Of a DNA stretch of 64,000 nucleotides, positions 1-64,000 are shown piece after piece. A program made the translations under genes and the position numbers. Origin of the DNA: Rosellinia necatrix (Eukaryota > Ascomycota > Sordariomycetes > Xylariales > Xylariaceae); the NCBI GenBank assembly GCA_021209875.1, contig JAGYVD010000005.1, positions 2,294,001 to 2,358,000 on the forward strand, given 5' to 3'. The notes beneath the pieces were generated by a model, which was not told where the DNA came from, did not search any database, and saw only the letters and a list, made by a program, of their open reading frames with translations. The first letter of the stretch is position 1, and each line of letters begins with the position of its first letter.

Positions 1-288
1 TTTTCGACGATTGTTTCTCTCTGTAATCGACTCTTCCCCACCCACCCGTCCACGCCCTCATTACGGAGACTCGTTTTGCTTCAGTCTACGGGTGCCTTTT
101 CACACAGTAGCGTAACGTCACGAAACAAAACGTGTTATGGCAGATGCGTGTTAAATTTACTGGATAGAGTGAGTGAGGAAAAAAGCAAAATATGTCAAAA
201 GTAGTCGAGGAAGACGGCAATGGGTTTGAGAGAGCGACTATATGTACTTATTTATATAAAATCGAAGCGGGGGAAAAGGGAATAAATG

Positions 289-298
289 ACGACGACGG

Positions 299-329
<31 letters not shown>

Positions 330-330
330 C
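289..330. repeat. GAC/CGA trinucleotide tract
   Basis: This is an imperfect run of GAC, GGC and CGA triplets. It creates open frames rich in Asp on one strand, Thr in the second frame and Ser on the reverse strand, none of which looks like a protein. The rest of 1-756 holds pyrimidine-rich low-complexity sequence and no gene that I can support. Confidence 0.7.
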
Positions 331-756
331 TCAGGGGTGGGGGAAGAAAATGGGAAACCCGCCTACGCCCGGATTCTCTCCTTACTTGGCAAATTCGTTC
401 CGTCCCCCGTGAAATCTCTCCGGGCCTCTCACTCACTTCTTTATGGGTTTTCTTTCTCCGTGTATGTCCGTGTGGGCTCTTTCGGTATTTCTCCCCTGGA
501 ACCATTTCTCTCCGCGTCATGTGTCAAGGCACACTGCCTTCGTCTCATGTGCTGTACGTGTGTGTGTGTATGTTATGTCCAGTCCCCAGGTGACAATCCC
601 ATGTTTGCCCGATGCTACGTTGTGGTGTAGGCATGGATTTGGCGGTCTTGCTACGGCGTGATGGGAACGTCCCTAGTTGTGGAGGAAAATTCCAACCGGA
701 CCCCTTCCGCTTTCCTTGGTATTCACCACATGTCCCGATATGGTGATGTTAGGCGT

Positions 757-1064
757 CTAGTTAGGGCAGGTCTTTTGTGAACGATCGTTGTCAGCTTCTG
801 TCGCTCTTGCCGGGGGCTTGTCTATGCGTGGTGTATTATGACTTCGGAAACAGGTTCATGTATTATGGGTGCAAGAGAGGGGTTTTTTTTTTTGTTGACA
901 TAGACGTGTATTGTATTGCAAGACGGTAGTACCATTGGAGGAGTGGCAGGAGGGAGGCGGAGATAGATAGAGAGAGAGATAGGACTTACAGCGCCGCAAG
1001 ATCCGCAGCTCTTGCTTTCGCCAGAAAAAGAGGCACCGCATTTGGGGCACGATGAGTTATGCAT
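757..1064 (-). CDS. Tiny Cys-rich protein, two exons proposed
   Basis: I do not recognise this gene by name. Exon 1 (1064 down to 990) encodes 25 residues with two CxxC pairs (CPKC and CGSC) separated by a Gly/Ser linker, like a miniature zinc ribbon or metallothionein. The codon for Ala25 is followed directly by a consensus GTAAGT donor. An in-phase acceptor at 772 would add only Thr-Cys-Pro-Asn before a TAG, giving a 29-residue product with five cysteines. An acceptor further upstream would give a longer tail ending in the same four residues. The Cys spacing suggests binding of one metal ion, which is inference. Exon 1 is seen directly; the second exon is a guess between acceptors. The 300-base region around it contains no other gene. 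Confidence 0.45.
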
Positions 1065-1920
1065 GTTGTAGAATTGGTTTGTAGGGAAACAAATCGGAAG
1101 AGGATGTTCTTTTTGTGACTTTGCCTAATCTGTCTTTTAGTTTAGTCTTTCAGTACTCTTCGTTGATACTTTCTGGACCTTCCCCTTCGTGAGGCGGTGG
1201 CCGATACGTTAAGGCCTGCGTACGGAACGTTGTGCATGCACGGTATGTTTGTTGATGAGTGTATGCGGGGATACAGACAAATAAAACATATACATGGTTG
1301 GGTTGAATTATGTTTCTCTCCCATAGTAATGGGTGGGTATAGCAGAGATGTATAGTAGTAGGATGAAGGGAGGGAGGGAGAGAGAAAGGGGGGTAGTAGC
1401 AGCTAAGAGTTCATTGAATTCCACTTACCAGTGAGAATATCTTTGCTTTGCCAGATAAAACGTAAGAACGATGATGGTATGTACAGGATATAAATGATCA
1501 CAACCTCGCTCCTCCCTCCTCGCTCTTATATATTTATATATATATATATACCGCAGTATATAAATAGACTTACATATATACCTACTACGTACGTTCACCC
1601 TCAACAACAATCATATCTGCCTGCACACACACACACACACCTGCACACACACCTGCACACCCCTCTCTCGGTCTAAGTCAATCGGAAGCGGGGTTTTCCG
1701 AGTACCACCTCCCCTACACGACACATCTCCATCCCATCAACCCCATCAACTCTCGGATTTGTCTCGTGACACGACAGGTAGATGCCCGTTCCCCGGTGTT
1801 GTATTGGCCGGTGACAGATCAGAGCCATCCAGAGTGGCCTGCAGTGCTCCCCACAGATTACCCAGGTGGGCCGGGGAAGGGAAGCAAAGCAGGAGGAGAA
1901 GAGGGGAGGCGACGAGGGTG

Positions 1921-1980
1921 GTTGAGGGTGGTTGAGGGTGGTTGAGGGTGGTTGAGGGCGGTTGAGGGCGGTTGAGGGTG
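1921..1980. repeat. 10-bp minisatellite, six copies
   Basis: Six tandem copies of GTTGAGGGTG, two of them with a T-to-C change near the end of the unit. Partial units flank it on both sides. On the reverse strand it makes Pro/Thr/Asn-rich open frames that are not genes. Confidence 0.9.
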
Positions 1981-2150
1981 GTGAGGGTGGTGATAGGCAA
2001 GGTGACAACATATGATGAGTGGATGGTGATGCTGGCGGTGGCGCGAGAGAATAGTGACACATAGATCTTCTGATCTGGTCATCCGGCCACCTGACTACGT
2101 ACCTACCTAGTGCCAGCCTGGGAGCCTGCTTGCTCTGTCTTGTTTCGCCT

Positions 2151-2176
2151 TGTCTCGTCTCGTCTCGTCTCGTCTT
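2151..2176. repeat. GTCTC pentamer tract
   Basis: About five tandem copies of the pentamer GTCTC in a T/C-rich region. Confidence 0.8.
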
Positions 2177-2230
2177 ATCAAGCCGTGTCTTATCAGCAGC
2201 CTACCTAGACTGTCCTGCCGCCAGCTCGTT

Positions 2231-2262
2231 CGCCTGCCCGCCTGCCCGCCTGCCCGCCTGCC
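2231..2262. repeat. CGCCTGCC octamer repeat
   Basis: Four tandem copies of the octamer CGCCTGCC, 55 bases after the pentamer tract. Confidence 0.85.
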
Positions 2263-4802
2263 TAATAAGCCGCCCACTCATGACGCTAAGACATGTGGAT
2301 AGGGTTCTTATTCCCCAATGTGGTATCCCATGACTTCGTGGGCATGTTGGACGTGTGTGGGTGGGTGGCCGCCTCAAGCCAAGGGACCACCGACAACCGC
2401 GAATCCGTTGCTATTTGGCATTAGGTAACATCATCATCGCCGGGGAACGAACGCACCTGGTCGGAGGTAATGGTTGAGGCGGTATGCGGCAGATCGCGTG
2501 AAAAAAGATCCGAAGATGCCAAGCCATCTTATAGGACTCCTCCGCTCCTTCCCTCCCACCACACACACTAAGTATGTAGTGTGGTGTACGACGGTACATT
2601 ACATACCTGCTTGCCTATCAAGTCTTGAAGAATACAAGTATGTCAGATCAGGTTTAGCGCGCTCGCCGCTTTTGCCAAGACGAGCGACTCTAGCACATTT
2701 TATGTATGATTTATGCAGATATCACCTATGCCTTGGTTTACAGGGGTTACTTTTCCTTCGATTAAGAACATTTTAAACCCTCAACTACTATACTTAGACG
2801 CGTGGGGAGTACGGAAGAAGAAAGGCAAGTTTTACATAAATTCGCAAGCTCTTATGTCGAGAGTAGGGATTGCGATGGCCTGAGTTGTAATAGATGGGAC
2901 TCATCAGATATGGTGTTCGCTTCAATATGAGCCCATCATTATTCGAATGTGAGCTAACAACGTCAAGAACACAGAATATGAACACGTAATAACAATACAA
3001 ATTTGACCCATTTTAACGGATGTATCACCGGTTTCCTCATTCTCCTTGATTACCTGTCCTTTTTTACGTCCAACGTCCAACGTCCAACGCAGAGCGACTC
3101 GTATCAGATGCCGCCACCTGCATATCCTCCCTGCGGCAACGTGGAAAATGTAGCTCATGATGTTATGATGCAAGCAGTGCCCCGCGGATTATCACCCTGG
3201 ATGCGATACCAATTAAAGAGCTTCTTCTCCCTCAAAGCGTGGGCACCTCCTTTCGATACTTCGGTTCTATCGGAATTTGTAAGTCTTGAACTGCATATAC
3301 TGGGTTGGACGCTAAAAGCTGCGGCTGCGGCTTCGAGCTATTTAAGGCGCAAGGTGAACTTGGTGACGATGTCCAAAGTAGTCGTGATGGTTTGTGTCGC
3401 GAACCTAAGTCCGGTTTCCGCAATGCTATGTATATAAGCCAGAATAGCTGGCGGCCATCTTACAGGTAGGTCTTCTCCCCTCGTGAAATAGCATGAGTTA
3501 CCCCCGGAACTACCGGCAGTGAGAAATGTGACACCGTCGTTGTATTAAGGCAGCGCATGACCATCTTCCAATAATCGTGATATCCTAACTAGCCCTATAG
3601 GAATCTCAGTTGGTATGGTGTATACGCTGAGCAATTCGTCGTGGAGAATTGGAATGGCGTCAAGTTGAACTTGAATTGAAGTTATGATTTTATGCATTTA
3701 GACTTGTGCAAGCGGAATGGGTCTTGCTCGGGTCAGGCCGTTGTTATGTACTTCATAGAGTAGTTAGGTTTATGGATAGTTTGGCACTTGATCGTAAGGG
3801 CTAGCTCGTCCCGATCCACCTCCAACGGCCGCGCCAAGCGCTATGTAGGGAAGTAGGCAGACACTACTATGTACATAACTTAGGTACGTAACTGGCTGTC
3901 TGATTTAGCTATCTGCCTCCTCCCATCTCCTCACATACCTGTTCCTATACAACGTCCACTAAACAGCCTCAAAGGAGATTTTCGAAAAAAAAAAAAAAAA
4001 ATTAATTCTGTGTTCAAGTAGGCAAAGGAGGTATCCACGCAAGTGCCACCTGTTGATAATGCATCCCGATCGATTGGGGAGTTCTGCGACCGAACCATCC
4101 GCGTCCCCCCCAGTCTCAGTTTCGTGCCGGCCTGCTTCTCCCGCCTGCCTGCCTGCCTAAGCTACCTCTCCAGCTCTACTGCGTACAGTATCGGACCAGG
4201 CCGTCTCCACTCCTCCTCCTCCCCCACCCCCACACCCTCTCTCCTTTCGCCTTCCATGCCACGGCAAGCACTCCGAGACGAGGTTAGATCCTGAGAGTTA
4301 GCCTATGAAATTGATAAGACTCGTCATAAACGGCCCCGGCTGTGGCAGTAGGACCGGGCATCTCCGGAAACGAGGGCTTATCGTAGGTTTGCTGTCAGCG
4401 CACGTCACTGTCAGCAGGACTTTCCACGTGCATGCGTTACATAAAATAGGAATAGAGCCGAGACGAGGGACGAAGGACCAGAGGCAAGACAGATCGACGG
4501 AACACACGTGGCTAGGATGATACCTAGATAGCATGAAATGCGCTCAGGGCATTGTGTGTTGGTCTCCTATACTCCAAAGCTTGCATTCTCGGCTGGGAAG
4601 AAAAATCCTGCAAAGTTGACCTCTGCCCTTCCCAACCCAGCCCAAAAACAAGATGCCATGGCTCCTGGAATTGATGGTAAATACAAGAAGCTAGGCCTCT
4701 TTTGCTCTATCGTAACCGAACCGTTCTTATACCCAGTTAGACGTCCGTATGAAATATGTTTACATGCTACAAATACATGTCTCGGACGATGACAACGTCC
4801 TA

Positions 4803-6785
4803 TTAGACGCACTTGGCGGGCTCGCCGCCGCCTGTCGAACAAAGTTAGCACGTGTAAGCCAAATAAACGCGCTAGCGTTGGGTTTAATAGGAAGGGGTGC
4901 TTTACCTTTAATCATCCTGGCCCCTGTTTGGAGTACGCTGATAAACATAATAGCACATCCAAACACCACCACACCCATGGCCACGTAGGTCCGCCACGAC
5001 CTAGAACTCAATTTAATATAACAAAGGGGCGGCAGTATGTATGCCAGTGCGGCTGCGCTTGTGGCGCCGACAAGCTCGAAGACGATACCGAGGTCACACG
5101 TGAATAAGCTTAGTATCATGGCCGACACAACGAGTGCAGAGCTGTATATGAGATGCAAGTTCATGTTGAAGGGTTCGCCGGGGAACCAATAGTTCAGCAT
5201 GACTTCGCGGCAGACGAAGGCCTCGAGGGGGAGCGTGGTGAGCATGTTCAATCCGAAGCATAATCGCGCGATCGTCACCATTGTATTGTCGGCTGGGAAG
5301 TTGTTGAGCACGTTGCCTAAGGTCTTGTCGCCAAAAGTAAGAAACCCTGCTAGTGCCATGACTAGACATGCGACCATTGATATACCCGTGGAGTAATGTG
5401 TCACGGTCGAGAAGCGGTCGATCGTAGGTGTCCGGAGAGAGCCGTATATTAAGAGGGAGTTATGCTGGCAAACAAACGCTGGTGGTAGCAGTCAGTAAGC
5501 TTTTGGCTTTTCGCATCACCGACATTCTTGTTCGGGTCAACCAAAACAGTATACGTACCAAATGAAATGACGCCTATAGCCTGGAATATGCCGTCGTTGA
5601 CGGTAAGTAAGGGGGTTGTGAAGGAGCCCCTAGCTTCTAAAGGGGTGAGGGCGCCCTGTATGACAACGGTAGCTACAATGATGCCCATACCAATGAGCGC
5701 CAGTGTGCTTGCTTTTGCCAACTGTATTGATCCGATTAGCATGCTGCGAACGAGTGAACTACGGGCGTGTACTCGCTCCCGCCAGCGTGACGTACCTTGG
5801 CAATATCTCTATATAGTGTTAACGGGTAACTGATACCCAGTATGAAAATGACGATGACAAATTTCCTATCGCCTAGGAGATTGAGAACAGGCATTTCGTG
5901 GAGGTTTGGCCATATGGCGCGAAAGACGGGAGGGATGGAGTCGCCCACGATGACGCCGAACGCGACCATGCCACCGAACGCAAAAGCCCACTGGGCCACG
6001 CTGATAGCGATGAGCCCTGACTTGCCGAAGCAGTGCTCGACAGTGCCTTGGAAGCTGCTGGCGCCGCTGAGCTTGCTGTTGATGACGATTAGGCGGATGG
6101 TCCAGTCGACGATGATCGTCAGCCCAACAAGCAGCACGATGCCGCCGATAAGGCCGGCATCCTTGAATGCATAGGGTTGTCCGATGATGCCGGCGCCGAT
6201 GATGCTGTTCGCCATGTTCATAAAGGCGGACCGAAGGCCGGACCGAGGCCGCACACGCTCACGCTCGGCCCATGTATGGACATCTTCACCCGATAAGCCG
6301 TTGGCGACTGTCACGGATGGCGCTTCGATGTCCGTCAGCAGTGGCCGCCGCGCGGTACCGTCTCGCCCATCCGGGTTCTCGGGATCGAGGAAGTCGAACG
6401 AGTCGCGGGTCGGGACAAGGTCGCTGGAGGCGTGTGTGGCATTGGTAGTAGCCGGGGGTATACTGGTAGGCCGCAGATCGAAGCGCACCCGGTTGGGTGT
6501 TCTCGGAGTTCGGGGGCCACGAGAGTCGTCATGGGTGTCATGATGGGTGTCATGACGGGGGTCGTGGTCGTAGTCACCGCCAGGGTGCACTATGAAACCG
6601 TCCGAATCTTCTTCGTCTTCGTCTTCGTCTTCGTCTTCGGCATCGGATTCGTGGCCGGCGAGAAGGCCGCGGTGTTCTTCGTTCTTCGGGGGAGCAGCAT
6701 TGGGATGTGCATTGGGATGCGCATTGGGGTTTGCGACATCATGCGATTGCTCGTTCTGGGAGCTGCGATTCGTGGCCTTGGCCAT
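4803..6785 (-). CDS. AVT-type vacuolar amino acid transporter
   Basis: A member of the amino acid/auxin permease family (AAAP, Aa_trans), most like fungal AVT transporters that move amino acids across the vacuolar membrane. Four exons: 6785-5796, 5721-5559, 5478-4906 and 4831-4803, total 584 residues. The N-terminal ~180 residues are hydrophilic, with an Asn-Pro-Ala-His repeat near residues 20-30 and a D/E run near residues 50-60. The first membrane segment follows the family signature SIIGAGIIGQPYAF. Splicing joins LYRDIAK to LAKAS and restores FVCQHNS and RFSTVTHYS, as expected in the family, then about 11 membrane segments. The last exon encodes only nine residues, ending in AKCV; its acceptor has a clear GCTAAC branch site. 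Which yeast AVT number it corresponds to cannot be decided by eye. Confidence 0.9.
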
Positions 6786-7973
6786 TGTGTTGGCTTGTCT
6801 TATCGCGGAGGCATCTTGCGCAAGGCTCAGTGATCTACAATCTACCAGCCAGCAGACACATTGTTGCCTGTTGCGTTCTAGTAATAATAGTCGTCGTCGT
6901 TATTGTGGGTTGTTGGCCGTAGTTGTCGTCACAGTTTGTTGTTGTAATTTCAAACGTTGGCTTTTCGATGTTGTAAGCCTGTTTCTCCAAAATAATTCCA
7001 TCCAAATACCCAACTAAGTTAAGTAAGTGCCTGTTGGAACAGGTATCTAGGCAAGTTAGGGATAAAGCGAAATATCTAAGTTTAACTTTAGGTAGGCTAT
7101 CAGGTTACGTATTAGGTACCCACCTCTACTTGTATGTAGGTTATATGGCGTACGTACCCAGGTACATGCATGTTATCGTCATGTAACAGAACTTGGAAGG
7201 ACCTAATGAAACCCCTGAATGGATTGGTCTTTGACCATTCCGAATGGTCCATTCCTAAGGATCTAACCACATAAGCATCCATGGATTTTAAATCAACCTT
7301 TAGCACCTATGTACCTACATGTAAGTATGTATTATGCCCCCTTTCTATAAACATATTCGTACCTACGTTAGGCAGGTAATGAATCACTTGAAATCTTTCA
7401 GGAGAAATGGCTATAAGTAGCTCCAGATCTTGAAGACTACCATTCCTTGAGCTTACTACGAGTCATGAATAGCTATGGCCTTGGCTTCCTGAGGCTAATA
7501 CGATGGGCAGCCCACGGGATCTAGAGTCGAATGAATGCAGCCCCGAAGCGAATATTTCATTGCCTATTACATGTTCTTTAGATACAAACAGCCAGCGACT
7601 AGTTATAAATAAGCCACCGGCACTTATGTGCTGACTTTATCTTTCCCCCGCGAGTTTACATAACTCTCCCCGCTTCCTTTCAGCCTGCCTCCCCTATGGG
7701 TATCATTTGTGTCTAACCTCAACCCCGTCGAAGCAGCCAGCAGCCAGTAGCCAGCAGCCTGCTAGCGGGTGTCCTCGCTGTTGGATCTTGGGGGCCTTTA
7801 CTTCGCGTTATAGTGCCCCGCCTGGATTTGAGGCCCGGATTTGAGGCCCTGGAGTGGGATTCGTGATATTCCGAGATCCCCCTTTACATACCCGCGTCAT
7901 GATTCCATATCCAATGCAGGTTGAACTAGAAAGAACAGAGAAACATGCAGATAGCTATAGATGTTTGATGGTT
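6786..7973. other. Intergenic, no gene seen
   Basis: It begins with the probable promoter and 5' leader of the transporter (GTCGTC and TTGTTG runs at 6890-6960). The rest is AT-rich with many CTTAGGT or TACCTA motifs. No coding signal was found. Confidence 0.6.
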
Positions 7974-9613
7974 CTATGCTATCATTGCTATTGTTGAGAA
8001 TAGCGCCGCAAGCAATGCGATAGATGATTCTATACTAATTATACTCCCTGATGAATCTGGCTGAGCGCTACCGTCCGTCGGTTGATCCCCTGGCGCGTCC
8101 GCTGATGGAGTTTCGTGTCCGTTCAACCCCGTTGAAGAATCGGTTGGTACAGCGCTCGTTGAGCCTGAGCCCGTCTCCGCAGGGGAAGCTGTTGCCATAG
8201 GATCTGTAGTGGTTGTAGTGCTGGGTTCGGTGGATTCTGAGATAGCCTTGGCAGCGAATCCTTGTCTCTTAGTTAGTCGATGTGGTCGCGAAGACAAAAA
8301 CGAGTCGAGCGAATTATTGCTGCAACTTACCAATTTGCCCATTGTCGACGTCAAAAACACTATAGACGTTCTTCAAGAACACGTCACCAAGTAGCCACCC
8401 ACCAGGGACGTACTCCATCCCATAAATATTGCCTGTGCAGATACCGTTGCTGTTAGGTGGTGATATGAAATCCTTGGAAGAAACGTTCCAGCTTTGCCCT
8501 GAGAAGGTGAAGGCGATTTTACTATCGGTATCGCACGGGATAGTATATGCTGAGCCGTCCTTCGAAGACGAACCCGGGATTAGTTTGTACATAGCCTCAA
8601 CGTCGTCCGGAGGGCCAAACACGAAACTGGTGCCGGTATCAATGTAAGCCGACCTTCCCGTAAAGCCAGCCGAATTGCCGCTGACCAATATATTGTCCAT
8701 GAGAATCGTCCAAGCACTATTCGATTTTACGGGCGAGTATGTGATGTCTCCTGTATATTTATTCGGGTTTAGCGCGCCGAAGACGATTTCTCCGTCATTT
8801 GTGCCGTCCGAGTTCCTCGACAAGCTGATGCCAAATACGTTTGCATCGATCAACTCAGCATTCTTGACGGCGGATAACCAAGTATCGGAGCTGGTAGCTA
8901 AACCTAGAATACCATCGAATGGGAACTGGGTGAATTGATCTGAGGTGGTGTTAGCAACCCCGAAAGGTAGAGTCACCGAGAGCCCAGCAAGGGCCAAGCT
9001 GTCCTCGACTACATGGCCACGAACGGAACCGGTACCATACTCCACGGCATAGGCCCTGCCGGTGTCGTTGTACGTCTTTGAGTCGTCTGGTCCAAACGTA
9101 TTATGCATGAGGCACGACTTCGATGTGCAAGTCGAGCCCATAACCCATGTTGTGCTTGCACCCGTGTCGAGAAGCATGTACAGCTTCTTGCCCTCTGATC
9201 CCAGCTCAACCTCCGCAAAGTATGAGTAGTCGGTTCCATCTTGGTCAATACCCGCGCTATTGTCGAAATTCGATTCTTGAGCCTTGACGACTTTGTATCC
9301 GGGGACTCTCTCGACAATTGCGGCGGGCTCTGCTTTCCCCGGACTAGAACTTTGGGGAGCGCGAGGGGTGATGGCAACTCTCAACTTATTAGACTATATT
9401 TCGTTCAAGGTCAGCGAAAGTTCGTTAATTGGTCGTATCTGAGGCACTGACGACGGCAGATTTCTTGACCAGCTTGAATGTGACAAATCCTCTGGATTTT
9501 GGGTCGACATCTTGGCTCCTGGTCTCATATTGACTTTCTGGCAGGCCTTGCACCAAGGCATATATGCTAGTGATCCATAATGTGAACTGAAGATAGATGA
9601 AGACTCGATGCAT
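7974..9613 (-). CDS. Secreted pepsin-like aspartic protease, likely GPI-anchored
   Basis: A family A1 aspartic endopeptidase. Exons 9613-9452, 9393-8331 and 8260-7974 give 503 residues. Residues 1-23 form a signal peptide (MHRVFIYLQF start) and the next ~95 residues a propeptide. The two catalytic motifs are DTGAS at D130 and DTGTS at D306, with the flap tyrosine in VEYGTGS. After the fold ends (SVFDVDNGQIGFAAK), a Ser/Thr/Pro-rich linker of ~70 residues leads to a hydrophobic tail ending in IAMIA. This is the layout of yapsin-like or other wall-anchored proteases. The first intron uses a GTCAGT donor and a GCTGAC branch site; the frame downstream has no ATG near its start, so the signal-peptide exon is needed. 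The GPI anchor is inference from the tail. Confidence 0.9.
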
Positions 9614-12600
9614 CTTGATACACCTAAAAACCAAATCGGCCGAGTATATATCACTCAGCCAGATTGTCACTTCTCCAAAACACCCCCCCCACACGGAACC
9701 TGTCAGTGGATCGAAACTGGGTTGGCAACAGAGCAAGTAGCTACGTTTGAAGCGAGAATTGAGCGTCTAGGGCGGGCAGCCTCGGCGGTGATCGATCGCG
9801 TTAACGATATCGAGGCTCTACTATATGTATAAATTCAAAGCGGGCGACCGAGTGCCAGACTCCAAGTCTCGGGATTATATGACAATGAAGGTGGAGGGCG
9901 TCATTGGTACACTCGAAACGGGAGAGCAGACTTTCAGCTACGAGGCCGTCGAGGAAACCACAAGCGAGGAAAGAGGCGAGGAAAGTTTTGCGAACGAATG
10001 CGGCGCTCGAGGAATGCAGGGTACTGATAGGTTGATCAGAGCGAGGATCGCTATTCAATATATGGCGACTCGAATTCCAAGACAGAGATGCGGGACGTAT
10101 GAGACAAAGAGGCGGATGGGCATATAAGCGCCACTTGTATCTTGCGCGTTAGTGGCAAGCGGGAGACCGGAGAGCTGACAAAGTGAAAACAAGGAACAAA
10201 GACGGGAAACGACTAATTAGTTCTTAGGTATTAGTATAACACATTAGCTAGGACAGCACCGACAACGACAGGACTCGCAAGGGAGGGAGAGAGTTTCGAG
10301 ATGGTGGAGGGATGGGGATTCTGGATGAACGATGGTGTCGCTATGTGTCGTTAGCCTACAGCAGATAGATGATGGCTGTCGGGTTTGGTTGAATCATGCC
10401 TGGTGGAGAAGCAGCCGAGAGCGAGTCGGGCATGGGGCTTTCGACTCGCTCGCAAGTCCCGGCTCCTGTGGGAGTACCGTGACATACGGACTGGGGGCAG
10501 ACGCCGCTGCCACTGCACTGGACCGGTGTCTCTCTCGTGTACACTACCTACATTAACCGCGACGATCGATCCTACGTCTTTGTTCAAACATGGCGTAGTC
10601 CACTCGTCGTAGTCCACTCGTCGAAGTCCGTTCGTCTCCGACTTTCCCCTTGTGGTACCGTGGTTGGTTGGTTGGTTCGTCCTGGCTTGCCCACCGCCCC
10701 CATTTAGACGAGTACTCTACATACTCCATCCAACTACATACTACGTACACTACCTACCCACCTACTACCTACCCAGTGCACATACCTACCCTCATCCGCC
10801 GGCGTTGTAGTGTAGTGTATGGGGGACGTTTTTGGCCGGTGCTTCCACGGGATTGCTTGCAGGTGGAGGGGACCTTCCAACCTCATTCATCAATCGTGGG
10901 TCTAGCCCACCGGCCTAGACCGGAGAGGCGTTGCCATTGGCCGCAGCCCCTGTTCGCCGTAGTCTACCTAGCGGGAACTTGGCACTCAATTCAGTCGCAA
11001 TGCAGTCGATTTGCTCCCATCTCGTACCTGATGTGCACATAGTGTATTATGCGGCCTGCAAGTGGCGTGCAAGTGGTGAACGTCGCAATCTGCTGGGCCA
11101 CTTTAATTCATATCCAAGGGCCCTGTCTCTGTAGATCTTACAATTTACAATACATAGTAGGTAGTTACGGCACGCGGCGTGTTGAAGACCATGGCCTGGC
11201 TCCACGCTCCATGATAACCGCCGTCCCCATCACCGCCGTCCGCAGTGCCGCCGCCACGGATTATCGGAGGAGAAACAAACACGGCGATGCTGAAAGATGA
11301 GACACGAGGAGTAGGCAGGGCCCTGCAAGCCAACTCGATAGTTCCTGCAAAATACGAGCGGCTATGCGGCCTCGGCTGACTTATCAAGAACCAGTACATA
11401 AACGCCGCCGCTGCGCCTCGTTCTGACTTGGCGGGCTACCTTTTTCTTTAATTCGGCCCCGAATCACCTTCGGCTTCTACATGCATAGCATGAATTTTGA
11501 AATTTTTTTTTTGAATTTTTTTTAATATCTTATTCTCTTCTCTGTCCTTTACTTAGTTACATATTATGTCTTTTACTGCCGTGTTCTACATGATACCGGC
11601 CAGTCCGGGTTTTTCTTGGCGCTACAAGACTGAGCAGTGTGCTTCCATGACGCGTCTTAGACATAGATCTCACGCCCACAAGTGCATTGATTGGCGCGTT
11701 TGATTTCTACATCCTAGCGTTCCTACATAGCCTTATTCCTACATGTGTCATTTTTGAATATACCTAAATCTGTACCTAGACAGCATATCGTATTTGTCGG
11801 CTTGTCTCGCCTGGTCACGTGGGATTTTTTCTTCTGAGGCTCATTATCTCGCTAGAATATATTGACTAATACACTAGACCGTCACCAATACCTACCGGGT
11901 TGGTTTCATTCCCTACCTATTCTCTGCTCCGTTCATTTGTGCATATAACTAACTGCATACTTTTAAGTACCACGTAAGTGAGTATGTTTAGCATGTACCG
12001 GGTAAGTATGTAGCTCGGGTGGACCTTACCTATTTAGGCTAGTGACTGTTGAGTTAAGGGGCAATACAGGGTGCTCTCCGCACTCTAAAGGAAATGATGT
12101 GGATCTCCTTGCCAATAAAGTCCAGTGAAGCCCATCTAGAAATATGTACATATGCATTTTATTGCTTGTACATCCTGAGTCCTACCGGGTTTCTATGATA
12201 GCCTTGCATACAAACCAATAAAGGGCAACTCATCGGCAGGCCCTGCATCCTCCAGTATTACATGCTGACGAAACGCCGGGGATAGAGCTCAGCTTGCATC
12301 ACCTTGACAGACCTTGACAATGGAGCTCCCATGTTTGCTGAAAGGGTTGTCCCGGGTTCTGCCTACTTACCGTAGAAGGCAAGTACTAGGAGCATGCCCG
12401 CCAGCCTGTCGGCTATCAACATGTGCCTAAGCAATCTAGTGTTTCAAATACAAGAGCCAGTGCCATATGCGTGTCTTGTTGATCGTTTGGTTTCGTTTCG
12501 ATCTGAGATGTTGATGGGCACACAACGGCGATAATAATAGACGACAGATTAATGTGGGGCTTGAAACCATGCGATATCACGCTTCGGAATCTTCCTGACC

Positions 12601-13102
12601 TATCAGCACCCCAGCTCAATATCGGTAATATATACGGTGTACCACAGCATCAGTCACTACATTATGTAAAAATCTAGTGTACATACCTACAGTGTCCTAT
12701 ACATATCTGCCAAAAATTTGGTTGTTTGTGCCTTGTTGATCACACTAGTGTAGTTGGCAGAAGACAAGGCCTTCCATGCTGGTTCGCATGACGACTGAAT
12801 AAGGTACCAGGGGCTGGTGGTCGAGGCGGAGCAAAACAAACCTCGCAGACGTCATCAGATATGGCATTTCACTGGATGGCCAAGTAGTACGACACACTCA
12901 GTACCAAGGATAACCAAGACGCGCGAATAATAACTGCAAGTAATGTATGATCGGTGTGAGAACAGGAGGTACTGTCATCTTCTGACCCAGCCGCAGATGC
13001 CTGGGGCGTGTTAGTGTTTCAATGCCTCCTCCCGAGGCGGACCCGTTGCTTCGCGAATCGAACTGAATCAGATTTGACCGGTTTTCAGGGACCTGATTCA
13101 AA
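9614..13102. other. 3.5-kb intergenic stretch
   Basis: It holds only short frames in conflicting phases, TTGG repeats at 10,663-10,680, TACTACCTACC-type motifs at 10,730-10,790 and poly-T tracts at 11,505-11,525. The 100-codon frame at 9825-10127 has no family features. Nothing here can be supported as a gene. Confidence 0.55.
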
Positions 13103-14092
13103 CTATTTTGACACTCCATATTTGTCGCACCACTTCCGAGCTTTCTGGACAATTGTCCACTGAGGAGTGCCATGCGGTATTGCAGCGGAGAGCCCAGTGT
13201 TCGTTACGATGAATCGTTCGAGGTCTCGCTCCTCGACACATTCTCTCGCAACAGTCGTACGCAAGAATACCCAAACCGATTCATTCGTCCAGCGAAATGA
13301 CTCGGCCATGGATAGCACGGCCTCAAGGACTGATGAGCAAACCAGTCGCCGACTTTCTTCGCTCTGGACCCTGGCGATACAATCAGATAGAAAAGTCCAT
13401 CCCGAGATGTCCGAATGGTTCCTCAAACAAAACTCCTTCGTGTCAAACGCAATAGCGGCTGCCAGACTCGCATGGTGATCTACTAAAAATCGAGCGTGCT
13501 GCCATGCCACATAATTACGAGGGTGGCGTTCGCCGGCAACCATGACCACATTCTGGATATCGTGCCGTACATCGCGCGGCAGACCTAGTTCCCAGCTGGT
13601 GGCGACGAGCCAGCGGCGATGTGACCAGAGGGTGGGCGATTTTGTGTGGCGATGCAATCTAGCAGTAAGTAACGTATCGATGAACCGCTGCTCCCTCTCC
13701 AAAGAGGCCCGTGTGGGATTTCCGGACGCCAGGAGCGCACGTTTCCGTAGATTAGCGGCCGTTAGATGCTCCGGATCCATTAGTAACAGTATGGCGGCTG
13801 CGGCGGTAACGTCACTGGTAATAACCTTGTTAGCATCTTCGAGATGCTCCTGGAGAATCTGGCGGGCGACGAGAAAGGCCTGGACGAGCCTTAGTTTAGG
13901 AATGGCTACAGCGCTTCCGTCCTGAAGAAAGTTGATCCCCGATTCCAACTGGTGACTCGGCCCGAGAAATTCGATCTCCAGCAGCCCAGATTCCGGTAGA
14001 TTCGCGAATAGTCCTGATAGATCATTGTATACCGGCCTCGGATCTTCTGATTTTAGCTGGGCTAGTATGCTTTTGTCCAGAGATCTTGACAT
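13103..14092 (-). CDS. Prenyltransferase alpha-subunit repeat protein (PTAR1-like)
   Basis: An intronless gene of 329 residues carrying protein prenyltransferase alpha-subunit (PPTA) repeats. The clearest repeat is SPTLWSHRRWLV, followed by HPRNYVAWQHARFLVD, then the weaker ISGWTFLSDC and NESVWVFLRTT, spaced 35-45 residues apart as helical hairpins. The length and divergent repeats resemble PTAR1, the alpha subunit of geranylgeranyltransferase type III, rather than RAM2 or BET4, which carry five or more strong repeats. By family knowledge it would pair with a Rab-type beta subunit to modify SNARE-like targets; that is inference for this gene. It is divergent from GET1, with 307 bp between the start codons. 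Confidence 0.8.
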   Translation of the reverse strand: MSRSLDKSILAQLKSEDPRPVYNDLSGLFANLPESGLLEIEFLGPSHQLESGINFLQDGSAVAIPKLRLVQAFLVARQILQEHLEDANKVITSDVTAAAAILLLMDPEHLTAANLRKRALLASGNPTRASLEREQRFIDTLLTARLHRHTKSPTLWSHRRWLVATSWELGLPRDVRHDIQNVVMVAGERHPRNYVAWQHARFLVDHHASLAAAIAFDTKEFCLRNHSDISGWTFLSDCIARVQSEESRRLVCSSVLEAVLSMAESFRWTNESVWVFLRTTVARECVEERDLERFIVTNTGLSAAIPHGTPQWTIVQKARKWCDKYGVSK

Positions 14093-14399
14093 GTTCCATT
14101 TAAAAGGTGTTGGGCAAAGGGAGTTATTACGTCGAGCTGGTGCTCGCGTTCTTGGGTGGATGTGGTGGGGTTAAATCTGTTTAAGCTTATAACCCATCTT
14201 TAGCACATATCGGTTCCTCGACCTTATCGCAGTGGACAGTACATGTTGCAATCTAGAAGGTACCCACTATGATGTCGAACGAGCCACACAGCAAAGTCCA
14301 CGATTCTATGCCTCGTCCGCTCGTCTCACACTTTCTTCAAGCCCAACCCGCACGCTGTGCCATCTTCCTTCGAAGTCGAGAACAGGGATTGCAGGGAGT
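14093..14399. promoter_or_regulatory. Shared 307-bp divergent promoter region
   Basis: It separates the start codons of the PTAR1-like gene (leftward) and GET1 (rightward). It must hold both promoters and both 5' leaders. I see no clear TATA box or named factor site. A short overlapping frame at 14,232-14,531 runs into GET1 exon 1 in another phase and is probably not translated. Confidence 0.55.
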
Positions 14400-15183
14400 A
14401 TGCCGTCCTTGCTTCTGGTGGTGCTCCTGGTTGAGGTGGCTGTTCATGTAGTGAACACCATCGGGGCCGCGACTATCAACGGCATGGTACGTTCGATGTC
14501 GAGGCCGGAAACTGTCGTATTACCTCGCTAACTATATTCGCCTAGCTATGGAATTGTTACCTCGCCTTACCAACAGCGGTTTCGAAACAGGCAGCCGAAA
14601 AGAACAAGTTCCAGAAGGAATACCTTGCGATTCGACGTGACCTCAATGCTACGAGCAGTCAAGACCAGTTCGCCAAGTGGGCGAAACTCCGGCGACAGCA
14701 TGACAAACAGCTAGAGCAGCTAGAGAAGATGAGTGAGTGCACGATTTCAGACGAGCCGGTATTGGATGGTAGTGTGTGCTAATCGATATTCAATTTTCCT
14801 GCATGATAGAAGCCTCACACGAAGCCTCGAAAGCCAAATTCGACCGGACCGCCGGAATTATACGCTGGACTGCTACATCGGGGGTTAAGTTCCTACTGCC
14901 TTGGATTTACGGAACAGAGCCCATGTTCTGGCTACCAAGCGGCTGGTTCCCATATTATGTGGAGTGGATATTGTCATTCCCACGAGCACCTCTCGGTAGC
15001 ATTAGTATAGTATCGTGGCAAACGGCGTGCGCAGCAGCCGTTTTGCTCTTCAGCGACACGATTAAAGCTACGTTGGTCGGTGCGCTTGGAGCAAAGCCGA
15101 TACAGAGACAGCCGGCGACGGGCACAGCTGGGGAAACAGGACCAACGACAGGGGCGTCGGCAGAGAACAAAAAGAAATCTTGA
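14400..15183 (+). CDS. GET1: GET1, tail-anchored protein insertase subunit
   Basis: Homologue of Get1/WRB, which with Get2 forms the ER receptor for the Get3 ATPase and inserts tail-anchored proteins. Exons 14400-14486, 14546-14732 and 14810-15183 give 215 residues, the usual size in filamentous fungi. Residues 1-20 are a membrane segment ([20 protein letters not shown]). A cytosolic coiled coil follows, with [20 protein letters not shown] and [19 protein letters not shown], the Get3-binding part. Two more membrane segments follow around [13 protein letters not shown] and the [15 protein letters not shown] region. The C-terminal tail is Thr/Gly-rich and ends in Lys-Lys-Lys-Ser. Branch sites GCTAAC (intron 1) and consensus donors GTACGT and GTGAGT support the model; splicing restores the continuous heptads across exon 2/3. 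Confidence 0.92.
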
Positions 15184-16006
15184 GGGACCGGGCCACATGC
15201 GTAAATACGAAGCAGGAACTTGTCGCAAAAGCATGTCTCTCATCTATTTTGACGCAGAGTATATCAGGGCGCAAAGGCTAGGACTCTGTAACACGATTGA
15301 GATGACTCTTGGCAGAGTACTTTGGGTCGATCTAGGCATACTTTTTGACTATCGCGACCATCGGGAAAAGATCGCGAAAGCTTCGAAAGTGCCAAAATAA
15401 TCCTACGACCTTACCTAATCTAATGTATGCGGTGGCAGCCGGCTCGGCCGGGGGCACAACTTCTGAGACCAAGAGCTTGCAAAGCTGGCCCTCGCGAAGA
15501 TCGTGTCATGTTAACTAAACCAAGCATATAATATAGAGCGCATGGCATGCATGGGGAAGAACGTTTCTCGGAGTTGCATCGTATTTTTGAGAGAGGTGAG
15601 AGGGACACAAAGAGTGAAAATAAATTGCGAGAATTTATGCACGGAAGAAAACATTAGTGGATACTGCTGGTCTTCAAGCTAAGCCAATCAAAGCAATATA
15701 TCTCTCTACCTAGGTAGGATAAACACATTATAGTTCACTACAGGGTAGCCGGGCGGGTGCTGGCGCTACTACGCTACATAGTGCACTACTGGTGGGGTTT
15801 GTACGCTAGAACTGCCTTAGGTAGGGATGGGTAACTACTTCTTGCAGACTACCTAGGTACTTGTTAGTTATTGACATCTGGCATCCCTTCAAACAAAAAG
15901 GCCAGCTTGACGACGCATCAGGACGGAGGAGGGGGCCCAGACTATCGCAACACAGAACACACAAAACGACGCAGCAGCATGAGATAGCACGGAGAAATCA
16001 ACTACA
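15184..16006. other. Intergenic, no gene seen
   Basis: It contains the GET1 3' region and the 5' region of the membrane protein gene, with a CTACCTAGGTAGG palindromic motif at about 15,708. No supported coding sequence. Confidence 0.6.
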
Positions 16007-17187
16007 ATGGTTTCCATTTCGTGGGGGAGGTAAGCAGACAAAAATGCCCCATCCATTTACCCATGCCCCAGCGTTGCGTCCAGCCGTGCAGGCGAAATGG
16101 CGGTGGTGCACCTCGACTCACACGGAGACGTAGTATCAAGTCCTTCGCGCTCTTCCTGGGCCCCATCCTGCTCCCGAAGGCGATCGGGTACTACCAGCGG
16201 GCCCGCGCGGCGTCGAGGGCCGCCAACCAGCCGATCCGGCCGCTGCCGGCGTCGGGGCTGCGCGCGCTCGCGATCCTGCTGCCCGTGGCGCTGGCGCTCC
16301 TCGTGCTCGCGCTGCCGCCCTTCGCGCCGGAGAACCTGTTCGCCCTGACGACCTCGCGGCTGCAGATCCCAACCGACGTCCTCTTCACGCGCCTGGCGTC
16401 CCTGCGGCCGCGGGGCGCGCTGACCGCCGCCGACGCCGCGCTGCGCGGCCGGTTCGTCAACCTCGAGTCCCGCCTGCTGTACCTGCAGTACGGCCCGGAC
16501 GTGCTGGCGTCGTGCCCCTTCTGCGCCTCCGACGAGCCCAAGACGTACCTCTACTACGCCCTGCCGGCGCTGCTGGCCCCGCACCTCCTCAACCTCGTCG
16601 TCCTGAGCGCCGCCACCTCCGCCGCCCTCGCCGGCCGGGATGCCGCCGTGTGGCGGCGCAGCGCGGCCGTCGCCAGCGTCGTGGTCGCCGGCCTCGACGT
16701 CTGGGCCGTGAGCACGTACAACCACGGCGCCAACGCCCGCGCCACCCGCCTCGCCGACCTCGAGATGTTCTTCTGGACCGCGCGCGTCCTGCGGTACGCC
16801 GCCCTCGCCGTCCTCGACCTCGGCACCGCCGCCCTCGTCTACGTCTCGGCCACGAACCGCCTCTTCGCGCTCCCGCCGGACCCGGCCGCCCGCGTCGAGG
16901 CCATCACCCGCCAGCTGCTCGCCACCAAGAGCCGCCTGAACGCCGTCGGCATCGTCAAGAACACCAACCTGCGGGACACCGACCTGCGCACCCGCATCAG
17001 CGCCTACTGGACGCACGAGGGCCGCCTCATGCACGACGTCATGGAGGATCGCGAGGTCGTCGAAGGCGTCAACGACGCTCTCTCCAACCGCATTAATATT
17101 AATGATATCTCGCGGGACGCTGAGAACTACGCCCTGAACGTGTTGCCCCGGCCCCGACCGCCTATACCCGAGACCACCGTCGGATGA
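16007..17187 (+). CDS. GC-rich fungal multi-pass membrane protein, function unknown
   Basis: I know no function for this protein; similar multi-pass proteins are common in Pezizomycotina. A 23-nt first exon (16007-16029) and exon 2 (16134-17187) give 358 residues. The join makes a start MVSISWGSIKSFALF, followed by a LPKAIGYY motif. Membrane segments are visible at about residues 10-22, 45-65, 150-175, 190-210 and 235-260. A conserved-looking soluble stretch lies at about 100-145 (FVNLESRLLYLQYGP, then CPFC). The C-terminal third is charged and helical, with RISAYWTHEGRLMHDVMEDR. The coding region is far more GC-rich than its flanks and nearly all third positions are G or C. An alternative start in the longer frame from 16021 would lack the hydrophobic N-terminus, so I prefer the spliced start. 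Confidence 0.75.
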
Positions 17188-17830
17188 ATGTGCATGACCT
17201 GGCAAAAGACATTTTGATATGGCATAGCGTACGGATCGGTTAGACGTGGATCGAAAGGCGTCAATGTATCTTCATGCTGGATACCTGTAGCCAATACAAT
17301 TTTTTTTTAATTTTTTTATCAATAAGACCTGAGTTGGATTCGTGCGTATGTTTGGTCGTACGTTAAATTCTAGTCAGATTCAAGAAAGCAGATTGTCACA
17401 GGTCTCCTCAACCAAAAGCGATACGAAATGCCCAGGATTTTAGGTGTTACAAGTTTTTTATGGGATATTACAACGCCGTTGCTAATATAGTCGAGACTCA
17501 GCTCGCTTACTTTAGGAAGACGTAAAAAACAAGGCAACGCTTCGTCAAGAATCAAGGCCGGGCAGACATGCAGCGTGGCGTGGTTAGTGCCAGGGAACGG
17601 TAAACCATAGATCCAAAATAGAATGCGATAGATCATGAAAGTTCGTCTTTGTGTGAATAATACCCTGGCCACTCATTAATATCCCCCGTGGTCCGGTTGC
17701 CATAGAACGCCATAAATGCATTTACCGTTGGTAGTCTGTACAATGGGGCCTGGCATATAGAAGAGCTAGGCAGCGTTGCCGGGTCGGAGGAGAGGGGAAA
17801 GAAACAGTTAGGCTTGATATATCGTAGGGC
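17188..17830. other. 3' flank and intergenic
   Basis: Convergent ends of the membrane protein gene and RUD3. Poly-T and poly-A tracts near 17,300 may be part of the polyadenylation region. No supported gene. Confidence 0.55.
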
Positions 17831-19631
17831 TTAACTACCTCTAGTCTCCGATTTGGGCCCAGCTGCTATACTTGACATGCTTGCTTTCCTTGATGGGCCC
17901 TGGGCGCCTTCTTCCACGCTTCTTTCTAGAAAGCCGGCCCATAGGTCGGCGAGCGTTTCCTTATTAGCGGACGTAGGAGTGGGATCCGAGAAGAATTCCG
18001 TGTTAAGAGACGGTGTACTAGGCGTCCTATGAAACGGAGATGTAGGGAGACGGAGTGTGTTGTTGGAGGTTCCTGGGCGCGCTAGCCCGGCCTGTTCCCG
18101 TTGCTCGTCTGTCCAATTCAGTAATCCGGCGATGACCTGGAGGATCTGGAATTTCTTGGGGTCTGAGCGATCTAATGCAAGGAACTGAAGGAAGTGGTTC
18201 GTGACAACTTGTCTGGTTTCAGTTAGCAACTTTGTCTGTCAAATAACAGCGCGGAGTGGACAAACCTATCAACGCTATCCTCAGGCTTGGTCTTTTTTAA
18301 GTATCGGAGTGCTTTGGTTAAGTGGTCATTAAGGACGATAGCCTCGTGACGAAGTTTGCCAATGAGGAGGTTCTTCTCCCTGACCTCCTTTTCGAAAGGC
18401 GCTGTGCGCTCGAGTTCCTTCTGCAAAGATGATCTCCCCGCTTCTGCTTCCAACGCTCTGGTGTCGGCTTCCTGAACAAGTTTCTTCATTACCCCCAATT
18501 GCTCCTCCGAGGCCTCTACCATCTCCCGTAGTTCTCTCTTTCGGGCTTCCTGGATTTCTTGAAGCGCCCTCTGTAGGCTATCAACGGCCTGAGATTGTGT
18601 ATCTCGCTCGGCTGCTGCTCGATCGTAGTTCTCCCTAAGACCATCAAGTTGGTCTTCGAGCGCTGCGGCTTTCTCGGCTAGGTTTTCCCTGATCGATCGC
18701 TCTTCCATCGCCAGAACCTCCCAGTCGCCCATGGCGTCTTTGGCGGCTTCTGCCTCCTCTCTGAGATGTTGGATCTGGCGGGCCATGTCCTCCTTCTCCT
18801 TCAACGAGTTGTGTTGCGAAAGATTGTTTCGGCTTCGCAAGCTAGATAGCTCCCTGGTAGCATCTTGTAGCTCGGCCTGCAATCCCGTAATGTGTTCGTG
18901 GAAGGAGTCACTACCCTTTTGGAGTTCTTCGTTTTGCGTCTCGAGCTCTTCTATGCGCTGGTTTGCCTCCTCTAGATCTTCCTTGCCCCGCGCTAGTCTG
19001 ATACCGACACTCTCCTTGATCTTTTCAACTCTGCCGACAAGGGTCTGGTATTGCTCCTCTACCTGTTCCTTGGCCGCCTCTACTTCTTCTAGCTCGGACT
19101 TCAACTGCATCGTCTCTTGCGAGTGGGCGGTCTGTATGTTTTCAAGCTGCCTTCTGAGCTCTTCCACCTCTGATTTGAGCGCCTCTCGTTCTTTTGTCAT
19201 CGCATCCAATCGGGCTGTCGTGTCGGAATCTGATGACGTGTGTTCAGGGAAGTGTCCGTTCATCGACGGCGATGCGGTGTGGCCATTCACATGGCTTCTC
19301 TGGTCGGCCTGGATCACGCTATTAGCGTTGTGAGGGTTTGAAAGCAGGAAGTTCATATGACTGTGATATTACCGTTGTGTTGGAGACTGGTTCGTCGTTG
19401 TCATCGGATTGATCGCCATCGTCGTCGTGGGACTCGCCGTTCTCGACGGCCTCGGGAGCCTTGACGCCATCTTCGGCAGGCTTCGACCTGGCGGCATTCC
19501 TTTTCTTTTTGTTGTTTTTCTTCTTGGGAACTAGGGAAGCACCATCAGTCCGCAGGTCCTATATCGGAAATCCGGGGGATGCTCAAGCGCTGACCTGAAC
19601 CGGCTTGCTGAGAGGGATCGGTGGGCGGCAT
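17831..19631 (-). CDS. RUD3: RUD3-like Golgi golgin with GRAB domain
   Basis: A coiled-coil golgin of the Rud3/GMAP-210 group that tethers vesicles at the cis-Golgi. Exons 19631-19595, 19530-19373, 19308-18266 and 18212-17831 give 539 residues. Residues 1-65 are a basic then acidic tail (VPKKKNNKKKRNAA; DDDGDQSDDNDE). About residues 85-400 are a long heptad-rich coiled coil full of Glu/Lys/Gln. The GRAB domain (Arf1-GTP binding) follows: LRYLKKTKPEDSVDR joined by splicing to QVVTNHFLQFLALDRSD and KFQILQVIAGLLNWTDEQRE. The last intron has a GCTAACTGAAACCAG branch/acceptor. The C-terminal ~75 residues are Ser/Thr/Pro-rich, with a conserved-looking TLADLWAGFLERS stretch. Identification rests on the GRAB domain, which is clear. 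Confidence 0.88.
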
Positions 19632-20184
19632 TGTCAATGTCTAGGGTTAAGTATTCTCTCTAATTAGGAGGACACCGGATAGGGGAAGCAACATGTACTG
19701 CATTAAGAGACACGTTGTATGTACTGTGAATATCGGCGCTATGATGTTGGATGGGAATTGCGCATTTCGGTTGCGAATAATGAGGCTAGCCTGTCTCGAC
19801 TTGGCTACGTGATTGAGATTGGTATAAGTTCCAGACTAAACTAACCTACCTGCCTACGTAGAGAACACGGTTCTAGGTTTTACCAAATGCCAAGTATGCA
19901 GCGAACTAGGTTTAGCGTGCTTGCCGCTTTTTCTTAGGCTCTGTAGGGTGGCCCATGCGCTGGGACCCTATACTGGCCCCACCTGACGACCTAGCATTAG
20001 AATATAGCACTTGAGATATATAACATTATTCTTTATATAAGATGTAACAACTAGTAAAAGCAGCAGCGATTTGTTATTTTTTTCTGCGTGGGTTTTTTTT
20101 TGGTATAGGTTAATAAAACTTATTTAACAGAAGAGTAGATTAATTTAAAAGAAGAATTATGACACAGTCAGGAAGAGGGGGGCT

Positions 20185-20217
20185 CCTTATCTAGCTAGCG
20201 TAGCTAGCTAGATAAGG
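20185..20217. repeat. Perfect hairpin, 15-bp stem, 3-nt loop
   Basis: CCTTATCTAGCTAGC is followed by GTA and then by its exact reverse complement. This is the first of a series of such hairpins in this AT-rich island. Confidence 0.9.
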
Positions 20218-20248
20218 ATTGTGTAGATTAGATAAGGTACTAGCCTAA

Positions 20249-20277
20249 GGCTTCTGGTCCCGCAGGGACCAGAAGCC
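20249..20277. repeat. Perfect hairpin, 13-bp stem, 3-nt loop
   Basis: GGCTTCTGGTCCC, then GCA, then its exact reverse complement. The stem is GC-rich, in contrast to the flanking AT-rich DNA. Confidence 0.9.
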
Positions 20278-20414
20278 CTTCCTTCCTTAATTCTACATCA
20301 CACTTTTACAGACTTAACCACACTACCCCTAGTAAACCTTACTAAATTATTAATTATAAGAAGCTTGTTAATATTATAGGTTTATAGTTATAATCAGTAG
20401 TTAAATGATAGAGT

Positions 20415-20557
20415 CCCCGAAGGGGCCCGTATCAATTGAGCCACTGGCTCGTGTATTGTTAGATTAGATAAGCTAAAGATAGGTTGCACAGGCTACGGCT
20501 GGCAACAGGTGGCCCACGGCCACCCCTGCAGGGGTTAATTCTAGACTTACTAGAATT
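20415..20557. repeat. Cluster of five short hairpins
   Basis: Five perfect inverted repeats occur in 143 bases: CCCC-GAA-GGGG (20415-20425), GAGCC-ACT-GGCTC (20438-20450), GGTGGCC-CAC-GGCCACC (20508-20524), the palindrome CCCCTGCAGGGG (20523-20534), and AATTCTAG-ACTTA-CTAGAATT (20537-20557). Most have three-base loops. Confidence 0.85.
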
Positions 20558-20707
20558 CCCCACCTAGCAGAAATTAATAGAGGATCCATCTTTCTACCCT
20601 CATATCAATCTTCTCATTAAAATATAAAAGATTTTATATTGTTATTATAAATAAAGATTTTAAAATATAAAAAAAACAGGTAAAAGTTAAATAAAAAAGC
20701 TAGTTGT

Positions 20708-20724
20708 CATGGCCCACAGCCATG
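20708..20724. repeat. Short hairpin CATGGC/GCCATG
   Basis: A 6-bp perfect stem with a five-base loop (CCACA), part of the same island. It is followed by further GGCC-containing imperfect repeats up to about 20,770. Confidence 0.75.
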
Positions 20725-21335
20725 ATGGCCCTGATTGGCTAAATGGATAGGTGGCCTGGCGGCCCCTGATTGGTTCCCCGGCTAGGTGGGTACAAGTACG
20801 AGGTGGTGAATGCGGTAGGCCAGTCATGTAGTGAATGGCCAGTGGTATGTGCAAGTAGGAATTCTGGCCGTCGGCCCTGTATGTAGTTCTCTTCTTTTCT
20901 CAACCTTAGTTTTTCTTCCCAATACATAGGTATAGTTGGGCTTCGCTCCAACTGCCGCTATTGCAGCCATCACACATCATAGCTGTAGGCCATGACACCC
21001 ACTATAATTATGTGACCAATAAGTTATATTTTAAACTACCTAGGTGTACTACCTACCTAGGTACTAGACGTTAATATTACTACTAACTAGGTAAGTATCC
21101 GCTCTCTATCTGGGTACTTTAGGTAGGTAAGGTAGTGAGTGAGTGTGCCAAGATAGTTGGATGCAAGAGGGGCATGGCAGTGTACATGGTTATAAGTGCC
21201 CAGGTATTCAGATTGCGATCGCCTGTTCAATAATTGCATACTTATCAATATATCCTGAGTTCCTACATACTTTGAACAAGCTTCACAGGTAAAACAGAAC
21301 TTGGATGCTAAAAGAGGGGAGTGGATTCAAGGTGG

Positions 21336-21344
21336 AAAAAAAAA
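21336..21344 (-). terminator. RNA polymerase III T9 terminator
   Basis: Nine Ts on the minus strand, beginning 7 bases after the discriminator base of the tRNA. This is a strong Pol III stop. Confidence 0.85.
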
Positions 21345-21351
21345 GTGTTTT

Positions 21352-21496
21352 TGACGCGAGCGAGGTTCGAACTGTATTCATGTTAGTTATAATCGACTTT
21401 GCATCACAGGATAGTTTGCCTTACCTCGCGAGACTTTCGTCAACAGGACTCTCCAAACACTTAAGCCTGTCGCCTTAACCACTCGGCCATCGCGCC
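21352..21496 (-). tRNA. tRNA-Leu(UAA) with two insertions
   Basis: A class II tRNA read from 21496 down to the discriminator A at 21352. The acceptor stem GGCGCGA pairs with TCGCGTC over 7 bp with one G-U. The D arm is GCCGAGTGGTTAAGGC. The anticodon stem ACAGG/CCTGT holds the loop C-T-TAA-G, with anticodon TAA at 21463-21461. An 11-nt canonical-position intron (21459-21449) follows base 37. The long variable arm contains the hairpin GAC-GAAA-GTC. The T stem GCGAG/CTCGC and loop TTCGAAC are perfect only if 53 nt (21424-21372) between bases 53 and 54 are removed. The A box (TGGCCGAGTGG) is intact, and the B box GTTCGAACC is rebuilt using the last base of the insert. A T9 terminator follows. 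The intact stems argue against a decayed pseudogene. Confidence 0.88.
21372..21424 (-). other. 53-nt intron-like insert in the tRNA T arm
   Basis: Read on the minus strand, the insert starts GTAAGG, contains the branch-site consensus AACTAAC 15 nt before its end, and finishes ATACAG. It therefore has every hallmark of the short spliceosomal introns found in the protein genes of this window. Its boundaries carry a one-base ambiguity (a G on both sides). It lies at tRNA position 53/54, not at the canonical 37/38 position used by tRNA splicing endonuclease. Whether spliceosome or endonuclease removes it is unknown. Confidence 0.75.
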
Positions 21497-22985
21497 CTAA
21501 TTGTGGTGTTGGAAAAATCCCCACGCATCCCACTATATCCCCTCGGCCAAGGAATTAGGTAATGGTATTAAGTGGCACAATAGTAGACATGGCGGGGTAA
21601 ATCGTGGCACTACATACTCCCAAATACTCCCCATACTAAATACTAAATAGTTCTATCCTATACGTATGTTTATTCTCAATTCGCTAGTGTGCATACTTGC
21701 GGCTCATTCTATCACGCCGCCCGGGCGTAGGCCTAGTGTCGGAGGCTATCAAACGTCGTGGCAGGAACATTTGTGATTGAGAATTGATCTTGCACCCTTA
21801 CCAAGCTCCTTTCGCTCGTGCAATCCGCCGTGACTAGTAGCACACCCGGAATGTATACGTTAATGCGCCTGGCCTATTTTCATCTACGGTAGATCATAGT
21901 ATGATGTGTGTGTTTTGTGGGCTCGGTACTTGGTGCTCTGTGCTCAGATTATGAGAATGTGAGTGAGGGTTTGGGAGTGTGTTTGGAAGTTTGTTTTAGT
22001 TTAAAACTCGATATAATGGTCTGTTGTCGATAACTAGACGCATCAAAAGTTGTTATGCTGGAATGGACCTAAATATATTCATCTTAACTGAACCTAGTAG
22101 AGTAGTCCTAGCCAAGCAGGCGAATATGGCGTAGAGTTCTTGCTGCTTTTGCTAAGGCTTTACAGGTACCTTACCAACAGTTTGTGTGTAAGTACGTGAG
22201 GTGTGGATAGCCGCTAGTATGGTGGTTGTTGGTACATGTCCACTGCGATTTGGCTAAATCGTTTAAAAAAAAAAAGCCGTTTCTCCCTTTGCATGGTAGG
22301 TTGGATAGCTAGCATGTGTGGCGAAATAGGTTAAACCCCGCAGGCGGTCGTGATAGCCTCACAAATTAGGTAGGTAGGCTTGATGGCACTGGTCGCCACA
22401 CAATTGAAATATAACTAGGTAGGTAGGTAGGTACTTCCTGAACGTACCTTGCTGAAAGTCCAGGAATTGCTGGAAGCTTGGCCTATATTGGTTAGGCACC
22501 ATTAGTTTATCCACTTCCATAAAACCCGAAATCTTAATTTGCCCGAACTTTTAGCCTTTTTTTCCTCCTCACATATTTCCCCTTCGCTGGAACTTAACTG
22601 TTTGAACTCGCCCAACGTCCTTTGGGCTTGTCCACTGGGTTTCCTTTGAAGTAGAACAATCAATTGCCTTTATAATCTCACCTTCGCTCGATCATAGTAG
22701 CATTGTGGGTTCGCTATGTGCAAACATCTTATTGGTTATTGCTTACGATGTTCACCACTTGGGAAATGAGGTAAATATGCCTATAGACATTACCTTTGCC
22801 ATCCAGGATTTGACACAAAAAACGCTGAGTAAGGTGGCCGGAGAAATGGTACACAGGAAGAAATGTTGGGACAAATTAAGCATATGTAGTAGTTACGGAT
22901 ATCATAGTAATAACCCAAAGTAGGTGGGGAGGTTGGTAAGTGAAATTATAGGCCCTCTTAAACGCTTCGACTCATGAAATCATCT

Positions 22986-24300
22986 CTATGACACTGCCTC
23001 CTTCACTTTCTTACCTTTCTTACTCGTTTTACCTGCTGATTTCTTGTCGCCCTTTGCAGCCTTCTTGGAGACGGGTGCTGGCTCCTCGGTGTCCGCTTTA
23101 CCTGCCTGAAGTGCGGGCTCGAGCGCTTCCGGGGCGTTGTCTTTGGCCGCTTCAAGGGCAGGGATGTCAACATTCTCATCATGAACACCCTTGAGCTTCG
23201 GGGCTTCAAACTCGTAGCCTATTTCCCGCAGCTTCTTTGCTCGCTCGTTTCGTTTAGCCTCTTCCTTTGAAATTTTCCCCACCCAAGTGGACTCCGATAA
23301 AGGTTTCTTGAGCCTATTCCCTGCCATCTTGTTCCAAGGTATCTTCTTAAACCGTCGGTTCGCGCCGATCCACAGCTTCTCGTGTATCTGTGATTTCGGC
23401 ACTATCTTCACTTTCAGGATGTGGCCAGCCAGCAGGTAGTTATCCTAATGGTAGGTTAGGTCGACCTAAAGCGCAGGGAAGGAGGGAGTGTCTTACCATG
23501 GTTTTCGCAACAATTTCAGCCACCCCAAGTTCGGCGAATTCGATAAACTATACGAGCGAGGTATTAGTATAATCCCTCAATACATTCAAGGTGTGATGCT
23601 TGAGACATCCTGGCGCTCGCGTATATGAATAATATAATGCTATTTGAAAAGGTGAGGAGAGTAGCGGTGGGGTTAACACCTACAGCAAAATGTTTAGATT
23701 GGCCTGTTGCTTTATTCCGGGACATCCTAATTTTATTGACTTGCCCGAACTGAGAAAAGTATTCGCGCATTTGATGTTCATAAAATCCTTTAGGAATCCG
23801 GCCAATCTAATTCAACGTCAACACTTAGGCCTTCTCTTGGTGCTTGGGTAGAAGGTGCCATACGTATACAACTCCAGGTTCGCCATCATCCGGTTCGGAG
23901 GCTCCCTTGGCATCCTGAGGTACTATGGGAAGGTGCAGGTCTTTTATCTCTTCATCAGGGGTGGCATCATCTGGTTCGTCATCACTGTCGACTATTTTGG
24001 CTAGAGCTTGTGCCTCATCGTCGCCTTCCGAGCCTGGGGTTTCGTCATCTGGGCTAGGTTGTTCCTCCTTACGGTTCGCCGACGAGGTCGATCGCCTCGT
24101 TTTTTTTGATTTCGCACCTTCCTTCAATTTCTTCGTCGCAATTGGGGACGCATCGTCATTTGCAGCAGCTGCGGAAGAGCCGTGTTAGTTCGGTGATCTG
24201 TGGAAGTGTAAGCCAAAAACGGACCTTTGCGCTTTATTGGTGTTTTCTCTTTAGGCTGAGCCTTGGTAGAAGATGGCTTCCTTGGCCGTAACTCAGGCAT
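22986..24300 (-). CDS. NOP15: NOP15-like nucleolar RRM protein
   Basis: Nop15/NIFK family RNA-binding protein of pre-60S ribosome assembly in the nucleolus. Five exons: 24300-24225, 24168-23864, 23806-23684, 23547-23497 and 23444-22986, giving 337 residues. The N-terminal ~110 residues are basic then acidic. A single RRM is rebuilt by splicing: [20 protein letters not shown] (RNP2), [13 protein letters not shown], then [20 protein letters not shown] (RNP1 region) and [16 protein letters not shown]. The C-terminal half is Lys/Ala/Glu-rich, with the family-type [20 protein letters not shown] stretch and a Lys-rich end. Exon 4 is only 51 nt. Branch sites GAACTAAC, ACTAAT and CTAACC are visible. 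It is longer than the yeast protein because of both tails. It is divergent from the SMN gene. Confidence 0.9.
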
Positions 24301-24839
24301 TTTGAAAGCGGCTTATATAGGATATAGTCGTTGAGTCGGCAGTTCATAGCAAAAACCAAGCTGAATTGAATTTGACCCAATGAAAATTCTGCCGCCAAAA
24401 TTTTGGCGGTGAGAATGGCGCCAACCCCACCATCTTTCCGATAGGCTGATAGCGCAGGGAATACAGCATTAGTAGGTACGCTAGACTCCATATAGGTACC
24501 TCACTATCTAGATAGGTATCTGGGCAAGTACTGAGCCGCAGTAGCATAACTAAATACAGCAAATGTGTACCTAGGTACCCATGTAGCACCCCTTTCCCGC
24601 GCCATCATTCGCACCACCTCGTGGACAAGATTATAGGCTTATTAGTGACAACCTACCTACAGGCCCACCCATCTTAGGAGCTTCCGCCTAAACAAGCCAG
24701 TGCTTGTTTCAGCTGCTGAGGCACTGGAGCACCCACAACATAATTTATTTCTACGAAGTGCCTCACGCTGAAGCTGTCGTTAGCCGCCAGGGATGAGCAA
24801 TTGCGCTTAGCAGCCTTGGTTTTTTGTTTGGCAGACAGC
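24301..24839. promoter_or_regulatory. 539-bp divergent region between NOP15 and SMN
   Basis: It contains both promoters and leaders. Tandem TAGGTAC and CTAGATAGG motifs lie at 24,480-24,580. Just 5' of NOP15, a near-palindromic CCGCCAAAATTTTGGCGG lies at 24,392-24,409, which resembles an E2F/MBF-like GGCG core in inverted form; assignment to a factor is inference. Confidence 0.5.
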
Positions 24840-25628
24840 ATGGCTTCCGGAGATCGAGAACTAACGCACAACGAAATATGGGACGACTCAGCGTTGATCG
24901 ACTCGTGGGACCAAGCGTTGGAAGAATATAAGGTGCCATTCATGCAATTCAGACTCGCAAATGCCAGATAAGATGCTAACTGCACCTAGAAATATCATAG
25001 CATTCATAAAAATGGTGGTAATGTGAAGGATTTACTGAAGACCAAGAACGAAGAGTAAGGATGCCCTTTTGTTTCATGAACTTTCGGACGAGAGCCTCTT
25101 CGCGTTTCCCTCCCAAATTACTAAAAAGGCGGCTTTGAGAAGCGGCACTTCGGATGCCAAGCAGAACCTACATGAGATCGACGAGTCTTCAAACCATGGA
25201 AGACTCGAAACGACTTCCGAGATGGGAGAGGATAACCCCGTGAGTGCATCGCTATCCTAGCCCTTAGGAAGAACGAGAGCACATCGAAAGGGGCTTGGCA
25301 TGGGTCTCTTCAATATACTAACGAGACATAGAATGATGGGCAGGAAACCCAAAATGTAACAACTCAACATGACAGGCCGCGTGTCATCGGTGCCCCTCCA
25401 GCGCCTGCAGGTCTCCTTGGTTCAAGTACGTATTCCCAAGCTCTCCTTTCCCCATGCCTCTGAATCTTGCTGGGCCTTTCATATCTATCTATCTTATATA
25501 TTATGCTAGTGACGTACTGATTATTAATAGTACGTGATGAAAGCCTAAAGAAACTTCTCATGTCATGGTATTACGCTGGCTACTATACTGGTTATTACGA
25601 GGGTCAGCGGGATTCGCCACAAAATTGA
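24840..25628 (+). CDS. Survival motor neuron (SMN) homologue
   Basis: SMN oligomerises and assembles Sm rings on spliceosomal snRNAs with Gemin2. Five exons: 24840-24932, 24990-25054, about 25140-25239, 25332-25425 and 25531-25628, giving 149 residues, close to fission yeast Smn1. The N-terminal Gemin2-binding motif is IWDDSALIDSWDQALEEY, continuing KYHSIHKNGG after splicing. There is no Tudor domain, as in fission yeast. The C-terminal YG box is SWYYAGYYTGYYEGQ, needed for self-association. Introns 1 and 3 have GCTAAC and ACTAAC branch sites. The start of exon 3 uses a GAG acceptor chosen only because it keeps phase, so that boundary is uncertain; the two ends of the protein are secure. Confidence 0.88.
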
Positions 25629-27823
25629 GACGTTTTGTTTTCTAGTAAGACCCATCTCGAACTCCGAATACATTGGGAGGCTGGGAGTAAAAACTAAAGT
25701 GAGTAATCAATCCGACGGGGGTCTGGAACGATGGATGGTACTGTAACCAGTTGATGTTGATGTTGGCCCAGCGCAACCCATCGAAGTTGCTGCAGACTAT
25801 GTAGCACTCCGCAATCAAGATGGAATTGTGATGCGAGGTAAAAATTCTTTTTATAAATTTTACAACGCCATTCTTTTATCCCAATGCGATAAACGGACAA
25901 TGGCTACCTAGACATTGTGAGCCGTCATTCCGTTCTAAATTGTCGAATAAATCACATGACAGGGCCGTGAATGGTCTACATCCAAACTATGAAATTTGGG
26001 TGCCATGGCAACTGTGGTAATTCTACTTCCTTGGCTTGTGAATAGCGTATGAGAGAGTATTCGAATGTATTCTACGCACATATGTAGGTGCGCCGAAGGC
26101 ATCCAGCTAGGCGCGTTTCGAAACATTGGCAAACGGAACAAGTGGCGTTTTCGACTTCGAAGTTCATGATCGAACATCCCAAGAATACATCTGCGGCTAG
26201 TGATCACTGCGCCGAGTAAAGTCCTTCAAGGGAGGCCTCCAGACTTCTCCATACTCCCAGCTAAAATGGTGGCAGCCTTCTTTGTGGCATATCGACAGCC
26301 CAAGCTTCTACCAAGAACGCCAGAAACCTAGCCGAGCTGCATGTGGCAATCTTCCTGTGATAGATAGTGCACACCTGAAGCCGGATCTGTGCTTCGAGGT
26401 TGAGCCGAGATGAGTTGGGCGGCTGCGGGAGAGAAAAATATACCCTGTTAATAAGGACACAGAAGGATCTAGTAGGTCCTCAAGATGCCCAGATTTTCAA
26501 GCGAGCTTGACTGGCATTGGCAAATTTGAACGCTGACAGGGTTTTGAAATTCTACGCCTTACATAGGCGCTCTTCCGAGTATGAAGGGCAAAACAACACT
26601 AGATTAGGTATGTACATACTGGTAAAATCTACTGTATAAGTCTTTCCATTAAAGCTGAAGGTGGTATTTGCGTGGACACCGAAAGAAAGGAGAACCCCCA
26701 GACAACCGGGGTAAGAGGCCCTGCCAATACGGAGGCGGCCATGTCCCGGTCTTAGCCACGCTGCCCAACTGACAATAACCGTCAAAGCTCACTTCCCCCC
26801 ATCTCTCCACTCTCTGTAACTAGTGTACCTTACCCACGCTAGTATTGCCACACCAAAGGAGGCCGATGTGAAGCACCAATAACAAGCGAAATCAACTAAC
26901 TAGATCTCAGGTATCGGCTTAGTCGACCAGGCTGCACTATGTGCACATGGAAACCGATGATGCTATACCATAGGTGTCTCTAATTTGATTCTGGGGAAGT
27001 AGTTGTCATATCTTGGGCCTCATTTGAACCTAGCCGCTATGTCTGGGGTGCCTATAGTGTATTATTGGTGACTCTGGAAGCCACGGCGGTTCTCACACGC
27101 TTAAGCGACCACGCAAAACACCACCAAAACGATTCTGGCACACCCCTAGCCCCTGGGACATGGTCCAGCCTTGGCGATCCTCCGCCCACACTGCTATTGC
27201 TCCATACATTACACTACACTGGAGCAGAGAGCCGCAATCCTTGAATCCACATCCTTGAGACTCACAGGCATCGCTATCTCTAAACCTGGCCCTCTTCACC
27301 TCGTGGTGTTTGGGACTAGGATCGGGCGCACACTCCCCCGAAATGGGATTCCGGCATTCGTCCTGATCGGAATGGTCCTCCTGATTTTGTTTCGAGATCC
27401 CCTCCTCAAGCGCTCCAGGGGCAGGTGTGATACGGTACGGTAAGGAGAGAAAGATCCCGGCCTCTGACATGATCCGCCGGACGTTCATGCTCGATTTAAG
27501 CCATGATATCCCCCCCGTGGCCGGTAGGTCGTTTGTTTCTTCTTCATCTCTTCTTTAGACGACGTACTCCAGGTTCGCTCTCTTTCTTTCCTCTCTTTCT
27601 CCTGTCTTCCACACCCGTTCATTTCACTTCGTCACGAGCAGGGCCTCGATATTCCTACGTCTCTTAATTGCCAGACTCGACTCAAACCGTCACGGTCTTT
27701 TTCTCCCAGGAAATACTAGTAGTCACGTCACCCTCTCGAGGAGGAACGCTCTCGACCTCACCCTATCCCCGATAAAAAAAAAAAAAAAAAAACCTACGTT
27801 AATTTCGCGTCACACAAGTCACG
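25629..27823. other. 2.2-kb intergenic stretch
   Basis: No frame shows a known domain or consistent splice joins. A 77-codon frame on the minus strand at 26552-26785 contains GKTYTVDF but lacks a signal peptide or partner exon. The last 300 bases before 27,824 are C/T-rich with an A18 tract (27,775-27,792), typical of a strongly expressed fungal promoter and leader. Confidence 0.55.
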
Positions 27824-29018
27824 ATGAAGTACTCAACTGTCCTCTCTTTGGCTATGGCCCCTCTGGCCATGGCTAAAGTTATCCGAAATGTCTACCCGGT
27901 AGAGAAACGAAATGGCCACCTGACCAATGGCGGCGGTGCGGTTGTAGGCGGCGCCAACGGTGTAGTTGTGGGTGGTACCAACGGCGTGGTCGTAGGCGGT
28001 ACCAACGCCGTAGTGGTTGGAGGCGGCACGCAGGTTATCATCGTCTGGGTGAACCCTGGAAACAACGCCGCGACAACGACCGTACGGGAAGCCGTCACCG
28101 TCACGCAGACTGTCACAGCCGGCGTAGCAGACACAACCGTCGGAACCGCAACCGTCCCCGCTGGTGCCACCACCACCGTAGCTGGACCAGGAGCCACTCA
28201 CACAGTACAAGTCGGTGGTGCCGCAGGTCTTGCCTACTCACCACCCGAGATCAAGGCAGCGGTAGGCGATATGGTTGTCTTCACCTTCATGAGCCAGAAC
28301 CACACCGTCACCCAGTCTACCTTCGCTGCTCCCTGCGACCCGATGGAGGGTGGCATGAACTCTGGTTTCCAGCCCAACAAGGACAATGCGGTCGTCCCCG
28401 CCCCCCAGGTTGCCATGCAAGTCATGACTGCCGAGCCTATCTGTAAGTGATGGCATTCAAGACAATCTAGTTCCGGTTGTCCGCAGCGCTAATTCTATCC
28501 CAGGGTTCTACTGTGCTCAGATGGGCCACTGCGGCAAGGGCATGGTGTTCTCCATCAACCCGTCCACGGACAAGACGCAGGCCATGTTCCAGGCCATGGC
28601 CATCCAGCAGAAGGGCCAGGGCGCCGGCAGTGCCATCACCGGCAATGCCACGTCGAGCGCCGTGGCCGGCGACCCCGCTGCTACCGGTGCTCCCGCTGCC
28701 ACGGAGGCTCCCGCCGGCACTGACGCCCCCGCCGCCACAGAGACTCCTACCGCCGGCGCCGGTGGTGCGACCGGGACCGGTGCCGCAGAAGGCGCCATCC
28801 AGACCGGCACGGGCGAGCTCGTCGCCGGCGCCTGCGTGTGCGCCGTCACATGCACGGGCGGCGCTTTCCCGGCCGCGAACGTCCAAGGCATCGGCAACTT
28901 CGGCGGTATCCCTGGTATGTAGCCTCGCACATACAATCAGTGGCTTTCCATCGGAACATGTCCAAAGCTGACCCATGTCGCAGGCGCGATACCCGCCAGC
29001 ATGGCCGAGGTCTTTTAA
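27824..29018 (+). CDS. Secreted cupredoxin with Gly-rich repeats
   Basis: An extracellular type-1 copper (cupredoxin-like) protein of the fungal serine-rich family. Exons 27824-28442, 28504-28914 and 28984-29018 give 354 residues. Residues 1-17 are a signal peptide. Residues 40-68 are repeats of the type NGVVVGGT. The cupredoxin domain spans about 125-235, with YSPPEIKAAVGDMVVFTF. Copper ligands fit H160 (in SQNHTVTQ), C210, H215 and M220 (in WFYCAQMGHCGKGM), which splicing of intron 1 brings together. A long Ala/Gly/Thr/Pro-rich linker follows (residues 235-300), then a short Cys-containing segment (GACVCAVTC). The last exon adds only AIPASMAEVF, so no clear GPI signal remains. The physiological role is not known; the redox role is inference from the ligand set. 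Confidence 0.87.
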
Positions 29019-30089
29019 AACCAAAAATTAACGTTAACGCGGGATTAGAGAGGGTCATGACGGCGGATGATTATTGTATATTCATTGCCTGTATTTAAAA
29101 AAAACACACGGGGTAGACATTCCTGGCTGAGTTGGGATCACTTTGACGTACTTATTTTTTTTTTTTTTTCGGGAGACCAATCTGGCAACCTGAGGCAGGG
29201 GATTAATTTTTATTGTATGTGGCTTATAGGGTGTTTTTAAACATAACCTAGATATGACTGGATCGTATACCTTTTATCGTTACTCTTTCACGACTGTTTT
29301 ATGTGGAGAGTATTAGGTCGTCTATGTAATAAATTTGTCAATGGACGAAACAGATTTTTTTTTTTTTTTTTCAAAAGTGGTAACAAAACGACGAATTTGA
29401 TCGATTTCCTAGTCATGAAATGACACCATAAACGGCCGCCAGTAGCCACTACGGACAGACAAAATGGTGGTGGTGGTCTTGGCCTCCGGGTTCTTGCAGC
29501 CCGAGTGGGTGCAGGCTTGACCGGTTACCCTGTGTCTGGGGGCATAGGTCTGAGGGTGTTATACCCCATCCACGTGCTTAACCTTCGCTGCGTTTATGAC
29601 GCCTTCAACCCCCTGGTTAGAGCCCCGGTACTGATTACTATAGAGCGCTGGGAAACGGATCTATATAATAACCCTCTATTTAATACTAAACACGATCTAG
29701 ATAAGCAGGCTGGGGTTCTCTATACAAGTATGTCGATAGACATTTCTAACGACTATGGCAAACACGGAAGCCTGATGGACCGGAGGAGTTTTGTTGAAAC
29801 TTAGGTAATACTTTATTGCAAACAGAGAACGAACTCCTATCACGCCTCAAAACATCCATCCTGTATCGTGGCTTTACTGCTGTTGACTTTGTGTGCTTCG
29901 CTAACCCGCCTGGCGACGCCCTCCAACCATCGGTGTGAACCCCTCTTCTCTGCCATAGAGCGGAGAAGACTGCAGGCTTCACGCGGGCTGGGTTTGATAG
30001 CCGGGAAGACACTCAAATCATGTTTCTCAACAGGTCGTTCCCGGTATCAAGCTGCCAACAGTGGAGACGCGGGGGTTATCGTGCACGCA
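29019..30089. other. Intergenic, no gene seen
   Basis: It holds the 3' region of the cupredoxin gene with T13 and T16 tracts (29,156 and 29,355). Short frames at 29,505-30,012 conflict in strand and have no family signature. Confidence 0.55.
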
Positions 30090-30754
30090 TTACTTCTTCC
30101 CACCGCTGGCGGTGGCGGCTTTCTTCGCATCGGCTATAGACACGTGGCTACCTGTTAGCCCCTTGACTCGAGCGTTGTGCGCCAAGGAGAGACCAGCTTA
30201 CCAGCTTCCTGCTTCTGTCGCATCAGAGCAGCGAGAGCCTCCTTGTCGCGCGCCATCTCCGAGCCGGTCTTGTTGTTCTTCGTCTTCTACACATGTCACA
30301 GCTTCGGGTTAGTATCTATTGCATTCCTCTCAGCGGATCGCTACATTGGTCAGAACATCGACCTGTTCACGGCCGGGATTCCATAAGCAGGGCGTCTGAT
30401 CAAACCCTCCAAGGGCAGCAAGCGGTGACGAGAGCAGGCTGCAAGGGGTAGTAAGTCTGTCAACGAGCGATTGGGGACAGCGAGGGGGCTGTCGGCTCAA
30501 GCGCGCTTGTGGCTTGACCATTCGGGTTCCTAGAATGCTTCGTCGGATGCTCCTGGCAGATTTGGTAGCATAGTCCTCCTCCCCCCAGGTTGCCCGCATG
30601 CGCTCCGGACCTGATCTCCGGGGTATTTGAGATTTGAGATTTGGAAGGCAGCCGAAGGGACACCGTCAGGCAGAATTTTTTTTGGGCTTACCACCGAGGC
30701 TTGGTTCTTGAGATTCTTCTCACGCGCCTTGTCACGTTGGTTACCGCGAGCCAT
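30090..30754 (-). CDS. SERF/4F5-like small basic protein
   Basis: Exons 30754-30692, 30286-30202 and 30133-30090 give 63 residues. The start MARGNQRDKAREKNLKNQ is the signature of the 4F5/SERF family, small charged proteins that bind amyloid-forming proteins and nucleic acids and speed aggregation. After a 405-nt intron, long for this genome, exon 2 gives KTKNNKTGSEMARDKEALAA, and exon 3 supplies a Lys/Ala tail ending GGKK. Intron 1 has an ATACTAAC branch site and a TGTAG acceptor; intron 2 has a GCTAAC branch site. The open frame running past exon 1 to 30530 is intron read-through. The family call is secure; cellular role in fungi is inferred from animal and yeast work. Confidence 0.85.
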
Positions 30755-33232
30755 AATTAGAAAAAGGAAAAAAGAAAGTGCCTAGGGGCGCTAGAAGGGC
30801 GCTTGATCAAACGTGCGTGCGATGATGCGTCGCGGTCGAGGTCGGGATGATAGGACGGTAGGCGAGAAGTGGGTGGTTTGGGAAGGGTGCCGTCAGTCCA
30901 ATTTGCGGGCATGTGGAATAGAATGGTCGGAAGAGGGAAGGCGGCTGCCTGCAGCAGAAATAAGCCGTAACATGCTTCGGTAGGTACATAACTTACAAGG
31001 AATAACTAAGCGCGTTAGAACTCGAGTTCGAGGGCCGGCCCCACACGACCCGGCCGAGGCGGTATCAGTGGGTTCCAGCGGTTGCACGTTTGCGATCGCG
31101 AGCGCTCTTGGCCAATCAAGCCTGCACTAAACGCTGAAACTAAAATTCACCCGCTGATCCACTGCCGCCCGTTGCCTTTAGCTTTGCCTATAATGTTTCT
31201 CACACTATGGTTTCTTTCACCCCCTTCATATTGCTGTCGGGGATACAACCATGATCTAAATCAGCCTCAAGCACGTATGAAACATTCACCAAAATGAATA
31301 GGATGGCTATAACTGCTGCTTATGTTGCCATCGCATGTCGACTCGACATTCTTCATTCTTGAATCTTCCCGCAGATGCAAGGTCCCGTAGGAAGGAGGAA
31401 GGGAAATTTTGCGTGTGCTTCCGTAAGTGTAGTTATTGCATCTATCGTATTGTATTAATAGTATAGTATGCAACCAGGCACATACACTACCGGTATTCTC
31501 CATAGAAGCCCGCATCGCCAGCCAAGGCCTGAAATTAATCTTTTGATATTGCTTTGTTCCAAAAGAGAAGGTACCTCTCTCTATATAACTACACCAGCAC
31601 CTTTCCTTGGCGACAAGGTGATAGTTCGTGGAGTTATCCCACCAGTTAGTTTAACTACCTGCACGACTATGGGATGCAGGTACGGGCAAGACAGGCGAGA
31701 CCGGCAAAACTAGGAAGCAGAACTGGTCGCTGCAGAGAGCAACGGGGAAAAGACAGAGAGAAACTTGCTGCCATGAGGGACGATACGCATGCTTTAGGTA
31801 GGTTATCCTGATATTTATCACACCCCGTTTTCGACGATGCAAGGGCCGTGCTGGACGGTAGCTCGGTACCTGGCGTGCCTGGTATCGAATGCAAGAGGTC
31901 AATGGGCAAAGCGTCGTAGTTAGTGGGGTTTAGCAGTTGCTTGGGAGGAGGACTGAAACAGAGCGGGTTGCCTTGTGACCAATCAATCACGATCCTGACA
32001 CCCGCCCGGCGCAATGCCCTGGCGGGTGTCGGCTTCGGCCATTGGACGGTGTGGTGCATCGGCCATCCCACCACGCCTAGCACTTGGGTATCGTGTGTAC
32101 AGTGCAGTGGTGCCATCCGTCAGAACATGGCAGTACATGGCAGTACGTGGATCGCCACGATTGGCGATTCGCGCCCAGCTCCTACCGGTCCGAACGGGTG
32201 ATGCACCAGATACCAAGTAGGTACCCAGACTCGCTCGCCCGGCAAGACGCTACTGGGCCAGATATTTCGGGCCAAATATCTTGGGCTAAATAGCTTGCAC
32301 CCAAACGAACCTTTGCACGACCCAACCTGGTAGCTCGCCTACCACCTCGCCGAGATCTGCTGGTACGTACTGCCTAACCAGGCACTGTCAGCAAGTATAG
32401 CAGTCTGGGCGGCCCACGAATTACAGGTAATATGCACGGCACGGCATGGATGCGGCGTCTGGCAAGGGAGACGAGAACGGGACGGGGTGCAGGCGGGGGG
32501 TTACAGGTACCTCGCTTGCTTGTTGATTGTTGATGGACTATGGATTTGAGACTGCTCGCGCCTAACGGGATCCATTGGCTCTCAGGCGCCGAAGCGCTTC
32601 TTGGATGCGAAGCGTCCTATAGGGTAGATTTCAGTGCGTGTTCTCAGTAGCTTCGTTAGGCTATGGGTAGCTTTGCGGGTGTATAAACTCGAGCCGGCCG
32701 CCCTATGGTTGTATTATTGCTGGCAAACATCTCTTTCTTTTGTTTCAAGTCTGTCATAAAGATTTCCATAATCCAGGGCTGCCGGTGCATCTCCGTCCTT
32801 TCTTCAGCGTCTTTAGCCTCTTACATACTTGATTATTGTCCTCGACGGATAACAATCCCACCAGCACACCACCAGCACACAACACTTGCAGACTATCTTT
32901 GGCATCTTTGACCTTGTTTGTCTTTCACTGACTGCCATTGTTTTGTTATCGCCTTTCATTCATTCACTGCATTGTTCTGACGACCATAAATATACTTGGT
33001 AAAGCCGACTACGCACACGCCTTCCTCCTCCCGTATCGGCCATCTACTTCCCTTCGACCCCCCAACGTCCAACGTCCATTCATTTCTCGACGATATATCT
33101 GCCAGCCAGATTTTTCTTCCATCGTTCTGCTCAGTTACCTAAAACACCGACCGTGTGGTATTGTGCTCGACTCAACTGCAGGCAGTTTATAAAACGTTGG
33201 TAGATCCGTCTCATGTGCATTTTGTGCTAAAA
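30755..33232. other. 2.5-kb intergenic stretch
   Basis: No supported gene. The frames around 31,651-32,220 overlap on three phases and both strands without domains. The region 32,700-33,230 is C/T-rich and reads as a long 5' leader of the next gene. Confidence 0.55.
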
Positions 33233-34096
33233 ATGCCCAACCAAGAACAAACCACTGACAAAAATGACGCCGATAGAAATAAGGCGCTAAAAATCGAGAA
33301 AATTCTCGCCATGTTTGGAAAGAATAGTTCCTCCGGCTTCCAAGGTCACGCCTACATCATTCTGCAGGTCATTCGTTTCTGTAACGTCGCTGTGCTACTG
33401 GCCGTCATGGTGGCGTCGGTGCTCATGCTCATCTTCGCCAAGCTGCCCAACGGTTTCCAGTTCTTCGCCGACATCGTCCACGCTCTCGTCTTCTTTTTCG
33501 CCGCCCTTCTCATCTACACCGAGATCGGCGTTTGGGCCACGGGGCAAGAATTCGTGGCTAGAGCCTGGCCCATGCTCGGACCTGATCGAGGATTCACAGG
33601 ACTTGGTGCTATCATGGCCGTCATCGGCTGTCACCTCCTCGGCGGCCTCAACAGCGGCACCTACACCGCGGGCGGCGTGCCGTCCCAGATCCCGCAGGTC
33701 ATCATCGGGGTCGGCATTGTGACGATCACTTTTGGGTTTACCAACATCATCGCCTCGCTCGTATTCAAAAGCAACGAGGTGCGCGCCCGCGTGGTTAGAC
33801 AGGCCGGGGCGACTGTCCCGAACATGAGCCTTAACGGCAGCACCGGCTTCAACTCTCGCTCTAACAGTACGCGGAAGCCAGACATCAGCGGCCCCTTCCC
33901 CATGTCTACCAACGACCAATTCCAGCCCGCGGATTACTTCCCCGGCGATGACAAATCCATGAACTCCTTCGATTCTCGCCATAGCCCCATAATGCCAGAA
34001 ATTAGCCGGCCACCTACCGCCATGCACCCTGCGAACAGAGTGACACACTATTCCGAGGCGAGTCACATTGATCGTTTCGGGAACAGCATGGTATGA
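33233..34096 (+). CDS. Four-TM fungal membrane protein, MARVEL-like
   Basis: An intronless gene of 287 residues. I chose the ATG at 33233 (MPNQEQTTDK) because the frame upstream of it is a poor coding sequence. Four membrane segments are visible: about residues 45-68 (VIRFCNVAVLLAVMVASVLM), 76-100 (FFADIVHALVFFFAALLIYT), 122-140 (GLGAIMAVIGCHLLGGL) and 158-180 (VIIGVGIVTITFGFTNIIAS). This resembles the MARVEL-like fungal membrane families with no assigned function. The last ~100 residues are a cytosolic Ser/Asn/Pro-rich tail, probably phosphorylated. The third-position GC content is normal for the window. Confidence 0.8.
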   Translation: MPNQEQTTDKNDADRNKALKIEKILAMFGKNSSSGFQGHAYIILQVIRFCNVAVLLAVMVASVLMLIFAKLPNGFQFFADIVHALVFFFAALLIYTEIGVWATGQEFVARAWPMLGPDRGFTGLGAIMAVIGCHLLGGLNSGTYTAGGVPSQIPQVIIGVGIVTITFGFTNIIASLVFKSNEVRARVVRQAGATVPNMSLNGSTGFNSRSNSTRKPDISGPFPMSTNDQFQPADYFPGDDKSMNSFDSRHSPIMPEISRPPTAMHPANRVTHYSEASHIDRFGNSMV

Positions 34097-35618
34097 AGTG
34101 GTGACGGCCGTGTTCGACTGTTGGTGTGTGCCTGGAAGATTGGTTCAATGATTCATTTGCGTTATTAGAGGCAAACGGCGTTAGTTCAAGATGGGAGTTT
34201 TTTTTGATATCCTTTGATTTGGGGCACAAGCGTTTGGTGGTAATTCGGATATCCCCGTGTACAAAAGCGAACCTCTTTTTTTATTTATTTATTCCCAAGC
34301 TTGACCTCGGAGTTTCAAGTATACAACTCTTCAGCATTACGGCCGCCCCCGGTACAAAGCTCGTTTCCTATTGATCACCGCCCGGCATTTTATGCTATGC
34401 TGTATATGCATAGTTATGGCGAGACCAATCAGCGCTAGGCACGAGGGATGGTTTCGTAGTAGATTATAAGATGTTAAACGCGGCGACTTTGCCAGAATGA
34501 ATAACTAGATTCTTTGAAGTCAAATCATAGTGCAATCATGGTGACTCGGTGGTTTGGTAATCCGCGACAGGCTGGCCTAGATGAAGGAGGTCCTTGCGAT
34601 TAGGTAGAGAATGCTAATTGGAGGTAGTAGTTACCGAGATGTTTCGTAAGTAAGTAAGGTACCTTGTAACAATGCGCAGGGCCTTACCTAGGTAGTGCTT
34701 GCATGCCCATAAAGGTAGGCAAGCACAAACGATGTACATGTAGGTTAAGCAAGTAGGCTGGCTAACTGCAGGAGCTTAACCAAGATGGGCACGTGACCCT
34801 AGTCTGACGCACGGTGCACCTTCTTCCGTTGCTCGGCATGTCTTTCGCTCAAGCCGTTCTCAGGCTAAGCAAAAAGTAGGTCCCGATTCCTCTGTCTTTC
34901 CTCCACGCTTCATATAACAACTTACCTATGTAACCTGCCTATTTCTATTCCACGCATTACCAGAACAATAGCACCGTTATCGCCCGCCGTTCCCACGCAA
35001 CCCTCGGCCACGTGCGACGAACCGAAAAGACGAATCAACAAAGGAGCCTTTATTGGCTCAAGTCGGCCCTCCTAATCTGTCGACTCTGCCCCCAGTGGGT
35101 TATTCGTTTGTTTGCTCGCCGTCTAGGCCACGCCAGATTCATCGTCCACATCGTTTCTGGCAGCCCTGGCCGGAATCGCTCGCATCAATTGACTGCCCCT
35201 TCCATAATCAGTAGTGTGTGGCGGGAATAAAAGAAGAGCATTGCGCAGGGAGGAAGAGTACAGTTCGTTAGGGTTTAATGAGGAATATGCATTGAGCGTT
35301 TGCAGAATTCTACTGTTGCTCGCTTGCACTTGTGGCAGGTTTTAGCATTTACGAGGTCGTGTCACAAGAGCTATCAGGCCTCCGCGCTTCATATCTCCCC
35401 TGGTGAAGACATTGCATGGACTGCATCTTGCTTTCGTCTGCCTCTGTGATATCTCTCGATTCTGAACAGCACGGGCCTTTTTTTGCGCCGGACAACATCG
35501 TCGTAAAGTCGCGGAACAAAGCCCTCGCTTTCCCGGCCCCTTTCAGGATTTGTTGCTTGCCCAATAACATCCTCTTCTCTACTCTACTCTTAATCTGTGT
35601 GCGCGCAATAAATCAAGC
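34097..35618. other. 1.5-kb intergenic stretch
   Basis: It covers the 3' region of the membrane protein and the promoter side of PCF11, with a TTACCTAGGTAG motif at about 34,684. No supported gene; the 73-codon frame at 35349-35570 is antisense to the PCF11 leader. Confidence 0.55.
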
Positions 35619-37989
35619 ATGTCTTCCTACTCTGAGTCCGACGACGTCGCTAAGGACTTTCGCGAGGCTCTCGAGGATATACAGACTATTGGACGTCCTG
35701 AAATCTCTAACCTGACAATCATTGCACGCGAGAACATCGAGCACGCGCTCGCCATATCGAGCACTCTTGTCGACCACGTCAAAAGAGTACGTAGCGAGAG
35801 GCTTCCTCGCGGAACTCGTGTGACTCCGATGAGTCCACGCCCCGCTCCAATGTCGTTGTTGGGCACATAGTTCTCTGGCTAATATGATCCCGCAGGCCGC
35901 ACCGCACAAAAAACTCCCGCCGCTCTACGTTCTTGATTCCATCGCGAAAAATGTCGGCACTCCTTATACCCTGTTTTTCAGCCGGAAGCTGTATCAAACC
36001 TACATGGACGCGTATGCCATGGTCGATATGGCTACCAGGCGAAAGCTAGAAGAAATGCTTAAGACTTGGAAAGAACCCGTTCCGGGTTCTATTGATACGA
36101 GGCCCGTCTTCCCTCCTGAGGTCGTTCGCCCTATCGAGAACGCGCTCATCAAAGTACGGACGACAACATTGCAACAAGACCAGGAGAGAATGAGGAATCA
36201 ACAGCAATTGTACAATCGCGGTAGGCCCGGACAAGGGGTGCCGTATCGGGAGACACCGACACCACCAGGCGCTCGGCCTCCCCCTCAGGCTCATGGATAT
36301 CATGGTCAGCAACCCCCTATGCAACATTCCAATGGAGCCCCTTACAGCCAACCGACCCAGCCGCCACCCGTCGGCTACCAGTCTCAACCAGTAAGTCTGC
36401 TCGGCGTTCTATGCGCACGATATCGTGGCGGTTAACATGACGATTAGCCTACTGTGAATACTACGTCGAGGTCGACACCACAACCTCCTTCATCAAGTGC
36501 TTTCCAGCCTCCCCATATGGGAGGGTATGGCTTGGCGCAACGTGGGATCAGCATAGATGCGTTAAATGATGATATTCAGAGACTAACCGCGGCTTTCAAG
36601 GCCCAGCTTGCCCAGGGTCCGCATGATCCCGTTATACAGACTAAGTTCAAGGCGTTGATGGACTTGCAAACTATTTTACAGACACAGAATCTGCCACAGG
36701 AGCAGTTAGTGCTTGTTAAGAATCAAATTGCTGATCTTGCCGTGAACATGAGGGCGCCTCCAGCCCAAACTTCTACACCTGTATCACTACCAAATCCCGT
36801 AGCAGTAGCTCCTCCGCCGGTGGCGGCACCCAAGGTATCTTTAGATTCCTTGTTTGGTTCGGGTGCTCTAGCTGCCATAATGGCTCGGGCTTCTGCCACA
36901 ACACAAGCCCCTACCCCCCAAACCCCCGCTCCTCCCGTGCCCACTCGATCACCCCCCCCTCAGAGAGTTGAGCCTCAGAAAACTGCACCTGTACCTGCAC
37001 CTGCTGACCCCATGGCGCTTTTGAATATGCTGAGGCAGGCGGGTATGCTCCCACCGGCCACACCAGCAGCCGGCGCAACTTCGTCGCTGAGTGCGACCCC
37101 CTCAACGAGCCTGCCGTTTCCCCTGCCTCTCTCGGGAATGACTAAAAGCGCTCAACCGGCACCGCCTAGGACGATTGAAACTCTTACAAGTGACATAGCA
37201 CTAAAAGCAGTGTCTCTAAAGCAGTATGTTGCGCTTATAAAATATATCACAATTAACCGAACTGATCACCAAGTAGATTTCGTCCACAATTGCTCCCGCT
37301 CCTCTTCGAAGCCCAAGGCCTTCAATGCACGCAGTGCGGGCGACGGTTCCCGACAAATGAAGAAGGCAAGAAGAGGAAAACTGCCCACATGGATTGGCAT
37401 TTCCGTGTCAACCAGCGTAGCAACGAGACCGAGAAACGCGGACTACATCGTAGTTGGCTCGTTGATGAGATGGTGAGTATCCCGACTGACGCCACCCGGC
37501 CCCGAGACCCCTCTAATTGTGTGATAGGATTGGATCAATACTCGGGAGACGATTGATAAGGAACACGTCGTCCAAACGGGGGATGATGCAGCGTTGGGTG
37601 GTTTAACCGTCAAGGCGCCCAAAGCTCAGTATATCCCTGTCCCCGACGATCCTGTGCTCGCTGCCAGCGTCTGTCCGATCTGCCAGGACAAGTTCGAGAC
37701 CAGGTGGTTAGACGATGCACAGGAGTTCGTTTGGGCCGATGCCATTGAAGTTGGCGATCGGGTATATCACGCAAGCTGCCATCGGGAGGCGTTCAAAGAC
37801 GGCGGCGGCACTCCCATGTATACCCGCAGCACGCCCGAGCCGGTGTTGGGAAAGCGAAAGGCTGAGGTGAGTCAGCAGTCCAAAGGCCACTATAGCTATA
37901 ATAGCGCTTATTATAGCCTATAACTAACACGTACCAAGCAGGATGACCTTGTCTCTCTACGAGGCAAGGTAAAAGTGGAAGCAGTATGA
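35619..37989 (+). CDS. PCF11: PCF11, pre-mRNA cleavage factor IA subunit
   Basis: Pcf11 binds the RNA polymerase II C-terminal domain and drives 3'-end cleavage and transcription termination. Six exons: 35619-35786, 35896-36390, 36448-37223, 37277-37472, 37528-37866 and 37942-37989, giving 673 residues. The CTD-interaction domain spans about 1-135, with KLPPLYVLDSIAKNVGTPY. A Pro/Gln-rich middle follows. The Clp1-binding C-terminus has two zinc fingers: one with C497, C500, H517 and H521 (LQCTQCGRRF ... AHMDWH), the other with C594, C597, H626 and C629/H630 (VCPICQDKFE ... YHASCH). The exon 3/4 join is essential, as it links SLKQ to FRPQLLPLLFEAQG. The final exon encodes 15 residues after a perfect AACTAAC branch site. 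Confidence 0.93.
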
Positions 37990-38871
37990 CAACCCGAAAT
38001 TAACCATACGAGGCCAGGTAGTATGAAGGACGGCACATGGCTACGATCGTGGATTTCTCAGGGCGATGATCATACGGTACACGTTTCTAATACCATGCCA
38101 CTCAGTGAACCGACCGGTTCGCCAATCAGTTCATAACGATGAGGGATAGGAGTATTTGCATCATATCTGGCGTTGAGTCTTTCTGGTCACTCTAGAGAAA
38201 GGATATAACCCATTTGGCCGGCGCTATAGGTGAAGGGATAGGATAGAGTTTTCGGGGTTCCTCCAGTCACTGTCCTAAGCGGAAGTTATTTCAGGGTAAA
38301 CGTTTCCCGTGGGTAATAGGCCATGCTGTCGCATTCGCATAGCGTTGGGGGCCTAATATAACAAAGGGATGTGAGTTCGGATTCGCTTTGGACACCCAGA
38401 GTAACCTCGCCCACCCGTTATACAGTGGAATACATATTTCGACTATGCATGATCTTTTGCGGTGACTTTCTTGCAGTCATTTGTCTGATCTAAGTAGGTG
38501 TGCTTCGATGGCTGCCCCCTACCTAATCTCTCGGAACAATAACCGCTTGGTTATAGTTTCCCTTGGTATTTTGGTCGGAATTTGTTTTTGTCACTTGTAG
38601 ATATTCGCAGCTATAGTCAAGTTACGTGATGTCTAACCGCCACAATGCTTAGTCCGTCCCATATCTCTCTTGCTAAAAATAACAATAAATATGGAGAAGG
38701 ATATAATTATGCAGTCTGGTCTGTGGCTGAAGATGCCGCCTATTGACAGCCAGTACTTGCATACAAGTTACGCTTATTCAGCAGTTAATGCTCGGCGGAC
38801 CGTCTAAATGCTGGTAAGCAAAGGTAGGGCCAGGGCCACAGGAGAGTATCATATCTCAACCGATATACCAA
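37990..38871. other. Intergenic, no gene seen
   Basis: It lies between the PCF11 3' end and the transcription factor start. Moderately AT-rich; nothing coding is seen. Confidence 0.6.
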
Positions 38872-41336
38872 ATGCCCCGCGGCCGACCAAAGATTCCCAT
38901 TGCGCCATGTCCACACTGCGGGAGGCAGTTTAGACGCCAAGAAAATTTGGTTCGCCACGAGCGCACGCGTGAGATACCAGCCTCAGCTGACAATATCGTT
39001 CATAGATACTCAGGAGCGGCCATTTGCCTGTGACTGCGGAGATCGATTTACACGACAGTGAGCCCGAATGCCATGTCTCCTAGAGTCCTAGACATCCGAC
39101 CGCTAAAATTCTCTAGGGACCTTCTCGCTCGCCATGTTCGGGTATCTCATAGCCAAACATCTCAGCCGGCGATGCCGGAGTTGATGGTCTACGACTCGGA
39201 CGAGCTGCACATGAATGACTTCGATATTTTCTGGGATCGGGCTTTTGCGCCCCAATCAGCGATCCCCTTTGACCTGGATGTAACGATCCCGGAGTCTGTC
39301 CTCTTGTCTGAGCCGCAAGCCGCACCAGAAGTGGCCACTTTCTCTCAGTTTAGTTCTGGCCTGCCTCCACTAGATCTTGTCGGGGATATTGCCAATAACT
39401 ACCGGGAAGTTGATTCAGAAGGCGCTTTCAAACGACATCAGACTAATCAAGGCAATGAACTGTCCCACTCTACGCCTTGGTCAATATCTGGCCCTGCATT
39501 CGAGAGGTTCTGCGAGGAGATCAGAGGCTATGAATCCGTACTTCCAAATGGCTGTCAGATGCCCACCAGCAATACCCTATCTCGGGGCTTAGAAACGTAT
39601 CTCAAATGTACACATAAGTACCTCCCATTCATTCGCATGGCCACGTTCTCGACCGAGGCGCGGAACGTTGAGTTGTCTCTGATGATGGCCGCGCTGGGGT
39701 TATTGTACAGGTTTGAACACAACAAGGCCTATAAACTTTACTTCATGGCTCGAACGATCTGGTCGGAGAAGGGCCGCCGTGAGCAGCTCCGGCTAGCATC
39801 AGATGTGTTATGCAACATCAACCATATGGCTCGAGCCAAACCCGACAGGCTGAGAGACATTCAAACATTGATCTTACTTATTACTTTTGCATCATGGGGA
39901 GATAGGAGGCTTCGACCTGATGCCGTGTCTATGACAGGTGAACTGGGAAGTAAGTCATTAAATATTCCTTCCCCGGCCGGTGAAACTCTTTTCAAGGTTA
40001 AAGATCTACCACAAAGTGACTGGGCTACATGCGGCTTTGTGGTAGGCCCAACCCCCCAATACCTCAACCCAAAGAGCTATTGTTAACGTTGGGCATTGAA
40101 GGACTGGCTAGAGAGCATGGTCTATCAGAAGCCGAGGGTGAGGCACCGACGGGAAAATGGGAAACCTGGGTGGCCTGCGAAGAGAGACGTAGGACTATGT
40201 TTGCCGCCTATATCTTAAGCAGTCTCCATAACATCGCCTTCGGAACCCCCCCTATAATTCTAAACCATGAGATCGATCTTCGATTACCGGATTATTCGCA
40301 GCCAGTAGGTAATGGCCCCAGACCCCTGGCAGCATCAATACACGCATCAGACTTTGCATATTTTAGCTCGTCGCATGCTACAATATTCCACCGACAACCC
40401 GGTCTCTAGCTCCCAGGTTGCTAAAATGCAGATGCTACAACGGGAATTAAAACGCTAACGGATGGTGGTTATATACAGTGGGCTTCGAGGGATGCTTTTC
40501 AATGGCAGCTAGCCCCCCGTCAGGCTAGACGGTCGTTCGAAGAAGGGCTTCAGTCTCTATTCAGGGGTAGTGGGTTCCCCATGGAAGCAAGCGTCTCTTC
40601 GTTTTCGTGTTATATACTTATGATCGGGTTACTTCAGCAAATATACCTCGACCGTCGGAGTACTGGCGTAAGCCAGCCATCCGTCTCCATAGAGGCGTTT
40701 GAAGTGGCCCTTCGCGCTTGGCAGGTCTCTTGGGAAGGGACCGACGAACCCATCCTGGATCCGCTCTCGAGCAAGGCGTCGCTTGGCCTTTCTTCCTCCG
40801 CTCTACTTCGTCTGGCTTATATCCGCCTTGCTTTCAACCGTGCCGCGTGTGCCGCTGTGCTCTGGGGAGACCCTACTCTTCTGGACAGTCATTCAGACCT
40901 AGAGAGATCTTTACACGTCGAGCGGGCTGTGTTGCACGCGGCGCATGCTCTGAGTGTACCCGTGCGTCTTGGGGTTTCATACACGGCCAACACGAAGACA
41001 TCTATTTGGTCCATCGAACACTCCGTTTGCAGTTTGGAGTCTGCGCTATTACTCAAAGGATGGCTAGTGACGATCTCCACGGTTGTGCGGTCCTCTGGTC
41101 TCGGAGCGCTTCGTACATCCGAGAAGAGGCTTCTAGAAATTGTCACGACTATCATCAAGGAGACGGATGATGCAAATATATTGGATATACCCGACGACGA
41201 CGCGAGCCGTTACCAGCGCATGGCCACGGCTGTCATAGATCTATGGAGTCGCGTCTTTAATGGCGTCCACATCCTCGGGATTGACGACGATGTAAGGTGC
41301 GGTCTACGGCGAATGGCCAATTCTATCCAACCTTGA
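38872..41336 (+). CDS. C2H2 plus fungal-specific transcription factor
   Basis: A nuclear regulator with two C2H2 fingers and a fungal_trans domain. Exons 38872-38968, 39006-39057, 39117-39949, 40075-40304 and 40479-41336 give 689 residues. Finger 1 uses C13, C16, H29 and H33; finger 2 uses C41, C43, H56 and H61, with one residue between its cysteines, and is assembled over two introns. The middle-homology region runs from about 150 to 600, with the typical EERRRTMFAAYILSSLHNIA and HEIDLRLPDY. The fourth intron is 174 nt with a GCTAACG branch site. The 37-nt first intron (38969-39005) is unusually short, so its bounds are less certain, as is the acceptor at 40,074. Target genes are unknown. 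Its stop codon overlaps the end of the opposite oxidoreductase gene. Confidence 0.85.
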
Positions 41337-42497
41337 TGCATACTTTGCCAATGTGCGCCCCCGACTCGATGTGCTTCAGGGCCGCGATGACTTCGCCGCG
41401 CTCAAAGGCGAAAACCTTGTCAACGGGCAGCTCGAGCCCGCGAGTACTCATGAACCTGATGGCTTCTTCGAGTTGTTGTTTCGAGCCACCTGTCACGCCT
41501 CGAACAGTGAGTGCTCTGCCCAGTGCCACCATGGTCACGTCCGGAACTTGGCCTTGGGGGCCACCTGACAAGAATCCGATCACAGTGATCAGTCCTCCTC
41601 GTGCCACCGCTGCCAGGCTCTGCTGCATAGTCCCCAAGCCGCCGACCTCGATGACATGGTCCACGCCCTCCCCACCCGTTATACGCTGCACCTCGGCCGC
41701 CCAATCCGGCGTGGTCTTATAGTTGATCACATGGTCGGCCCCGAGCCGGGTCCGGACGAATTCAGGTTTCTCGTCGCTCGAGGACGTGACTATCGTAGTT
41801 GCACCCGCGGCCTTGGCAAGAACAAGTGCGGTTATGGAGACGCCGCCAGTGCCTAGAACGGGTCGTGTCAATGCTTCATCTCCTTCAGGACGATGCCGAA
41901 ACACGACGTCTTCGCTCCCGGAAGGGACGGGCCGCCATATTACATACCGAGGACCAAGACCGTATCTCCGGGCCTCAGCGGCGTGTTCCCGTAGAACGCG
42001 TTCCACGCCGTCGACACGGTACACGGCGTGGCGGCCCAGCGCAGGAAATCACGGGCCGTCTTGCAAGGCGGGAGCTTGACCAGGGAATGGGCGGCTACGG
42101 CGATGTACTCCCGGAGCACGCCGTCCCCCTTCCCGGCGGACCAGGCGAGATCCAGCGCGTCCGGGCGCCTGTCGCGGGCGCCGTACAGGAACGAAGGGGC
42201 GACCGGCGCGATCACGGCGTCCCCGACGGCGAGGGCGGGGGGGTTAAACGATTCGGTCCCCGGGCCGACGGCCACCACCTCGCCCGCCACGTCGCAGCAC
42301 GGGATCACGTTTTCCTTGACCGGGGCGAGGTAGGCCGACGTCGCGATGGCCACGTCTCTGTAGTTGAGCGCCACGCCGCGGACCTTCACCAGCACCTCGC
42401 CCGCGCTCGGCTCCGGGATCGGCTCGCGGAACGGCTGCAGGTTGTCGAACCCGTCGAAGGCCGTGAGGCGGAAGACAGTCTGCTCGGTGGGGGGCAT
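41323..42497 (-). CDS. Zinc-independent MDR oxidoreductase
   Basis: A medium-chain dehydrogenase/reductase of the quinone-oxidoreductase type. Exons 42497-41948 and 41852-41323 give 359 residues. The GroES-like N-terminal domain has ALNYRDVAIA, where the catalytic zinc cysteine of classical alcohol dehydrogenases is absent. The Rossmann domain has VLVLGTGGVSITALVLAKAAGA for NAD(P)H, restored exactly by splicing. ADHVINYKT, GVDHVIEVGG and a terminal HIGKVCIKVG match the family. I start at MPPTEQTVFR; the frame continues upstream to 42644 but that extension looks like leader. The substrate is unknown. The stop lies inside the last codons of the convergent transcription factor. Confidence 0.88.
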
Positions 42498-43169
42498 CTT
42501 GTGGAATATCGGACACTTGAGAATAAATAGCTTTTCAATACTGGCGGATCGACGTCGATGTTGCAGTTTAATCGAACTACGTGTGCATTTGTTGCTGGTA
42601 CAGCTGATAAAAGTCCTGATGCTTAAAGAGGACGCCCTAAACATCTCTTATATACATTCTCGTTCTTATTTTCTCCCCCAAGTTGCTATATATGTGTGAC
42701 TAATAGTCGATCGTCTTTCCCTCTCGAAGAGCGAACTACATCAATAGCATGTTGAAGACGCCGGGGTAAATATCACGCTGTTGGGGTTTGATAGTCAGTT
42801 GGGGTAGAAATTACGGCGTTGGGGGAGAAATTCATAAAACACCCAAGGAACACTAACTAGCAGGCAGGAAGGAGTAAGTTGAACAAGGATTGCTTCATAA
42901 CACTAACAATTGGATTATATTTTCATATTGAGCATAGGCATAGTTAGGTGTTTCATCGGATCTATTGTTCCTCCTGAGATCCAACCACCAACCAAGGCGC
43001 GGTGTTGGCCATACGAAGTACAACACGATCTGGAGCCGTTGGCATCACGTTCCTGTCTCTCGGCAGAGCTTTGCCTGCCGACAGAGGCCAGGGTACAGGA
43101 TATAAGATATATAAGTAAATATCAGCCATCCCACCGCCCTATGCGATATATCCCACTCCCGTCTCTTAT
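42498..43169. other. Intergenic, no gene seen
   Basis: Promoter side of the oxidoreductase and 3' flank of the LicD gene. It contains an imperfect repeat of GTTGGGGTTTGATAGTCAG and GTTGGGGTAGAAATTAC around 42,780-42,830. No coding signal. Confidence 0.55.
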
Positions 43170-44599
43170 CTAAACCTCGACAATCACCTCTTCATACACA
43201 ACGACGTTCTCTACTCCCTTTTCGTCTTTAAACCGATGAACCTCCCTTTGCGGCGGCTTTTGCTCTTGTTCTGGTTCTGTCTCTTGCTTCTTGGGGAGTT
43301 TGACCCATTCCATCAGCTCCGGGTTCCAGCGATGTCTTCATCTCCTCGTTAGCAACTTGGTCAGCTAACGGCATATTCTACTTACGCCATGATGACTTGG
43401 TAACTTAGCCCGTAGTAGCAAGAAAGAGAAGAGACGAAAAGGGAAAAGAAAATGAAGTGGAAAAAAAGGGGGTAGGGACGCAAAACTCACCCAGCCCATT
43501 CCTCCCTAACCAGACTCTTCGGGCCGTACTCATCCGTCAGGACTTTATCGAAGGCATAGGGGATCCAGGCCTCGGCGCCCTCGAACTCGGTGCGGCGCAG
43601 CGGCCAGAGCTCGCCAGTACGGTAGCGGTGGTTGTTCTTGCAGCTCCAGACGCCCGGTGCGCCGTCGGCGTCGCGTTCCCGCAGGCCCGTGATGTCGATG
43701 AACATGCCGTTGCTCGTGTCGATCCAGCGCGCGTCGATCACGTTGGCGCCGTTGGCCTTGGTCAGGGCATCGTAGTGCGGGTTGACGTCGAGGAGGTATG
43801 TCTTCTTTATCTTCGTTTCGGTCGTTTCCTCCGCCCCCTTTCCTTCTCCCCCCTTTTCGTCGTGGCTTCTGCTGTCACCACCACTACCACCACCACCACC
43901 ATCACTACCACCACTACCACTACTGCTACCGGTACCATCACCACTAGCCCCTGATCGCGACTCCACGGCGGGACTCAATAAAGGAACCTGGCCGCTGTGG
44001 CGGTCGCCGCCCGCCTCATCGTCATCGACGTCGTACTCGTACTCGTGGAGGCTGCGGTTGTACCGCTCCGCGAGGAAGGACAGGGTGGCGACGCTGACCT
44101 GGACGTCGAGGTCGTAGTCCCACGGCATGATGCGGCCGTTCCACCACCAGCCGAGCAGCGAGCCGTGCGCCAGCCACGTCTCGACGCCCAGCGCCCCGGA
44201 CGTCGCCAGGTACGACCGCACCAGGTGCCGCAGCGCCGGCCGGTGCTGGTCGTACGGCACCTTGCCCCGGAAGTACCGCGCGTCGTAGTGCCCGCTCTCG
44301 GCGTCCCAGCCCGGCTCGTGGAAGTACTTCTTCTCCCCCGCTTCCTTCCCCTTCTTCGCCCCCTTCCCCGTCGTCGTCGTCCGGGGGGACTCGGGCGGCG
44401 GCTTTTTCGGTCTCCCCCGACCTCCCCCTTCCTTTTGCTCCGCTTGCGTGTTCGGTTCGTAGATGGGCGCCGCCGCCGCCACCTTCGACGGCGGCGGCGT
44501 TGCTGCGCTCCACGCTATCTCCGTTACTACTTCCGTCACTATCGCCGGTGCTGCACTTGTGCCCAGGGTGAAGAGCAGGAAGGAGAGGAGGACACGCAT
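43170..44599 (-). CDS. LicD/MNN4-like secretory phosphotransferase
   Basis: LicD-family proteins transfer phosphosugars or phosphocholine; fungal MNN4-type members are needed for mannosyl-phosphate on glycans in the Golgi. Exons 44599-43491 and 43335-43170 give 424 residues. Residues 1-17 form a signal peptide (MRVLLSFLLFTLGTSAA). A Pro/Lys-rich spacer runs to about 90. The LicD core begins with FHEPGWDAESGHYDARYFRG and contains the metal-binding signature HGSLLGWWWNGRIMPWDYDLD. It is split by a low-complexity Ser/Gly insert at about 205-265, then resumes with YLLDVNPHY and WIDTSNGMFIDITG. Splicing joins EEWAG to HRWNPELMEWV, the normal family ending. The acceptor is AAG 13 nt after GCTAAC. 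The gene is very GC-rich. Confidence 0.87.
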
Positions 44600-46245
44600 C
44601 GTCGTGAATTTCGCTGGTTAAGAAAACGGACGATCCGAAGACTCAAGGCTTCCCGTTTATGTTGGGCTTAGTAGGCTCAACTAACCTTCGGATAGATACT
44701 ATATACTGGGGAAATAGATTACCCAAGATATTGTTCCTATTCCCTAGTTTAACGATCCAGTTGTTGGAAGTAATAGGTTAAAGGGGGGTGACAATGGCCT
44801 TGTGGTTGTATGGAATAGGCAACCAACATTGAAGTAATTATTGGACGCCAGATCATACATAAGGGTTATCCTCGTAATCTATTGTTGTATTAGGGACATA
44901 TATCCATGGTTGTTTTGAATCGAGACCTTGACGGTGCGTTGGCAAGACTGTTGAGCTACTTTTCATGTGGTAGCTGCCCATCCTTTACACCTAGAACAAG
45001 CGATTTCTTGTGCAAAAATTTATGGAATATGATAGCACAGTCGCTAAACGTGGGTACAGGCGTCATGGCACAGAATGGGCGGCCGAAGGTAAGGGGCGTG
45101 GCATGAGAAACCTTGTACTAAGGGGCACCCGAGTCTCGCTTGTTCATCATTTACTTACGCGGCACAACGAGGCGACGTAAGATTCCCGCGAAGTCCTTAT
45201 GCATGCCCGTGGGACTACAGTAATGGGCACTGATGTAAACTTCATACCTACATTGTCCGAAGGCTAGAAGAAAGCTTGTATGGTGTCCTCTCTCCCGCAA
45301 TAAACTGGATGCCACCCCTAGTAACAAAGCTCAAGTGGTTTCTCACGTGGTTTTGGGAACAAGTCATCGGTATCCACGAGGGACGAAAAAGGCGTCATAT
45401 ATGGTCTTTAGTTCTGGTCAAGTCCCCATAACTTTCACAGTCTGTTGATGTCACCCTTGCGCATGATGCGAATGTTGCTCAAGAGCCGTCTGACTATTAC
45501 TGATGAGTGCTCCGAGCTATCTGATGGATAAGGTTCGACTGCTCTTGGACGCCATGAACACCAAATAAAATAACCGGGATGCAGGGCAAAAAAAAAAAAC
45601 CAGTGGTCGCGTGACCACCACCGGGTCCTCGATTGGAGGCATATCGCGTGGTTGTTCGGCGTGGCACAAACTGACTCGTAGCAATAACACGATAAGCCGA
45701 AATTCTGCACTAGGAAGCTAGAATTTTTATGTTTGTATTAGGATCTTGTGGCTATTCCGGTGGAAGTAGTCATCAAATAAGGTAATTATTCGGTTATCAG
45801 CACCGGATTAATCCAGTCACTCAACCCTTGGCAAAGGCTGGACACTAGAGGTATGTCGAATACAAGTGAGTCTACTCCCCGAACAATCGACCCACTAGAC
45901 CATACAATGCCCGGTGACGATCAAGTAGGTAGGTAGCACTAGCAATATATTGATATACAGAGAACTGATATGTCCACATATGGTTATGCAAAGGTTTCTG
46001 TTAAATGACCGTCCAAGCTACCCACAAGCCGTCCGCAATGCGGTGTTCGCCCCGGCTACCGTATCCCCGAACCGGCATTTCGCACCCGACATGTCTAACG
46101 AAACGTAGACCTTACCATGCACACGAGACACTAGCGTCAGTCTTACAAATAGATTGCTTGCCCTTTCTTAATATTCACGAAAGATCACATTGGCATCTGA
46201 GAGGGAGAGATGGAAATCATCACGCATCTCATAAGGGCTTAATAT
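44600..46245. other. 1.6-kb intergenic stretch
   Basis: It separates the LicD gene and the 3' end of MRE11. An A10 tract lies at 45,589-45,598 and TAGGTAGG at 45,925. No frame with a domain was found. Confidence 0.55.
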
Positions 46246-48672
46246 CTAACGCCTTTTGGCTCTCGCTGCAGGTGCAGACTCGAAAGGATCGTCGGAAATC
46301 TCGTCATCACTAATTTCTAGTGGCTCCTGCTGGGTAGCTTTTTGTGAGAAATTCAATCTTGTTTGTCGTGTTCTCGCCGCAGAAGAGGTAGAGGCGGGAG
46401 CAACCGCGCGCGAGGAAGCCTGTGATCTTGATGGTTGCGATCGTGCAGCCGTAGCCCTGGTCGTTGTGGCGCGCTTAGGCGGTGGAGCAGGAGGGTCGTA
46501 ATTAGCATTACCCATGAAAATATCTTCGTCTCCATCCTCCTCCTCCTCCTCCTCCTCCTCCGCTTGTTTACGGCTACGCCCGCGACCTACAGTGGCTGCC
46601 TTCTTAGCTGGTGCTTTTGGGGCAGCCTTTGGGGCAGGCTTAGCCCGGGTAGCCGCTGCTTTTCGTCCCTTTGCCTTCGGCGCTGATGCCCCCTGATCAT
46701 CTTCTGCGATATCGCTCATCTCCTCGTCCTCATCATCAAGAAATCCTGTCCGCGTGGGCTTCCGCGTTCGGGTCGGGGGCTGTGTGGTTTGCGGTGTCTC
46801 TAGTGGTATTGCAGCATGATCGATTGCCTCCGGCTGATCCTCCCAAGGACCATCGAGGTCTGAGTCCCATTCTGCCGGTTTCGGTTTGTATACGAGCTTT
46901 GGTCCTCGTTTTAGCTGACCTGTGGCGAATTGGTGCTCAAATCTCTGTTTGATCCTCTCCATTGCGCTGTCAAGGTCTTCTTCGTTATCTTCCAAGGACA
47001 GCATCTGCTTGACTTGGCCTGACAGAGATTCGCTGACAAACTGTTCCATGGCGTGTTTGTCGTCCTTGTCGACAAACTGCGTTACCGCGTCGCCAAAAGG
47101 TGCTTGTGGAAGGATCTTGAGTGATTGGGCCTTTAAATATTCTTCTACCAACTTCGCAACTTTCACACTATCCATTTCAGCTAGACTAGCAACAACCTCT
47201 TCGGACAAGGCGTTGGCGGCCGTGGCACGTTCTATTTTGTAACACGTCAGTATGGTGGGCAAGTCGTCGTAGCAAATCGACTTACTCTGTACCGTCTTTT
47301 TTCGATAAAAGTGAACCACGTCGTTCGTGTTGGCCACCTTGTCCGAGAAACGATTAGAGAACCGCTGAGGATTCTCTATGTCATAGTGGCCCCCTTCGGG
47401 TGCCGTGTATTCAACCTTGAGGCGGATTAAGGGCCTTGGCCTTTCGATTTCATTCGCATCGCCTTCTTGCAGAGAGTCCCATTCCGCGTTGGCTTCTTCA
47501 ATCATCTCGTCCACCACGTCCATCAGCCTTCGGGTTAACTCCGGCCGGTTATCCTTCTTGTTTTCCAGGCCCTTGAACCTTTTGTCGGTGGCGAGAACTA
47601 TCTCGGCAGTGACAAACGGCCGGACGGTCTTTAAGCGATGCTTCTCGACAGCGAAGTCTCTGCCAGTCACGCTCACTACGGCGACATGTTTTGCGACGGC
47701 CTCGCCCGGTACCAGTGACGTAGCAACGGATGAGCCAGGCTGCATGACATGAAACCCCGTTTCGGGATTGTGTCGAGGATCGATGAGGCACTCATGCTCG
47801 TGACCCCAAACGACCAAGTCGAGCCATTCCGGCAGCATATTCTCGGGCAGGTAACTTGTAGCGGTATGCGCATGGTGATTCTGGTGAACGGCGAGCAAGT
47901 TGAACCAGTCGGCCGACTGCTGATTCGGTCGGAACCATTTTACTTTGTGATCACGAAAGTTCCGAAACATGCGCTCATCCCGTACGTTACTGATCCCGTA
48001 AAGCGCCAGCTTGGTTTGGCCTTTCTGGAGTAAGACGGGTTTCACGTCAATCTCGTCAACCTTGGGGGTGCGACCATAGTAGTTCACGAGGCCGGCAACT
48101 TGGAGCAGGTCAAGCGAGCAGTAATTCCCCTGGCCACTAGGATCGTCGTGGTTGCCATGAATAGAGAAGACGGGGATGGAAATGTTGATGTCTGGATCCT
48201 CGTAGTTGACGTGGCCGAAAGCGCTCGCGAAGACCTCGTTGGCGTCGCTTAGGAACTCAAGTTCACATGGCTTCATACCAAGACAGTTCTTTCGGAGCGA
48301 CCGCATGACATGGTACATTGACAGCCTTGACGGCTTGTTGTCATGGAAGAGATCGCCAGCAAGCAAGACCATATCCACCTGATATACTCGGTAAGCATAA
48401 CACAAACAGAACGTGCCTCCGCGAATCGCAGACTAGGCTAGGCCAGGTACGTACGTCTTCTGCCCGCGCCAGGCTCATGATCTCATCAAACGTTTTCCAA
48501 CTGTCATCTTTGCGGATGGCATCGCGCTCCTCGTAGCCCACATGATTATCCGTGGCGACGAGGATGCGAATCGTGTCTGCGCCTGATGCCGGGGTCGAGT
48601 AAGCTCAGCGCCCTCTACCTGGCCGCGGCAGCGAGCAAGGAGGAACATACCTGTCGATTGTGATGGCGGCAT
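46246..48672 (-). CDS. MRE11: MRE11, double-strand break repair nuclease
   Basis: Mre11 is the nuclease of the Mre11-Rad50-Nbs1 complex acting in DNA end resection, telomere care and meiosis. Exons 48672-48651, 48582-48455, 48378-47286 and 47231-46246 give 742 residues. All phosphoesterase motifs are present: D19 and H21 (VATDNHVG), D59 (LLAGDLFHD), N126 and H127 with D128 (IHGNHDD), and H residues in VHQNHHAHT and VVWGHEHEC. The Mre11 DNA-binding domain follows to about 480. The tail is disordered and carries an acidic E run ([18 protein letters not shown]) and several Arg/Ser/Thr-rich parts that may be methylated or phosphorylated. The third intron (47285-47232, 54 nt) is divisible by three and has no stop. 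Exon 1 encodes just seven residues plus one base. Confidence 0.93.
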
Positions 48673-49659
48673 ACTGCTGCACTCAATGGACACGCGCTGC
48701 TTGGCGAGTTTCGGGTCTTGCGTGGTAGGAATGGTAAAGATGACAGGAATGACAAGAACGACAAGAACGACAAGAACGACAAGAACGACAAGAACGACAA
48801 GAACGATACGATTGATGGGAGTGCTGGGAGTGATGAGAGGCGATGGATGGGAGAGATGATGGAAAGACAGTGGACGCCTTACTCTCTGAGCTGGGTAGGC
48901 AGGTAACAATCAAATTCCCATTCCGAAGTTCTTATGCCTATCACGAAGACCCCTAAATGAAAGAAACAAGTGGGCTAGCCGTTGACCTGAACGATCTCGA
49001 GGCTTATGTTACCCTGGATGCTTAGGTGGGCACCGTGGGTTCCATGGCTGTACTGTTAGGTAGGCTGTAGGGTAGTTTAGTTTAGTAGGTGCTTAGAAGT
49101 AGTTATGGGTAGCTGGGTGGTACTTGCTGGCTAAGTTACGGCTCTGGGTGACAAAAGACGCGTTGAGCTGGGTCTATGCTTCGAACCCACCCCGCGAAAT
49201 CACGTGCCGTGGAAAAGTAGTGAGTGCATGGGTTGTTAACTATTTGCACAACGCACCTGAAACATGCCGCTTTCGCAGACCATGTTTCTCTTCATAGGTA
49301 CTACGCAAAAGGGCCATAGCTTCAAGCAACGCTAGATATTACTAGATAATTCAGCCTAGTTGTACAATCAACACCTAGTGATGCAGATGAGTGTTCGTCC
49401 CTGTCCATGCCTCAATGAAAACTAGCAATCTTGAGATATCCGAAGTCTTCCCTCGTTAGAAAGTCACGGTAGTATTCCACGCCCACCGCTTTAACGCCAG
49501 TCCCCTAATCCAAACGAGAACCAGATGCGCAAATGTAGATCCATGCAAGGGCAACTCCTCTGAAAAAAAAAAAAAAAAAAGGAGAGAAGAACATGAAAAA
49601 TACACACATGCCAATGCGACAACGCGATTGTTCTATCATCCTTGAATGCTAATGCAATC
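48673..49659. other. MRE11 upstream region with minisatellite
   Basis: It lies between MRE11 and the 3' end of the SOK1-like gene, both read leftward. It holds the 9-bp repeat and an A18 tract (49,563-49,580). No gene is supported. Confidence 0.55.
48751..48804. repeat. 9-bp minisatellite, six perfect copies
   Basis: Six perfect tandem copies of GACAAGAAC, starting 79 bases upstream of the MRE11 start codon. They lie in the probable 5' leader or promoter, where on the transcribed strand they read GTTCTTGTC. Confidence 0.92.
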
Positions 49660-52600
49660 TCATGCCGTTGTCACCTTGCTAATAGACTCCTCCCCATCCA
49701 CCTTGGCGGAAACACTTTCCCACCAAACTCCGTGGGTATCTCGGTCAACACTACCGACTCGACCGACTTCATCAATCATCTCTCGTACTCTCTCGACGAA
49801 TTCGGGCAGCCCCAGGCCGGCTAGCTTCTCGCCAGCAGTGCTTGTGGCTTTGATCTTCTCGCTCGCAGATCCGACTTGCAGCCTAGTAAGCATATGACCC
49901 CTGACGCGAGTAAGTAGGAGTCTCATCACGGGCTCCCTGGGGTCTGTGTTGTGATCTTTGGCGTCTGCGTATGCCTCGAGAACTTTTGTCACAAGAGCCT
50001 GTAGGTGCTTCTTGGTGGCTGCGGGCATAGAGCGCCCGGCCTCGAGAGCTGCCATAATACCATGTACAGCCGTTGGCCGGCCAAGAGGTTTGGTAGTATC
50101 ATCCATCGATTCGAGGAGAGCAAACAGCCGGCCCGCCTCTGTTTTCCAAGGGGTTCGAACATCGCGTTTCAGCATGTTCTTACACTGCAGGAGAATAGCT
50201 CCTGCGGTAATGATACGAAGCGTTTGGCAGCCAAGCCGCACTCGCCGCTTCCTATCAAGAGTAAGAGGTTCTGGTAAGGTATCGGCTGACGGCGAAGGCT
50301 GTGTGAATTGGTCCACAAGCATTTGCCAGTAGATCTTGTCAGGTGTCGGCCGTAGTTTGGGGTGATTGATGCCTTCCGGGTCACGCCGATTTGCTTCCGC
50401 GTGCACTTTGTCTCGGGCTTCTCGCCATGCCACTTCTGCCCGAGCCAACGTCATTGCACCACTATCCAAGTCCTCCGCAAATTTTTTTGCCTCATATGGA
50501 GAAGCATGCCCAACGAGGTTGGGTGCCGCTACTTGTAGCATGTAGTTCGCATAATCATAAAGCATCACATCAATAAAAGAGATGAGCGCCTCGAAGCGAT
50601 CGACAATGGGACCTTGACCAAGCTTGTTATCTGCTAGATCTTTGACTTCCTCGTCCCGCACTGGGGCACAGAGCTTCGGTAGAAGGGAGGCCATTGAGGA
50701 AAAGAATCTTTCGTAGGAAAAGCTGCCAGCCTGAAACTGTCGTCCGGCTACATCAGTGTCGAGTATTTCGCCGATAAACGTGTGTATCGTTGAACCAGGC
50801 TTGACCAGGTGCTGCAGCCTATCTTTTATGTAATTGGCCATGATGACGAGATAATGGAATTCCTTCTCTTCGTTCCTTGGCCCTGACCGAAGATCCTTAA
50901 AAAGCGGCTCCATGCGTGACTTATGCTGCTCTTGGAAGTGTTCGAATTCAATGCGATATTCCCGGTTGATTGCTAACTCGTGAACGATAATTCTGTTATC
51001 TGGCAAAATAGGAGGATAATTCGACTGCGGTATGTGTTGCTTCGATTGCTGTTTGCTGGGAGGAGTCGGCGGTGGGGTTAGTGTTTGTAGTTGTGAAGAA
51101 ATTACATGATCTGCTGTAACATGATCGGCCATCGAAGAGCCGTCGGTGCTCAGGGAGTGTTCAGCAACGCGTGGTTTAGTATCGCCTGCGGGTTTCTTCG
51201 CCGCTCTCGCTTTTCTTGCTTGCTTTACTGCCTCAAAAATCTTCTTCTTTCCTTCCTGGGCGCCTATGAGTTTCTTGACCCGTACCATAAGCATTAATTG
51301 ATTATCCCTGATGCTCTGGCAGTAAGATTCAGTAACGGCCCCTTCCGTCCCATTTCTGACAGTTTGAAGGATAGCATCGAATTCCACAAACTGTAATATC
51401 ATTACTTCGACTAACGCATCTGAATCTCGCGCTTTCCAAGCAATGAAGGCGTTGTGGAAAGTAGCATAAACTTCTGGTAAAGCACCTTGTAGAGCGGGTG
51501 GTGGAGTGTAGTTGTTGGCTGAGGTTAATCGTGACAATATATTCTCAAAAGAGATCAACAAATCTCGCGCCTTGGCAACAAGATCCTGTAATTGAGGATT
51601 AGCCAGGTCATCACGAGGGATGGGTTGTCCTTGAGAAGATCCGACCTGCTCCTGTTCTCCTTTATGGTCCTTGTTACTGAGGACTTGAGTTGGATGCCCG
51701 AGAATGAGAAAAGCGCTTAAGAAGGTCCGAACGGCGGCCATCTCAGTGACGGAACCGGCATCACCCTCGCTCAAACCACATATACGGAGTACTTGCGCCG
51801 TTATTAGAAGAACTTGCTCTTGGCCAAGAAGCTCGACAACCTTATCAAAGGATGTCTCTCTGACGCAATCAATGTTTAGCCCGATGTCCGAAAAATCATG
51901 AACCGATTTTCTCCTCAGCATGGCCCTCCACCACCATTGGACCTTGGAGGCTGCGACGTCCTCGCTCATTGTGGTGTCCTCGCCTAGGCCTGACGACTCT
52001 TGTTCGTCACCTTCGGATGCGGTAGAGTCGCCGGCTGATTTCCTAGTCATAGTGCTATGAGCTCGTGAGCGTCGTGTCGCTTGGCGATTCCGCAATTCTT
52101 CCCTCCTTCTTTCAGCCTCAGCAAAACGCTCCTCCATTTGTAGCCGTAGTTTGCTTATCTCCTGTTCTCTTTTCTCTTTCATGCTTTCCGCGATAGCCTT
52201 GGCACGCTTGACTTCCTCAGCACACGCTGCGACAATCTCGGCCAGATTCTTCTCTCGTGCTTGAGCCGCTGCAAGGGCGCGGGCCTCGGAATTCGAGCTT
52301 TTCTGTTGGGCGGCTTTCGCTACAGCGGCTCTTAGGCGCACCTTCTCGGCATGGGCGGCTCGGTCGGCCAGGCGTGCCTTACGGTCTTCGAGGATAGAGG
52401 CACGACGCATCTGTTGGGCGATGAATCTACTCTGAGGACCCCCATGGTGGGCGAAACCATGCGAGGAGCGGGAGTGGGCAGAAGCTATGGAGTTCCTGCG
52501 AGACGAAGCGGCGGATTCCTTTCGACGACCCCGTGTTGGGCGGCAGAAGCGCGCAGCAATGTGGGGAGGCGGCGTATAAATACGATGGTCCTCCTCCTCC

Positions 52601-52716
52601 GAGGGCAGAGCCATATCTAGATCAAGATCGGGTTCTGGGGTGGCTGGATCGGGAGTCCCGACGGACTCTTCGATGTTCCGAGCTGGGTCGGCCAGGTCTG
52701 TGGATGCGCGGCGCAT
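49660..52716 (-). CDS. SOK1/TCP11-family protein
   Basis: An intronless gene of 1018 residues of the T-complex protein 11 family, whose yeast member Sok1 suppresses loss of cAMP-dependent kinase. Residues 1-110 are Ser/Arg/Pro-rich and contain RRNSIAS and MRRASIL, consensus sites for PKA. About 115-245 form an Ala/Arg/Glu coiled coil. An IQ-like helix, SKVQWWWRAMLRRKSVHDF, sits near 270. The TCP11 domain covers about 540-980, with HELAINREYRIEF, LVIMANYIKDRLQHLV and YDYANYMLQVAAPNLVGHASPYE. The direct role is unknown; link to cAMP/PKA signalling comes from yeast genetics. The start at MRRASTDLAD is the first ATG in the frame near strong coding sequence. Confidence 0.88.
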   Translation of the reverse strand: MRRASTDLADPARNIEESVGTPDPATPEPDLDLDMALPSEEEDHRIYTPPPHIAARFCRPTRGRRKESAASSRRNSIASAHSRSSHGFAHHGGPQSRFIAQQMRRASILEDRKARLADRAAHAEKVRLRAAVAKAAQQKSSNSEARALAAAQAREKNLAEIVAACAEEVKRAKAIAESMKEKREQEISKLRLQMEERFAEAERRREELRNRQATRRSRAHSTMTRKSAGDSTASEGDEQESSGLGEDTTMSEDVAASKVQWWWRAMLRRKSVHDFSDIGLNIDCVRETSFDKVVELLGQEQVLLITAQVLRICGLSEGDAGSVTEMAAVRTFLSAFLILGHPTQVLSNKDHKGEQEQVGSSQGQPIPRDDLANPQLQDLVAKARDLLISFENILSRLTSANNYTPPPALQGALPEVYATFHNAFIAWKARDSDALVEVMILQFVEFDAILQTVRNGTEGAVTESYCQSIRDNQLMLMVRVKKLIGAQEGKKKIFEAVKQARKARAAKKPAGDTKPRVAEHSLSTDGSSMADHVTADHVISSQLQTLTPPPTPPSKQQSKQHIPQSNYPPILPDNRIIVHELAINREYRIEFEHFQEQHKSRMEPLFKDLRSGPRNEEKEFHYLVIMANYIKDRLQHLVKPGSTIHTFIGEILDTDVAGRQFQAGSFSYERFFSSMASLLPKLCAPVRDEEVKDLADNKLGQGPIVDRFEALISFIDVMLYDYANYMLQVAAPNLVGHASPYEAKKFAEDLDSGAMTLARAEVAWREARDKVHAEANRRDPEGINHPKLRPTPDKIYWQMLVDQFTQPSPSADTLPEPLTLDRKRRVRLGCQTLRIITAGAILLQCKNMLKRDVRTPWKTEAGRLFALLESMDDTTKPLGRPTAVHGIMAALEAGRSMPAATKKHLQALVTKVLEAYADAKDHNTDPREPVMRLLLTRVRGHMLTRLQVGSASEKIKATSTAGEKLAGLGLPEFVERVREMIDEVGRVGSVDRDTHGVWWESVSAKVDGEESISKVTTA

Positions 52717-55700
52717 TGTGATGGTGATGGCGCTGGTGTTGACGCTGGCGGGGACAGTGCGCGGTTGGCGCTGTGCATTTCAGGTTCCAGGCTTACCGAA
52801 GACGGGGGAACAAGCCCACAGGAGTTGGGGATCTCACTAAGAACCCAGGGTGTTAGATAGTCCGGCGCGGGCACTTGGATAACTATATTATTGGTATCCT
52901 GCACACGTCGCTTCGGCCTGCCGTGATTAGGAAACAAGAGCGTTTGCCCAGGTGTGCTTTGAACACCCCAATCCTGTAGCTTGTTGGGCGAGTAAGTGGT
53001 AGTTATCTGTACTGACGCTGTTTGTTATACCTATGCTCTGCCGCCCTGTAGTGTTGTGGCTGGTACCCAAGTAGCAAACGCCGCCAGAACCAAAGATGGG
53101 CGTTACCAGATGGTGAACAAGAATACTCCGGCACAAAGTCAAAACCCAGGGAAAAGAGAAGGTAGCGTGAAGAAATGACTCGAAAACCGATCACAACGTC
53201 TCTAGGTTGTCAGGTTGGGATGGGTTGTCCGCTGATGTAGATAGGCAAGTGGCTAGTGTACACAGAAGGTGTGAAGAAAAAGAATAAGAATGGCCGAGAG
53301 GGAGAAGGGTCAGCTTCCAAGTTATTAATTTAGGAGAATGCTGAACGAGAAGTTGTCAGCACTGGTATGAGTCCAGGATGCCGCAGGATCACGAATGACG
53401 GAAAGGCCGCAGTACGCACGACAATGCGTGCCTTCCTCGGGTGAAGGCCTCTGGTTCTGACACCAAAGCGTGGAACAAGGTGGTGTTAGAGGCTGGTGTA
53501 GCCCACTCAGGTGAAACATCCACTGCAAGGTTTCCGCTTTGGGTCCACGACGTTCTCAGTAAGTATTTACAGGTAGGTCAGGTGCCACCCGGGTAGGGAG
53601 CCCTACAAACCCTGGAGGGAAGCCTCAATAAACATTTAATAGTAGGTAGCATATGATAAGCATTTAACAGTTATCGAAGTACCTAGCGAGAAACTAGAAA
53701 ATGTGTTTTTTTTGTCTCCCGGACAGCTGACTGGACACACGAGCTGAAAATGAAAATAAAATAAAATAAAATATTACCAAAGTCAACCTATAATAAGCGA
53801 AGTTCTCTTCTGTCGTCATCTTTCTGTTTCTGTTTGATTTACTTGTAGGAAAGGCCTGCGCAGGTTGCATTGCTACCTAGGTAGGTACCTATTATAGTAA
53901 GTACCTACTCTGTAATCTATAGCGTGCTGCTTGGTGGAATTCTGCACTAAACCGTATCTGTCGACCTGCTGACCAGCGAAGCCCGTCATTTTACTGCTGG
54001 CATCAAGTCAGGCCTAAACTACCTAGCTATTTACCTAGTCACGGGCAGTAGTTACTATGGAAGTGATTAGGCTTACCCATCGTAATGTCACAAAATTCAA
54101 AAATTCCACCGTTCTTCCACCTTCTACTGGGTAGGTAGGTACCTACTCATCTTCCGTCCCGTCCCTCTGCCTACCTACCAGGTAGGTATTCATCCGACTG
54201 ATTGAAGTAAGCTGTCCGAGGCGTATTAACGATGTTTACTAGCAGTCTTCCCTAAGGTTCCTTAGCCCCGAACTCATCCTACTATGACCATATACCTATC
54301 ATAGGTGTGTAGGTCGACGGATACCTACTTACCTAGAGGCAGGTACTTGTAGAGAGGCCGGGTATTGCGGTACCCGGCCTCCTGGGCCAACAAAAGGTTC
54401 CTGCAGTGGTACGGAAGATCACCCGCTTGACTCGATCCGCATCCCGGCCGATGCGACTCCCTGGCGGAATGCGGGGATACGGCCTACCATTCCTAGCTCT
54501 ATCCGACCGACCAACGTCCCATACCGGCTTTCCAGTGTGTTCCGACGAAGAGCAGGGCAGTGGGCAGTCTGTCTTCTTGCCAGAAATACAAATTCCAATG
54601 CACTTTATTCAAGATTATCATCGGTGGGTCGAATTGTATTATCTAGGCTTTTATGCCTAGCGACTGTAAGTTGATCAACGCTTTGACATGCAAGGGAGAG
54701 CCATAGGAAATTGCCGTTTATGCAGGGTTGATTGCGTTCAACATTCTGTTGAGTTATATACGACCTCTCCGGATGCGTGGTATATTTCAACGTGCGATTA
54801 GCGTATTCGATGCCTAATCATGAGGTTAGATATTGAGAATAAATATCCTTCGTAGTCTAGAATACAGAAGACTCTCATTTCTGCACGAGGCACCGCTTAT
54901 TCATTCTGATTTTTTTCTCCTGAATGGAATGCACACGATAGCTAGGATTGAGAAGGTAATCCGAACCTAACATTAAATACCCACGTAATGGTCAAGGCAA
55001 TTGTGGTAAATGTGAAGTTTGATTTGGACATTCGATGATAATGATTGATACACAAATACGAGTGCGCTGAAATGAGTGCTACCAGCAGAAGGAATTTGGT
55101 GTAACAACTAGGTATACAAACGGTGAGCGCAGTATACGTATCAACTTTAACACCATTTTTCATCCACGATAAGAAAGATGAAAGGTGCAGAGAGTGATCT
55201 CGATTTGCCTTGTTATGTGTGGTCTCGTGGCGGGGAACGAACACGACATTTTTCAAAAAAGGTAACATGATTTTGTCGGTTCAATTTGATGTGCGTAATG
55301 AGAGCGCTCTTATGACAAATGAAAATACCCGATATCAAATTGTTTGTAACAACTTCGGTATAAACAGCCAATACTTACCGGCTATCTTATAAACGATATC
55401 CTAGGTATCGATAGAGATGCCATTGCCGGCTAGGGCGCTACATTAATAACTGAGACTGAACACGTCAATTCTCCCAGACCAATGTGTCTTCACATCACGT
55501 TGCTGAATGATTGGTCGAGAGAGAATTTGAGATACCGTCAAACAAAACATGGTATTTATCTAGTCAGATCCTAGCAGATCCATTTGGTGCGGTCTAATCT
55601 AGCAAGTGATGTGGTTTGTTCATTTGTACCAATACCCCGGAGGAGGGCCCTAGATTGACGAAGGTTGGCTTGGTGGGTGAGACGCCCCGTTCCGTGAACC

Positions 55701-57072
55701 GGTTCGTGATATGAAAGGGGACTGATGATCGCCGGGAATAATCGTGGCGCAGATAGCGGCTAATGGCGATTTCGTGCCTGTGGAAGTGTCTAACTCTACC
55801 AAGGCCAGTACTTAGGTATGCAGCTTTCTTATCAGAACTAATATACGATATATGCGTGCTTAGAAAGAGATAGACATGTTCAAGAGCCCAAGAGACGGGA
55901 CAGGTACAGTAACCGGTGATAAAAAACCGGGTACCTGTGTGGGCATCGAATTGTGACAATGGCCGGCTTGAGATGTCGTCACGTTCCACCCGAAAGCGTC
56001 CTCTACTCTAGGCGATTACGGATACGTAACCTACTCCCCCGTGAGTTTCTCTACAAGTACAAGTCGTTATGTATGTATTGGAAATAAGTCTCTGGGCAGG
56101 GGATCGATACCTGCTAACAGGTTTAGTGTCTTGGATTTGTACTGGAATAAGCCTGGATGTCACTCCAAACGGCCAACAGGGCGCTGTTCGATATTTATCT
56201 GCGGCCAAACGAGGGCCTATGAAAAGTGAAAGAATAAAACGTGCGCGGCACTTGAACGCTGTCGACAAACGTCCCTTACTCTGGCTCGTCGCTTGAGGTA
56301 CGGTAGCCTGGTAACTACATGGTGTACCTAATAATACTCTAGTAACACACCTAAAGAGGGAGGGCCTTGGCAAGCAATAAGTATGCCCAACACCAGCACG
56401 TGGGAGCGCGGCAGTTCAAGTCGATTCTAGCCGGATTGGCGTTGCGCCGGGTCGCTATTGCTTGTCGATACTAGTAATAACTACCTAATGGTAGGTAGTG
56501 CACACTCCAGAATACACGAGCCGTCACACTGGTCCTACCCGTCGAGTCGGCGAAGCGTCCACGGGAAGCTTACCTAAGTACGGGGTACCTAGGTAGGGGA
56601 AAGATAGATCTGTGAAGAGGGGGTGTACCTACTACGTACTTATGTATGTATGCACCAACAACCTACCGTAATCTGAGATTTGCTAACATTCGGTACCCAC
56701 ACCCACATGATACTGCATGCCTAGCCGGTGGAGGGAATAGGCCAATCTGGGCATCGAGTGTCGCACTGGAAGGTACCGCCCAGGGGTACTAGAGCCGGAT
56801 GGACTATGTGGCATGCACCTGCCACCCACCTACTAGTTACATGGGGGGCGGTTCTGAAGGCAGGTAGTGTATGATGAGGATAGGCGCACAGAAGGTACCA
56901 GTACCATGTCTATTGGGGTCCCCACCTGAAATTCCACCTACACTGAACGCCACCCTCTCCAATCGAAGATACACATGCATCACTTTTCCCACCCTCGTCT
57001 TCGACATTTCTCTCGACTCCCTACTCTAAACCAACCCGAGAAGGCCATCCTTCCCCCCCAAATGTATACCTC
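52717..57072. other. 4.3-kb intergenic stretch upstream of KCS1
   Basis: This is the longest gene-free part of the window. It is rich in palindromic CTACCTAGGTAGG and TAGGTACCTA motifs (53,875-53,905; 54,130-54,190; 54,300-54,350; 56,480-56,650) and has AAAAT pentamers at 53,756-53,772. The 131-codon frame at 55594-55989 and the 121-codon frame at 56008-56373 on the minus strand lack any family feature. It might encode a long non-coding RNA, for which I have no evidence. Confidence 0.55.
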
Positions 57073-57124
57073 ATGTCCAGCCCTTCCTGTCAGCCCGAAA
57101 ATGCCGCATATGCTGCACGGGTGA
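57062..57124 (+). promoter_or_regulatory. uORF overlapping the KCS1 start
   Basis: An ATG 11 bases before the KCS1 start opens a 20-codon frame in another phase that ends at TGA 57122-57124, beyond the main start. If the transcript starts upstream of 57062, ribosomes using it would miss the main ATG. Neither ATG has a purine at -3, so leaky scanning is likely. Confidence 0.55.
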
Positions 57125-60100
57125 GTGAGTCCCTGCCAGTCACGCCAATTTCTTATCCTGGCGTCTCTGCCACCTCTGCTGCCGTTGCTACTGGTGCTGT
57201 GAATGACGAACAGCCCTCCCCCTCCTCCTCATTGACGGCTCCGACTGGTTCGCCGCCGATTCCCAACCATGCACTCCCTAGTGCCGCCGTCTCTCCTCCT
57301 TCTCCAGACTCCACTGATGTCCCTGTCTCGTCCTCTGCACCTCCATGCCTAGGTACCGCCGCCGGTCACGGGGACCAGATTCATAAAAGAAACCGGCCGC
57401 CGCTGGCCATCCCCAGGTCCAATGGGCCTTCTTTGCTAACCCAAGCTCTTGCTTCTGCACGCGGAATTCCCCATCCCGCCGCATCGCAGACAGACCAGCG
57501 CCAGCCCGACCACACCTATGCCCAGCCCAATGACCAATCGTCCCGATCGAGTCAATCCAACCATGGATGTGACAACTCCCAAGAGTTGACACTCTTCGAG
57601 TCGCGCCATGACGCCCTAGCGCATTGCCCAGGCGCCCTCCCAATGCCGCCTGCTTCTCAGAGACGAATTGACCTCGTCCGAGTTATATCATCACCTGCCT
57701 TACACTCGTCGACACACTCGGCCGCTAGCACTGCAAACCCTAGCTCTGTCACCATGCCTGGAATCATAGAGATTGATCCCGTTATGCGCGATCGCCTAAC
57801 CCTTCTTTCCATGACCCGGGGAAGGGGGAGGTCTTTGGAGCGCACAGAGAAAGAGGCACGCGCACCTTGCATCGATACCACCGAATTGCCTCTGGATAGT
57901 GCTGGAGATACTGCGCATAACGGTGGTGTCAGTGTCTTCCCCCGCTACGACGATTTGGAAGCCAACTCTGATTCGCGTGCTGAATATCGGGCGTGGAGGA
58001 CCGAGAGAACAATCTCAATTGGCCCAGAGAAGGCATGGTCTATTGGCACTGAGGATGTTGCTGGACATCAAGACGGCCAAGTCGAAAAGTCTATCGCCGA
58101 GGTGCTGGCTGGAATGGAACCAACAAGGAGCCGTAAAGCGAGCCACAGTCTCCGATTTTTCAAGGAAGGCCTTCCAGCCGACAAGGTCAAACGAAAGGAG
58201 TCAAAATCTACCCAACAGGAACAAACATCGCCATCCAAAGGGCAGCTGATAGAAGGGCAACCGAATACACGCGCGTTCCCCAACCAAACTTCTGGGGCTA
58301 CGGTTCCGCTGTCTCAAGCTGTCGAGATTGGGAAGGCACAACCCTCATCACATGCTGAATGTTTGCCATCCAGTAACCTTATGAGGACCCCTTCGGACCA
58401 ACTCGCCGAAGGCGACTACTTTCGCACCAACAAGAACGAATCCGTGGTAGTCGGACCTAGTGAATCTCAAGAAAACACAGAATATGTGCCATCGTCAGGA
58501 CTTAGCAATAGGCCGCGTATTGGAAGTAATGACATGGCCATATCTAAGGTGTTGAATGGCCACGATCCCACAAAACCAGCTACCCGGGCTACGAATATTG
58601 GAGAGTCTGAAGAAGGCGAGGAGTCCTCTGAAGAGAAGATATCATCTGCGGTTTTTCTACCACATCAGAGCCTGGAGGAACCCCCGGGGGAGAGATCTTT
58701 TGTCATTGAGAAAGTCGAAGCTCAACATTCTAGCGCCCGCCCTTCTACTAAGAAGAATTTCCACCCATGGCTTGTGAAAGCAGACGAGCCAGAAGCCGAA
58801 AGCAAAGAACTGACAGGTGTACATCACCAGGATATACTCCAAGGTAGGAAGGACGGCTTGCTGCGTGGTCGGGAATTGCCCAACAAAGAAGATCATGAAG
58901 ATGCTGCTCCTAATGAAACTGAACCTAAAAATAAGCCTTGTGATATATCCGCGATGGGCTCCCAGCCAGCCCCACACTTTTACGAAGATGTACTACATGA
59001 GCATCAGGTGGGGCCCAAGGTACCGCTCGAAGCTATTGAGTTGATACCTTACAAACATCAGGTTGGAGGTCACACAACCATCTGGAGATTTTCCAAGAGA
59101 GCTGTTTGCAAGCAACTTAATAACCGAGAAAATGAATTTTATGAGGGAATAGAACGATGCCATCGCGATCTTTTGCCTTTCTTGCCAAGGTCTGTAACAG
59201 CATAAATTTTCTCTCGGTTTTGTTTGCATCATCGCGATGGTGCCAACTAGAATTGCCGAGGATGCATGACTAATTTGGTTGCAGGTATATCGGTGTTCTG
59301 AATGTTACATATCAGAAGCAGCCACGCCGGAGGTCTACTGTGAGAAAAGATGAGGGTCCAGGGACCGAAAAGTCACCAGGAGAGCCTGACGGTCCATCAA
59401 ATGGCGCCGATGGGAATACGAAGACCAGGATCCGTCCATCGTCTAATGGCTACGACGAAGAGAATCGTCGGAGGATAGTCAGTCAATCTCTCCGGTCGGG
59501 GCACATCCCGGTTCCCACGGTCACGTTCGTGGACAATCGGCATATTTTGCCCAGAAGTTTGCTTCAACCCTCTCTCATTCCGAGAGCCACCGAGCGCCCA
59601 AGGAGCGCATCCGCGGCTATTGTACAGCGTCGCGCGAGGGATATGTCATCGCCCACACGCGATCATGAGGCTCCTCTAATTACTCGACCTACATTAGAAG
59701 ATCGACACGCAAACAGTTGGGGAGCGACTATGGTCAATAAAAAACTCAGGAACGAAGTTTTCAATGATGCGTTCTTGAAACAACCTATCACCGTACACAA
59801 GCACCAGAGACCAGCATCATACCACCGCTTAGTCCCTCGTCGTTCCGTTCAATCGAAATCATTGACGACTCTCCCATCAATTGATGGTTTACAGGACACA
59901 AATGCGATATCTAATGAATCAAGCCAGCTCCGAACTCAGGTAACTCTTCTTCAAGGGCATAGTGATCTGAGCCCGAGAGATCACAGTGCTGAGGTTGGTG
60001 CGGATTCTGTGAAAGACGTAACTGGTACCAGTGCACCGGAAGCAGATGTATTAGGCGAGAAATTCTCCCCGCGCATGCAGAAGCGGCGTTATTCCGGCAG

Positions 60101-61196
60101 CAAGTTGCGTCGTAAACCTCAGAACGTTGGAGACTCGCGTGGCGACTTGAAATATTTTGAGGACGCAGACGATGTTAGATATCGAAGTGACGTTGAAGCA
60201 GTGCCATTCTCACCGCTCCTCAAAGGCGTGGCCAAAGAGGAGAAGGCTGTCCCAGGGGATATAGGCTGCGAAAACTTGGCAAAAGTTGATCCTCAGAACC
60301 ACGAATCATCCCCCATGCTATCCGGTGTAACAATTAGTCCGGAAACGGAGCTAAGGAGAATTCCACGGCCAGTTAACCCAAAAGAAGCCCAGACCCAAAG
60401 CGACTCGAGAGTTGAATACTTCTTATTGCTTGAGGACCTGACAGCCGGAATGAAAAGACCTTGTATTATGGATCTGAAAATGGGGACTCGACAATATGGC
60501 GTCGACGCCAATCCCAAAAAACGCGAATCCCAGCGCCGGAAATGTGCAGAGACGACATCTAGAGAATTAGGGGTCCGAGTGTGTGGTCTCCAAACCTGGG
60601 ATGCCAAGTCGGAATCGTACGTGTTCCGGGATAAATATTATGGGCGAGATTTGAAAACTGGGAAAGAGCTTCAGGACACGCTGATCATGTTTCTCTATGA
60701 TGGTGTGGATTACAGCAGCGTCTTAAGACATATCCCTACCGTACTCCAGAAACTCAATCAGCTAGAGGCGACCATTCGTCGTCTTCGTGGATATCGGTTC
60801 TACGCTGCGAGTCTACTGATGTTTTATGATGCTGGAACGAATAGCGACGGGAACGATACTGCTGCTGACGACTCGACCACGGATTTTGCAACTGATACCG
60901 AGGATGCGTGGGATGTAAAGAGGCATCGGAAGAGCAAAGCCGAGATCGATTTTAAAATGGCGGACTTCGCGAATAGCGTAACGGCCGGTGATTTAGCTAT
61001 CAACAGGCCTTGTCCACCCAAACATCCCAACGAGCCGGACATGGGCTTCCTACGGGGCCTCGCGACGCTTCGAAAATATTTTCTACGCATACAAAAGGAT
61101 TTACGGAGCGAGATGGGCCTGAGTCTACTGCGTAAACATGATGAGGAATTCAGAGCGGCTGAAGGAGACTACGACGAGCAGAGCGTCAGTGAATGA
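57073..61196 (+). CDS. KCS1: KCS1, inositol hexakisphosphate kinase
   Basis: Kcs1 makes the inositol pyrophosphate 5-IP7 from IP6, controlling phosphate homeostasis, vacuoles and stress. Exons 57073-59189 and 59285-61196 give 1342 residues, in line with large filamentous-fungal Kcs1. The first ~670 residues are disordered Ser/Pro/Glu-rich. The kinase N-lobe starts with LIPYKHQVGGHTTIWRFSKR; EFYEGIERCHRDLLPFLPR joins across the intron to YIGVLNVTY. A second disordered insert separates it from the catalytic part. That part has the family signature PCIMDLKMG (residues 1098-1106), QTWDAKSESYVFRDKYYGRD, the SLL motif (ASLLMFYD, S1215) and the metal-binding DFA (FKMADFANS, D1266). The end GFLRGLATLRKYFLRI is typical. 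Confidence 0.94.
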
Positions 61197-62091
61197 GATG
61201 GAGTTAAGTCTCATGGTATGAGCCAGAAACGCATGGGTACTGCTGGACGGCCGGGAATGCATAAATTACTGTTCCTTATTTGGGATTGATACCCTAGAAC
61301 GGCGTACTGGGGGTGGGATATTCTCTTTCTTTTCTTCTCTGTTCCCTTTCGTTTTTAATTGTCGCGTCCTTGTCGGTCTCGGGGCTGGGGTTCGGCTGTA
61401 ATTCCCAAATATACCCTGCATATTTGGAGGCGTTTATTAGCGAGGACCATGAAAAACGGTTCTAGTCATTCCAGCCGAGTAATGGCAGCGGACGTACGAT
61501 ATTGCTACTCAAGTAGTTAGTTAGATACTCTGCTCTCAGAAGAATGGTTTCCGGTCCCTGTAGGTTGGTAAGCAAATAGGTACTATAATTCAAGAAGTAT
61601 GTCACTCAGTTGGCCAGAGAGTTCTAATTCATAACGATAAGCCTCGTCCATCATGAATTTAAGCTGGGTCCAACCTAGATACCTGGGCATTCTATTGAGA
61701 CGACTTACTTACTTAATAGTGTACTCTTTACCTCCTGTTACCTCCCGTCACCCCCCGTCACCAGGAACAAAGTGGGGTGAGAGTGGGGTGCGGGGATATA
61801 CATTTAGTCCCTAGTCTAATGTACAGTACGGTCGAAGGTAAGCACGTAGTAACTAGTGTAGGAAAGGAAAACGGGAAAGTGGGGGTACCTGCTGTACATA
61901 AGTACATACGTACGCCGTCGTCGAACTGAGTACCTGTTACCTGGTAGGGCTGAAAGTGACAGATTTATCAAGTTATGGGCGGGTCTGCTAGCATCGGCTC
62001 GAGCAAGCTCCAAAGCACCAGCTTTCCTCTTACATCCCATGCTCTTGTCCCATTCGGCAATGGCAACGCGCCGCGGCCTCCCACCTCTACT
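61197..62091. other. KCS1-ALG2 intergenic region
   Basis: Contains the 3' end of KCS1 and the promoter of ALG2, with CTCCCGTCACC-type repeats at 61,732-61,762 and TACTGTAC/GTACATA motifs. The ALG2 frame stays open up to 61,975, so part of it might be coding if the longer start is used. Confidence 0.55.
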
Positions 62092-63608
62092 ATGGCAAAA
62101 GGGTCGATGAGTGATCCCAAGACAATTGTATTCCTACATCCAGACTTGGGAATTGGCGGCGCCGAAAGACTCGTGGTTGACGCCGCCGTCGGCCTGCAGA
62201 AACGGGGTCACAAAATCATCATATTCACAAGCCATTGCGATCCCGCCCACTGTTTCGACGAGGCCCGAGACGGTGAGTCTTTGCTCCAATACCTCTGCCA
62301 TTCATTTATTCGTTCGTTTGTTCGTTCGTTCGTTCGTTCGTTCGTTCGTTCGTTCATTCATCCATTATATACTGACGGCTGTCGTGCCTTGTAGGGACGC
62401 TTGATGTTCGCGTTCGCGGCAACACCATCGTTCCCCCCTCGATTCTTGGACGGTTTAGCATCCTCTGTGCCATACTTCGCCAGCTTCACCTGATTCTTCA
62501 GATATATTTTACATCAGAGCTCCAAGAGCTTCACCCAGATGCATTCTTTGTCGACCAGCTCAGTGCCGGACTGCCCTTGTTGCGGCGCCTGCATTCACGG
62601 GGGCGCATATTCTTCTACTGTCATTTTCCAGACTTATTGCTGGCTCAAGGCAGGCAGATGTGGTGGAAACGTATGTACCGGGTACCCTTCGACTTTTGGG
62701 AGCAATGGAGCATGAGCTTTGCAGATGCTATCGCTGTGAATTCCCGCTTCACAAAAGGGGTCGTCAGTCGGACATGGCCTGCGCTTGCGCGCCAGAGGGA
62801 GTTGTTGGTCGTGTACCCGTGCGTAGACACAAGGACGAAGGAGAAGAAGCTGGATGAAAAGCCGTTGTGGAACGGCATGAAATATGTCTTGAGTATCAAC
62901 CGATTCGAGCGCAAGAAAGACATCGCCCTCGCTATTAAAGCATTCGCCGGGCTGAGCGAGCAAAAACGTGCTGGTGTGAGGCTCGCTGTTGCTGGAGGGT
63001 ATGATCCACGCGTCGCTGAGAATGTCGGCTACCACAACGAACTAGTCGCGCTTTCTGAGTCTCTCGGCCTCAAGAATATGACAGTCAAGACGCCACAGAC
63101 GGCTCAGGCCGTACCGCGAGATGTCGAGGTCTTGTTTCTCCAAAACGTGACGAATATGTTGAAGGAGATGCTCCTATCGTCGGCTCGGCTCCTAATTTAC
63201 ACCCCTGCAAACGAACATTTTGGCATCGTACCACTTGAGGCTATGCTCAGCGGTGTTCCTGTCCTTGCGGCCAATACAGGCGGCCCTGTGGAGACCGTTG
63301 TGGAAGAGGAGACCGGTTGGCTGCGTTCTCCCGACAACGTTGATGAGTGGACTACAGTCATGGATAGGGTTCTCTACCAACTAAGCTCACAGGACCTGGC
63401 TAGATTTTCGAAAACTGGTATTGAGCGAGTCAAGAATGGGTTTGGGGAATCAAAAATGGCTTTGCACTTGGACACCATATTCGACAGGATGCTTCAAACA
63501 GAGAGGCCTATCCGAGGCAGTTCGGCAATGATCATGTTCTCGGTGTGTATTTTTAGCGTAGTCGCCGCTGTAGTAGCTTTCATTGTTCAAATATGGCCAT
63601 TTCGCTAA
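62092..63608 (+). CDS. ALG2: ALG2, dolichol-linked mannosyltransferase
   Basis: Alg2 adds the second (alpha-1,3) and third (alpha-1,6) mannose to the dolichol-PP glycan on the ER cytosolic face. Exons 62092-62272 and 62395-63608 give 464 residues. The GT4 N-lobe has [20 protein letters not shown] and [17 protein letters not shown], joined to [15 protein letters not shown]. The C-lobe has [20 protein letters not shown] and the catalytic E-x7-E motif in [11 protein letters not shown], then [14 protein letters not shown] hydrophobic C-terminus ([20 protein letters not shown]) may anchor it. An upstream in-frame ATG at 61975 would add 39 poorly conserved residues; ATGs at 62092 and 62107 fit the family better. 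The 122-nt intron is largely a TTCG repeat. Confidence 0.93.
62309..62354. repeat. TTCG tetranucleotide repeat inside ALG2 intron
   Basis: About eleven copies of TTCG, with minor variants at both ends, fill the centre of the intron. Confidence 0.9.
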
Positions 63609-63731
63609 GGAAAATACTCTCGCCTATACTAATATAGCGTTGTGTTACATCTCACGAACGTATGATGGACTTCTTCATCAATTAGTAATCATTCCACATT
63701 ATCCATCTTCTATCTTGCTAGCCACTATGCA

Positions 63732-64000
63732 CTATGGGTTGTTCCGAGGAGAGCCGTCAATGACGAGTTTGATAACTGGGCGGTTTTCTTTGTCTCCAAG
63801 CAGGTGTGTTTCCGGGCGGCCGACGTCTAGCGTTATAATAAAGCCCAATGTGTACGATGACAAGACCAACATCAAATCACTTAGGCAGAGCTAGAGAATG
63901 TTTCTTTATGTATCAGTGCCCCAATATAGTCTCACCTTAAAACACCTGACAAGCATTCCTAAAGCTCACCTTTTTTTGGTCTATCACGCCACATGTGCTC
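63732..64000 (-). CDS. 3' end of an unidentified gene (partial)
   Basis: I do not recognise the protein. Two exons can be proposed at the right edge: 64000-63970 (cut by the window) and 63890-63732. The join is in phase: the first ends VIDQKK before a consensus GTGAGC donor; the second follows an ACTGAT branch and CTAG acceptor. It continues LCLSDLMLVLSSYTLGFIIT, then a hydrophilic end with RPETHLLGDKENR and VIKLVIDGSPRNNP before TAG. The composition, splice signals and open phase are as in real genes, and the stop lies 123 bp from the convergent ALG2 stop. The segment is too short to assign a domain. Confidence 0.5.

Follow-up and report, generated by a model that had tools for sequence, protein, structure and literature searches.

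The tRNA-Leu(UAA) locus and its two inserts

The 64,000-nt stretch of DNA analyzed here (the window) is fungal, with an Mre11 frame 95% identical to a Rosellinia necatrix protein, and sits in a 49.1-Mb assembly of 12 contigs, one of which (C12) carries mitochondrial-type tRNAs. On the minus strand lies a tRNA-Leu(UAA) gene, with G1 at 21496 and the discriminator A at 21352, that is broken by two inserts. The features of the locus, in the order of transcription, are as follows.

21352..21496, minus strand: tRNA-Leu(UAA) gene with two inserts, 145 nt; Rfam RF00005 aligns at these exact ends, and ARAGORN reads the form without the T-arm insert
21478..21489, minus strand: Pol III A box region TGGCCGAGTGGT, read by eye
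21461..21463, minus strand: anticodon TAA (UAA), read in the loop CTTAAG and given as (taa) by ARAGORN
21449..21459, minus strand: 11-nt insert in the anticodon loop, canonical 37/38 region, of tRNA endonuclease type; its exact ends can slide
21425..21429, minus strand: T stem 5' strand GCGAG (49-53), from sequence reading and fold
21372..21424, minus strand: candidate mRNA-type intron, 53 nt, between T-stem G53 and T-loop T54 (GTAAGG ... AACTAAC ... ACAG)
21382..21388, minus strand: branch-site-like AACTAAC, 10 nt before the intron end
21364..21372, minus strand: Pol III B box core GTTCGAACC, read by eye; its first G is the last base of the intron
21360..21371, minus strand: T loop and T stem 3' strand TTCGAACCTCGC (54-65), from sequence reading and fold
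21336..21344, minus strand: nine-T run of the Pol III terminator type, with 7 nt between it and the gene end

Searching positions 21300-21550 (251 bases) with RF00005 at a lax threshold returned one match, 21352-21496 on the minus strand (E 0.00027), whose 28.8 bits fall just below the 29-bit cut-off of the model; at gathering level, Rfam reported nothing in the window. In this alignment the anticodon loop is enlarged, and the T loop measures 60 nt, i.e., 53 plus the normal 7. The alignment is a reading of the gene anatomy independent of the manual one, and its ends are those at which an initial annotation, made from the sequence, had rightly placed a tRNA-Leu(UAA) gene.

ARAGORN found no gene in the window, missing the UAA gene with the T-arm insert in place. 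With the 53 nt left out, it reads a tRNA-Leu(taa) with a complete cloverleaf, a long variable arm (GAC-GAAA-GTC), a UAA anticodon and the discriminator A, and pairs every stem: acceptor (GGCGCGA/TCGCGTC), D stem, anticodon stem (ACAGG/CCTGT) and T stem (GCGAG/CTCGC). The earlier description of these stems as perfect or nearly so after removal of the insert is therefore borne out, the sole G-U in the acceptor (2-71) being common to all four Leu isoacceptors aligned (see below). The mature tRNA would be 81 nt long. The separate 11-nt insert in the canonical 37/38 region is also present as first described, and an anticodon-loop insert occurs in 12/12 of the other nuclear Leu genes found.

The A box and B box were identified against what we take to be their consensus sequences. 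In the DNA the B box remains complete, as the G that ends the intron replaces G53, and an insert ending in AG at 53/54 would in this way leave the Pol III promoter intact.

Intron signals of the T-arm insert

The T-arm insert (GTAAGGCAAACT...TATAACTAACATGAATACAG, 53 nt) is located at 53/54 instead of position 37/38, where canonical eukaryotic tRNA introns are found. Its boundaries can slide up to 2 nt upstream with the product unchanged, since an AG precedes the insert and another closes it; GT...AG ends result only at the 53/54 setting. At that setting it starts with GTAAGG and ends in ACAG, as the initial annotation had it. The AACTAAC motif, which that annotation had put 15 nt before the end, ends 10 nt before the end of the intron and starts 17 before it. 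The insert shows the features of a U2-type intron, namely GTRAGN, a near-CTAAC branch site, YAG, and register with the exon boundary.

As a local point of comparison, the Mre11 gene (window 46249-48589, minus strand) has three introns, the third of which is 54 nt long and in frame, with the stop-to-stop frame reading through it. These introns, which were placed by comparison with the R. necatrix protein and whose branch sites were picked by eye, start with GTATGT, GTACGT and GTAAGT, carry the branch sequences CTTAC, CTTAC and CTGAC, and end in CAG, CAG and TAG, respectively. The claim that the tRNA insert shares its signals with the window's mRNA introns is hence correct only in broad terms: the Mre11 starts, branch sites and ends differ from it in detail. 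By its sequence, the insert appears nearer to the intron consensus than the Mre11 introns are, a comparison to be read roughly, since two of the three Mre11 introns miss even the loose branch pattern CTRAY and so provide a rough yardstick for the introns of this organism. In length (53 nt) it lies within the range of the introns read in this organism, with 53 and 60 nt for the introns of U6 and 54, 68, and 76 nt for those of Mre11, five introns only. A heuristic list of window mRNA introns drawn from open flanks was dropped as noisy (20 raw candidates vs. 9 in the reversed control).

How readily such signals arise by chance was estimated with strict (GTRAG, CTAAC 8-14 nt before the end, and YAG) and loose (GT, CTRAY in range, and YAG) criteria, both chosen with knowledge of the T-arm insert. 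Among 4,000,000 random 53-mers of the local dinucleotide make-up, one carried the strict and 631 the loose signals. Among the 53-mers of the window itself (n = 127,894, both strands), the strict set occurs once, in the T-arm insert, and the loose set 22 times. When the length was left free between 40 and 100 nt, strict signals were found in 7 stretches of the window vs. 3 in the reversed control. The weight thus lies in the coincidence of the signals with a slot that is fixed by the tRNA structure.

Copy number and integrity of the gene

We found 13 nuclear Leu genes with five anticodons (1 UAA, 2 UAG, 2 CAA, 3 CAG, and 5 AAG). The T arm is unbroken in 12 of them and broken only in the UAA gene. 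Allowing up to 3 mismatches, a pattern that combines the Leu D arm with TTAAG matched at eight places, all of them Leu genes (1 UAA, 2 UAG, 2 CAA, and 3 CAG; reversed control 1), and in a further D-arm pattern search 5/5 matches were AAG genes (control 0). Since the D-arm patterns recovered all five anticodons, the search reaches all five. One more D-arm/anticodon pattern had a single match, on C12 (control 2); the Leu(taa) of that contig (L005) is of mitochondrial type.

A Leu model recovered all 13 nuclear Leu genes together with the tRNA of locus L042 on C12; the UAA gene, with its insert, scored 68.3 bits against this model, which had been built partly from the UAA gene itself. A genome search for tRNAs returned 61 matches from the best 63 of 1701 candidates, and the UAA gene was not among them. 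The unbroken T arm (GCGAGTTCGAACCTCGC, up to 2 mismatches) had 8 matches vs. 5 in the reversed control, of which 2 are the Leu(CAA) genes and 6 are places without an ARAGORN tRNA; at these six, the Leu model gave no match at E up to 1 save a weak one of 15.9 bits in L093. No second nuclear UAA gene was found by the D-arm plus anticodon or the T-arm patterns, a kind of search that is not exhaustive and that a divergent copy could escape. The gene described here is the sole nuclear UAA gene that the pattern searches found.

Another D-arm plus anticodon pattern had two matches, the present gene and locus L031. The latter was rejected as a second UAA gene because it has no match to the Leu model at E up to 1; ARAGORN reports no tRNA there either, which says little, as it also misses the present gene. 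At L031 (C1:6958036, minus strand), a long T run comes after a Leu-like stretch of D arm that ends in TTTAA; some 150 nt beyond stand GGTTCGAGCC and a second T run, which may mark where a different Pol III gene ends. On C12 (187.7 kb), the same tRNA cluster occurs near 71.5 kb and again near 186.3 kb, a distance of 114.7 kb, and this contig is perhaps a circle of about 114.7 kb written out with overlap.

In the sister gene Leu(CAA), 2/2 copies found have an unbroken T arm, GCGAG-TTCGAATCTCGC, the very form that the UAA gene would take on GT-AG removal. These two copies (L037 and L038, at C1:4640129 and C7:983889) are both called tRNA-Arg(CCT) by ARAGORN, a misnaming due to its placement of the anticodon-loop intron; the loop in the Leu(CAA) genes reads CTCAAG.

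We aligned the mature UAA form with one copy each of UAG, CAG and CAA (AAG was not included), leaving out the anticodon inserts at points that let the stems pair. Of 92 pair cells, 98.9% are standard, the sole unpaired cell being in the UAG variable arm, and all 23 pairs of the UAA form are standard; 15/23 pairs show changes on both sides among the four isoacceptors. Standard pairs combined with two-sided changes suggest that the UAA tRNA is distinct and paired, and not a recent copy of another Leu gene. No stem of the copy shows decay.

UUA codons are in use in this organism, with 5, 9 and 9 of them in the frames of the Mre11, Tcp11-domain and inositol polyphosphate kinase genes of the window, respectively. 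A cytosolic reader of UUA is consequently needed, and the UAA gene is the only one seen. Leu(CAA) might also read UUA by way of a modified C34, in which case the UAA gene would be less essential.

U6 and other structured RNA genes of the same genome

A U6 search, in which the best 47 of 2321 candidates were scored, identified two genes, both with an intron.

C8:2023303-2023455 (L043:1501-1653), minus strand in L043: U6 gene 1, with an mRNA-type intron of 53 nt ending in GCAG
C4:1597208-1597367 (L044:1501-1660), plus strand in L044: U6 gene 2, with an mRNA-type intron of 60 nt ending in ACAG

The two genes are interrupted at one and the same site, after AGAAGAT, by introns that start with GTGAGT and carry GTACTAAC followed by 10 nt to the end. 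An ACTAAC-to-end distance of 10 nt is thus common to the two U6 introns and the tRNA insert. A B-box-like stretch lies inside each U6 intron (one reads AGTTCGAACC). U6 is described as a Pol III spliceosomal RNA (PMC10484740, in excerpt). The U6 genes having mRNA-type introns, the spliceosome must act on a Pol III RNA if U6 is to be made here; splicing of Pol III transcripts is then to be expected, and the tRNA asks nothing new of the spliceosome. The analogy with U6 that had been drawn from other fungi holds within this very genome.

Among other structured RNAs, the SRP RNA measures 286 nt on a 293-position model, and U3, at 313 nt on a 274-position model, has its extra bases in the middle. 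Derivation of the T-arm insert from the 53-nt U6 intron was considered and dropped, as the two share 25/53 ungapped identities and only 8/27 in the inner part. The 161-nt locus, compared with the genome at E up to 10, matched only itself, so that no repeat or introner family was found. A genome search for other T-arm introns with the pattern CTAAC-6..25-AG-TTCRANNC gave 42 matches vs. 41 in the control, i.e., no excess, and the phenomenon therefore stands on one gene. When the 42 places (41 loci and the UAA gene) were processed by script, 2/42 had a pairing T stem that ends before a GT, namely the UAA gene and L085 (GTTGGG, 96 nt). L085, as a candidate for a second T-arm intron, has no Leu-model match at E up to 1 and was judged a chance occurrence.

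Predicted precursor fold and proposed removal of the inserts

In the predicted lowest-energy fold of the isolated 145-nt precursor, the tRNA stems are kept and the insert lies in the T loop, with a pair probability of 0.88 for the T stem. The GT of the 5' splice site is predicted to pair with the last two bases of the T loop (probabilities of staying unpaired 0.00 and 0.15), whereas most of the branch site (0.55-0.92) and of the 3' end (0.46-0.83) is open. With its 5' splice site paired, the precursor would have to be spliced before it folds as a tRNA or in competition with that folding, and in this model the pairing would count against easy splicing of the folded precursor.

We consider it probable, at about 0.8, that this is a working and apparently single-copy nuclear tRNA-Leu(UAA) gene, whose Pol III transcript would carry two introns of different kinds. 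Pol III would transcribe the gene, and the precursor could adopt a cloverleaf whose enlarged T loop contains the intron. Removal of the 53 nt would fall to the spliceosome, within the nucleus, and the spliceosome must do likewise for U6 in this organism. The 11 nt would be taken out by the tRNA splicing endonuclease and ligase, and the finished tRNA would read UUA codons. Of the two alternatives first put forward, the one invoking both splicing machineries is the better supported by sequence, given the sole UAA gene found, the stems free of decay, and the U6 introns in the same genome.

The other of those alternatives, that the tRNA splicing endonuclease cuts the T-arm insert at a non-canonical site in the style of archaeal or red-algal ectopic introns, the mRNA-like ends being incidental, now seems quite unlikely. 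This enzyme must act on the UAA transcript anyway for the 11-nt insert. Position 53/54 is among the sites listed for introns of archaeal tRNAs, and nucleomorphs and Cyanidioschyzon are described as having non-canonical ones (PMC4090602, in excerpt). However, enumeration by hand-set rules (bulges of 2-4 nt, G-U allowed) gave at most 2/4 central bulge-helix-bulge pairs at the T-arm junctions in three settings, whereas 3/4 central and 3/3 outer pairs form at the anticodon insert of the same RNA. The poor bulge-helix-bulge makes spliceosomal removal the better reading for the T arm and leaves the endonuclease for the anticodon insert; cutting by the endonuclease would moreover leave the full set of spliceosomal signals to chance.

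It is very unlikely that the gene is dead, a UAA pseudogene with a chance insert whose true counterpart lies elsewhere and was missed. Short D- or T-arm insertions in eukaryotic tRNA genes for the most part affect a single gene among many synonymous ones, and the genes that carry them are usually regarded as pseudogenes, nucleomorphs and a red alga being the exceptions (PMC4090602, in excerpt); our search for a second gene was limited to patterns and best-scored candidates. Against this, the pattern searches gave no second UAA gene, the matches to the unbroken T arm being Leu(CAA) genes or places with no ARAGORN tRNA and, apart from the weak L093 hit, no Leu-model match at E up to 1; no position is unpaired in any UAA stem, the terminator and B box are intact, and UUA codons are in use. 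The chance that Pol II transcribes a longer RNA, which is spliced like an mRNA and from which the tRNA is cut out afterwards, is remote. Such a route would explain how the spliceosome gains access without Pol III, but the locus has both internal promoter boxes (A and B) and a terminator of nine T, and U6, a Pol III RNA (PMC10484740, in excerpt), has the same kind of intron here, so that Pol II is not needed.

Relation to known introns and implications

Spliceosomal introns are held to belong to the RNAs of Pol II, with U6 as the well-known Pol III exception, while tRNA introns are held to belong to a separate enzyme. Spliceosomal removal of the T-arm insert would make the UAA gene a novel type of host for an intron of familiar type. 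A close parallel is the U6 intron of fission yeast and other fungi. It too is of spliceosomal type, measures about 50-60 nt, interrupts a small Pol III RNA and contains or touches a B-box sequence. In the U6 genes of this genome the B box lies inside the intron, whereas in the UAA gene it straddles the 3' splice site. Unlike U6, the host of this candidate intron is a tRNA that also needs the tRNA endonuclease. The introns of fungal U3 snoRNA are similarly of mRNA type and in a small structured RNA, though of another class. According to a 2017 paper (PMC5832005), U3 and U6 are the sole small structured RNAs for which frequent interruption by introns is known.

Among tRNA introns, the canonical eukaryotic ones at 37/38 are of the same kind as the 11-nt insert of the UAA gene; the 53-nt insert differs from them in lying in the T arm, in its GT-AG and branch signals, and in having no drawable bulge-helix-bulge. 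The ectopic introns of archaea, nucleomorphs and red algae resemble it in position, 53/54 being listed for archaea, and in that two or three introns per tRNA gene are described; the archaeal ones rest on bulge-helix-bulge type sites, and those of the Guillardia nucleomorph are 3-24 nt long (PMC4090602, in excerpt). The word "spliceosome" is absent from this tRNA-intron review. Among the open-licence matches listed, titles and the starts of abstracts mention no spliceosomal intron in a tRNA gene, which does not establish its absence from print.

It is likely, judging from the sequence, that an essential tRNA is here made by way of both the spliceosome and the tRNA endonuclease, with the decoding of UUA tied to pre-mRNA splicing capacity and the intron able to settle only where its AG end restores the B box. 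For gene finding, the non-canonical intron step of tRNAscan-SE 2.0 is described for candidates of the archaeal search model (PMC8450103, in excerpt), so that genes of the UAA type could be missed in fungi. If our reading is true, this is a blind spot of tRNA gene finders, and the UAA gene could look absent from fungal genomes. It would also suggest that the spliceosome can act on any nuclear RNA bearing the right signals, make the locus a natural case of intron gain outside mRNA, by reverse splicing or otherwise, and tie the decoding of one codon in this fungus to splicing.
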